From Candidatus Zixiibacteriota bacterium (GTDB lineage: Bacteria > Zixibacteria > MSB-5A5 > GN15 > FEB-12), in assembly GCA_024276275.1 (NCBI GenBank), contig JAJRXM010000067.1, forward strand, positions 1 to 47,179: DNA of 47,179 nucleotides, given 5' to 3'. The translations under genes and the position numbers were made by a program. Below the pieces are notes generated by a model that saw only the letters and a list, made by a program, of their open reading frames with translations, made no database searches and had not been told where the DNA came from. This document shows, piece by piece, positions 1 to 47,179 of the stretch. Within the stretch, counting starts at the first letter, position 1. Every line of letters begins with the position of its first letter.

Positions 1-2
1 AA

Positions 3-968
3 GGTAATTTAGATCAACAAATTAATATTGACAGAAACGATGAAATCGGTAAGCTGGCAAAGTCGTTTGATATGATGGTAGATTCTCTGAAAATATCTCG
101 TTCAGAAATTGAAAATTACAATAAACCTCTGGAAGAAAAGATTATCGAACGAACTTTAGAACTTGAAGATGCTCAAGCTCAGCTCATTCAATCTGAAAAA
201 CTTGGTGCAATCGGACAGCTTGCTGCCGGAGTAGCACATGAACTAAATAATCCTTTAGGCGGTATTTTAGGTTATGCTCAATTTACACTTGAAAAACTTA
301 AGAAAAAAGATGTAGAATCAACGACTCAAAAAGACCTTGATAGATATACTAAATACCTTTCTGATATTGAAAAACAGGCTCGAAGATGCAAAAATATTGT
401 ACAAAACCTTCTCAGATTCTCTCGTTCATCAAAAACCACTGAATTTGTAAATGTTAATATTAATACTGTAATTGAAGATACTTGCACCTTTGTCGAGCAT
501 CAATTACATATGAAACAAATTATTCTAGAAATTAACTTAGATAAAAACTTACCTGATGTTCGGGCAAATGCAGGACAGTTACAACAGGTGTTTACAAACT
601 TAATAATAAATGCAATGCATGCCTCTCAACCTGATACTGTTATAGAAATTCGAACCCGTTTCAGCCCTCCTTTGGGTGAATTTGATGGTGCCGTAGAAAT
701 ATCTTGTATTGATACAGGTAGTGGAATTGCACCTGAAAATGTTAAAAAGATTTTTGAACCGTTCTTTACAACAAAAGATGTCGGTAAAGGTACCGGATTA
801 GGACTTTCTGTGAGCTATGGTATTATTAAAGAACATGGCGGTGAGATTAAAGTTGATTCCGAAATCGGACAAGGTACTAATTTTACAATAATTATACCTC
901 TTCAGAAATCTGCAGAAAAATCCGATACAAATAAGAGTGAATATATTAGCAACTTTGAGAATAATTAA
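3..968 (+). CDS. Sensor histidine kinase, 5'-truncated by the window edge
   Basis: The frame is open from base 3 to the TAA at 966-968, so the N-terminus (probably a sensor and membrane segments) lies outside the window. The first visible residues (NLDQQINIDRNDEIGKLAKS) match the end of a HAMP linker, followed by a short coiled coil. The HisKA box is GVAHELNNPLGG, with the phospho-acceptor His at codon 237-239. The HATPase domain shows an N box (NLIINAMHAS), a G1 box (DTGSGI), an F box (FEPFFTTK) and a G2 box (GKGTGLGLS). This is the kinase class that autophosphorylates on His and passes phosphate to receiver Asp. It is followed within 21 bp by two stand-alone receivers and then a hybrid kinase, which suggests one signalling operon. 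The signal sensed cannot be told from the part present. Confidence 0.93.
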   Translation, partial: GNLDQQINIDRNDEIGKLAKSFDMMVDSLKISRSEIENYNKPLEEKIIERTLELEDAQAQLIQSEKLGAIGQLAAGVAHELNNPLGGILGYAQFTLEKLKKKDVESTTQKDLDRYTKYLSDIEKQARRCKNIVQNLLRFSRSSKTTEFVNVNINTVIEDTCTFVEHQLHMKQIILEINLDKNLPDVRANAGQLQQVFTNLIINAMHASQPDTVIEIRTRFSPPLGEFDGAVEISCIDTGSGIAPENVKKIFEPFFTTKDVGKGTGLGLSVSYGIIKEHGGEIKVDSEIGQGTNFTIIIPLQKSAEKSDTNKSEYISNFENN

Positions 969-988
969 ACTAAGAGTAGATAATTAAC

Positions 989-1351
989 ATGAGCAAGAAA
1001 ACAATTTTAGTTGTAGACGACGAGGAAGTCATCAGAGAATTCTTAACCGAAGTTCTTTCGGAGGAGTTTTCTGTATCTACAGCTACTGACGGTGACGAAG
1101 CAATTGAACAATTGACACAAAAACAATTTGATTTAGTTATAACTGACATGAAAATGGAAAGAGTTCAAGGTGAAGAAGTCGTTAAATTTGCCAAAGAAAC
1201 ATATCCTTCTTCTGAAGTAATTGTTATCTCAGGATATTCAAGCCTCTATAGTGTCGGACAAACTGTCAACAGCGGAGCATTTGCTTTTCTCTCTAAACCG
1301 TTTAGCATTAAAGAACTCATTAGTACTGTCAACAAAGCAGTAGGAATGTAG
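989..1351 (+). CDS. Single-domain response regulator (receiver only)
   Basis: This 120-residue protein is a complete CheY-like receiver with no output domain. The acidic pair is D10-D11, the phospho-acceptor is D53 (VITDMK), and the conserved Lys lies in LSKPFS near residue 103. It begins 20 bp after the upstream kinase and ends with TAG 9 bp before the next receiver gene. It is probably an intermediate in a phosphorelay or acts by protein-protein contact, because it carries no DNA-binding or enzymatic domain. The physiological output cannot be assigned from sequence. Confidence 0.92.
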   Translation: MSKKTILVVDDEEVIREFLTEVLSEEFSVSTATDGDEAIEQLTQKQFDLVITDMKMERVQGEEVVKFAKETYPSSEVIVISGYSSLYSVGQTVNSGAFAFLSKPFSIKELISTVNKAVGM

Positions 1352-1360
1352 GGGAATACG

Positions 1361-1723
1361 ATGAAAATACTTATTATTGATGACTCCGAAGTTATTAGAA
1401 ATCTACTAAATGAATACCTAACCGATATAGGTCATGAAGTTGAATTTGCCGTCAACGGACAAGAAGGAATAGACAAAGCATTAACACAAGATTACCAAGT
1501 AATATTTTGTGATATACATATGCCTCGTAAAAACGGATATCTGGTTTTTAAAGAAGTAAGACAGGATAAAAACGAACAAGTATTTATAATGACAGACTCT
1601 CTCCCGGATTCTCTTGCTGAACAAGCAGAAGATGAAGGGGCCTGGTGCATTTTAACTAAACCGTTTGACCTTGATGAAATTGATGAAATTCTAAATTCAA
1701 TCAGTGAAATAGTTAAAACATAA
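1361..1723 (+). CDS. Single-domain response regulator (receiver only)
   Basis: This is a second 120-residue CheY-like receiver, with D7-D8 as the acidic pair, D51 (FCDIHMP) as the acceptor and the Lys in LTKPFD. A GGGGAA Shine-Dalgarno sequence sits just before the ATG, directly after the TAG of the previous gene. It stops one base before the ATG of the hybrid kinase, so translation of the two is probably coupled. The two receivers in this operon differ clearly from each other and are not a recent duplication. No output domain is present. Confidence 0.92.
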   Translation: MKILIIDDSEVIRNLLNEYLTDIGHEVEFAVNGQEGIDKALTQDYQVIFCDIHMPRKNGYLVFKEVRQDKNEQVFIMTDSLPDSLAEQAEDEGAWCILTKPFDLDEIDEILNSISEIVKT

Positions 1724-1724
1724 T

Positions 1725-3416
1725 ATGTCGGAAGAAAATAAACATATTACTATCATGGTTGCTGATGATGAGGAGATTGTTCTCTCATTAGTCTCAGACA
1801 CGCTTGAAGATGAAGGGTATGAAGTCCTGACATCAATTGACAGTTATGAATGTCTTGCTCAGTTTGACAAAAAGAAAATTGACATTCTCATCTCTGATAT
1901 ACGTATGCCAAATATGAACGGCATTGAACTTGTTAAAAAAGCTAAAGAAAAACATCCTGATTTAGCGGTTGTATTTATGACCGGCTATGCAAACTTGAAT
2001 TCTGCCAAAGAGGCTATTAAACAAGGTGCTTCTGACTATATATTAAAACCGTTTGAATTACACGAAATTAGAGCAGCTGTAGAAAAAGCTGTGGCCAAAG
2101 TTAATAAAGATTCTCAATCAAGTAATAACTTTGCCCAGCTAGATCATTTGAGTGATCTTAATGAAATGCTGTTTATGGTAGGTGATAAAATATCTCAAAT
2201 TCAAATGTCATTAAAATTTGCCGTTACTCATTCAAAAGCTGATTATGGTTCATTTTTACAATGGAACAGCAATAGAACAGAATTTAAAATGATTACTATT
2301 GACGGTGATAAAGTTGTTGAAAAAGATCTACCCTCTGAAACATTAATAAAGATTATTGACGAAGTCGATTTTTCAGAATTACTTCAACCAAAAATAATTA
2401 ATACAAGCGAAGATAACCCTTTTTTACGAACAGATTTTTCGGTAAATAATTCCAAGTTAGTTGTCCCCTGTTGGAATAAAAAAGATACACCGATGGTTAT
2501 GATTCGAGTAAACAGAGCCTTATCAATTTATGGAATCCTTATGATAAATGCTCCGAGAGAATCTAAAACAACGATGGAATCTAATCTTAAATTCTTATCA
2601 ATATCTGCACAGCAATTGGCACTTTCTCTTGAAAATATAGATTTATTAGAAGAATCCCAAACAGCTTATCACAAATTAAAAGAATTACAGGATGAAACAA
2701 TTCAACTTGAAAAAATGGCTACCAAAGGCGAAATGTCTGCTGAAATCGGTCATGAGTTAAATAATTTCTTGGGAGTTGTTGCTGGCAGTTTGTCTCTCTT
2801 AGAGTTCCAAATTAAACAAAAGAAATACGACAAGTTGGACAAACACTTAATTGCTATGAATGACAATATTAATAAAATAAAAAATTTCACAAGTAACTTA
2901 ATGGAATTACGACCCATATCGACCAAAACCGAAACAATATTTTTCAATAAGTTATTGGCAGAAGTTATCGAATACTTGAAACCACAAAAACGATATCAGA
3001 ATGTTGATATAATATTTGAACCAAGCAATGAAACTATTCCGTTTAAAGCTGATACGCTACATATCCAACAGATGCTTTACAATCTGTTTAATAATGCTGC
3101 CGATGCGATGACAAAATCTAAAACACAAGAAATTATTGTCTATACAAAATTAACATGCGAGGAAAACTCTTTTACAATTTCAATAAAAGATTCAGGTGAA
3201 GGAATCAAGCAGTAAAATATTCAAAAAGTATTTTCCGAAAAGTTCACAACCAAAGAAACCGGACACGGGTTTGGATTATTAGTGTGTAAAAGAATAATTG
3301 AAAGTCATAATGGATTACTAAATGTTGAATCCACACTCGGACAAGGAACTACAATTTCAATCGAATTTCCTCTTGAAGAAGAGGCAACTATTCAAAGTAT
3401 GGAATTAATCTCTTAA
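1725..3416 (+). pseudogene. Hybrid receiver-GAF-histidine kinase interrupted by an in-frame TAA
   Basis: The full frame spans 563 codons, but a TAA at 3213-3215 (codon 497) ends the first open stretch at 496 residues. Domains in order are an N-terminal receiver (acidic D14-D15, acceptor D58), a GAF-like region at about 150-305, a short coiled coil, a HisKA box with H343 in IGHELNNFLG, and HATPase. The stop falls after the G1 box (DSGEGIKQ). The same frame then continues with NIQKVF, a FTTKETGHGFGL F/G2 box and a normal C-terminus to the TAA at 3414-3416. Homologues usually have Glu, Asp, Ser or Asn at the stop position, so GAA to TAA is the simplest origin. The truncated product would lack the ATP lid and should be an inactive kinase, though the receiver could still work. 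The 3' end overlaps pyrE tail-to-tail by 4 bp. Confidence 0.85.
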
Positions 3417-3988
3417 AATTTCCGACTACCCCGTTGAGTTAATTCTTCTCCTTTAGCACACATCGGACATGCGTCAGGTTCCCAACTATCAGCAGCAACC
3501 GTAGTTAAAGCATAAAAAGGATAATCAAATTTTACATTTCCGTTTGAACGGTCAAGCATCAATCCTATACCGACAATTTCAACATCATATTTTTGTACCA
3601 GGTCAATCACTTCAAAAATCGAACGGCCGGTAGTCAAAACATCATCAACAATTACAATTTTCTCACCTTTTTCAAGTGAAAATCCACGCTTAAATACTCG
3701 TCCGCCATCTTCGCCTGCTTCAGCATAAATAGATTCAATCCCTAAATACCTGGCTACATCATATGCTATAATAATTCCACCGGTTGTAGGACCTACGATT
3801 GTAGTCGGTTTTGCGTCTTTAAAATAATCAGCCATCTGTTTACAAATTTCGGTACAAATGACCGGTTGTTTTAATAAATTAAATTTTTCATAATAAACAT
3901 CTGAATGTCTACCCGATGTTAATTTAAAATGTCCTGTCAAAAGGGCATTGGAATCTTTAAATAGTTGTAAATTTTTATCAGAGCTCAT
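3413..3988 (-). CDS. pyrE: Orotate phosphoribosyltransferase
   Basis: The 191-residue protein catalyses orotate + PRPP to orotidine 5'-phosphate in pyrimidine synthesis. The PRPP-binding motif is intact (IVIVDDVLTTGRS), as are the N-terminal LTSGRHSDVYYEK substrate region and the GPTTGG loop. The C-terminus has an extra CPMC segment (DACPMCAKG), seen in a subgroup of bacterial and archaeal-type PyrE proteins. It lies downstream of acpS with a 4-bp ATGA overlap, so the two are co-transcribed on the minus strand. The stop overlaps the end of the convergent kinase gene. Confidence 0.96.
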   Translation of the reverse strand: MSSDKNLQLFKDSNALLTGHFKLTSGRHSDVYYEKFNLLKQPVICTEICKQMADYFKDAKPTTIVGPTTGGIIIAYDVARYLGIESIYAEAGEDGGRVFKRGFSLEKGEKIVIVDDVLTTGRSIFEVIDLVQKYDVEIVGIGLMLDRSNGNVKFDYPFYALTTVAADSWEPDACPMCAKGEELTQRGSRKF

Positions 3989-4356
3989 TTTTCCTCCGAG
4001 AATATTGCCACCGCAGCAGCAACTGATTTTTCATGTGTTATTGAAATAAAACATCTGTCCGGAACATTCTGTTTAACTGCTTCAGCTAAACAAAGTTCCG
4101 GTTGACCGGTTGAATCATTTAGTATCTGAATATCCGGGAGTATCGGCTTATCGGTAAGATATTTCCCTAAAGCTTTAATAACTGCTTCTTTTGCTGCAAA
4201 GCGACCGGATAAAAACTGTACCTTATCCTTGCGTTTCAAATAAATCTGCAACTCATCATTACCGAGAATTCGTTTTATCAAACGGTCACCGTATTTTTCA
4301 ATATCGACCTGTATGCGACTGATTTCAACGACATCTAACCCGATTGATTTTATCAT
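3985..4356 (-). CDS. acpS: Holo-[acyl-carrier-protein] synthase
   Basis: This 123-residue protein matches the size of AcpS enzymes, which transfer 4'-phosphopantetheine from CoA to the Ser of acyl carrier protein. The N-terminal IGLDVVEISR motif carries the Mg-binding Asp, and GRFAAKEAVIKALG is the diagnostic second motif with the metal-binding Glu. The C-terminal SITHEKSVAAAVAI completes the fold. It is the first gene of a two-gene unit with pyrE (4-bp overlap). Its 5' side faces the 6S-like RNA gene on the other strand. panC and panD, which feed the CoA pathway, are also in this window. Confidence 0.95.
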   Translation of the reverse strand: MIKSIGLDVVEISRIQVDIEKYGDRLIKRILGNDELQIYLKRKDKVQFLSGRFAAKEAVIKALGKYLTDKPILPDIQILNDSTGQPELCLAEAVKQNVPDRCFISITHEKSVAAAVAIFSEEK

Positions 4357-4441
4357 ATCTCTCTCAATTCATAATCTAATGATTCTGTCGATAAAGAACA
4401 TATAACAAAAGTGAGAAGATATCAATAGATAGAAATAAAAG

Positions 4442-4468
4442 TTGCAAACATTTCAAAATATCTATACT
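4442..4468 (+). promoter_or_regulatory. Sigma-70-like promoter of the 6S-like RNA gene
   Basis: TTGCAA (4442-4447) and TATACT (4463-4468) are separated by 15 bp, slightly short of the optimum. The expected transcription start, 6-9 bp after the -10, falls at the base of the terminal stem of the RNA described next. The spacing and the absence of any + strand ORF downstream argue for a non-coding transcript. Confidence 0.5.
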
Positions 4469-4473
4469 TTACC

Positions 4474-4652
4474 TATGGAGAGAATGATGCAATTTGAAAT
4501 TCTCTAACACCTATTTAATGAAGGTCGCCTCTTTCTTGTTGCGTACTCGCCGTGACCCTTTTTGGGTAGCGAAACTAAATACGAGAAAGTGACTTTAAAA
4601 TCCTTTACCTTATTCGTAAGGGAGTTTTTCAAATAGCAGACCTCTCTCCAAT
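4474..4652 (+). ncRNA. ssrS: Probable 6S RNA (ssrS-like)
   Basis: This roughly 180-nt intergenic stretch folds into a long rod as read by eye. The terminal stem pairs TGGAGAGA (4476-4483) with TCTCTCCA (4643-4650). A second stem pairs ATTTGAAA..CTC (from 4492) with GAG..TTTCAAAT (ending near 4634). A large internal bubble follows, with a small UUCG-capped hairpin (CCTTA/TAAGG) on its 3' side. The apical arm pairs CTTTCTTGT with ACGAGAAAG and is capped by CCC-TTTTT-GGG. A closing stem, central bubble with 3'-side hairpin, and apical arm at about 180 nt is the 6S RNA architecture, which mimics an open promoter and binds sigma-70 RNA polymerase. Strand is chosen from the promoter upstream and the intrinsic terminator immediately downstream. 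No primary-sequence match could be tested. Another structured RNA or cis-element remains possible. Confidence 0.55.
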
Positions 4653-4682
4653 AAAAAAACCCGCTAAAAGCGGGTTTTTTTA
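4653..4682. terminator. Bidirectional intrinsic terminator between the 6S-like RNA and rho
   Basis: A perfect CCCGC/GCGGG hairpin (4660-4664 / 4670-4674, loop TAAAA) is flanked by seven A residues on the left and seven T residues on the right, so it can terminate both strands. It ends the + strand RNA gene and also sits 16 bp beyond the rho stop codon on the minus strand. Confidence 0.9.
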
Positions 4683-4697
4683 TAAGTTCTCAAAAAT

Positions 4698-5951
4698 CTA
4701 GTCCTTCATTGATGCCAAGAATCGCTTATTATTTTTTGTCTTCCTGACTCGGTCTTGCAAGAATTCCATTGCTTCAATTGGATTCATTTCAGCTAAGAAT
4801 TTCCGTAAAATCCATATTTTACTGAGAGTTTCTTCTTCTAAGAGCAACTCCTCTTTACGAGTCGAAGAACGGTTGATATCGATAGCAGGATAAACACGTC
4901 TATCTGCCAACCTACGGTCTAAGACCAGCTCCATATTACCGGTTCCTTTAAACTCTTCAAAAATAACCTCATCCATTCTTGAACCGGTTTCAATCAAAGC
5001 AGTCGCAATAATTGTCAATGAACCACCCTCTTCAATATTACGGGCAGCACCAAAAAATCTTTTTGGTTTGTGTAATGCATTTGAATCAACACCACCGGAT
5101 AGAATTTTACCCGAATGCGGCACTACCGAGTTATGAGCCCTGGCTAAACGGGTTATAGAATCAAGAAGAATAACAACATCTTTTCCACGTTCTGTTAATC
5201 TTTTTGATTTTTCTAATACCATATTCGACACTTGTACATGTCTTTCGGCTGGTTCATCAAATGTAGATTAAACCACTTCCCCGTTTACCGAACGTTTCAT
5301 ATCGGTAACTTCTTCAGGACGTTCATCTATTAGCAGAACAATAAGTATAACTTCGGGATGGTTCGTTGTAATAGCTTGAGCTATCTTCTGTAGAATAATT
5401 GTTTTACCTGCTTTAGGAGGTGATGTAATCAAAGCTCTTTGACCTTTACCGATAGGACTCATCAAGTCAATTATACGAGTAGTCAATTCCTCAGAATTAG
5501 TTTCCAAAGTAAACATTTCATCCGGATATAGCGGGGTCAGATTGTCAAACAATGTTTTATGTTTAGATGCATTCGGATGGTCATAAGTAACTGCTTCAAT
5601 TTTCAGTAAAGCAAAATACCGCTCATTATCTTTTGGAGGTCGCACCTGACCGGAAATAATGTCACCGGTTTTTAAATCAAATCTTTTGATTTGTGACGGT
5701 GATACATAAATATCATCTTGTCCGGGAAGATAATTATATCCCGGTGAACGAAGAAAACCGTAGCCTTCTTCTAAAATTTCTAATACTCCTTAAGCAAGAA
5801 TAACAGATTCTCCTGCTGAAGATTGTTCCATGATTTTGTAAATCAATTCTGATTTTCGTAGTCCGGATACTCCGGGAATATCCATACCCTAGGCTATCTT
5901 CAACAAATCAGCAATTGTTTTTGATTTTAAATCAGCTAGTTCAGCTGCCAT
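4698..5951 (-). pseudogene. rho: Transcription termination factor Rho with three in-frame stop codons
   Basis: Read from the ATG at 5949-5951 (SD AAGGA upstream), the frame gives 417 codons, essentially the normal Rho length. It includes the RNA-binding domain ([27 protein letters not shown]), Walker A (PPKAGKT), [10 protein letters not shown], the Q-loop region and the C-terminal R-loop. Three stops interrupt it: TAG at 5889-5891 (codon 21, after LLKIA), TAA at 5790-5792 (codon 54, just before GVLEIL) and TAA at 5268-5270 (codon 228, in GEVV*STFDEP). No frameshift exists and the residues between stops are fully family-like. The longest pieces are 4698-5231 and 5268-5645. Each stop is one G-to-T or C-to-A change from a plausible sense codon (GAG, GAA, TCA). 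Without readthrough no functional Rho would be made. Either the decay is very recent, the sequence contains errors, or another mechanism acts. Confidence 0.9.
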
Positions 5952-5979
5952 TTTAGATCCTTCATATTCTTTTAATAAT

Positions 5980-6333
5980 TTATTCGTCTTTTAACTCTTC
6001 TATCGGGGCATCTCCCCATAATTTTTCCAATGCATAAAATGTTCGAACCGGTTCTCTGAATATATGTACCACAACATCAACATAATCAAGAAGAACCCAG
6101 TTTCCGGTATCTAATCCTTCTTTATGAAACGGCTTTAAACCGTCATCCAGTAATTCATCACATACTGCGTTGGAGATTGCTTTCACATGTACATCAGCAT
6201 CACCCGACACAATGACAAAATAATCACATATCGAAGAGATATTATCCATTTTCAGTATTTTTACATCAAATCCGCGTTTCGCTAGAGCAACCTGCCCTGC
6301 TTTTCGTGCTGTTTCTAAGGCTCTGTTTGCCAC
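5980..6333 (-). CDS. rsfS: Ribosomal silencing factor RsfS
   Basis: This 117-residue protein belongs to the RsfS/Iojap family, which binds ribosomal protein uL14 and blocks subunit joining when nutrients are scarce. Typical features are DISSICDYFVIVSG (here MDNISSICDYFVIVSG), the NWVLLDYVDVVVHIF motif and a C-terminal YALEKLWGDAP. It lies 7 bp downstream of the LytR_C gene and 28 bp upstream of rho on the same strand. The pairing of rsfS with an LCP/LytR_C-type gene is common in bacteria. Confidence 0.95.
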   Translation of the reverse strand: MANRALETARKAGQVALAKRGFDVKILKMDNISSICDYFVIVSGDADVHVKAISNAVCDELLDDGLKPFHKEGLDTGNWVLLDYVDVVVHIFREPVRTFYALEKLWGDAPIEELKDE

Positions 6334-6340
6334 AATTGTT

Positions 6341-6826
6341 TTATTCTAACTCCTTTGTTTTTTTAAGTAGTGCTTCTATAATAGAATCTTTTCCAATGAT
6401 AATAGTCGCATTGAGATGATTCTTATTATGCTTTAACTCACTATATTGTATTTTTTCTAAATCTATTTCTAATAATTCAGCTAAGACTTTAACTCCTGCA
6501 TCATCTTTTGTCCGACTGATAACAAAAGTCTCCTTAGAGGGCTGTTGAGTGAAACGTGATGTTTTCACTATATCCAGCTGTAAATCAGTTTTTTCCAACC
6601 CGTTTAGATATTCACGTAACGATTCTTCCAATCCATTTTCAGCACCGGCATTTAGAATTTCTACACGAAGAGAATATTCGGGACTAACAACTTCTTTTGC
6701 TATACCTTTGTTAATTTGAATCGAATAGGTTATAAGAAAAACCAAGACGACGACAGAAACAGCAATTAATCCGAATTCAAATAACTGTCTATATTTAGAC
6801 TTTTTTATATGTTTATCTTTAGACAC
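6341..6826 (-). CDS. Membrane-anchored LytR_C-domain protein
   Basis: The 161-residue protein has a basic N-terminus, one transmembrane helix at about 16-38 and an extracytoplasmic LytR C-terminal-like domain that begins with RVEILNAGAENGLEESL. This domain often follows LCP cell-wall ligase domains, but here it stands alone with no LCP catalytic region. Its precise role is unknown. It is the first gene of the unit that runs into rsfS and rho. Confidence 0.8.
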   Translation of the reverse strand: MSKDKHIKKSKYRQLFEFGLIAVSVVVLVFLITYSIQINKGIAKEVVSPEYSLRVEILNAGAENGLEESLREYLNGLEKTDLQLDIVKTSRFTQQPSKETFVISRTKDDAGVKVLAELLEIDLEKIQYSELKHNKNHLNATIIIGKDSIIEALLKKTKELE

Positions 6827-6912
6827 CGTTTTATATTTTTTTGTAAGGATGTTTTCAAAGTGAATTAATGCGGGAGGGAGTTAACTTTATTTTTCTGAAT
6901 GTATATCCTTTC

Positions 6913-7452
6913 TTACCAATCACTAAATACTGAATTGTGGGAATAACCGGGAGAATAATGCGGGTTGCCATAACCGTAACCGCTTCCGTAACCAAAACCG
7001 TTATTAAAACCAAAACTATTATTAGACCCATAACCGTATCGACCTTGATAAGTCTGCATTCCGACTGAGATAGAAAAATTCTTAGACGGTTGGTAATTCA
7101 ATAGAAAGCTCGGAAGAACTGTTGCCGCGTTATTGGCATCACCCCAAATTGCTCCGGGATTATGAGCTATACCGATATTCATAGCAAGTGACAGCTTAGG
7201 AGAAAATTCATAATAAACCGAAGTATTCAACATACCGACAGAACTTGAACTATTACTACCTGAGAAAAATCCGACTGAATAGCTTGATGACCATTTAATT
7301 CTGGAAAAATCTAAAAGTGAAAACGGTGTAGCTGCTGGTTTTAAATCATGGGACGGAGAACTTTGTATTCTTTCAATCCTTGCATTTTCAACGAGCTGTG
7401 CCTGCACAGAAACAGCACAGAGAAGTAAAAATAATATGAATAGCTTTTTCAT
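6913..7452 (-). CDS. Secreted protein with a Gly/Tyr/Asn-rich tail, function unknown
   Basis: The likely start is the ATG at 7450-7452, giving MKKLFILFLLLCAVSVQAQ, a clean Sec signal peptide with a VQA-Q cleavage site. A longer frame begins at 7485. The mature part looks like a small outer-membrane or periplasmic beta-rich protein (YSVGFFSGS, SVYYEFSPKLSLAMNIGI, NFSISVGMQTYQG). It ends in a low-complexity tail of FGFNNGFGYGSGYGYGNP type. No family is recognised with confidence. About 130 bp downstream to the nucleotidyltransferase gene contains no other ORF. Confidence 0.7.
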   Translation of the reverse strand: MKKLFILFLLLCAVSVQAQLVENARIERIQSSPSHDLKPAATPFSLLDFSRIKWSSSYSVGFFSGSNSSSSVGMLNTSVYYEFSPKLSLAMNIGIAHNPGAIWGDANNAATVLPSFLLNYQPSKNFSISVGMQTYQGRYGYGSNNSFGFNNGFGYGSGYGYGNPHYSPGYSHNSVFSDW

Positions 7453-7617
7453 CGTTTCCAACCTTTCAACAATCAAAATATACAATTGTCTTGACCTACT
7501 TAAATGTAGTCGTTTTTTCCTATCAGGTCAATAAAAAACCTCTATTACTTTTATCGGCTAATTATTGACTCTGTTATACTTATAACGTTTAATACAGGCA
7601 AATAGATTAATAAAAAA

Positions 7618-8355
7618 TCAGATACGATCTTTAAATTTTTCGCTTAAAACAGCCAGTTGTTCAACCGAGTTTATACCTTCACCCTCATCAGGGTCATCCG
7701 CAACCACAACAGAGACAGGCATGCCGTTGTCATACAACACCTTAACGCAATCAGTCAGATAATACTCACCCTGAGAATTATTATTTCCAATCTTTTCAAG
7801 AGATTCAAACAGTATTTGATTATTAAAACAAAATGTCCCTGTGTTTATTTCGTCTACCAAAAGCTGTTCATCGGTGGCATCTTTCGCTTCTACTATCTCT
7901 TGTAGTTTAACTGTATCTTCTTCTCTGATAATCCTGCCGTACCCTTTCGGTTCGGCAACAATAGCAGAAAGACAGCTTGCCTTGGCATCGGTCTGTTCTA
8001 AAACATCAATAAGTCGCTGAATTGTGCCTGAACTTAAAAAAGGTACATCACCTAATGCAATAAGCGTATTACCGTCGAAACCTGACAATGCATCTTTGGC
8101 CATCATAACCGCATGGCCTGTTCCGTTTTGTTCATTCTGCCAGACAAATTCAACCGGGTATGATTCCAAGGCTGTTTTCACCATTTCCCCTTCAAATCCA
8201 ATAACAACTATAATTTTATCAAAGTTGAGTTTTTGAAGTGTTTCAACAACAAACTGAATCATCGGCTTACCTTTAATTTCATGAAGCACTTTCGGAAGTT
8301 CCGATTTCATACGGGTGCCTTTTCCGGCAGCCAAGATTACTGCGGCTTTTTTCAT
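7618..8355 (-). CDS. NTP-transferase, GlmU N-terminal-like UDP-sugar pyrophosphorylase
   Basis: The 245-residue enzyme shows the nucleotidyltransferase signature LAAGKGTRMKSELPKVL at its N-terminus, QNGTGHAV for uridine binding, LGDVPF with the metal-binding Asp, and EINTGTFCF plus YYLTDCV further on. These match the uridyltransferase half of GlmU (GlcNAc-1-P + UTP to UDP-GlcNAc). The left-handed beta-helix acetyltransferase half is absent, so this is a stand-alone pyrophosphorylase. It is the last gene of a minus-strand run after panD (28 bp gap). Its substrate could be another sugar phosphate. Confidence 0.88.
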   Translation of the reverse strand: MKKAAVILAAGKGTRMKSELPKVLHEIKGKPMIQFVVETLQKLNFDKIIVVIGFEGEMVKTALESYPVEFVWQNEQNGTGHAVMMAKDALSGFDGNTLIALGDVPFLSSGTIQRLIDVLEQTDAKASCLSAIVAEPKGYGRIIREEDTVKLQEIVEAKDATDEQLLVDEINTGTFCFNNQILFESLEKIGNNNSQGEYYLTDCVKVLYDNGMPVSVVVADDPDEGEGINSVEQLAVLSEKFKDRI

Positions 8356-8383
8356 ACGATGACTTTCCCCTGACTATATAATT

Positions 8384-8737
8384 TTATAGTGATATTTCTT
8401 TATTATCGGCATCAACATGCACAAACGACGGCTTAAAACCTTCAAGTTCATCTTTGTGAAAATAACCGTAAGAGATAATAATTATCAAATCGCCTTTACA
8501 TCCTTTACGGGCGGCAGCACCGTTAAGAGCAATAGTTCCGCTTCCAGCAGGAGCTTCAATAACATATGTTTCCAAACGCTCACCGTTGTTGATATTTACA
8601 ATTGCAACTTTTTCATATTCGACTAAATCAGCAGATTCCATCAGATTTTTATCAATAGAAACTGACCCTATATAATTGAGATCGGCATCGGTAATAGTAG
8701 CACGATGAATTTTTGATTTACAGACAGATATTAACAT
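8384..8737 (-). CDS. panD: Aspartate 1-decarboxylase proenzyme
   Basis: This 117-residue protein makes beta-alanine from aspartate for pantothenate synthesis. The self-cleavage site is visible as YIGSVSID (Gly-Ser, generating the pyruvoyl Ser), and the KSKIHRATIT N-terminus and TYVIEAPAGSGTIALNGAAA core are intact. panC lies upstream on the same strand but is separated by about 530 bp of repeat-containing sequence, so the two probably have separate promoters. Confidence 0.97.
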   Translation of the reverse strand: MLISVCKSKIHRATITDADLNYIGSVSIDKNLMESADLVEYEKVAIVNINNGERLETYVIEAPAGSGTIALNGAAARKGCKGDLIIIISYGYFHKDELEGFKPSFVHVDADNKEISL

Positions 8738-8942
8738 ATTTTATCTCATATTTTCTTTCTTCAGCCGCAAAATATAGCATAAAGTATCAAAATGGCAAGT
8801 TGAAACATCAGCTTTTATCATTTTTATTTTCAATCATTTAACCGCCTATTCCCCAAATAGTTGCAATATATTTATATTGGACGTTTCCATTTTGAAAGAT
8901 AGTAATAAAGTTTTTGAATATTTACGAACAGCACTACTCCTC

Positions 8943-8959
8943 TCCGTGCTTGGCACGGA
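8943..8959. repeat. REP-like hairpin (TCCGTGC-TTG-GCACGGA)
   Basis: Perfect 7-bp arms surround a 3-base loop. The CCGTGCTTGGCACGGAATCC type of sequence is a known style of dispersed intergenic palindrome in several bacterial groups. Only this one copy occurs in the window, and no T-run follows, so it is not an obvious terminator. Confidence 0.6.
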
Positions 8960-9049
8960 ATCCAGTGCAGAATAAAGTTAAACAAATTATGAGTTTTTTA
9001 GATTAAAAGGTCAACATATGTTTCTTCTCTGGGTCCCAAATCAAGAGGC

Positions 9050-9136
9050 AGTGTCACAATTCAGTTTTTCGCCAAGTTATGTCGGTTCCTGAAGCCGCAA
9101 AGCGGGTTTGTGAACCGACATTCTCTATTGCGACAC
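9050..9136. repeat. Imperfect 87-bp palindromic element
   Basis: The inner arms ATGTCGGTTC (9079-9088) and GAACCGACAT (9112-9121) are a perfect 10-bp inverted repeat around a GC-rich loop containing CCGC-AAA-GCGG. Outer arms GTGTCACAAT and ATTGCGACAC at the two ends match at 9 of 10 positions. The whole can fold into one long hairpin. It has no ORF and could be a miniature mobile or REP-type element. Confidence 0.6.
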
Positions 9137-9266
9137 AGCTTAAAGTAGGTCGGCGTTCAAAAAGGTACCGATAGGTGGCTACAGAACCCGACTTCTCTTT
9201 TCATTAATGTTTAGTTCGGTTCTACAATTATTTGTCGAGAATTACGTGGAGTACTAAACTACTATG

Positions 9267-10112
9267 TTACATCAATTTCATATTATCAATAAGACGGACA
9301 TTATACAGTTTAACCGCCAAAGAACAGATTGTGTTTTTAACAACTTTGTCAGTAGGTTTTAAAGAATTAAAATCGTTGAATGCTATATATTCAATCCGAG
9401 CCTTTTTACAAGTTGTCTTGATAACAGCTTGCATCTCTTTTTGAATACGTTGGCAATCTGTTATATTTGCCTTGACCATTTCTTTGGCAGCTTTCAAGGC
9501 ATAAATAAGAGCCAAAGCATCGGGGCGTTCTGATTTAGAAAAATATTTATTTCGCGATGACATCGCCAGCCCGTCTTTTTCTCTGACAGTAGGAGCAATG
9601 ATAAATTTTATCGGATAATTCAGATCTGTTGTCATTTTTTTGAGAACCGTCGCCTGTTGAAAGTCTTTAAGACCAAACAGAACAACATCGGGGCGGGTCA
9701 TATTAAATAGTTTTGCGACAATCGTTGTCACACCTTTAAAATGAGACGGACGGGATTTCCCCTCAAGTATTTTTGTCAATGATTCGACTTCAATGTAGGT
9801 CTCATAACCGTTTGGATAGATATCCGATGCTTTCGGAATAAAAACAATCTGCCCGCCCGCATCTTTGATTTTTTGTATATCCCCCTTTTCATCACGAGGA
9901 TATGTAGTTAAATCTTCCCCTTGAGCAAATTGTGTCGGGTTGACAAAAATTGTGGTAATAACAATATCGCTTTTTTGTAAAGCACGTTTAATTATCGAAA
10001 GATGCCCCTCATGCAAAAACCCCATAGTCGGAACCAGCCCGATAGAAGTACCTTCTGAGGCAAGCTGTTTTGTGAGTGATTGTATTTTTTTGATAGAACG
10101 GATTATTTTCAT
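9267..10112 (-). CDS. panC: Pantothenate synthetase
   Basis: The 281-residue ligase joins pantoate and beta-alanine with ATP. Family motifs in order are VPTMGFLHEGHLS (HIGH-like), IFVNPTQFAQGEDLTTYPRD, GKSRPSHFKGVTT, FGLKDFQQ and TVREKDGLAMSSRN (KMSKS-like loop). Length and order match PanC. It is co-oriented with panD, which supplies its beta-alanine. It starts 37 bp before a hairpin repeat at 10149-10213 on its 5' side. Confidence 0.97.
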   Translation of the reverse strand: MKIIRSIKKIQSLTKQLASEGTSIGLVPTMGFLHEGHLSIIKRALQKSDIVITTIFVNPTQFAQGEDLTTYPRDEKGDIQKIKDAGGQIVFIPKASDIYPNGYETYIEVESLTKILEGKSRPSHFKGVTTIVAKLFNMTRPDVVLFGLKDFQQATVLKKMTTDLNYPIKFIIAPTVREKDGLAMSSRNKYFSKSERPDALALIYALKAAKEMVKANITDCQRIQKEMQAVIKTTCKKARIEYIAFNDFNSLKPTDKVVKNTICSLAVKLYNVRLIDNMKLM

Positions 10113-10148
10113 TTTTAGTTATTTACAAAATTAATTTACATGAGCATA

Positions 10149-10213
10149 CTTCGACAAGCTCAGCATGACATATTAAATGATACTCCTTACAAGTCACCCT
10201 GAGCTTGTCGAAG
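10149..10213. repeat. Palindromic intergenic repeat, family A copy 1
   Basis: Arms CTTCGACAAGCTCAG (10149-10163) and CTGAGCTTGTCGAAG (10199-10213) form a perfect 15-bp inverted repeat around 35 bases. The flanks CATGACA and GTCACC are also conserved in other copies. Related copies lie at 25945 (one arm only) and 30900-30967 (with TCCG replacing the AAG core of the arm). It lies between panC and the membrane protein gene. Confidence 0.75.
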
Positions 10214-10265
10214 GGAACTTGAAAGCCGATTTTAAAAATAGAAGATACAAAAAACTGAAGTATAA

Positions 10266-11348
10266 TCAACCTTCTTGCGGTTCTTCATCTTCGATTTTGT
10301 AACCGTCTTTAATATAGCGAATAACAGCATAACCTCTTGCCTGACCGACAGCGATAATCGTAAGGAAATATCCGATGATAGAGGCAAAGATTATAAATAT
10401 CATAAATGCCATAAGGTATTCAGAAAGAGAATTTGAACTGTATTTTGCATATTTTGAAAGGGAAAACCCAAAATCAATCCCTGGAAATGCCTGAAACGAA
10501 AACAAGACAACATCTGATTTTAATGGCAACAGCGATAATGATTTTTTCACCATTGTCTTTAATTGTTCACCTCCGCTTATTGATGTTGTCCAGGCTATAA
10601 ACTGAACCGAGCGGAAACAGACATAGGCATAGACAAATGATGAAAGCTTGGCAGTGACAAAAGCAAGCAGCGTGTATCCTCCCCATCTGAACGGCTGTCT
10701 GATAATAGTCGCAAAAGTTTCCAAAATTGATTGGAACGCCTCGCCTTTTTTTTCAGCAGCTGTTACTGTCGGAAGCAAAATTATAGAAATCAGAAAAACC
10801 AAAATGACAAAAAGAGTTAAAATTGCTATTAAAAAATTTGGAATGACAAACAACAACGCATATATCCACTCCCCTATAAATGGAATTCTTGCCGCTAACC
10901 CTAAAACCATAAATAGTAAAATAATGAAGCCGATAAAGCATACAATACCGAGTTCAGCTAAAAAGATTTGTTTAAACCGACTAAAAGCTTTTTGTATTGC
11001 ATGCTGCGGTTTCATAAAACGGTTACCTCTGATTGCTTCTATCTCTAAAATCGAAACAGAATAGAAACCTAACATAAGCATCAGTACAGAAGCCAAAGAA
11101 CCGATTATAAACACAGTCTGGGCAAACATATTACCAAAGGTTATTTTATAAAACGGGAAAAATGTATAGACAGAAAAAATAGTTTTAATTTTTTCACCGT
11201 TTATAAAAAAAGCGAGGTATGTAAATATATTATACAAAACTAATGACAAGAGTAAAAAAATTGTCATCACCAGTATTTTCTTTGCTGAAAGTGCTTCAAC
11301 AGGAGCTTTAAAGACATCTACGAAATTATAATGTAATTTTCTTTCCAT
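10266..11348 (-). CDS. Polytopic membrane protein, function unknown
   Basis: The 360-residue protein has about six to seven hydrophobic helices. One is near the N-terminus (VMTIFLLLSLVLYNIF), several are central (GIVCFIGFIILLFMVLG, LLFVIPNFLIAILTLF), and one is C-terminal (AFMIFIIFASIIGYFL). The general look is that of multi-helix integral membrane proteins of the DUF/YciC-like type that are often found near envelope genes. No catalytic motif is recognised. It ends with an acidic tail (YKIEDEEPQEG). It is minus-strand, between panC and the polysaccharide region, with a gap of about 78 bp to the downstream GTPase-containing unit's 3' side. Confidence 0.75.
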   Translation of the reverse strand: MERKLHYNFVDVFKAPVEALSAKKILVMTIFLLLSLVLYNIFTYLAFFINGEKIKTIFSVYTFFPFYKITFGNMFAQTVFIIGSLASVLMLMLGFYSVSILEIEAIRGNRFMKPQHAIQKAFSRFKQIFLAELGIVCFIGFIILLFMVLGLAARIPFIGEWIYALLFVIPNFLIAILTLFVILVFLISIILLPTVTAAEKKGEAFQSILETFATIIRQPFRWGGYTLLAFVTAKLSSFVYAYVCFRSVQFIAWTTSISGGEQLKTMVKKSLSLLPLKSDVVLFSFQAFPGIDFGFSLSKYAKYSSNSLSEYLMAFMIFIIFASIIGYFLTIIAVGQARGYAVIRYIKDGYKIEDEEPQEG

Positions 11349-11426
11349 ATTTTAAATCTGTCTTTTCATTCAACTAATGTCAAGTTAAAGATACGGTCAT
11401 TATACAAGCTATACAAAAATTGGTTC

Positions 11427-12425
11427 TTAAATATGAAATTCTATAACATCCTTGTCAGAAAGGACAAAATCGGCTTGTGCTTTCTGTCCGTCAAATTTCC
11501 CATCGCCCCAAATTTTAGCAAATTTCAATTTCTCGGCAATATCTCTATGCAAAGCAAAAGCAGCATCGGCAACTGTACCGCCTATCGGTATAATAATCGG
11601 GTCATGATAATCAGGCTCATGTCCTATCGGTTTTGTATATATCCGTATTTTGCCGGTTGCCTCAAAAAGAAGTTTCTGCAACTGTACAAGAGAATCTTCA
11701 TTTAAAATTGATGTCACCGCAATCTTGTAATTCGGAAACATTTCGGCAAGCTGTGATTGTTTACTGCCGTCTTCATCTTCGTATTCTTTATGAGCACAAA
11801 TCACAGTATTTTTATATGAAAATCTTGGGTCGTCCGGTTGCTGAGCTTTATCTTTTTTGAGCTCTATTCTTTTTTCTTCCAATGCATTTAGAATAAACTC
11901 GATATCTACTTTCATAGTATCAGATGCAAGGTCTGCTACAAGTAGAACAATATCTGCATTCCGAATTAGTGAATTCATGTATGTTTCAAACAGTTCAGAT
12001 GAAATAGGTGGTGTGTCAATCAATTGAAGTTGTACTGTATCATAGGTTGTCATTCCGGTCAATGGTTCTCTGGTAGAGTAAGGATAATCAGCGACTAACG
12101 GTTTGGCATGTGTGAGAGCATCGACCAATGATGATTTCCCTGAGTTCGGCGGTCCGATAAGTATTATTTGTGCGGCACCCTCTTTTTCAATATGGTCAAG
12201 TGTTGGTGCTTTTTTGGCACCGTGGACTTTCTCACCGCCACTGTCAATAAGTTTTTTTAGTTTGGAGATTTTAGTTTTCATCTCCGCTTGTAGCTTGGTA
12301 GTTCCTTTATGTTTCGGCATCATGCGAAGCAGTTCTTCGGCCATGCGAAGTTTTTCACGCGGGTCTGATTCTTCTTTGAAAGCTCTTTCTAATTCGTAGT
12401 ATTGAGGAGGTAAATTTGCCGGCAT
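11427..12425 (-). CDS. DRG/Obg-type GTPase with C-terminal TGS domain
   Basis: The 332-residue protein has a helical N-terminus rich in charged residues (1-80), then a G domain with GPPNSGKSSL (G1), a switch-I region ending in REPLTGM, and DTPP (G3). A C-terminal TGS domain follows (YHDPIIIPIGGTVADAAFALH to KDVIEFHI). The canonical NKxD G4 motif is not clear (CAHKEYE is at the expected place), so nucleotide specificity may differ. DRG/Obg proteins with TGS domains act with ribosomes. Its start codon is 1 bp from the DegT gene's stop region, so it is translationally close to that gene, though no functional link is known. Confidence 0.85.
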   Translation of the reverse strand: MPANLPPQYYELERAFKEESDPREKLRMAEELLRMMPKHKGTTKLQAEMKTKISKLKKLIDSGGEKVHGAKKAPTLDHIEKEGAAQIILIGPPNSGKSSLVDALTHAKPLVADYPYSTREPLTGMTTYDTVQLQLIDTPPISSELFETYMNSLIRNADIVLLVADLASDTMKVDIEFILNALEEKRIELKKDKAQQPDDPRFSYKNTVICAHKEYEDEDGSKQSQLAEMFPNYKIAVTSILNEDSLVQLQKLLFEATGKIRIYTKPIGHEPDYHDPIIIPIGGTVADAAFALHRDIAEKLKFAKIWGDGKFDGQKAQADFVLSDKDVIEFHI

Positions 12426-12426
12426 T

Positions 12427-13587
12427 TTATTTCTTATACTTTTTGAGAATTGTTTTTATTGAGTTACATACTAAATCAACATCCTGTAATGTCAAAGATG
12501 GGTACAACGGCAACGTAACTACACTTTTCCAGGCAGCAACAGTTTGAGGATACTCTTCAGGAATTATTTCAAAGGCTTTTTGATAATAGGAAAATTCAAA
12601 TATCGGTTTATAATGAACACCGCACTCAATTTTCTGCTTTCCCATTTCTCTAATAAATTCATCGCGGTCTATTGTAAGGGTACTTAGATTAAGTTTCAGA
12701 ATAAACAGATGCCACCCATGCTCGGAACTGTCATCAGTTTTGGGCAGTCTGATAAAATCAGACAAAGTAGAAAGATTTTTCAAATATCTTTCTGCTATGT
12801 TTTTTCTCTTATGTTGTTCTTTATCAAAAACTGTCATCTGCCCTAACCCGACAGCAGCGTGCAGTTCAGACATATTTGCCTTTAAGCCCGGAGAGGCGAT
12901 GTCATATTCCCAGCTGTTTTTCTCTTTCCGCTCCGATGCAGTTGAGGTCATTCCATGACGTGAAAGAATTCTGACCGCATCGGCAATCATCTGATGCTGA
13001 GTCAACACTATACCACCCTCACCGCAGATAAGATTTTTTGTTGCATGAAACGAAATCACGGAAGCATCAACATGATGTACAATCGCTTTACCCTGATAAG
13101 CCGATCCTATTGCATGAGCAGAGTCAGCTATAAGCGGCAGTTTATATTCTTCACAAATTTTATTGATAGCATCGTAGTTGCATGGATACCCTGCAATATC
13201 AACTGTGATAATTGCTTTTGTCTCTAAGCGTAGTTTTCTAAAAATATCCTGATGATCAATATTTAAACTGTTCAAATTGATGTCGGCAAAAACAGGGGTG
13301 GCACCGACTGCTATGATTGGTTCTATTGTCGCAACAAATGTAAACGGTGATGTTATAACTTCATCCCCATACCCTACTCCCAAGGCAATCAAAACCGACT
13401 GAAGCCCGTCTGTTGCGGAACTTACAGAAACTCCATAGGGGGAAGATGTCAATTCTAATACTTTATCTTCAAATTGTGAGGTCATTTTCCCGGGTGAAAG
13501 CCATCCCGAATCAAGCACTTCGGAGACATTAGTTTTTGCTTGTTTTGATAACGATATATCATAAAGAGGAATTTTTTTATTATTCAT
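12427..13587 (-). CDS. DegT/DnrJ/EryC1-family sugar aminotransferase
   Basis: The 386-residue PLP enzyme belongs to the family that aminates nucleotide-linked keto-sugars. Visible family marks are the N-terminal DSGWLSPGKMTSQFE, VSSATDGLQSVL, TSPFTFVAT, the PLP-contacting DSAHAIGS and the lysine in SFHATKNLICGEGG that forms the Schiff base. It overlaps the end of the flippase frame by 8 bp and runs straight into the GTPase gene. The exact sugar substrate cannot be told. A second DegT enzyme of different sequence sits at 15202-16308, consistent with an amino-sugar-containing surface glycan. Confidence 0.93.
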   Translation of the reverse strand: MNNKKIPLYDISLSKQAKTNVSEVLDSGWLSPGKMTSQFEDKVLELTSSPYGVSVSSATDGLQSVLIALGVGYGDEVITSPFTFVATIEPIIAVGATPVFADINLNSLNIDHQDIFRKLRLETKAIITVDIAGYPCNYDAINKICEEYKLPLIADSAHAIGSAYQGKAIVHHVDASVISFHATKNLICGEGGIVLTQHQMIADAVRILSRHGMTSTASERKEKNSWEYDIASPGLKANMSELHAAVGLGQMTVFDKEQHKRKNIAERYLKNLSTLSDFIRLPKTDDSSEHGWHLFILKLNLSTLTIDRDEFIREMGKQKIECGVHYKPIFEFSYYQKAFEIIPEEYPQTVAAWKSVVTLPLYPSLTLQDVDLVCNSIKTILKKYKK

Positions 13588-15120
13588 TTTTCTTCAAATG
13601 TTTTAAAAGTTGCCTCAATAATTCTTTCTGTCTTAAAATATATAAACTCACAATATAAACAACAACTAAAACGAAAAGTGAACCACCAAGCGATAATAAA
13701 ATACTTATACTGCTATTTTCCGCAGTAAATGTAAAACAGTATGACTTAAGTTGAAAAACGATATACCCTGACAAGATACCGGCAGTTAAAACGGACAGCA
13801 AAGTAAGGACAAATTGTTTTTGGCAACCATCTCTGTTTTACGTATTATGAAAATAATCATAGCACACGCAAAGAAAAGATTTGCCGCAGCTGTAGCAAGT
13901 GATATCCCCGCATAACCGAAAGCGTTTGAGAAAATTGTGTTTAAAAAAAACTTTAATCCGAATGAAATAGAGACAAACAAAAGTACAATTTTACCCCATC
14001 CACCAGAATAGCACGCCCGCATAGAGGTTGAAATTATAAATAATGATACGATTGAAATAACATACGGTTTTAAAGTTGTCGCGGTCAGTTCAACAGAGTG
14101 GGCATCAAAAACACCTCGGTGAAACAGCAAATAGACAATTTCTTCGGCATGGAGATAAAAGAATACCGCAATCGGAACAGCTATAAAAACAGCATGAGAA
14201 ACTGCTAATTTATATATTGCTTGGAAACGCTCAAGTTGGTCTTTGCCTGTTGATTCTGAAAAAAGAGGAAATACAACGGCACCGATAGCAAATCCTATTA
14301 TTGAATCAGGTAGTTGCACAATAATCTGCGAATAGTTTAAAGCCGAGACTATTCCCTCACCGAATGACGGTGCGATAAATCTGTCCAAAAGAAAATAGGA
14401 ACGGTTTATCAACTCTATTACAACAACTATACCGGCTGTTTTTAAAAGAGCCTGTGAATGGTCGGTAAACAGTCGGGGCGTAAAAGATTGAAGCGGTTTA
14501 AATTTTATAATTTTTAAGAATAAAAAAAGATTTTGAAAAAACAGACCTGCTATCAAGCCGATAATAATTGCTCCGACCGAATATGATTGGTACAAAAAGT
14601 ATATTGAGCCGATACAAAATATATTATAGACAATAAATCCGCCCGCAGGAAAAGTGAAAATCTTTTTTACATTTAGAAATGCTCTCATAAACGCTTCGGT
14701 TGTACCGAGAAATATCATAACAGATGACAACCGACTGTATAAAACGACTTGAGCAAACTTTTCGTCAGATAACTGAGAACCCCAAATTTTCATGATATAT
14801 GGAGAGCCGACAATTATAATTAGAATTATTACAGAGGATACCAAAAGTATAAGATTTAAGGGCGGGTAGATTGCCTGCCAATCTGTTTTATTCTCAGAGT
14901 TTTGATGTTGTGTTAAAAAAGGTACAAAAAAATAAATTGAGGCAAAATTTATGACCCCGTAAGCTAATGCGGGAAGCATAACTGCAATCAAATAAATATC
15001 ATAATCAGCAGATGTGCCAAAAACATCGGCAATAACCATCTCCCGCACAAAACCAAGCAAACGAGAAATGAGAATTATAGCAGCAACAGAAAATATTGTT
15101 TTGGATATACGCTTCGGCAT
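13580..15120 (-). pseudogene. MurJ/MviN-family lipid flippase split by a one-base frameshift
   Basis: The first frame (13786-15120, 444 residues) begins MPKRISKTIFSVAAI and carries MurJ-family marks (SRLLGFVREMVIADVFG, QLPDSIIGFAIGAVVFP, YLLFHRGVFD). It ends in an atypical LSLLCCPF. The second frame (13580-13801) encodes exactly the missing last two helices and a basic tail. The frames join at the coding-strand A5 run (13817-13821): one extra A would give KKQFVLTLLSVLTAG in one continuous protein of about 513 residues, a normal length for the family. This could be a real frameshift, a homopolymer error, or less likely programmed slippage. Position between two DegT genes suggests export of a lipid-linked oligosaccharide rather than lipid II. 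Confidence 0.85.
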
Positions 15121-15148
15121 CTATATCAAATTCACTTTTAAGTTAACT

Positions 15149-15183
15149 AGAAAAAAAGGAGCCTTATATTTTAAGGCTCCTTG
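15149..15183 (-). terminator. Intrinsic terminator after the second DegT gene
   Basis: Arms AAGGAGCCTTA (15156-15166) and TAAGGCTCCTT (15172-15182) form an 11-bp hairpin. On the minus strand it is followed by a seven-T run. It lies 20 bp past the stop of the upstream aminotransferase and 30 bp before the flippase start. The polysaccharide region is therefore split into two transcription units. Confidence 0.88.
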
Positions 15184-15201
15184 TATAACAAACAAAATAT
15201 T

Positions 15202-16308
15202 TTATGATACAGCTTTGGTAATCGTTTCAATCACAATCTGTTGTTCATCGGGTGACATCTCAGGATAAATAGGAATAGAAAGAACTGTCTCGGCAGCATT
15301 ATTTGTCACAGGTAAATCTTCAGGAGCATATCCTAAATCTGCAAAACATTCTTGCTTATGAAACGGTACGGGATAATAAATATCAGAACCTATTTTAGCT
15401 TCTTGAAGTTTTGTCATTACTTCAGCTCTATTTGAAACAGCTATTGTATACTGATTGTAAATATGAAAATCTGAATAGTCCATTACTTTAGGCGTGATGA
15501 TACTATCAATATCAGCAAATGCATTATCATAAATTTTGGCATGTTCAATTCGTTTTTCTGACCATTTTTGCAGATACGGCATTTTCACTAACAGAATTGC
15601 TGCCTGAATTGATGCCAGTCGTGAATTAAAACCAATTATTTTATGATAGTATTTCGGCTTGGCTCCATGGTTACGAAGTATGGTCAACAAATCAAAGTTC
15701 TCTTCGGTGTTAGTTGTGATAATACCACCGTCACCGCCGGCTCCAAGATTTTTTGAAGGGTAAAAAGAGAAACAACCAAAGTCACCCATCGACCCGGCAG
15801 GTTTTCCTTTATATTTTGCTCCGATTGCCTGTGCGGCATCTTCAATAACTTTTAAGTTATGTTTTTTTGCTATTTCAAGAATCGGATCCATATCAGCAAC
15901 CTGACCAAACAGATGAACAGGAATTATTGCTTTTGTTTTGTCGGTAATAGCATCTTCAATAAGATTAGGGTCTATATTATAGGAATCTTTTTCAATATCT
16001 ACAAACACAGGTGTAGCACCTAAACGTGAGATGGTTCCGGCAGTAGCAAAGAATGAAAAATCAGTCGTGATTACTTCATCACCGGCTCTGACTCCTGCGG
16101 CAAATAAAGCTAATAAGAGAGCATCAGTACCTGAGGCTACTCCCCGAGCATGTGTAGTTCCTGAAAGTTTGGCTATCTGTTTTTCAAGTTCGGTTACTTC
16201 CGGTCCTAAGATAAACCAACCGTGGTCTAAAACATTTAAAACCGCCTTATTCATATCATCTTTGAGATATGCATATTGACGGGAAAGATCTAAAAGAGGT
16301 ACTGACAT
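15202..16308 (-). CDS. DegT/DnrJ/EryC1-family sugar aminotransferase
   Basis: The 368-residue PLP-dependent enzyme has SVPLLDLSRQYAYLKDD at the N-terminus, GTDALLLAL, TDFSFFATAGTI, EDAAQAIGA and the Schiff-base Lys in FYPSKNLGAGGDGG. This pattern resembles the WlbC/WbpE/FdtB-type aminotransferases that make 3-amino sugars. The acyltransferase directly upstream (14 bp) would acylate the new amino group, as in those pathways. No dehydrogenase partner is encoded in the window. The unit ends at the terminator at 15149-15183. Confidence 0.93.
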   Translation of the reverse strand: MSVPLLDLSRQYAYLKDDMNKAVLNVLDHGWFILGPEVTELEKQIAKLSGTTHARGVASGTDALLLALFAAGVRAGDEVITTDFSFFATAGTISRLGATPVFVDIEKDSYNIDPNLIEDAITDKTKAIIPVHLFGQVADMDPILEIAKKHNLKVIEDAAQAIGAKYKGKPAGSMGDFGCFSFYPSKNLGAGGDGGIITTNTEENFDLLTILRNHGAKPKYYHKIIGFNSRLASIQAAILLVKMPYLQKWSEKRIEHAKIYDNAFADIDSIITPKVMDYSDFHIYNQYTIAVSNRAEVMTKLQEAKIGSDIYYPVPFHKQECFADLGYAPEDLPVTNNAAETVLSIPIYPEMSPDEQQIVIETITKAVS

Positions 16309-16322
16309 ATTATATTAATCCT

Positions 16323-17084
16323 TTATGCATCATTCCAACCCTGATTTTCCAAAAGTTGTTCTTCGGGAACATCACGAATTTCTTTTGCCGGCATTCCGGC
16401 AACAATTTTTTTAGAGGGAACATCTTTTGTAACCAAAGCACCTGCGGCAACAAGAGAATCTTCTTCGATAGTTTTACCGGGAAGTATAGTCGCGTTGACA
16501 CCTATACGTGCTCCTTTTTGAATTATAACACCCTTGAAATTGTCAAACCGTTCTTTGGTTCTACCGACAAAATTATCATTGGAGGTTGCCACACAAGGAG
16601 CTACAAATACTCTATCAGCAACATTTGAGTATGCTGTTATATAGACGTTTGTTTCAAGTTTAACAAATTTTCCGATTGTACAAAAATTTTCAATAGCTAC
16701 TCCCCGTCCGACAATCGTCTTCATGCCGATAGTAACATTTTCACGAACAGTAGATAAATCTGCTACAAGAACTTTTTCGGCAATTCTACAACCACGGTAT
16801 ATAATAACAGATGTGCCGATTATACAATCAGAAGCTATAATACAGGCAGGCAAATCGGTATCTTTTGTTACGGCAGAGTTGGCAGCTTTCATAGGTCTTT
16901 TACCGATTACAGAATTATCATCAATACGAACATTGTCACCGATAGTAGTATTTTCATGGATAACTACATGATGCCCGATTTGACAGCCTTTACCAATTGT
17001 AACATCTTCACCAATAACACAGAACTCACCAAGCGAAGTATCGCTGTTTATGAGAGCAGAATCTGCAATGTAAGATGATGCCAT
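16323..17084 (-). CDS. Hexapeptide-repeat (left-handed beta-helix) acyltransferase
   Basis: The 253-residue protein is built from isoleucine-patch hexapeptides ([IV]-G-x-x-x type) from about residue 10 to 215: CVIGEDVTIGKGCQIGHHVVI, then VTIGMKTIVGRGVAI, then GARIGVNATILPG. This marks a trimeric acyl-CoA or acyl-ACP dependent O/N-acyltransferase. The C-terminal VAAGALVTKDVPSKKIVAGMPAK segment is typical of sugar N-acetyltransferases (WlbB/WbpD/PglD type). Adjacent to a DegT aminotransferase, N-acetylation of an amino sugar nucleotide is the likely job. That assignment is an inference. Confidence 0.9.
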   Translation of the reverse strand: MASSYIADSALINSDTSLGEFCVIGEDVTIGKGCQIGHHVVIHENTTIGDNVRIDDNSVIGKRPMKAANSAVTKDTDLPACIIASDCIIGTSVIIYRGCRIAEKVLVADLSTVRENVTIGMKTIVGRGVAIENFCTIGKFVKLETNVYITAYSNVADRVFVAPCVATSNDNFVGRTKERFDNFKGVIIQKGARIGVNATILPGKTIEEDSLVAAGALVTKDVPSKKIVAGMPAKEIRDVPEEQLLENQGWNDA

Positions 17085-17133
17085 ATTTATATCCTTTATT
17101 ATTTCTTATTATACTTACGCTTGTACTGTCGGT

Positions 17134-18333
17134 TCATTTCTTTTTCTTTACACCGGGCAGCCAACCAAAATATGCCGAGAGAAAATGAATCGCTCTCTGA
17201 TAATCATCAAAAGATTTCTCTTCTAATTTCTTAAAATACTCTAAAACCAACGCAAGAAATATAGCAAAGAACAATGCACCTGCAGTAGAACCGAGAACAA
17301 TAAATGTTCTTTTCGGACGGCTTTTAATTTCCGGGATATCTGCTCGGTCTAAGACAGAAAGTGTAGGCATTTTTTCATATTCTTTCATTTTTGACTGCTC
17401 ACGTTGTTCCAGTAAAACCTGATAAAGTGCCTCGGAGACTTTGACTCTGGTATACAGTTGTTCGTAGTTGCCTTTTAATAGTGGAATAGATGCAACCGGT
17501 AGTGAGAAAAATGAACTGTCTCGGTTTGTTGTCTCAAGTTGGTTAAGTTGATTTTTTATAATTTTTTGTTGTTGTTTTAAGTTTACAAGCTCGGCATTAT
17601 TTTTACCCAAAGAAATTTCACTCATTTAGAGATTCAACTCAAGTTCAGCTAATTTAATTTTTAACTGGGCTGCCTGTTCAATTGCAAGTCTGGTCTGTTC
17701 ATCAAAATCAACAGTCTTGTATTTCATTTGAAAAGATTGTAAGGCAAAACGTGCAGAATCTAATTCTGTCAGAACCTGTTCAAACCTACTTTCCACAAAC
17801 TCTTTTGTTTGATTTATTCGAGCAGAAATTATTCCTTTGTTCACAGCATCTAAAGCATCGATTAATGAGTTAGTCAAATCAGCAGCAGTTTTAGGATCTT
17901 TATATTCGACCGCGACAGACAAAAGTCCCTCTTCCGTTACTCGTATTGTCGTGTAATACATAAAAGTTTCGTATGTCTCATCAAAGTTACGGGTTTGATA
18001 ACGGTTTTGTAAATCATATTGTGTTATAATTTTTTTTGTAACAGAACGACTTTTAAGCATTCGGGCATAGATATCATTTGGCGTTGCAAGAACAGGCATA
18101 TTAAGCCCGCCTGTAATCGAAACAACTTCTGATAGTCGCGAGGAACTGACAAAGGCAGATGATAAATCTTTTGGCGGCAATAGAAGGGCTTCTGCTTTAT
18201 ACCATACCGGTAACAACAATGCCGCTCCTACAGAGATTAAAACCGCAAGAGTTACTATGCCGATAATTAAATTTCTTCTTTTTGCCAGGACTTCTAAAAA
18301 GAGCCAGAGGTTAGATGACTGCTCTTGATTCAT
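17134..18333 (-). pseudogene. Wzz-like polysaccharide chain-length protein split by an in-frame TAA
   Basis: The complete frame is 399 codons from the ATG at 18331-18333. It has a transmembrane helix near residue 20-40 (NLIIGIVTLAVLISVGAALLL), a Wzz periplasmic domain, a coiled coil, GNVR-type residues and a second helix (TFIVLGSTAGALFFAIFLAL), as in chain-length determinants without a kinase domain. A TAA at 17626-17628 (codon 236, after LAELELNL) interrupts the coiled coil and is followed immediately by an in-frame ATG, giving open stretches of 235 and 163 residues. Glu, Gln, Lys or Leu would fit at the stop. Because of the ATG, the second half could be reinitiated as a separate subunit. 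The gene overlaps the export gene upstream by 4 bp. Confidence 0.85.
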
Positions 18334-19655
18334 TTTAATTCCTCTTTTACCTGCACAATAATTTCAGCACCATCGGGTACTAATACACCTGATGTCACAG
18401 AAATTGTCGTTTCTGAGATAGGATTAAATATCTGGATTTCGTCTTTATTAGAAGTCGGAAGAAACCCACCCGCTGATTTTATATAATACAAAAGATCTTT
18501 GTTGTTTTGATATGGGAAGTAACCCGGATTTAAAACAGCACCCGATATTTTCACAAAACCTACTTTCCACGGTACAAAAATCGAATCATTAATTTCCAGA
18601 ATCAATACCGATTCTTCTGTTGTTTGCAAAGGGATCGAGATAGGAAACCTTATTTCAGATACTTCCCCATGACTATCTACCAACGGTTGGCGAAATACTG
18701 TTGTCATTTCCTTGTTTGCTTTTTCGCTATATCCGCCGGCCTGTGAAAGCAAGTCATCCAATGTAACACCCTTCGTATAAGCATACAGACCTTGGTTTTG
18801 AACAGCACCAAAAAGTTTTATGGAAATATTCTTATGAGATGTTTTTTTCTTTACTACGATAATATCACCTGCCTGAATAGTACCGTTTTTAATCGTTTTA
18901 TTTCCCCTGAGTATATGTACATCAGAATATTCAGCTGAATTTTTATAATTCCCAGCCAATTGAATTAATGTAGAGATATTATCACCCTCTTTTAATTCAA
19001 TCTCACGAGATAACCTAACATCGCCGATAACCTGCACAGTTTGTGAAGATTTACCCGGAACTTCTATAACTTCTCCTGCATACAGGTGAGGGTTTAAAGA
19101 GATATCCCCCTGATATTTTGCTTTATCCAAATCGACAACTATCTCTCTCTGACCGCTCTTAAAAATTATATTCCTTGAAGAGCCGTTTTGAGAAATACCA
19201 CCGGCTTTCTTGATTATATCAGAAACTCTATCTGATGTCATCCCACGATAAACACCCGGATTTAGTACCGCACCGTAAACGGCAATAGAAACTTGTCTGG
19301 GAGCAGTAATCGATATTTCTATACTCTTCACATTGTATAGTTTTTTTAAAATCTCTACCAGTTTTGTTTTGGCAAATGCTAATGTTCTGTTTTGTAAATT
19401 TATCAACCCAATTGTTTCGTGAACAATCTTCCCTTCAGGATCTATCTCAAGAGTAAGCGATTTTACCTGTGAATTGATAAATGTAATCATTAGTTTATCA
19501 CCGGGGCGAATAAGATAACTTTCCGGATTCACCGGACTGTCAAACGGATGGATATTTTCTTCTGCCTGCACAAGCAGACCTACAGAAAGCAGTAAAAATA
19601 AATAAATTTTTGCTATATGTCTCATCAATTTCCTATTCTTTATCATGAAAATCAA
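18330..19655 (-). CDS. Wza-like polysaccharide export protein with multiple SLBB domains
   Basis: The 441-residue secreted protein has a signal peptide (around LFLLLSVGLLVQAEE; the ATG at 19625 is a plausible alternative start), then a Poly_export domain (SYLIRPGDKLMITF). About four SLBB-type modules follow, recognisable as GAVLNPGVYRGM, GDVRLSREIEL, GAVQNQGLYAY and GAVLNPGYFPY. There is no lipobox Cys, unlike Wza itself. It is probably the outer-membrane or periplasmic channel of a Wzx/Wzy-type exporter. It overlaps the Wzz-like gene by 4 bp, so these two are co-expressed. Confidence 0.9.
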   Translation of the reverse strand: MIFMIKNRKLMRHIAKIYLFLLLSVGLLVQAEENIHPFDSPVNPESYLIRPGDKLMITFINSQVKSLTLEIDPEGKIVHETIGLINLQNRTLAFAKTKLVEILKKLYNVKSIEISITAPRQVSIAVYGAVLNPGVYRGMTSDRVSDIIKKAGGISQNGSSRNIIFKSGQREIVVDLDKAKYQGDISLNPHLYAGEVIEVPGKSSQTVQVIGDVRLSREIELKEGDNISTLIQLAGNYKNSAEYSDVHILRGNKTIKNGTIQAGDIIVVKKKTSHKNISIKLFGAVQNQGLYAYTKGVTLDDLLSQAGGYSEKANKEMTTVFRQPLVDSHGEVSEIRFPISIPLQTTEESVLILEINDSIFVPWKVGFVKISGAVLNPGYFPYQNNKDLLYYIKSAGGFLPTSNKDEIQIFNPISETTISVTSGVLVPDGAEIIVQVKEELK

Positions 19656-19712
19656 GGATAGCGAAATGGAAGTTCAATGTCAATCTCAATTACCTAGAAT
19701 TTAGCAGTACTT

Positions 19713-21398
19713 TTAACTATATTTTCGGAACAAAAACAATGCCCCACAAAGAGATAGAAGAGAAATAAGCAGACCGGTATAAAAATATGGAGTTTGATAT
19801 GTCAACAATATCTCAGAATCTCCTTTTGGAAAAGTCATTGTCAGCAAATCATTTGTACTATAAGGTTGATTCTCTGAATTACTACTCCAACCGATATCAT
19901 ATCCCATTCCAAACAAAATTTCACCGGATGTTTTCGCTCGTAGCTTATAACTGATTTCATTCTGAGCATATAGTCGTTTTTCTATAGTTGCCTGTCCATT
20001 TAGAATATATTCGGGAGCCACATTGTTTTGAGCATCTACAAGCCCGCGACTCGGATGATACGCTGACAACCAAGGCGTTACAAGCGAACCTTTGTTGGCA
20101 AGATAATTTTTATATGCTTGCGGTTTTTCATCTACTACTTGTCTAAAAATCGGAGACCGTTGAATATCAGGAACTTTTTCTTTAAAGCCCTCAGACATAA
20201 TCGGAAAAACCAAAACAAGGTTGGTAGATATTATTAACAAAGCTAACAGATACGAACAATTTTTAAGAAACAGATTTTTTGAAACTAGCTTTTCCCGCAA
20301 CATATCAAAACCAAACCCTGTTAATACTGCCGAAGCCAACAACACAAATTGAAAAAAACGACCTGAACATCGTATAGACGAATAACCAGGAAAATGAGTA
20401 AGAATTGTCCATGGGGATAGTGTTCCATAGTCACCCATCCCTAAAGACAGAAAAACTAATAGCAACAGTACCCAAATAATATGTATCTTCAGATGTTTCC
20501 ATAATAAAAACAGAATTAACCCTATCGCCAAAGGAGAAAGATAGGCACCGTATTCATGCCAGTTCCAAAATTGATTTGTAAAATTGTTTGCATAAATAGA
20601 TTGATTCCACCCAAAGAAAACAGAACTTAAACCTGAGAATGGAACAGATTCACCGGGGTTCCCTTTCCATTTATTCTGCCAGAGATATATAACCATAGGA
20701 AGAAACTTAACTGCCGAAAAGAAAACACCCAATATCGTGGCGATGCAAAAATTGATAAGCCGATTAAACTGTTTTTTTTCTACCGCATCAAAAAGAAAAT
20801 ACAATCCTGCAAATGTTACCGTATACAAAAACGGTACAGCAGCTCCGTTACCTAAAATCATCAGCATCAAACTAAATGCTGCGTATAATATATTCTTTCT
20901 GTTTTGTGTCGACCGTAGCAAAAAATAGATAAACCACGGAAGAAAACAAAAATGAGTAAATGGCATATGTCCCTCAGCAAAATGCAGAGCAAAATAGACC
21001 GAACCATAATAGATTATAACAGAAAGAACCGAACCGAATGCTGAAATACCTAATTCTTGAAATAATTTATAACTGCCCCAAAAACCGAGAAAATAACAAA
21101 TGAGAACCTGTAATTTAAGCCCTACTACTGCTCCAAATATAAGATATAACAGCATAAACGGAGAAAGGACTAAAACTTCGGGATGATGAAACAGAATATT
21201 GCCACCTCCAAGATATGGATTCCAAAACGGAAATTGTCCATATTCAAGCAGGGAACCGACCGGTACAGCAGCGATTGTAGTAAAAAGGTCCCAATCACGC
21301 CCACCAAGAAAATCTAACTTGAGCAAAAACGGTAAAGTGTAATATACCGCTAAAAGAAAAAACAGAAGCGGTAAAAATTTTATTTTCTTATTATGCAT
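19713..21398 (-). CDS. Polytopic membrane protein, probable GT-C-type or YfhO-like glycosyltransferase
   Basis: The 561-residue protein has about 11 to 12 hydrophobic segments, starting with FLPLLFFLLAVYYTLPFLL. An acidic GGRDWDLF motif in the first outside loop and WNPYLGGGN are the GT-C-like features. A soluble C-terminal part (about 420-525) is followed by a last helix. Such proteins transfer sugars from polyprenyl-phosphate donors, but the specific reaction cannot be assigned. It is minus-strand, 57 bp upstream of the export gene, and divergent from the PIG-V-like gene at 21448. Confidence 0.7.
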   Translation of the reverse strand: MHNKKIKFLPLLFFLLAVYYTLPFLLKLDFLGGRDWDLFTTIAAVPVGSLLEYGQFPFWNPYLGGGNILFHHPEVLVLSPFMLLYLIFGAVVGLKLQVLICYFLGFWGSYKLFQELGISAFGSVLSVIIYYGSVYFALHFAEGHMPFTHFCFLPWFIYFLLRSTQNRKNILYAAFSLMLMILGNGAAVPFLYTVTFAGLYFLFDAVEKKQFNRLINFCIATILGVFFSAVKFLPMVIYLWQNKWKGNPGESVPFSGLSSVFFGWNQSIYANNFTNQFWNWHEYGAYLSPLAIGLILFLLWKHLKIHIIWVLLLLVFLSLGMGDYGTLSPWTILTHFPGYSSIRCSGRFFQFVLLASAVLTGFGFDMLREKLVSKNLFLKNCSYLLALLIISTNLVLVFPIMSEGFKEKVPDIQRSPIFRQVVDEKPQAYKNYLANKGSLVTPWLSAYHPSRGLVDAQNNVAPEYILNGQATIEKRLYAQNEISYKLRAKTSGEILFGMGYDIGWSSNSENQPYSTNDLLTMTFPKGDSEILLTYQTPYFYTGLLISLLSLCGALFLFRKYS

Positions 21399-21447
21399 CT
21401 TTCTTTTACATTACTTTTTCAACAATTTAAAAGGTTATCATAACTTA

Positions 21448-22551
21448 ATGAATATTTCGTATATAAAAAGTAAAAGTTTTTATCTGCCCTCGCTCTTATT
21501 TCTCTTTTTCGCACTACTGTATTTTTTTTCTTTCCAACAGGGAGATTACAAATATTATTCTATGCAGCGAATGCTTACTCAATGGGACGGTCAGCATTAT
21601 CTTTCGATAGCTCGTGACGGTTACGAAAAGTTTACATGCCAGTATTCTCCTGAAAATATATGCGGTAATATTGGCTGGTTCCCCTTTTATCCGCTCGTAG
21701 GTTCCACATTATCATTTTTACCTATTCCAATTAATATTTTAATGATAGGACTCAGTTGGCTTTCTTTCTGGCTGGCATTATTGTTGTTGTACCGTTTTAC
21801 AAAAAAATTATACTCTGAGAAAACTGCTCTATGGGCTGTAATAGCATTACTTATTTTCCCGTCATCATTTTATTTTCTGACTGTTTTCCCGTATTCTATG
21901 TATTTATTGATTACAATGCTGATTTTCACATTTTTATTCCAAAGACAATATCTCTATCTCATACCCTTAACAGCCATACTTGCTGTTACATATCCATCAG
22001 GTATTGTCATAGTCCTGCCTCTGTTATATACGCTCTGGCAAGATAGAAAAACAGCTGCTTTGAAAGAAAAATTACTGTTGAGTACTTCAGTTATTTCAGT
22101 CGGTCTCGGATTGACTCTTTATTGTTTGTATAACTATATCGCATTTGATGATTTTTTCCTCTACAAAACATTTCAATCACAATCGTACTATGCCCATAAA
22201 GCGACATTCCCCTTTTGGACTATGTATGAAACTCTCACTACCTTGCCTATTTCACATGTTATCCCGATAACGCTTATTTTTATTATCATAGTATTTGTAT
22301 TGTTTTATCGAAAGCAACTAGATATACGACTACAATTATTCATGTTTGGAATTCTGCTTTTCACACCGTCAGCAGGTACAACTGACTGCTATTACCGTCA
22401 TATTGTTGTCGCATTCCCTCTTTTTATATTGATCGGTAATTCGATAGAGCATAAAGCAAGAAAATATTTACTGCCTATTTATATAGCTGCTTCATTGTTA
22501 CTCATTTATTTTCTCTATTTTCCGCTCTACAAGATGGGTAATTTAATGTGA
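21448..22551 (+). CDS. PIG-V-like mannosyltransferase-type membrane protein
   Basis: The 367-residue protein has about nine hydrophobic helices. The first outside loop carries TQWDGQHYLSIARDGYE and GWFPFYPLVGS, and a later loop has FPSSFYFLTVFPYS. These are the conserved loops of PIG-V/GT76-related mannosyltransferases, which use dolichol- or polyprenyl-phosphate sugars. It is the only gene of the polysaccharide region on the plus strand, starting 49 bp from the divergent membrane gene and ending 2 bp from the convergent lipoprotein. The donor sugar and acceptor are unknown. Confidence 0.78.
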   Translation: MNISYIKSKSFYLPSLLFLFFALLYFFSFQQGDYKYYSMQRMLTQWDGQHYLSIARDGYEKFTCQYSPENICGNIGWFPFYPLVGSTLSFLPIPINILMIGLSWLSFWLALLLLYRFTKKLYSEKTALWAVIALLIFPSSFYFLTVFPYSMYLLITMLIFTFLFQRQYLYLIPLTAILAVTYPSGIVIVLPLLYTLWQDRKTAALKEKLLLSTSVISVGLGLTLYCLYNYIAFDDFFLYKTFQSQSYYAHKATFPFWTMYETLTTLPISHVIPITLIFIIIVFVLFYRKQLDIRLQLFMFGILLFTPSAGTTDCYYRHIVVAFPLFILIGNSIEHKARKYLLPIYIAASLLLIYFLYFPLYKMGNLM

Positions 22552-22553
22552 TT

Positions 22554-22982
22554 TTATTTTAACAAAGTAATTCTTTTTAAAGTATCCCCGTTTAACTGCT
22601 CTATAACAATAGTATCTCCCCGTGTAACAAAATCTCCGACAAAAACTCCTTCGGGAAGATTAAGTGTATCGCAATTCATATATGTAATATCTTTTGGGGA
22701 AAATACAACTCTATTAGATTGAAAACCTGTTAATATCCCGGTATGTGTGCAAAAATTGACATCACTTTGAGTTATATCAAAAAATCTGAAAGTATAAGAA
22801 GAACCGTTTACTAAAGTTAATGCGAGTGAATCTGTTACTCTTGTTCCTATATTATTAATTTGATAGTTGTAAAGATATATACCTTTGTAGGTAATAATAA
22901 TATCTTGCTGATCTTCATTTAGAGTGTTACTACATCCTGTTAAGAATAAAACAGCAAGAAAGAAAGTACAAATTTTTAACAA
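22554..22982 (-). CDS. Small lipoprotein, paralogue of the next gene
   Basis: The start is a TTG (22980-22982) with a GGAGG ribosome site 7 bp upstream. The 142-residue protein has a signal peptide ending in a lipobox LTGC. The mature domain (about 110 residues) shares the order SLALTLVNGSSYTFRFF, FCTHTGIL, NCD and GDTIVIEQ with the neighbouring 23031-23531 protein, so the two are tandem paralogues. No family is recognised. It is probably an envelope protein. Confidence 0.8.
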   Translation of the reverse strand: MLKICTFFLAVLFLTGCSNTLNEDQQDIIITYKGIYLYNYQINNIGTRVTDSLALTLVNGSSYTFRFFDITQSDVNFCTHTGILTGFQSNRVVFSPKDITYMNCDTLNLPEGVFVGDFVTRGDTIVIEQLNGDTLKRITLLK

Positions 22983-23493
22983 AAAAACCTCCGTTTTTTT
23001 ATTATAGAAACGATTAAATGAGCATTTTGTTTAAAGTTTCTTTAATAATTTTAATATATACATAGAATCATACACAGGTGGTGATGCAGTATCGGTCGAT
23101 TGTTTAGAAATAAAAACCGTATCGCCATGGTTAATAAAATCTGCAACAAAAGTTCCACGTGGAATTGCTGCAGTATCACAATTTTGATATGAAATAGAAG
23201 TCGGGTCAAATGACGCCTTGGCAGTACCAAAATCTAGTATAGTCCCGTCATGATTACAAAAATCAATAGCATCCTGTGAATTGGCACCTTCAAAAAAACG
23301 GAGTGAGTATGTTGTACCTCGTCTTACTGTAAATGAAACCGAGTCAACAGAAGCTAACTCAATCACCTCACTCAGATCTCTTGCTGTATATGTTCCGATA
23401 AACTCTTCATTATCAGCACCTAAATTACCTTCGTTACCTGTACAACTGCTCAAACAAAAGCTGAGATATAAAACGGTAATATATAAAAGTAAT

Positions 23494-25912
<2,419 letters not shown>

Positions 25913-25944
25913 AAACTTGTCACTCCAAATGAAGCAGAAACATA

Positions 25945-25959
25945 CTTCGACAAGCTTAG
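25945..25959. repeat. Single arm of palindromic repeat family A
   Basis: CTTCGACAAGCTTAG followed by CATGAC matches the left arm of the 10149-10213 element with one change. No right arm is found within 100 bp, so this is a decayed or solo copy. Confidence 0.6.
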
Positions 25960-26252
25960 CATGACTAAAAGTATAAAGGTATAATTTCTTTGATAGTGAT
26001 TAATTTGAGAGCCTGAATAGTAGAGCCAATATATCGGAACTGTTTTGAGTTGTTTTTGTGTACATCTAGCACTTCCTATCGGCATAAGCAATGATACGGA
26101 GAACATTCCGGAGAGTCAAGCAGAAAAGATATAGCAGTAACATCTTGTCCCCCAAAAGCTTAACGCAATAGCTTGGAAATATTATTGGAATTTTCCAACA
26201 TCCTCTTTCTATTTGTCCAAAATTGTTGTATATTAGGACTTGAAGTAGGCAG
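25960..26252. other. Gene-free interval upstream of the receiver gene
   Basis: The only ORF here (antisense, about 65 codons, 25909-26106) has no protein-like pattern. Near 26177-26203 an A/T-rich GGAAA..TTCC stretch is weakly palindromic. The next recognisable elements are the promoter and operator-like palindrome at 26253-26284. Confidence 0.5.
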
Positions 26253-26284
26253 GTTACATAATGTAACTACATAAATAGTATAAT
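26253..26284 (+). promoter_or_regulatory. Promoter with overlapping palindromic operator-like site
   Basis: GTTACATAATGTAAC (26253-26267) is a perfect palindrome with 7-bp arms around one base. It overlaps the expected -35 region of a TATAAT -10 box (26279-26284). The ATG of the receiver gene follows 21 bp later with GGATAAGG as ribosome site. The layout is that of a promoter blocked or activated by a dimeric regulator. The regulator is not identified. Confidence 0.55.
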
Positions 26285-26305
26285 CTTAGGGATGGGATAA
26301 GGCTT

Positions 26306-26674
26306 ATGAATAAAAAAGTAATTATCGCCGCCAACAATATGATTTTTACGTCCAAGATTATGACACTCTTAGACGGCATGGATGCTGAAGGGATTAAAGC
26401 AATCCGATCAGATGATATATTTACAAAAGCTCAGGAAATTAAACCTGATTTAATTATTATTGATCTTAATTTGAATGGAATTGAAGCCCCTTCTTTGATA
26501 AATAAATTGCGTTCTTATGGGGCTACCCGTTCGATTCCAATTGTTTGTTATTCCCCGCATGTTCTTAAAGATCAGATGAAAGCTGCAAAAACAGCAGGGG
26601 CAACGGAAGTTCTTCCGAATTCAAAAATGACTTCCAGAATGAATACGATATTAAGTAAATATATTGAAAATTAA
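26306..26674 (+). CDS. Stand-alone receiver-like protein without the acidic pair
   Basis: The 122-residue protein has the receiver fold pattern: beta1 KVIIAANN, a phospho-acceptor-like D53 in IIIDLNLNG, a PIVCYSPH strand and a Lys in LPNSKMTS. The two acidic residues that bind Mg at the end of strand 1 are replaced by A8-A9-N10-N11, so ordinary phosphorylation is doubtful. It is likely a phosphorylation-independent or pseudo-receiver. It forms a single-gene unit, with the palindrome-controlled promoter upstream and a terminator at 26696-26727. Confidence 0.8.
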   Translation: MNKKVIIAANNMIFTSKIMTLLDGMDAEGIKAIRSDDIFTKAQEIKPDLIIIDLNLNGIEAPSLINKLRSYGATRSIPIVCYSPHVLKDQMKAAKTAGATEVLPNSKMTSRMNTILSKYIEN

Positions 26675-26695
26675 TTTTAGGTAATACAATTTATA

Positions 26696-26727
26696 AAACC
26701 GGTTACTTTACTGTATCCGGTTTTTTT
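26696..26727 (+). terminator. Intrinsic terminator of the receiver gene
   Basis: AAACCGG (26696-26702) pairs with CCGGTTT (26717-26723), with an additional TAC/GTA pairing inside, followed by a T-run. It lies 21 bp after the receiver stop and 20 bp before the protease gene. Confidence 0.85.
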
Positions 26728-26745
26728 ATTTTCTTAAGAAGAAAG

Positions 26746-28332
26746 ATGTCTATTAAAAAAATAATGATAATTCAGATAATTATTGTTCTTTCTGCTCTTT
26801 TATTCGTTTCTCCAACAATATTTTCTCAAGATATACATACAATACTTTTAAAATCTGTCGGTGGGGAAAAAGCTGTAAAAAAAATAGAATCACTACAGTC
26901 AATTTACACATTTGGTACATTTGACATGAACGGAACATTGGGTGAGTTTGACTTCAAATTAAAATTTCCGAACAAATATATTCTCTCTATTACTACTCCA
27001 AATTACTCTATAGTGCAGGGATACGACGGTAATATCGCATGGCAAAAAGATATATCAGGAAAAAAGACAGAAGTAACCGGTAGTGAAAAAAGAGCAATAC
27101 TTAGTAACGTCTATTTAAACTCATTTTCGTACCTTTTTGATGACTCCCTGCAAAATAAAAAATATATAGGTATAGAGAAACGGAACGGTAATACGTATCA
27201 TAAAATTTTGTTCATGCCGACCGCTGACGATACAATCATTACTTTTTATAATATAGAATCAGATGATAGGGATTATTTCATTACAAAACAGGATATGGTT
27301 GAATTTATAACAAATGAAAAATCATATCAAAATGTAGAGAACATACGCACTCCTTTTTCCACAATATCTACTGCTAAAACATACAATTTAACAATCACTC
27401 AAACTGTTAAAAAAATTGAATTTGATAAACCTTTTGATGATTCGATTTTTCGTTTTCAGAAAGAGTCCGAAACAAGTTATCTCTTAGCACCCCAAAAAAA
27501 ATTCAGTCTGAAATTTGAATTTCAGAACGGACATATTTTTCTTCCGGTTAAACTAAATGGAACAAAAAAAGTATACATGCTTCTTGATTCAGGAGCGAGT
27601 GCATCTATTCTGCATCTCCCGGAAATTGCTGGTATGGGGCTAGATTCAATAGGTATAATGCCTGCAATGGGTCTATCGGGCTCATCACAAACTCAACTTG
27701 TACGTGTTGATTCTTTACAAATCGGCAATCTAACTATTTATAATCAGATTGCCGGTTCACTTGACCTTAAACAACTGGTAAAAACCAATATAAATAAAGT
27801 TCCCTTTGGTGGAATTTTAGGTAATGATTTTCTCTCACAGTTTCCGGTTCTTATAAACTACCCAAAAAAAGAAATAACAATTTACAACCCTCAGAACTAC
27901 CAGGCTCCACCGGGAGGAAATCATATTCCGTTTGAATACTATATGCTCATTCCTACTATAGAATGTGAAGTTGCATCTGTAATAGGGAAATATATTGTCG
28001 ATTTAGGAAATGCTTTCGGATTGATTTTACATCATAACTTTGTCAAATCAAATAATATCTCAGATAAAATAAAAAACAAAACAAAACAAAAACAGATAAT
28101 AGGCGGTGTCGGAGGAGCGATAATAGGGTTTGAAGGCATTTTAGATTCTTTTAAGATCGGCGAAACTCTACTCCTAAATGAGAAAGTACATCTTCCCGTT
28201 GACTCATACGGATTATCCGGTTCTAAAGAAATCGCCGGAAATATCGGTAATGCGTTACTAAAAAGATACCAAATCTTTTTTGATTATCTCCAAAATGAAT
28301 TGATTTTATACAAAAACCAAGATTCACAATAA
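26746..28332 (+). CDS. Secreted retropepsin-like aspartyl protease with LolA-like N-terminal domain
   Basis: The 528-residue protein has a signal peptide ending near TIFSQD. Residues about 30-240 look like a LolA/LppX-type beta-fold (KAVKKIESLQSIYTFGTF, GYDGNIAWQKDISGKKTEV), which binds lipid-like ligands. Two pepsin-type lobes follow. The first has the catalytic motif LLDSGASAS with D281 and the paired GGILGNDFL. The second has VDLGNAFG with D419, where Ser is replaced by Leu, and GNIGNALL. It is predicted to act in the periplasm or at the outer membrane. Substrate is unknown. A homodimer or intramolecular two-lobe active site are both possible. Confidence 0.83.
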   Translation: MSIKKIMIIQIIIVLSALLFVSPTIFSQDIHTILLKSVGGEKAVKKIESLQSIYTFGTFDMNGTLGEFDFKLKFPNKYILSITTPNYSIVQGYDGNIAWQKDISGKKTEVTGSEKRAILSNVYLNSFSYLFDDSLQNKKYIGIEKRNGNTYHKILFMPTADDTIITFYNIESDDRDYFITKQDMVEFITNEKSYQNVENIRTPFSTISTAKTYNLTITQTVKKIEFDKPFDDSIFRFQKESETSYLLAPQKKFSLKFEFQNGHIFLPVKLNGTKKVYMLLDSGASASILHLPEIAGMGLDSIGIMPAMGLSGSSQTQLVRVDSLQIGNLTIYNQIAGSLDLKQLVKTNINKVPFGGILGNDFLSQFPVLINYPKKEITIYNPQNYQAPPGGNHIPFEYYMLIPTIECEVASVIGKYIVDLGNAFGLILHHNFVKSNNISDKIKNKTKQKQIIGGVGGAIIGFEGILDSFKIGETLLLNEKVHLPVDSYGLSGSKEIAGNIGNALLKRYQIFFDYLQNELILYKNQDSQ

Positions 28333-28432
28333 TTATTATGTGATAATTTTCTCAAATCCTTAGTGATAGTAGTTGACATCGGCTTATGCAAAAGTATATT
28401 TGTCCCAATAACATTTTACCGTTGAGGAATTT

Positions 28433-29137
28433 TTGAAAAAAACAACTATAATATTCACCCTTCTTCTCTCGCTAATTGTTTCTACAAGTATGGCTGAAAC
28501 AGAAGTGATTAAAATGACAGTAAAAAAACATCAATTCGGCCTCAGAATGGGTACCTGGAGCAATAATGGAACTTCCCCTCCCGATGTCATCGTTGTCCCT
28601 CCGATTGATAGCTTGTCAGCACCTACAGACTCGCTGATTACATCTATAAAAAATGTTAATTTTTATATTGAAGGGTTCTACGCTTATAATATATTTTCTT
28701 CTCTGTTTACGGAGATTTCTTTCGGTATGGTAAATCGGGGAGACATGCAGGTTTACAGCTCGGGTACGTATGATTTTAGTAATGTGCTGCTTTACCCTAT
28801 TCTGCTGCAATTAAAGTTCTATCCTCTGCATACTTTAAAATCAAAGTTCCAACCGTTTATCGGTGCCGGTGGCGGTGTGTATTTTGGAAAACAAAATATA
28901 CAATTTACGAATAACTATTACACACGGTTCTACCAACTACAGGGAGACAGTGAAACAGATTTTAATTATACTGTTTCAGGCGGTTTTGATTGGGAACTTC
29001 GTTCCAAATTTTTCCTTGATTTTCAGGTGAAATATATGCCTATCAAATTTTCAAATTACTTTGTCGGAGTAAAAGATTATTCCGCAACAACGATAACAAT
29101 CGGTATTCAATATAAATATAATAACAAAAAAAAATGA
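28433..29137 (+). CDS. Outer-membrane beta-barrel protein
   Basis: The 234-residue protein starts with TTG (28433-28435) after a GAGGAA site, giving a signal peptide of KKTTIIFTLLLSLIVSTSMA type. The mature part alternates polar and aromatic residues as in small OmpA-type or OmpW-like barrels (FIGAGGGVYFGKQ, YTVSGGFDWELRSKFFLDFQVKYMPI), ending ATTITIGIQYKYNNKKK. No function beyond a membrane barrel can be given. It is 16 bp upstream of gap, which has its own strong ribosome site, so co-transcription is possible. Confidence 0.75.
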   Translation: MKKTTIIFTLLLSLIVSTSMAETEVIKMTVKKHQFGLRMGTWSNNGTSPPDVIVVPPIDSLSAPTDSLITSIKNVNFYIEGFYAYNIFSSLFTEISFGMVNRGDMQVYSSGTYDFSNVLLYPILLQLKFYPLHTLKSKFQPFIGAGGGVYFGKQNIQFTNNYYTRFYQLQGDSETDFNYTVSGGFDWELRSKFFLDFQVKYMPIKFSNYFVGVKDYSATTITIGIQYKYNNKKK

Positions 29138-29152
29138 GGTTTCGGAGGCAAT

Positions 29153-30139
29153 ATGAAAGTCGGTATTAATGGTTTTGGAAGAATTGGCAGATTAGTTTTA
29201 AGAGCTGCTAAAAACACAGATATTGAAATTGTCGGTATTAACGATTTAACAGATGCAAAAACTCTTGCCTATCTTTTAAAGTATGATTCTGTGCATGGAA
29301 AGTTTCCCGGAGATGTTTCAGTAGAAGGTAACAATATCGTTGTAGACGGTAAGAAAATTCCGATCACAGCTGAAAAAGACCCTGCAAACCTCAAGTGGGG
29401 TGAGCTAGGTGTTGATATTGTAATGGAATGTACCGGATTTTTCCGTACAAAAGAATCTGCTTCAGCACATATTAAAGCAGGTGCAAAAAAAGTTATTATC
29501 TCTGCCCCTGCCAAAAATCATGACGGTACTTTTATCCCCGGTATCGACTGTTCGAAATATGACAAAGATAAACATGATGTCATCTCTATCGGTTCCTGTA
29601 CTACAAACTGTTTGGCTCCTGTAGCAAAAGTTTTGATGGATAACTGGGGAATTGAAAAAGGATTCATGACAACTATCCATGCTTATACATCTGACCAGCG
29701 TCTGCTTGATGCTCCCCATTCTGATTTACGTCGAGCCCGCTCTGCTGCACTCTCTATGATTCCGACTACTACAGGTGCTGCCAAAGCAATCGCCGAAGTA
29801 ATCCCTGAGTTGACAGGTAAAATGGACGGTTGTGCGATTCGTGTTCCTACCCCGGACGGTTCTATTGTTGATTTAGCTGTTATCCTTGAAAAAGAAGCTA
29901 CCGTTGATGAAATCAACGCTGCTGTGAAAGCTGCTGCATCTTCTGGTCCTCTTGCGAATACATTGGAGTATTGTGATGAACCGATTGTATCGATTGACAT
30001 AGTCGGCAATACTCACGGTTCTATCTTTGATTCTGGTATGACTGCTGTTCAGGGAACGATGGTGAAAGTATTTATGTGGTATGACAATGAATACGGTTTC
30101 TCCAACCGTATGATTGACATGGCAAAAATGATGCTGTAG
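29153..30139 (+). CDS. gap: Glyceraldehyde-3-phosphate dehydrogenase, type I
   Basis: The 328-residue enzyme converts glyceraldehyde-3-phosphate, NAD(P)+ and phosphate to 1,3-bisphosphoglycerate. The NINGFGRIGR-type nucleotide-binding start is GINGFGRIGRLVLRAA. The catalytic Cys is in GSCTTNCLAP, and HAYTSDQRLLDAPH and the C-terminal WYDNEYGFSNRM are canonical. A GGAGG ribosome site precedes the ATG. The other glycolytic genes pgk and tpiA lie 3.1 kb downstream, separated by a repeat-rich insertion and a minus-strand gene. Confidence 0.98.
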   Translation: MKVGINGFGRIGRLVLRAAKNTDIEIVGINDLTDAKTLAYLLKYDSVHGKFPGDVSVEGNNIVVDGKKIPITAEKDPANLKWGELGVDIVMECTGFFRTKESASAHIKAGAKKVIISAPAKNHDGTFIPGIDCSKYDKDKHDVISIGSCTTNCLAPVAKVLMDNWGIEKGFMTTIHAYTSDQRLLDAPHSDLRRARSAALSMIPTTTGAAKAIAEVIPELTGKMDGCAIRVPTPDGSIVDLAVILEKEATVDEINAAVKAAASSGPLANTLEYCDEPIVSIDIVGNTHGSIFDSGMTAVQGTMVKVFMWYDNEYGFSNRMIDMAKMML

Positions 30140-30167
30140 GAAGATTAAAACTGACTTGACTTAGTAG

Positions 30168-30197
30168 GGCAGAACCCTTTAGCGGTTCTGCCTTTTT
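30168..30197 (+). terminator. Family B palindrome acting as terminator of gap
   Basis: GGCAGAACC (30168-30176) and GGTTCTGCC (30184-30192) form a 9-bp hairpin followed by TTTTT. A near-identical hairpin occurs at 30766-30790, and a degraded half (GGCAGTACCCTTTAGCC) near 30535. So this terminator looks like one copy of a dispersed repeat placed next to a gene end. Confidence 0.75.
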
Positions 30198-30501
30198 AAT
30201 CTTTTTTCCATCCATAAAATGCACCATAATAAACATCGTTTGAATTAATAAATTCCTCCATTTCAATATCACTAAGCTTTTCAGTTACTTTGAATTGTTC
30301 CAAACTTGTTTCATATGCATCTACTATCTTTACAATCAAATAATTATCCTCAATCAATGCTTTAAGTATTTTTTCATGAGCTATTTCTGAAGACTTCTCG
30401 AAGACATAACAGTTTACAAACGCACCTATTACATTAGGTGAAAGTTTGCAGTTATCACCTGCTTTTACTTCTACATCTAAATAATACAATTTATTTTTCA
30501 T
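30196..30501 (-). CDS. Small protein of unknown function
   Basis: The 101-residue acidic protein has a good coding pattern (LDVEVKAGDNCKLSPNVIGAFV, KILKALIEDNYLIVKIVDAYE), no signal peptide and no membrane segment. The start ATG has only a weak AT-rich upstream region. It sits alone, convergent to gap, in repeat-rich DNA. The size and style resemble small immunity-type or accessory proteins, but no family is recognised. Confidence 0.6.
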   Translation of the reverse strand: MKNKLYYLDVEVKAGDNCKLSPNVIGAFVNCYVFEKSSEIAHEKILKALIEDNYLIVKIVDAYETSLEQFKVTEKLSDIEMEEFINSNDVYYGAFYGWKKD

Positions 30502-30650
30502 AATTTAATATTTTTCCATTCTTTCAGCATCGTAGGCAGTACCCTTTAGCCATCACTACTCTGTCGCTTCATTCACCAAAATTACTATCAAACGATAACT
30601 TTTCACTAACACCCCAGTCGTCTGAATAAAATTCTTTATAATTTTCCGTT

Positions 30651-30748
30651 CTGTCAGTTCCTGATTTACGAAAGTTCACCTTGGCGAATGAACTGACAGG
30701 GTTACCAAGTGTCAGGTGTATCATGTTAAAGCATGAAAGCACCTGACA
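30651..30748. repeat. Tandem perfect hairpins (CTGTCAGTTC... and TGTCAGGTG...)
   Basis: First hairpin: CTGTCAGTTC (30651-30660) with GAACTGACAG (30690-30699). Second hairpin: TGTCAGGTG (30710-30718) with CACCTGACA (30740-30748), with a smaller TCATG/CATGA hairpin inside its loop. A diverged relative at 33069-33132 shares TGTCAGTTCCTGATT and TGTCAGGTGT but has lost the right arms. Confidence 0.7.
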
Positions 30749-30765
30749 TAACAGTTATAGAAAAT

Positions 30766-30790
30766 GGCAGAACCGTTAAAGGGTTCTGCC
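30766..30790. repeat. Family B hairpin, second copy
   Basis: GGCAGAACC (30766-30774) and GGTTCTGCC (30782-30790), loop GTTAAAG. It is the same sequence as at 30168-30192 in the opposite loop orientation. No T-run follows. Confidence 0.7.
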
Positions 30791-30869
30791 CTACAAGTTA
30801 CTGCCGAACAAGTTCTAAAGCACCCGACACAACCTTTCAAAATCACATATTTGTCCCACTATAAAGGGC

Positions 30870-31000
30870 TTGTTGATAAACCTCACCTTTTAGAACATAC
30901 TTCGACTCCGCTCAGCATGACAGATTATAAGTTGTTGTATTTCAAGTCACCCTGAGCGGAGTCGAAGGGACTTGAAATACAAATAGGGGTTTATCAACAA
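30870..31000. repeat. Nested palindromic element, family A copy 3
   Basis: The outer arms TTGTTGATAAACC (30870-30882) and GGTTTATCAACAA (30988-31000) match over 13 bp. The inner arms CTTCGACTCCGCTCAG (30900-30915) and CTGAGCGGAGTCGAAG (30952-30967) match over 16 bp. A competing inverted repeat, GTATTTCAAGTC with ACTTGAAATAC, brackets the right inner arm, so two alternative folds are possible. It shares arms and flanks with 10149-10213. Confidence 0.75.
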
Positions 31001-31028
31001 ACCATAAATGGTGGGCTACCCTGTTTAA

Positions 31029-32957
31029 TTATCGCATCTCTTCTTTAACATCGACGACATCTGGATAGCGTAAATAATTCAAGTCAGTTTTCATTAGTTC
31101 TTCCATAGGTAATTTTTTCTTTTTAAACTTCTTATTCTCGAGAACTCCGTTATGAAAATACTCGACTATTATTTTATCATTATCCGTATTTATGAGAGCA
31201 TAAAAATAGCTAAAACCGTTAAAACATGAATAACTATTATTTTCACAATAAGCTTCATACTTAATATTTTGTGTCGCACGATTTTTTTCACCATAATAGA
31301 GAGTTTTTATCATATCGCCGGGAACAACAACACCGTAGGCATCAGACTTTTCTGATACATACGTTACTATCGCTAAGGGTTCTCTTGTTCCGTTTACTTC
31401 TACAATTTCAAACTTAAAACCAATACCTAAATACTTGATTTTCTTTATTTCATCAGAGCTAAAAATTTTGGAACTCTTATATTCATAGTCAATATCTGTT
31501 ATTTTGCTTGTATTTTTTTTGGGAATTTCATAAGCCCTCTTTTTATTAAAAACATCTTTACTATCAGCAAATAAAGCAATTTCAACATCACCGGTTTGTA
31601 AATCTTCTATTAAAAAAGTACCGTACTTTTCATCTTCTCTATTATGATTTAGGTATCCGTAATATTTTTTACCGTCTCTTTCAAACGATGAAAAGTAATA
31701 TCTGTTTTTTTCATACGATACTGTTACTTCACCTATAAACTCAACTTCTTTGGAAATATCAAAATTTTCATCCGGGGTTCTGAATAAAAGCAAATAACCG
31801 CTAAGAGGTTCAACTCGAGATGTATTTTTTGTTTTAACAGTTGTGTTTAAAGTGAATTCACCGGATAAACATTCGGAAATTTCTTTTGTATCTAAAAATG
31901 AAATTTCAACTCCGTAATCCACATCGTTATAGGGATACCGTACCCAATAAGGCTCGATAAGAAGTTTGTTATCATCATCAAATTCCACACTTGAATCCGT
32001 CGGGTTACAATTTTCAGGTAGAATATCATTTCTTGATAACGTAAGATACCCTTCATTCCCCGTTAAGATAGCAAACTTATATCCTTTTCCCTTTTCAAGA
32101 TTAATTTTATATTTTTTTATAGATTCTAAGTCAGCCGCATATCCTATATATTTCTCTAAATACCAATTATTTTCTTTCATCGTTTCAATCATATATCTGG
32201 TAGCTTCTTGAGGAGTGACTCTGCCTGACCTGCTTGGTGAATAACTTGGAGTCTTCATTAAAAATAATGTGTTGCTGTCAGCAAGACTTAATAATTGTAA
32301 AGATGGGTCTAAATCGGATAATAATTTTCTCGTAAGTAATGAAATAAATTCTTTATTTGTCATCGGAAGTTCAGGTAAGTTTTCTTTATCAGCAGGCGGT
32401 CCATATTTTTTGTTAAAAGATTTAAACATTAAGATATACGCATTTTCAGTTTTAAGCGTTTTAAATCTGTAGTGAAGATTAAATGCTCCCGATTGACAAG
32501 GAAGAATATCATCAGTTGGTAATTGTATAATTCCTAAATTAGGTGCTTCGGGATATACCGTTTTATAGTCACTTTGCTTAAAAAGATATGGCTTACCTGA
32601 CATGCCGATAACTTTATTGACACCGTCTATTTCTCTTACACAATCTTCTTGGAGCAGTTTACTACTTCTCATATAAAGTTTAGATGCATTGGCACCTAAA
32701 AAAGGAGCTATTAGAACAAACTCATAACTTTCTCCCACTTTAAGATTAACAGGAGTCTCATTTAGAACATCGCTGTCTTTATTAAACTCAAGATATGAAT
32801 ACAAATAAAATCCCTGCAACTCTAAATCGGCAACCGCCCTGTGGGCAGCCTCAAGGGGAGTCATCTGGCTATAACTTGATGTTCCTAAACCTAACACAAA
32901 AACTAACACAAAAAATATAATTCGGTTTTTCAAAACTGCTTTTCTCCATATTTTCAT
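31029..32957 (-). CDS. Large secreted protein with duplicated domain and PDZ-like C-terminus
   Basis: The 642-residue protein has a signal peptide (IIFFVLVFVLGLGTSSYSQ). Two related modules follow: residues about 30-190 (TPLEAAHRAVADLELQGFYLY, ESYEFVLIAPF) and about 245-400 (TPQEATRYMIETMKENNWYLE, KGYKFAILTGN). Each begins with a TPxEA helix and contains paired cysteines. Residues about 510-590 resemble a PDZ fold (KYLGIGFKFEIVEVNG, VSEKSDAYGVVVPGDMIKTLYYGEK). No enzymatic motif is recognised. It stands alone between repeat-rich intervals. Confidence 0.75.
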   Translation of the reverse strand: MKIWRKAVLKNRIIFFVLVFVLGLGTSSYSQMTPLEAAHRAVADLELQGFYLYSYLEFNKDSDVLNETPVNLKVGESYEFVLIAPFLGANASKLYMRSSKLLQEDCVREIDGVNKVIGMSGKPYLFKQSDYKTVYPEAPNLGIIQLPTDDILPCQSGAFNLHYRFKTLKTENAYILMFKSFNKKYGPPADKENLPELPMTNKEFISLLTRKLLSDLDPSLQLLSLADSNTLFLMKTPSYSPSRSGRVTPQEATRYMIETMKENNWYLEKYIGYAADLESIKKYKINLEKGKGYKFAILTGNEGYLTLSRNDILPENCNPTDSSVEFDDDNKLLIEPYWVRYPYNDVDYGVEISFLDTKEISECLSGEFTLNTTVKTKNTSRVEPLSGYLLLFRTPDENFDISKEVEFIGEVTVSYEKNRYYFSSFERDGKKYYGYLNHNREDEKYGTFLIEDLQTGDVEIALFADSKDVFNKKRAYEIPKKNTSKITDIDYEYKSSKIFSSDEIKKIKYLGIGFKFEIVEVNGTREPLAIVTYVSEKSDAYGVVVPGDMIKTLYYGEKNRATQNIKYEAYCENNSYSCFNGFSYFYALINTDNDKIIVEYFHNGVLENKKFKKKKLPMEELMKTDLNYLRYPDVVDVKEEMR

Positions 32958-33189
32958 GAAATTATTTTAAAATTGATGTAACAGGTTTTTATATAGCATA
33001 AGACTACAATAATCCACCTTTTTGGTCAAGTATAAAAATGTCCATTAACAAATCAAAAATAGACAATATGTCAGTTCCTGATTCACTAAACGTCTATCGA
33101 AAACTAACCGAACTACTAAATGTCAGGTGTCATACCACTTGGTCGGACATCATCTGGCACAACAGGTATTATACCTACAAAAACAGACT
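32958..33189. other. Gene-free interval with a decayed copy of the tandem-hairpin repeat
   Basis: A 66-codon frame (33038-33238) is present but translates the repeat and has no protein-like pattern. TGTCAGTTCCTGATT at about 33069 and TGTCAGGTGT at about 33121 match the element at 30651-30748. Nothing else is recognised before the pgk promoter. Confidence 0.55.
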
Positions 33190-33220
33190 TTTACATCTTA
33201 GTATTGACTTTTTATATAAT
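33190..33220 (+). promoter_or_regulatory. Probable promoter of the pgk-tpiA-secG operon
   Basis: A perfect TATAAT (33215-33220) lies 63 bp before the pgk ATG. A TTTACA (33190-33195) is 19 bp upstream, a rather long spacing. A TTGACT at 33204 is too close to serve this -10 but could belong to an overlapping start. The -10 box is the stronger evidence. Confidence 0.45.
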
Positions 33221-33282
33221 GTTTGCCTTATTAAATGACTGATAATTGTAGTTGTTTACATACAGATTTAAGGAACTAAAAT

Positions 33283-34497
33283 ATGAATAAAGTAACTGTT
33301 GACAATATAAACTTTCGGTCTCGTAAAGTTTTAGTTCGGGTAGACTTTAATGTCCCCCTTGACGACAACCAAAAGATAACTGACGACCGTCGTATAAAAG
33401 CTGCTCTCCCGACCATTAAAAAAATTCTTAATGACGGCGGCATTGTTATTGCCGTTTCACACCTCGGTCGACCAAAAGGGAAACATGTTTCTGAACTGTC
33501 ACTTCGTCCTTGTGCTATTCGTTTAGCAGAACTACTCGGACAAAAAGTTCATTTCGCCGATGATTGTATCGGACCTGAAGCATCGAATAAAATTGACAAT
33601 CTCAATGACGGGGATATTATTCTTTTAGAGAACCTTCGTTTCCATAAAGAAGAAACCAACAACGATTCTGATTTTGCCAAAAAGCTTGCATCTCTTGCCG
33701 ATATTTTTGTCAATGATGCTTTCGGAACTGCTCACCGAGCCCATGCTTCTACCGAGGGTGTTACAAAGTTTTTCAACCAATCAGTTGCCGGATATTTAAT
33801 TCAGAAAGAACTTGAATTTATCGGTACAGCCTTAGCCTCTCCCCGTCGTCCATTTGCAGCAATTTTAGGTGGAGCAAAAATATCGGGCAAAATTGATGTC
33901 ATCACAAATCTAATTGACAAGATTGACATCCTTGTAATAGGCGGCGGAATGGTATTTACATTTGCTAAAGCTATGGGTTACGCAATCGGCAATTCGCTAC
34001 TTGAAGAAGACAAAGTTGCTCTTGCAAAAGAGATAATTGAAAAAGTACAAAAATCTGATGTAAAACTTTTCTTCCCGTGCGATGCTGTGGTTGCATCGGA
34101 AATTTCAGATAATGCCGAAACTGAAATTGTTGACATTGCTAAAATCCCTGACGGTAAAATGGGACTTGATATAGGACCAAAATCTATCGCCGTCTTCCAA
34201 GAAGCTCTCAAAGAAGCACAAACTGTCGTCTGGAACGGTCCGATGGGTGTTTTTGAATCAAAACCGTTTGCTGCAGGTACAACCGCAATCGCTGAACTTC
34301 TTGCAGAGTTGACATCAAAAGGTGCCACAACAATCGTCGGTGGCGGTGATTCAGCAGCAGCTGTTTCGCAAGCAGGTCTTGATGATAAACTTTCTCATAT
34401 CTCTACAGGTGGTGGAGCATCTCTTGAGTTTATGGAAGGTAAAATTCTACCCGGAATTGATGCTTTAACAGATAATAACAAAGCCGGAGTAATCTGA
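33283..34497 (+). CDS. pgk: Phosphoglycerate kinase
   Basis: The 404-residue enzyme transfers phosphate from 1,3-bisphosphoglycerate to ADP. Family marks are [60 protein letters not shown] and the C-terminal GGGDSAAAV. The ribosome site is AAGGA. It ends in TGA overlapping the ATG of tpiA (TGATG), showing translational coupling and a genuine use of TGA as stop in this genome. Confidence 0.98.
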
Positions 34498-35246
34498 TGA
34501 GAAAGTATCTTATTGCCGGAAACTGGAAGATGAACGGCACTATTGAAGAAACAAAAGCTCTAATAGACGGTTTATTAACCGGTTCTTATGATACAGATAA
34601 AGCCGAAATGGTCATCTGCCCTCCCTACACTGCTCTCACAACAGCAGGCAAGATGCTTAATAACAGTAAGATAGCTCTTGGATCTCAAGATATGTCGGTG
34701 CATAAAAATGGGGCATATACCGCAGAAATCTCCTCAGAGATGCTCTTGACAGTCGGCGTATCTTTTGTTATACTTGGACACTCTGAGCGGAGGCAATATC
34801 ATGCTGAATCAGATCAGCAAGTTAATGCCAAAGCAAAGGTTGCAATAGATGCCGATTTGACCCCGATTATCTGTGTCGGAGAGACTCTCGAAGAGAGAGA
34901 ATCCGGAAATACTGAAGCAGTAATTGGAAAACAGATCGACGGTACGCTTTTTGAGTTTTCTGCCGAATTACTAAATAAATCGGTTATTGCGTACGAACCT
35001 GTTTGGGCTATTGGAACCGGAAAAACAGCAACTCCTGAAATGGCTCAGGATGTTCATCAGTTTATTCGAAACCGCATTGCTGGAATCGATAAAGAAGCTG
35101 CTGAAAAAATACAGATTCTCTACGGTGGTTCTGTAAAGCCTGATAATGCGAAAAGTTTGTTATCTCAGCCGGATATTGACGGTGCCTTAGTTGGTGGTGC
35201 CGCTTTAAAGGCGGATGACTTTTTGAAGATAATTAATTCGTTGTAA
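34497..35246 (+). CDS. tpiA: Triosephosphate isomerase
   Basis: The 249-residue TIM-barrel enzyme interconverts dihydroxyacetone phosphate and glyceraldehyde-3-phosphate. AGNWKMNGT carries the catalytic Lys, LGHSERR the His, YEPVWAIGTGKTA the catalytic Glu, and YGGSVKPDN with VGGAAL the phosphate-binding loops. It overlaps pgk by 1 base and is followed by secG after 15 bp. Confidence 0.98.
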   Translation: MRKYLIAGNWKMNGTIEETKALIDGLLTGSYDTDKAEMVICPPYTALTTAGKMLNNSKIALGSQDMSVHKNGAYTAEISSEMLLTVGVSFVILGHSERRQYHAESDQQVNAKAKVAIDADLTPIICVGETLEERESGNTEAVIGKQIDGTLFEFSAELLNKSVIAYEPVWAIGTGKTATPEMAQDVHQFIRNRIAGIDKEAAEKIQILYGGSVKPDNAKSLLSQPDIDGALVGGAALKADDFLKIINSL

Positions 35247-35261
35247 ACGGAGGTTTATATT

Positions 35262-35684
35262 TTGTTGTTCAATGTTTGGGTAGCCTTTCATGTGATAGTA
35301 TGTATCGGACTCGTCTTGGTAGTTTTAATGCAATCAAGTAAAGGCGAAGGTTTAGCCGGTTCTGCCTTTGGTGGAGGTGGCGGTGGTTTAGGAGGAGCTG
35401 TTTTCGGCGGTCGCGGAGCTGCATCCTTTTTGTCTAAAGCGACATCTGTATTAGCTATTATATTTATGTTAAACTGTATCTCTCTTGCCTATATGTCTGC
35501 AGGTACAAAAACGGGCGTTGCTGTCAATAGTGACGGTACTGCAAGTTCTGTTGTAACAAAAAAAGCACAAGCAGAAAAAGAACGTGCTTTGCAACAGCAA
35601 CAACAACTGCAAAACAATCAGATTTCTGATACTACATTGAATATCAATGTAATTCCAAATGAAGCTGCTCCTGACAGCAACTAA
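35262..35684 (+). CDS. secG: Preprotein translocase subunit SecG
   Basis: The 140-residue protein starts with TTG after GGAGG. Two hydrophobic helices (VWVAFHVIVCIGLVLVVLM and SVLAIIFMLNCISLAYM) flank the typical glycine-rich loop SSKGEGLAGSAFGGGGG. The Gln-rich cytoplasmic tail (QQQQQLQNNQ) is variable in the family. Placement after pgk-tpiA and before tRNA-Leu is the widely conserved arrangement. Confidence 0.95.
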   Translation: MLFNVWVAFHVIVCIGLVLVVLMQSSKGEGLAGSAFGGGGGGLGGAVFGGRGAASFLSKATSVLAIIFMLNCISLAYMSAGTKTGVAVNSDGTASSVVTKKAQAEKERALQQQQQLQNNQISDTTLNINVIPNEAAPDSN

Positions 35685-35699
35685 GAGATCGTAAGTTTT

Positions 35700-35781
35700 G
35701 CGGGAGTGGTGGAATTGGTAGACACGCTATCTTGAGGGGGTAGTGCCTTAGGGTGTGCGGGTTCAAATCCCGCCTTCCGCA
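35700..35781 (+). tRNA. tRNA-Leu (anticodon GAG)
   Basis: The acceptor stem GCGGGAG pairs with CTTCCGC with one G-T pair. The D arm contains TGGTGGAATTGGTAGACA. The anticodon stem CTATC/GGTAG encloses TTGAGGG, so the anticodon is GAG (CUC/CUU codons). A variable arm of Leu type and a T arm GCGGG-TTCAAAT-CCCGC complete the structure. The CCA end is not encoded. An intrinsic terminator follows 13 bp later. Confidence 0.96.
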
Positions 35782-35793
35782 TATAAAAATATT

Positions 35794-35826
35794 AGCCTTA
35801 AGTCTTTTGACTTGAGGCTTTTTTTG
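35794..35826 (+). terminator. Intrinsic terminator of the pgk-tpiA-secG-tRNA-Leu unit
   Basis: AGCCTTAAGTC (35794-35804) pairs with GACTTGAGGCT (35809-35819) with a G-T wobble and is followed by a seven-T run. A terminator of very similar AGCCTTAAGT type ends the rubrerythrin gene at 43607. Confidence 0.9.
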
Positions 35827-36386
35827 TTTTAGGTAAAAACGACTCTAATTCACCAAACAAGTAAAACAAAATTTATTTTATAATAACATTTTTATGGGTG
35901 GAAAACGCCCTCGTCTGCCCTACTCTAACTCGACTTTACCTCTCTCCCGCTTTCTCTACACATTCTCACCACTTTCTTTTAACGTCATATTCTATGAACA
36001 ACTTATTTTTCTGAAAGAAAAATTGTATGCACAAAATCACTACAAAAAATATGTACAAAAATGGCTTTAAGCCATTTTTTAAGACAAAGCCATTTTGCTA
36101 TAATCACATCCGACCGTTTTACTTACAGCGAAAAACAACATGAAAAAACGCCTAAAAAAAGATGTTTTATATGCGACTGAACCCATTTACTGAAAGCTTA
36201 TCTGACTATTTGAATTACAGCGAAAAAGTAATATATCCTGACGCTCAATCAATTTCGGAAAGGCATTTGTATGTTATTATCTCGCAATAACATCACCTAC
36301 ATAATTGAATGTTTCTTTATCTTGTCCGATAATATAACTATACAATTTATTACCGTTAAATGATAATATCTAACAAAGGGTATATA
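35827..36386. other. Gene-free interval with pyrimidine-rich tract and orphan hairpin
   Basis: No ORF is convincing in these 560 bp. A TATAAT occurs at 35879-35884. Positions about 35905-35975 are strongly C/T-rich on + (few G). A hairpin AAAATGGC/GCCATTTT with a following T-run sits at 36057-36080. TTACAGCG appears twice (about 36123 and 36214). Together these would be compatible with a small RNA of about 180 nt, but no promoter with a good -35 is seen. Confidence 0.45.
36057..36080 (+). terminator. Orphan intrinsic-terminator-like hairpin
   Basis: AAAATGGC (36057-36064), loop TTTAA, GCCATTTT (36070-36077) then TT. Not attached to any protein gene: the nearest upstream transcript already ends at 35826. 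Confidence 0.6.
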
Positions 36387-37940
36387 ATGAAAAATCTGTT
36401 ACTTCCCATATTTATCTGCTTGAGTATAATTACAGTATCTTCAGTACGTGCTGTAGACAATACTGCCTTTAAAGAATTAATCGTAGTTATGGACTCAGCA
36501 AAAATTCTTGAGACTCCAGTTTTTGCTCCAAAGACCTGGGAGAAAGCTATCAAAGCTTTTGATAAAGCAAGAAAGGAAATTAAACAGAATAAAAAACAAA
36601 AGAATGTAGATAAAGCAGTTTCACAAGCAAGAGAATACACCGAGAATGCAATCCGTGCAACCGAGGTCGGTAAACTATCTTTACAGGAATATCTAGAAGC
36701 ACGCCAAAAAGCAAATGATGCCAAGGCACCGTCACTAGTACCTGAATTATATAAAAAAGCAGAATTACAGTTTATTAAAGCAACCGCAAAAGTTGAATCA
36801 GGCAATGTAAAGAACGCTCTTAAAGAAGCTCAAAAAGCAAGTCCGCTTTATTTAACCGCCGAAATGGAAGCTATCAGAACCGATATTTTGGGTAAAGCTG
36901 ACCGTCTTATAGAAAAATCATTGGCCGATGATGCCGGAAAGTTTGCACTCTCTACTTTAGATAAAGCTAAAACTGCCCGACTAAAAGCAAATACAATAAT
37001 CAGCAGAGATAGATATAACAGAAAAGATGCCATCGTAGAAGCAAATCGTGCCGAATATGAAGCACGACATGCCTCTAATATTGCTCTGTCTGTAAGAGCC
37101 TTAAACAGAAATGATCAGGCTTGGGAAAAATTAATGCTTGTTTATGAAATTCAGATGAATCGTGTCGGTAAAGAAATTGACTTGGAAAATCTTCCTTTTG
37201 ACAACGGTCCCCTTGCTGCTGCTGATACATTGATTATGTATATTAAAAATTTACAAAAAGAAAACAAACAACTTACTACACAAATGGCTGATCTCTCCGG
37301 AAATGTAACAACTGAGTTAATCACTCTTCTCTCACAATTTAATGAATCCTCCGATGATACCAATCCACTAACATTAACAAACACAATCGGAAAACAAATA
37401 GAAACTCTTATTGCTGATAACAAATCTCTTTCTGAACAAGTCCAAACAAGCAGTACACAACTATCTGAATTAAAATCTGAGTATGGTACCGTTACTGGTC
37501 AGCTTGCAACACGTGTTGAACGAGAAGAAAAATTCAAAAAAGCAAAACAAATGCTCAACCCGTCTGAAGGTGAAGTCCTTTTCAATTCAGCAAATGATAT
37601 AGTCCTTCGTTTAAGCGGTTTGTCTTTTGATGTTAATAAAAGTAATATCAAAGACTGTCACATGGGATTACTTGAAAAAGTTAAAGAAACTATACAAATG
37701 TTTCCAGATGCTCTTATACGTGTTGAAGGACATACTGATTATAATGGTGAGGCATCCCGCAATGTCTTGCTGTCTGAAAAACGTGCCCTGGCAGTCATGC
37801 AGTATTTACGCCAGAGTCTGTTGATTTCAGCATCCAAGATATCATCAGTAGGATACGGGGCCGATCATCCTATTGCCTCAAACCAAACCGAAGACGGTCG
37901 TGCCAAAAACCGTCGTATAGATATTATTTTAATGCGGTAA
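36387..37940 (+). CDS. OmpA-family protein with DUF4398-like helical N-terminus
   Basis: The start is set at the ATG 36387-36389 because it has AAAGGG 6 bp upstream and a signal peptide (KNLLLPIFICLSIITVSSVRA). A longer frame begins at 36360. The 517-residue protein has a helical repeat region at about 30-240 with regular A and K spacing (DUF4398-like), then a coiled coil at about 280-380. A C-terminal OmpA peptidoglycan-binding domain is present: GLSFDVNKSNI, VEGHTDYNGEASRNVLLSEKRA, and the final DGRAKNRRIDIILM. It likely anchors the outer membrane to the cell wall. It is a single-gene unit with its own terminator. Confidence 0.92.
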   Translation: MKNLLLPIFICLSIITVSSVRAVDNTAFKELIVVMDSAKILETPVFAPKTWEKAIKAFDKARKEIKQNKKQKNVDKAVSQAREYTENAIRATEVGKLSLQEYLEARQKANDAKAPSLVPELYKKAELQFIKATAKVESGNVKNALKEAQKASPLYLTAEMEAIRTDILGKADRLIEKSLADDAGKFALSTLDKAKTARLKANTIISRDRYNRKDAIVEANRAEYEARHASNIALSVRALNRNDQAWEKLMLVYEIQMNRVGKEIDLENLPFDNGPLAAADTLIMYIKNLQKENKQLTTQMADLSGNVTTELITLLSQFNESSDDTNPLTLTNTIGKQIETLIADNKSLSEQVQTSSTQLSELKSEYGTVTGQLATRVEREEKFKKAKQMLNPSEGEVLFNSANDIVLRLSGLSFDVNKSNIKDCHMGLLEKVKETIQMFPDALIRVEGHTDYNGEASRNVLLSEKRALAVMQYLRQSLLISASKISSVGYGADHPIASNQTEDGRAKNRRIDIILMR

Positions 37941-37962
37941 ATATAGTTTATATAAAAACACA

Positions 37963-37996
37963 AAGACCTATGTCATTTGACTTAGGTCTTTTTTAT
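37963..37996. terminator. Bidirectional terminator between the OmpA gene and the TolB-like gene
   Basis: AAGACCTA (37963-37970) pairs with TAGGTCTT (37983-37990), and GTC/GAC inside extends it. T-runs are on the + side, with a modest A-rich stretch on the other. It terminates the + gene and is located 26-59 bp past the end of the convergent minus gene. Confidence 0.8.
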
Positions 37997-38021
37997 TTAG
38001 ATAAACGTAATCGAATAAATA

Positions 38022-40886
38022 TTATGGTGCTGTTATTGAATTTGACCACCCAGGGGTATCACTGACACCGTCAAAAGTTAACTGGGTTTTTACAAATGTG
38101 TTGATATTCACTTTATATACATTTGAGTTTGTAATAGTAGGTTGGTCATCGAAAGCTATTTCATTCCCATCGGGTGATGCTGATAATGTAAAGATACGAT
38201 GCGAGAGATTAGGTATAGTCGTTACCGAACCACCATCTAATGACACCAGTTTTATATTATAAGCAGTACCCGTATTGTCAGAATCGACAGTATAGGCGAG
38301 CATATTTTTTGTCGGTAAAAGTGTAAGATTAAAAGAAGTGGTTGCTTCAGTTGCGAGTGTTGTTGTAGTACCGTTCATTGTAGTTTTCATTATTTTACTT
38401 GATCTTGATGATGCACCAATCTCCAATATATATACAAATGCTGTTCCATCTGCAGTCCACTCAATTGATCTAACGCCTCCGGTAAAAGGTCCCGTTATAT
38501 GAACCATCCCTGTTCCATCAAGATTAATAGTTGATATAAAAAGTGAATCCGAGAATCCACTAATAAAAGCAAATTTAGAGCCATCCGGAGAATAGCGTAG
38601 CATACCTCTAGGGTAACCACTACTAAATAATTTGGTATAACCTCCAGGAATAAACGCAGAATAGGGACCAGTTGTGCCGATTATTGTTTGGTGTTTTCCT
38701 GAAAACAGTAATTCATTAAAAGTAGTATCCGGATACCAAGATTGTTTAGAAGTGTTACGAGATGAAAGCCTGAAAGATGAGCCTCTGATTATCTGAACAG
38801 AGTTTGTTAACGATCCGTTTGCTCTTATAGCATGCACTTCATTACTAAAAGCAGTGATGTCCATTGAAATGTATGAATTATTTGGAGACCAACAAAGATT
38901 ATTTCCATTAGTTCTATTGAATCCGCCATTGATCCCTGCTAATTTTGTTTTGTTGCTTCCGTCAGGATTCATTTTCCATACAGCAGAGGTACCATCGGAA
39001 TCAGATAAATATGCGATTGAACTCACTACAGCAGCTTGAGTTGATGCTATGAGTGTGTCAATCGCTTTTACATTAAGGTCACCTGTTGCGGTTACATGGA
39101 CAGTGACCGTATCAGTGAGTGGGTTAAGAGAAATAATAGATGTAAACTGTCCGGTTGCATCGGTGAATCCGGTAGACGGGTCAGCTCCACCTCCGATAGT
39201 GAATAGGTCTATCTTGATACCTGCTTTATATTGAGTAACACCTGCGGTATCGACTATACCGGCACGGATGCCTAAAACATTGGCACCACTAGATGTAATT
39301 ATCGGATCCATGTTTGTTTCAAGAACTATACCCGGTTGTACTACAACTGTTTTGGCGGTAAGAGAACCAACCTCCTCACCAAAAGCACCTGCCGAATAAG
39401 AAAAGCCTATGGGTGTTGGAATAACTGTTGCGGAGTTATCAGCAATAGTAGCTCCATAGACTCGACCATCACCAAAAGCACTTCCGGTAGGTGTCCAATT
39501 TACCTCGCCACTTATTGGAACTATGACATTAGGAGTATGACTCTTTAAATCTATAAATTTTGTATCAACAATTTGTGCTTTCCATTTCATTGCAGGAATT
39601 TGAGCTACCGTTACATCTAAATTCAGATTACGGTTGGCATTAGAATAGTCGGTAAGACCTGCCTGAAAGGCTCCTAACATAAAGTTCGCAACAGCCTCAA
39701 ATGCATCTTTAAGACTTTGTATTTGATTCAGCCCTGACCTGGTTGAAATAGAGCCACCCAATCCTAAACCGTTGAGAAGTTGACCGACTAAATCCTGGAA
39801 ACTAATTGGGGGCGGGTCGTTTTTGGCATATAGCATGACAATAGCTGATGTTTTATTAGGTACTATAATTGTATCGGAATCAAAAGATAAAGTCATAGAA
39901 TCTATTTTGGCTGGCATCATACCGACGACAAGGCGGTTTACTACAAAATCTATTATTGTCAATGATGCCGAAATAAACGCAGCTAAGGGGAAATTACCAA
40001 CAATGCCGACTGCTCCTGTTACTAAAGCATACGTCTGAGCAGTAGGACTTATCACCGTGTTTCCGAATTCTTTAACAACGACATATAACTGCATGCGATA
40101 AGCAAGCTGCGTATCGGTTAAACGGGTTACAGAAACTGCTGAACTAAATGCAGGAGACGGAAATAAAACTGCGGCAGAATCTGCTAAAGCTGCAAATAGT
40201 TCTGTGTATTTTTGAGACTGCTCCACTACCCCACTTGAAGCCATTAGAGCATCTAACAGCTCTAATGCTTGTGGATTATCAGATGATAAACGAGAGGTAA
40301 GACTTATGAGAGATAAAGAATCGCTGCCATTAATTAATGAGTCAAGGGCTGACAACATTGAGGTCATCATCTGCTCTTCAAGTCCGGGAGTAGTTGGTAT
40401 AGACGCAGAAATAGTTTGAAGAGACGTTGCAATCGACTGCCAGTCGGTAACAAGTTGAGTCGTTGTTCCCGGAGAAGGCGTTAAAGCTGTAACGGCAAAA
40501 ATATCAGCACCAAATGCAATCGTGTCACCGCTCAAAGTATCAATAATCGCAACTGATAAATTTGATTGTGATGTATCAATCGTCATTGTAACAGAGTCTA
40601 TAAAAATCGGAATTGTAACCCGAACAGATGTTGTGTCTGATGAGAACAAAGGCGTAATTGAACCATTGACTACCGCAACTGCAGCATCTAAATTTAAACC
40701 TGTTGTATTAAGTCCTTCGATAGTTACTACTGTAAGAGGAGGTCCTGTAACAGGGAGAACTGTTATTGTTTGTCCAATCGTACCACCTGTATCAGAGTCG
40801 GTTGGATTATTTTTAGAACAACTTAATAATGTTAAACTAAGCAGGACTAATAATGACAATGTTGAGAACATAATTCTTCGAAGCAT
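38022..40886 (-). CDS. Large lipoprotein with IPT/TIG-like N-terminus and TolB-type propeller
   Basis: The 954-residue protein has a signal peptide with lipobox LLSC at about residue 20-23. Residues about 40-130 look like an IPT/TIG Ig-like domain (VTGPPLTVVTIEGLN). A long helical/beta middle part follows, with an Ig-like carboxypeptidase-regulatory-type segment at about 540-620. The C-terminal third has TolB/PD40 beta-propeller repeats (SPDGSKFAFISG, WTADGTAFVYI, SPDGNEIAFDDQ). The gene appears intact. It probably sits at the outer membrane. The substrate or partner is unknown. It has its own unit, convergent with the OmpA gene. Confidence 0.83.
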   Translation of the reverse strand: MLRRIMFSTLSLLVLLSLTLLSCSKNNPTDSDTGGTIGQTITVLPVTGPPLTVVTIEGLNTTGLNLDAAVAVVNGSITPLFSSDTTSVRVTIPIFIDSVTMTIDTSQSNLSVAIIDTLSGDTIAFGADIFAVTALTPSPGTTTQLVTDWQSIATSLQTISASIPTTPGLEEQMMTSMLSALDSLINGSDSLSLISLTSRLSSDNPQALELLDALMASSGVVEQSQKYTELFAALADSAAVLFPSPAFSSAVSVTRLTDTQLAYRMQLYVVVKEFGNTVISPTAQTYALVTGAVGIVGNFPLAAFISASLTIIDFVVNRLVVGMMPAKIDSMTLSFDSDTIIVPNKTSAIVMLYAKNDPPPISFQDLVGQLLNGLGLGGSISTRSGLNQIQSLKDAFEAVANFMLGAFQAGLTDYSNANRNLNLDVTVAQIPAMKWKAQIVDTKFIDLKSHTPNVIVPISGEVNWTPTGSAFGDGRVYGATIADNSATVIPTPIGFSYSAGAFGEEVGSLTAKTVVVQPGIVLETNMDPIITSSGANVLGIRAGIVDTAGVTQYKAGIKIDLFTIGGGADPSTGFTDATGQFTSIISLNPLTDTVTVHVTATGDLNVKAIDTLIASTQAAVVSSIAYLSDSDGTSAVWKMNPDGSNKTKLAGINGGFNRTNGNNLCWSPNNSYISMDITAFSNEVHAIRANGSLTNSVQIIRGSSFRLSSRNTSKQSWYPDTTFNELLFSGKHQTIIGTTGPYSAFIPGGYTKLFSSGYPRGMLRYSPDGSKFAFISGFSDSLFISTINLDGTGMVHITGPFTGGVRSIEWTADGTAFVYILEIGASSRSSKIMKTTMNGTTTTLATEATTSFNLTLLPTKNMLAYTVDSDNTGTAYNIKLVSLDGGSVTTIPNLSHRIFTLSASPDGNEIAFDDQPTITNSNVYKVNINTFVKTQLTFDGVSDTPGWSNSITAP

Positions 40887-41055
40887 AAAAACCCCATATT
40901 TGATTTAATTATTTTATATATAGGACAATATACGTCTATTATTAAAATAAACAAGAAGTTTTTTAGGTAATCCTAACAGCAATTAAGATTGTTTTTTCTG
41001 CCTGTTAATTGTGTTGTGTATATATTACGATAAGAACATAACTAATTAGAAATCA

Positions 41056-41088
41056 AAAGCCCTGAGTCTTTTGACGACTTAGGGCTTT
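41056..41088 (-). terminator. Hairpin terminator after the S74-domain gene
   Basis: AAAGCCCTGAGTC (41056-41068) pairs with GACTTAGGGCTTT (41076-41088) over 13 bp with one wobble. On the minus strand it is followed by only TTTTG-type residues, so the termination strength is moderate. It lies 26 bp past the gene's stop. Confidence 0.7.
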
Positions 41089-41113
41089 GTACATAAGAGT
41101 ATGCAGTTTAGTT

Positions 41114-43408
41114 TTATTTAATGCCGTAAGTTGCATTTCCATTAGAACTGTTGTGTTTTGCAAGTTTTGTAACTAATGCTTTAAGTTCAGCAATTTCTTT
41201 TTGCATTGCAGTAATGTTTGTCTGCTGTTCTTTCGAAGCTTCTATTAGTAAGGCAACTAAACGAGGATAATCAACCGATTTAGCATCAATTCCGTTTTCT
41301 TCATAGACAACAACTTCAGGAATTACAGAACCTACCTCTTCGGCTATTAATCCGATATCATGTTTCCCGTTTGATTTCCAATCATATTCTACGCCACGCA
41401 GTTTTTGTAGTTTCTCAATGGCATTATCTATTGTACGGATATTTTCTTTCCAACGACGAGAACTATAAGTAGTCCACGCATCGGCAATCGGGTCTGTCAA
41501 AGAACCTTGTACTACAGTTAAGATATTGGTGCCAACTGCTCCACCGAGTCTAAGGTCACCGTCAACTTGCAAATCAACAAGTCCATCAGAATCTAAGTCG
41601 GCAATTTCGACTCTGCTATTTGCAAACCCCATAGCAGAATTATTTGAGATGACTCTTACCCGCCCACTGTTACCAGCAGACTCAAGAACTACTGTTGTAT
41701 CACGCAAGGTATCCCCAAAGACAAGACTTGAGCTAACCGAGTCAACGGTAATTTCTATATATCTGTCCAACTCGCCGGTGACACCTAAGTATGCCCCTTC
41801 TTTACTGGAGTTTGCTGCAGCACTTCCTCGAGGCAGAAAATTAACAGCACTTGCAAGAGAGGCACCTGCCTTAAATTTTGCTACTTTCTTAGCACCCCTG
41901 AGAGTCATACCACTATTACCTTTGTTGTCAATCCGAAGGTCAATGAGTCCGCTATCATTTAAAGTAGAATCTATTAGAGTAAGCCCTACTTCTGTACTTG
42001 AGACGAATCCTTCCAATGCTCTCTTAGCATCCGCTTTGCTTAGACTTAACATAGTACCGACACTATCAACAACCACATCAAATAATCCATCGTCATCAGA
42101 GTCAACATCAAGATATCTTAAACTTAAATTACCACCGGTTGTATCGTTCAGAACGACAGATGATTTAATTTGAATTGTTGCTCCGGTTTGCGGATTACGA
42201 CCGGTTCGTGCTTGACGTTGACTAACACCACCGTCACCGGCAGAGTCAATTATATCTGAAGATATATTGTTAATCAGATCAGCTTTGTTCATCCGAGAAA
42301 CTGTACCGCCGGAGTCAGCTTGAACAGAAAACGTAGTATCTCTAGTTGAATCTATAAAAACAATTCCAACACCTTCTGTTGTAACAACAATTGAGGACTC
42401 CCTACCGAATGCCCGCATAGCAATTTCTGTCCCGGCAGAATCCGGATTACTGACTGGAGAAAGCACCGCAGGGCCGTCTAAGTAAAGTCGAGCTTTTTCA
42501 CTATCACCGTAAAGCCCTACAATATCGGTAGTATCTGAACCGCTGTTGGAAATTTTAAGAACAGTCACATGACCTTTATGTCTTCCCCTATCAACAGCAC
42601 TGGTTACTACTATTCCGCTGTCAATGGCATTATTATCACCTACTTCAACTCTCGAAAAATCCGGGTCACCAAAAATACCGACCAAGCCGGTAGTATCCGA
42701 ACCGCTGTTGGAAATTTTAAGAACAGTCACATGACCTTTATGTCTTCCCCTATCAACAGCACTGGTTACTACTATACTACTGTCAATAGCATTATTATCA
42801 CCTACTTCAACTCTCGAAAAATCCGGGTCACCAAAAATACCGACCAAGCCGGTAGTATCCGAACCACTATTGGAAATTTTAAGAACAGTCACATGACCGC
42901 GATGCTCAACTGCTCTGACTTCGTTAACAATTACAACTTCACTATCTGGAACAGCACCGGAACTTCTGGCATCTAAAACTACTCTTCCCGGAGAAGTCTT
43001 AAGGTCACCGTCAACAGATGTTGAAACTGCTGATATCGGAACAGAATATAACCTCGACCGAGGCGAAATCGGCAAATCACTTCCCACCTGAACTTCTAAG
43101 AAAAGAGAATCGGAACGAACAGGAAACGATGACAAATCTAAAGGAGTGAATTCACCTAAAGTGACAGAAAATAATCCTCCGACTACAGTCACACCATGTG
43201 TTTCTTCCCACAAAATCACACCACCGATTGAATCGGAATAGAGCCGGTACGTAATATCAAAAAAACTGTCAACTGAAAAACCGGAGGCATCGGTCAATCT
43301 GCCTTGATACTTCATTGTCGTTGGCGATGCTGAAAAAACTGTAATAGCAATAACCACAATGATAACTGCTGTAATTGCAAACTGTTTTAAGTAACATTTG
43401 AATGACAT
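41114..43408 (-). CDS. Secreted tail-fibre-like protein with C-terminal peptidase S74 chaperone domain
   Basis: The 764-residue protein has a signal sequence and a conserved N-terminal module (MKYQGRLTDASGFSVDSFFDI). A long repetitive beta-rich shaft follows, with three copies of a 54-residue unit, two complete and one partial. The C-terminal part is an S74 intramolecular chaperone: SSRRWKENIRTID with the Ser/Lys pair, EYDWKSNGKHDIGLIAEEV and VDYPRLVALLIEA. It ends in a coiled coil (QQTNITAMQKEIAELKALV). In phage and bacterial proteins this domain trimerises the shaft and may cut itself off. Here a cell-surface fibre is likely. No phage genes are nearby. Confidence 0.88.
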   Translation of the reverse strand: MSFKCYLKQFAITAVIIVVIAITVFSASPTTMKYQGRLTDASGFSVDSFFDITYRLYSDSIGGVILWEETHGVTVVGGLFSVTLGEFTPLDLSSFPVRSDSLFLEVQVGSDLPISPRSRLYSVPISAVSTSVDGDLKTSPGRVVLDARSSGAVPDSEVVIVNEVRAVEHRGHVTVLKISNSGSDTTGLVGIFGDPDFSRVEVGDNNAIDSSIVVTSAVDRGRHKGHVTVLKISNSGSDTTGLVGIFGDPDFSRVEVGDNNAIDSGIVVTSAVDRGRHKGHVTVLKISNSGSDTTDIVGLYGDSEKARLYLDGPAVLSPVSNPDSAGTEIAMRAFGRESSIVVTTEGVGIVFIDSTRDTTFSVQADSGGTVSRMNKADLINNISSDIIDSAGDGGVSQRQARTGRNPQTGATIQIKSSVVLNDTTGGNLSLRYLDVDSDDDGLFDVVVDSVGTMLSLSKADAKRALEGFVSSTEVGLTLIDSTLNDSGLIDLRIDNKGNSGMTLRGAKKVAKFKAGASLASAVNFLPRGSAAANSSKEGAYLGVTGELDRYIEITVDSVSSSLVFGDTLRDTTVVLESAGNSGRVRVISNNSAMGFANSRVEIADLDSDGLVDLQVDGDLRLGGAVGTNILTVVQGSLTDPIADAWTTYSSRRWKENIRTIDNAIEKLQKLRGVEYDWKSNGKHDIGLIAEEVGSVIPEVVVYEENGIDAKSVDYPRLVALLIEASKEQQTNITAMQKEIAELKALVTKLAKHNSSNGNATYGIK
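42515..42898 (-). repeat. 162-bp tandem repeat inside the S74-domain gene
   Basis: Units 42737-42898 and 42575-42736 are almost identical in DNA (a handful of substitutions), and a third partial unit follows at about 42515-42574. The repeated 54 residues start GHVTVLKISNSGSDTT and end SAVDRGRHK. The near-identity at DNA level indicates recent duplication or gene conversion, which changes shaft length in steps of 54 residues. Confidence 0.9.
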
Positions 43409-43606
43409 AAAATTCTCCTGTTATAAGTATATTTTTATATGTTTATTTTTTTTAACGCATTCGAAAGAACAATTCAAAGAAAAGTACAAGAACAATATTA
43501 GCCTAAATATAGCTATTTTGTTTTGTTTTGCAAGCATTTATTATGGATTGAAGGAAATCATATTTGGAGAAATATTTTCATTTTTTTCTCCTGTATCCAA
43601 AGAATA

Positions 43607-43633
43607 AAGCCTTAAGTTTTCTACTTAAGGCTT
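43607..43633 (-). terminator. Hairpin terminator of the rubrerythrin gene
   Basis: AAGCCTTAAGT (43607-43617) pairs with ACTTAAGGCTT (43623-43633). On the minus strand it is followed by TATTCTTTGG, a weak T-tract. It is 40 bp after the stop of rubrerythrin and 199 bp from the start of the S74 gene. The arms resemble the tRNA-Leu unit terminator at 35794. Confidence 0.7.
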
Positions 43634-43672
43634 CTGTAACAAAAATATAATTTTAAAAATAAACAAAATTAT

Positions 43673-44251
43673 CTACCAATTTTCACCTAACAATTCAAAA
43701 TGTGCCTGTGGATGCAGGCATGCCAGGCATACTTTCGGGGCATCTTCGGATTCATGCAGGTATCCGCAATTCCTACAACGCCAGACAACTTTTCCGTTTC
43801 TTTTAAAAACTTTACCTGCCTCGAGATTATCTGCGAGTTCTTTGTATCGCTTCCCGTGTTGTTTTTCAGCTATAGAAATCATTTCAAATGCTAATGCAAT
43901 TTTATCAAAGCCTTCTTCTTTAGCAATTTTTGCAAATGCAGGATACATTTCTGTCCATTCATGTTCCTCGCCTGCTGCAGCTGCTCTTAAATTGTCAAGA
44001 GTTGTGCTTATTTTTCCTGCCGGAAATGTTTCTGTAATCTGTACATCTCCACCCTCAAGGAATTTAAAAAACCTTTTGGCATGTTCTTTTTCATGGTTCG
44101 CAGTTTCCTCAAATATATCTGCTATCTGAACTAATCCTTCCTTTTTAGCAACACCTGCAAAGTATGTATATCTGTTTCTTGCCTGAGACTCACCGGCAAA
44201 AGCTATAAGTAAGTTTTTTTCTGTTTGGGTACCTTTAATACTTTTCTTCAT
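43673..44251 (-). CDS. Rubrerythrin
   Basis: The start is placed at ATG 44249-44251, which has AGGAG upstream and gives MKKSIKGTQTEKNLL; a 12-residue longer frame exists. The 192-residue protein has a four-helix ferritin-like diiron domain (FAGESQARNRY, EETANHEKEHAKRFF, EEHEWTEMYP, EKQHGKRY) and a C-terminal rubredoxin domain with CRNC and CLAC iron ligands. Rubrerythrins reduce hydrogen peroxide in anaerobes and microaerophiles, so the organism probably avoids high oxygen. It is a single gene with its own terminator. Confidence 0.96.
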   Translation of the reverse strand: MKKSIKGTQTEKNLLIAFAGESQARNRYTYFAGVAKKEGLVQIADIFEETANHEKEHAKRFFKFLEGGDVQITETFPAGKISTTLDNLRAAAAGEEHEWTEMYPAFAKIAKEEGFDKIALAFEMISIAEKQHGKRYKELADNLEAGKVFKRNGKVVWRCRNCGYLHESEDAPKVCLACLHPQAHFELLGENW

Positions 44252-44431
44252 ATTTGCTCTCCTAAAGTTAGAAATTTTTAAAAACATACTATTTATATAC
44301 TAACTTGTCAATTATTTACTGTCGGGCTAAGACAGATAAAAGGAACATCTACATTTCTTTAAAAAGTGATTGTAAAACCTAAAATTAATTTGTTCTTTGG
44401 TGTCAACCTAGCAATAAGCCAACGAGGAAAA

Positions 44432-44896
44432 ATGGAACCAAAAATAGAAAAAAAAGCAGCGTTCAAAATTATCGGAATACAATTTAGAGGCAATAATGAT
44501 AATAATGCATGCCCTAAACTATGGGACAAATTCTTACCCAGAATAATAGAAGTTAAACCGTTCATGGTTGAACCGGCAACTGCTTTTGGTGTTTGTTCTA
44601 ACTATGATATGAAAGAGAATATTTTAGACTATACCGTTGGTTTAGAAGTCAAAGATTTTAGCACAATTCCCGATGATATGGTCTCGATGGAAATTCCCGA
44701 ACAGGAATATGCCATATTTGAATGCACCCTGCCGACTCTTATGACAGCATTAGAAAAGATACAAAAAAAATGGCTGCCGAAATCAAACTATATGAGAGCT
44801 GCCGGTCCAGAGTTTGAGCTATATGACTCTGACTTTGACCCTGAAAATCCGGAATCAAAGTTATATTTATACATACCGATTATTTCCAAAAAATAG
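44432..44896 (+). CDS. GyrI-like small-molecule-binding domain protein
   Basis: The start is set at ATG 44432-44434, preceded by GAGGAA; a 22-residue longer frame lacks a ribosome site. The 154-residue protein contains only the AraC-type effector-binding/GyrI-like fold (KAAFKIIGIQFRG, FGVCSNYDMKENILDYTVGLEV, EQEYAIFECTLP, FELYDSDFDPENPESKLYLYIPI). There is no HTH domain. Such stand-alone domains bind or hydrolyse small hydrophobic compounds, or act as gyrase inhibitors in a few cases. Ligand unknown. Confidence 0.85.
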   Translation: MEPKIEKKAAFKIIGIQFRGNNDNNACPKLWDKFLPRIIEVKPFMVEPATAFGVCSNYDMKENILDYTVGLEVKDFSTIPDDMVSMEIPEQEYAIFECTLPTLMTALEKIQKKWLPKSNYMRAAGPEFELYDSDFDPENPESKLYLYIPIISKK

Positions 44897-44988
44897 AATC
44901 AGACTAAACCTGTTTAAGATAGATGCTTGACATTTTGATAATATAATCGATATTCGGTTTATGAATTCATTCTATCGAAAGAAATGTT

Positions 44989-46242
44989 TTGCCTAAACCA
45001 AAAATAATCGTAATCGGTGCCGGTCCATCCGGCATGTTTGCTGCGGGGGAAGCATCTAAACTAGGTGCCGATGTAACAACCCTTGAGAAAAAACCTCTTC
45101 CCGGAATTAAACTTCGCATAACAGGTAAAGGAAGATGTAACCTTACCAACATTGCACCTATTCCTCAATTCATTGAACGATTTGGGAAAAACGGCAAATT
45201 TCTTCGACAGGCATTTCATTCTTTCTTCTCCCCCGATGTCGCGGCTTTATTTAAAGAGATGGGCGTTGATATTCAAACTGAACGAGGTGGTCGGGTTTTT
45301 CCAAACGGTAATGATGCACCGGCAGTTGCCGATGCTCTTGTCAACTGGACAAAAAAGCAGGGCGTAAAAATTAAAACCGATACAACCGTTACTGAACTTT
45401 TAATAAACGACAATACAATAATCGGAGTGCAAACAAAAGAGAAAGAATATAAAGCGGACCGAATTATTCTTACTACCGGAGGGGCATCATACCCTGTCAC
45501 AGGCTCAACCGGTGACGGTTACAATTTCGCTAAAGCAATCGGACATACAGTCATCGCAATTAGACCGGCTTTAGTTCCGCTTGAAGTAAAAGGAACAATC
45601 GCTAAACGATTAGATAAACTGCATTTAAAAAACATTAATGCCCGTGTTTTTGCCGACGGAAAAAAAACCGGTGAAAAATTCGGTGAACTTTTTTTCAGGT
45701 CTAACACTCTAGCAGGACCGATAATATTATCTCTCAGTAGAAATATTGTCGACCAGATAAATGATAAAGTAAAAAATATCTTTCTCACTATTGACTTAAA
45801 ACCTGCTTTGGATAATAAAAAACTCGATGCCCGTTTAGTTCGTGAATTTCAAACAAATAATAAAACTGCAATTGTAACAATCCTTGAAAAACTTCTTCCT
45901 CTGCAGTTAATAGAAATTTGTTTAGAACAAACTTCAATTCGATTTGACAGCATAGGCTCGCAGATAACTGCAGATGAACGAAAACGGCTTCGGATGTGGC
46001 TAAAAGATTTCAAAATGGAAATTACCGGTTATCGACCGTTTAAAGAGGCTATTATCACAAACGGCGGAGTAAACACAAAAGAAATAAATCCAAAAACGAT
46101 GGAATCTAAAATAATTTCCGGTCTTTATATTGCCGGAGAATTACTGGATATCAACGGTGACACAGGCGGGTATAACCTGCAGGCATCATTTTCAACCGGG
46201 TGGTTGGCAGGACATTCAGCTGCTCTTTCCTGCTTTAAGTAA
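44989..46242 (+). CDS. BaiN/HI0933-family NAD(P)/FAD-dependent oxidoreductase
   Basis: The start is a TTG at 44989-44991, giving LPKPKIIVIGAGPSG; an upstream ATG is out of frame. The 417-residue flavoprotein has the FAD-binding GAGPSGMFAAGEA Rossmann motif. The family signature RITGKGRCNLTN, TTGGASYPVTGSTGDGY and the C-terminal LYIAGELLDINGDTGGYNLQ are intact. Proteins of this family reduce flavin-linked substrates in varied pathways. The specific substrate is unknown. It is a single gene, convergent to the dockerin protein. Confidence 0.92.
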   Translation: MPKPKIIVIGAGPSGMFAAGEASKLGADVTTLEKKPLPGIKLRITGKGRCNLTNIAPIPQFIERFGKNGKFLRQAFHSFFSPDVAALFKEMGVDIQTERGGRVFPNGNDAPAVADALVNWTKKQGVKIKTDTTVTELLINDNTIIGVQTKEKEYKADRIILTTGGASYPVTGSTGDGYNFAKAIGHTVIAIRPALVPLEVKGTIAKRLDKLHLKNINARVFADGKKTGEKFGELFFRSNTLAGPIILSLSRNIVDQINDKVKNIFLTIDLKPALDNKKLDARLVREFQTNNKTAIVTILEKLLPLQLIEICLEQTSIRFDSIGSQITADERKRLRMWLKDFKMEITGYRPFKEAIITNGGVNTKEINPKTMESKIISGLYIAGELLDINGDTGGYNLQASFSTGWLAGHSAALSCFK

Positions 46243-46303
46243 TTTTATAATATTTCGATAATAAGTCGGCCGATAGGATATCTATCTGCCGATATTTTAA
46301 TCA

Positions 46304-46396
46304 TTATGGCTGTAACAACGGTGGACAATCCGGCGGAGTTGGCCCTCCTTGAAACATATAGTTTGCACAACGAACTAAATCTCCAATATCAATCTC
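46304..46396 (-). other. Detached second half of the dockerin-like domain, beyond an in-frame TGA
   Basis: Reading in the same frame past the TGA at 46397-46399 gives 30 further codons to a TAA at 46304-46306: EIDIGDLVRCANYMFQGGPT and then PPDC with a short tail. This is the second calcium-binding repeat of a dockerin-like pair, matching the first (DISDLVSMVSYMFGGGPAP). The TGA sits where the loop needs its Gly, so GGA to TGA is the obvious origin. Confidence 0.85.
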
Positions 46397-47179
46397 TCAG
46401 TCATTATCACTATCACCGGAATACGGACATGAAGGAGCAGGCCCTCCGCCAAACATATATGATACCATCGAAACTAAATCAGAAATATCTACAACGCCAT
46501 CACCATTAAAATCACATCCGTTTTCACAGCACGATACTGGCAGGTTTCCAATAGTTACAACAAACGCTTCTGCATCACTAAATGCAGTACCTAAATCAGC
46601 AACAACACCGTTATAAACAGTAGCTATAACAGTATAGAAAATAATTGTATCGGAAGCTCCTAAATTAAAAGATGGCTGATAACAGATAACCATGTGCTGA
46701 TCAGTTAGAGCAGTTTCAGTTGTAAAGCCTGAGTTTTCCATATTGTTCCAAAGTTGACCCGGAATGAAGTTACCATTCGGGAATACAAAGGAATCATTAC
46801 GAGCTGTATAAGCTGAATATAGAGAAGTAGCATTATCAATGCCGTTGAGAGTAGATTTCAAGAATTTCATACCTCCGAAACGTGCATCTGAATCAACACA
46901 TGCTGTATCTATATTATACTCAGCACCGACTTGATAAATGTATTCACCGACAACATCAAAACCAGCTCCATTGGCAGCACCTGAATCAGACGGAATATCC
47001 CAGTCAATAGCATCACCGATTCTCAGGTTAGCATGTGCAGCACCGTCGGCTGACCATACTTTAAGTGCTTTAACCATATAGCTGGCACCTGCAGCAGTCG
47101 GAGCATAAAAAGTTTGCTCAAACGCAACAGAAGTATCAGGGTTAGTAAAGACACCAGTAGAATAAGAAGTATATCCGGT
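46397..47179 (-). CDS. Secreted dockerin-like protein, N-terminus outside the window
   Basis: The frame is open from the right edge (47179) to a TGA at 46397-46399. Visible parts are beta-rich segments (LRIGDAIDWDIPSDSG, DARFGGMKFLKSTLNG, PSFNLGASDTIIFYTVIATV). A Cys-rich linker follows, then a dockerin-like calcium loop CDFNGDGVVDISDLVSMVSY and MFGGGPAPSC. The second loop begins DSDND and is cut by the TGA. This style of double-loop C-terminal anchor is common in large secreted proteins of Zixibacteria-type genomes. Function of the body is unknown. It converges with the flavoprotein gene. Confidence 0.85.
   Translation of the reverse strand, partial: TGYTSYSTGVFTNPDTSVAFEQTFYAPTAAGASYMVKALKVWSADGAAHANLRIGDAIDWDIPSDSGAANGAGFDVVGEYIYQVGAEYNIDTACVDSDARFGGMKFLKSTLNGIDNATSLYSAYTARNDSFVFPNGNFIPGQLWNNMENSGFTTETALTDQHMVICYQPSFNLGASDTIIFYTVIATVYNGVVADLGTAFSDAEAFVVTIGNLPVSCCENGCDFNGDGVVDISDLVSMVSYMFGGGPAPSCPYSGDSDND

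Follow-up and report, generated by a model that had tools for sequence, protein, structure and literature searches.

A single-copy 6S-like RNA of Candidatus Zixiibacteriota that is not recognised by the Rfam 6S model

The window, by which we mean the whole stretch of 47,179 nucleotides from Candidatus Zixiibacteriota that was analysed, contains an RNA gene between acpS and rho. Sequence reading and folding place at positions 4475-4682 of the + strand a promoter-driven, structured RNA of about 176 nt that is followed by an intrinsic terminator, and no reading frame of at least 60 amino acids is present in the acpS-rho interval. Both acpS and rho are encoded by the minus strand, the RNA and acpS being arranged divergently and the RNA and rho convergently. 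In the window copy, the RNA ends about 15 nt short of the end of rho. The first-pass annotation of this DNA had placed the gene correctly between these neighbours, and the + strand promoter, the second stem, the hairpin on the 3' side of the bubble (UUCG, 4608-4621), the apical arm and the strong intrinsic terminator that it had described were all recovered, with a likely start of transcription near 4475. Its length of 179 nt has to be corrected to about 176 nt for the RNA proper, while the perfect 8-bp pairing of the ends was retained. The individual parts are as follows:

4442-4468, + strand: promoter read in the sequence, with a -35 element TTGCAA (4442-4447), a 15-nt spacer and a -10 element TATACT (4463-4468)
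4475-4682, + strand: whole transcription unit, with an inferred start near 4475 and the terminator as its end; folding z-score -8.05
4476-4483, + strand: 5' strand of the closing stem P1, pairing with 4643-4650; fold and covariation
4492-4504, + strand: 5' strand of P2, AUUUGAAAUUCUC, the proposed end of the product-RNA template; alignments A2 and A3
4505-4518, + strand: 5' strand of the central bubble, with a nearly invariant UAACA; the product RNA is proposed to start opposite C4508, next to which lies A4509
4519-4524, + strand: 5' strand UGAAGG of the apical closing helix P4, pairing with 4602-4607; invariant in the phylum
4525-4601, + strand: apical arm (P5 and P6) and terminal loop; covariation in helices 3-7
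4602-4607, + strand: 3' strand CCUUUA of P4; alignments and covariation
4608-4621, + strand: 3' strand of the central bubble, forming a CCUUA-UUCG-UAAGG hairpin in the genus of the window and overlapping the near-invariant UANNNU at 4606-4611
4622-4634, + strand: 3' strand of P2, GAGUUUUUCAAAU; alignments
4643-4650, + strand: 3' strand of P1; fold and covariation
4653-4682, + strand: intrinsic terminator hairpin with a 14-bp stem and a U-run; fold

Promoters scoring at least 8/12 were found in 36 of 52 upstream regions of relatives, as compared to 73 of 521 background segments (14%), and a terminator was located 3' of the RNA copy in 35 of the 52 relatives. The RNA therefore represents an independent unit. 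Where the flanks of relatives were available, nearly all RNA copies were divergent from acpS and/or pyrE, and rho was located downstream only in the genus of the window. Since rho is not a fixed downstream neighbour, the RNA is not a rho leader. The rho gene of the window (4698-5980, minus strand) itself contains three in-frame stops, two at Glu codons and the third at a codon for Ser within GEVV*STFDEP, which are absent from the relatives L002, L003 and L040. Each of these stops fits a single-base change, and they are therefore likely to represent sequence errors of the assembly or a decayed rho. CTP synthase is normally longer than 360 amino acids, and the CTP synthase (pyrG)-like frame at 24085-25167 (minus strand) has 360 amino acids only; this may reflect a similar assembly problem or a frameshift.

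The RNA of the window folds far better than its shuffled versions. With the terminator, the folding energy is -73.8 kcal/mol (z -8.05, with none of 200 shuffles as low), and without the terminator it is -56.5 kcal/mol (z -5.71). The compensatory changes that the first-pass annotation had suggested looking for were present in relatives, with a strong signal. The phylum-wide alignment A3 (69 sequences), which was fitted to the structure and hence leans towards it, has 93.0% of its cells paired versus 78.4% after shuffling, with a covariation of 0.442 versus 0.185±0.007 in shuffles and at most 0.085 in slid controls. The corresponding values for alignment A2 (48 sequences) are 91.4% versus 83.0% of cells paired, and a covariation of 0.286 versus 0.141±0.007, slid controls reaching at most 0.105. 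A2 is a MAFFT alignment, and when it was scanned for mutual information without supervision, pairs of the apical arm likewise came out on top. In P2, two-sided changes were observed at 9 of 9 pairs (A3). RNAalifold, applied to the full-length alignment with its misaligned linkers, missed P1 and P2. P1 was assessed in a separate test, which revealed covariation both in the order (z -14.9) and across the class (z -11.1); its sequence varies freely, with compensated variants such as GGAGAGAG/CTCTCTCC, GAGTTAGA/TCTAACTC and GGGCGGGG/CCCCGCTC. P4 (UGAAGG/CCUUUA) is near-constant within the phylum, with a compensatory change from A-U to G-C in two outside lineages. Alignment of the copies from outside the phylum and of one partial Zixibacterial copy showed that the structure is kept, with compensatory changes of their own.

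Among the papers searched, none dealt with 6S RNA or with noncoding RNA in Zixibacteria. A covariance model of the RNA that was built from relatives (R2) gave exactly one match per matching genome, in 118 of 132 Candidatus Zixiibacteriota genomes and in 72 of the 78 high-quality genomes of the phylum. BLAST matches with E-values of at most 0.001 were obtained in 50 of 61 relatives, some of the weakest being matches to the terminator only. When the conserved core was used as a DNA search pattern, dozens of contigs from Candidatus Zixiibacteriota were retrieved; in the matches to other named bacteria that were examined, the rest of the element was absent. Searching 388 genomes with model R3 identified 90 Zixibacteria and seven other genomes belonging to six families (G133, G408, G136, G186, G262, G270 and G277; E-values from 1.8e-24 to 3.4e-8). 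In three outside genomes from two families (L215, L219 and L221), the RNA adjoins recA-like and 2'-5' RNA ligase-like genes, named by sequence only; this neighbourhood is common to the two families and unlike the acpS one. The weak match of one copy, L214 (G092:C1:3723280-3723540, in a genome made up of a single contig), is explained by a run of N into which the copy extends.

The first-pass annotation had named the Rfam 6S model RF00013 as a check on its proposal, and here the outcome was negative. No match was obtained for the window copy or for any of the other copies searched at E-values of up to 10 (49 in total, made up of the window copy, 20 copies each at the level of the order and of the class, and 8 that were outside or partial), the gathering threshold thus not being reached, and RF00013 had no match anywhere in 98 genomes of the phylum. 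A sequence HMM of canonical 6S RNA found none of these RNAs, and R3 gave weak in-register matches (E about 0.5) to only 2 of the 40 genes for canonical 6S RNA. When acpS or recA was sought beside canonical 6S genes as a link of orthology, neither was found. The 6S-Flavo family (RF01685), a clade-specific 6S variant separate from RF00013 as the present RNA would be, had no match in the genome of the window, in a search that lacked a positive control, or in a cmscan of the copies. Permissive Rfam scans of the window returned only terminator look-alikes, namely families of leaders and sRNAs whose match was to the terminator hairpin, and those of the relatives' copies yielded nothing useful. A degenerate SRP RNA was rejected, as SRP RNA is present elsewhere in the genome, and the only grounds for excluding tmRNA and RNase P RNA are length and the absence of a match in Rfam.

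In the same 388 genomes, RF00013 had 168 matches, all among the 291 genomes from outside the phylum (58%) and none among the 97 carriers of the present RNA. For the seven outside carriers, such a zero overlap has a chance of about 0.002 (about 0.005 for six families), calculated by hand from the counts, but this mutual exclusion is not independent of phylogeny and neighbouring lineages may be difficult for RF00013. With covariation being strong and no credible 6S RNA detected elsewhere in the carriers, the combination that had been named beforehand as speaking against a 6S RNA, i.e. no covariation, no 6S match and a strong 6S match elsewhere in the genome, was not encountered.

In 6S RNAs, the 5' strand of the central bubble stands open and the product RNA begins at its P2 edge. 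In the present RNA, this strand combines a near-constant length with an AACA edge, and in the order of the window it can pair with the 3' side. Counted between UAAC and AUGAAGG, it measures 9 nt in nearly all order-level copies, its sequence being variable; across the class it measures 10-12 nt, a count that takes in one more base. The edge between P2 and the bubble is most often GAGCC-AACA in canonical 6S RNAs (40 genes from genomes of other phyla) and CUCU-AACA here. A 16-column profile built only from canonical 6S RNAs ranked this edge first of about 195 positions in 56 of 131 copies and among the top three in 96 of them, where it should be noted that these copies are related and do not represent 131 separate tests. 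In the window copy, the best position of the canonical profile is 4506, with a modest score that 102 of 5000 shuffles reached at some position. Experimentally known 6S RNAs have a conserved adenine directly upstream of the site where the product RNA starts (PMC8414754), the counterpart of which would here be A4509 beside C4508. A profile of the canonical 3' bubble found no match.

Within the order, covariation links the distal part of the 5' bubble strand to the segment of the 3' strand adjoining P2 (mean -5.30 kcal/mol versus -4.22 kcal/mol when permuted, z -5.3, 0/5000). This is similar to the central bubble collapse helix of B. subtilis 6S-1 RNA (PMC8876501), with which the present RNA also shares a small hairpin in the 3' bubble strand; no overall sequence similarity between the two is known. 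In the rest of the class, no covariation was observed for a pairing of the collapse type (z 0.6), and the signal may therefore be lineage-specific. Instead of this pairing, the 3' strand of L072 and L078, and more loosely that of L074, includes a complementary repeat (UUUGAGG...CCUCAAA). A 3'-strand hairpin that forms when P2 opens has been described for E. coli-type 6S RNA and, similarly, this repeat could fold into a hairpin, but only once P2 has opened. The same three copies (L072:651-835, L078:4192-4376 and L074:2461-2639) have a rebuilt P2, in which the A-run/U-run is swapped to U-run/A-run.

6S RNA is the decoy promoter by which bacteria restrain their RNA polymerase. Structurally, such RNAs are rods of about 160-200 nt with a closing stem, a large central bubble and an apical stem, and the present RNA has this structure. 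Functionally, 6S RNAs are abundant, bind the holoenzyme of RNA polymerase that contains the primary sigma factor, and are copied by it into a product RNA. With the 6S/SsrS family (RF00013) it shares a length of roughly 180 nt, the closing stem, an asymmetric central bubble with a 3'-strand hairpin, a long apical arm, AACA at the P2/bubble edge, an adenine by the proposed product-RNA start and the presence of one copy per genome. However, its apical closing helix is UGAAGG/CCUUUA and not the canonical GGGAG/CCC, its P2 is A/U-rich, it lacks both the CCCACCUG...CAGGU pattern in the 3' bubble strand and the GG that is conserved close to where known product RNAs begin, and RF00013 fails to recognise its copies. 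The architecture had already been judged to fit 6S RNA in the first-pass annotation, and this view is supported by the single-copy, phylum-wide spread, the complementarity with Rfam 6S, the bubble geometry and the AACA motif. We therefore regard the RNA as most probably a divergent 6S-type RNA, with polymerase binding and a product RNA as predicted properties. As RF00013 is negative and binding to the polymerase is a prediction, the designation '6S-like' is supported, whereas '6S' is not proven.

A divergent 6S-type RNA would be expected to mimic an open promoter and to be bound by the holoenzyme of the housekeeping RNA polymerase, with the apical arm in the place of upstream DNA and P2 in that of downstream DNA. 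With P4 taken as the upstream fork and P2 as the downstream duplex, the distance between them would put +1 at C4508, and on the opposite strand UANNNU (4606-4611) would lie at the place of a -10 element. Upon the return of nucleotides, the enzyme would use the 5' strand as a template, starting opposite C4508, and the predicted product RNA would be of the form GUUAGAGAAUUUCAAAU, copied into P2. Opening of P2 would then allow the alternative pairings to form, thereby releasing the enzyme. This register is hypothetical, since it was chosen to fit and the canonical 3'-strand profile is unmatched.

Several other readings have to be weighed against a divergent 6S-type RNA. It is conceivable, though rather doubtful, that canonical 6S RNA is replaced, in Zixibacteria and in several lineages besides, by a second polymerase-regulating RNA family that was built independently or diverged very anciently. 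Such a family would have bubble sequences and an apical closing helix of its own, and its target might be another state of the polymerase. An unrelated new class of RNA with a role of its own, in which the rod shape and the bubble resemble 6S RNA by coincidence, appears improbable. It would agree with the lack of any detectable family match and with a loop conservation (UAACA, AUGAAGG, CGCCGUGACC and AGCGA) that is high for a 6S RNA, but the copy number, the length, the own promoter and terminator, its mutual exclusivity with Rfam 6S and the matching position of AACA all point to 6S.

A slightly smaller probability is assigned to an Ms1-like RNA, which would be shaped like 6S RNA but would bind the core RNA polymerase without the primary sigma factor, storing the polymerase or tuning its levels. 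Ms1 of Actinobacteria was first predicted to be a 6S RNA from its structure and then found on the core enzyme (PMC9130861). It has a 6S-like central bubble and replaces Rfam-type 6S RNA across a clade, which would fit the absence of Rfam 6S from the phylum. However, Ms1 measures about 300 nt and has extra hairpins at its ends (PMC9130861), whereas the present RNA measures about 176 nt with the promoter and terminator close to P1, and the AACA start-site edge and the bubble length are common to this RNA and canonical 6S. Lastly, the position between acpS and rho in the genus of the window, with an end about 15 nt before that of rho, could suggest a leader or antisense element acting on either neighbour. 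This we consider extremely improbable, because transcription proceeds away from acpS and approaches rho from its 3' end, rho is a neighbour in this genus only, the neighbours outside the phylum are different (e.g. recA), and most copies are ended by their own terminator.

If the RNA is indeed a divergent 6S RNA, the 6S gap would be filled for a whole phylum and for other lineages in which Rfam finds none, and curators would have an alignment and a model at hand for a new family. Moreover, it would show which parts of 6S RNA are indispensable (the bubble length and the AAC-A start edge) and which ones are replaceable, and it becomes directly testable whether a polymerase-decoy RNA is maintained in all bacterial lineages. 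More than 100 of the outside-phylum genomes among the 388 match neither RF00013 nor the present RNA, and these genomes may hold further undescribed 6S variants.
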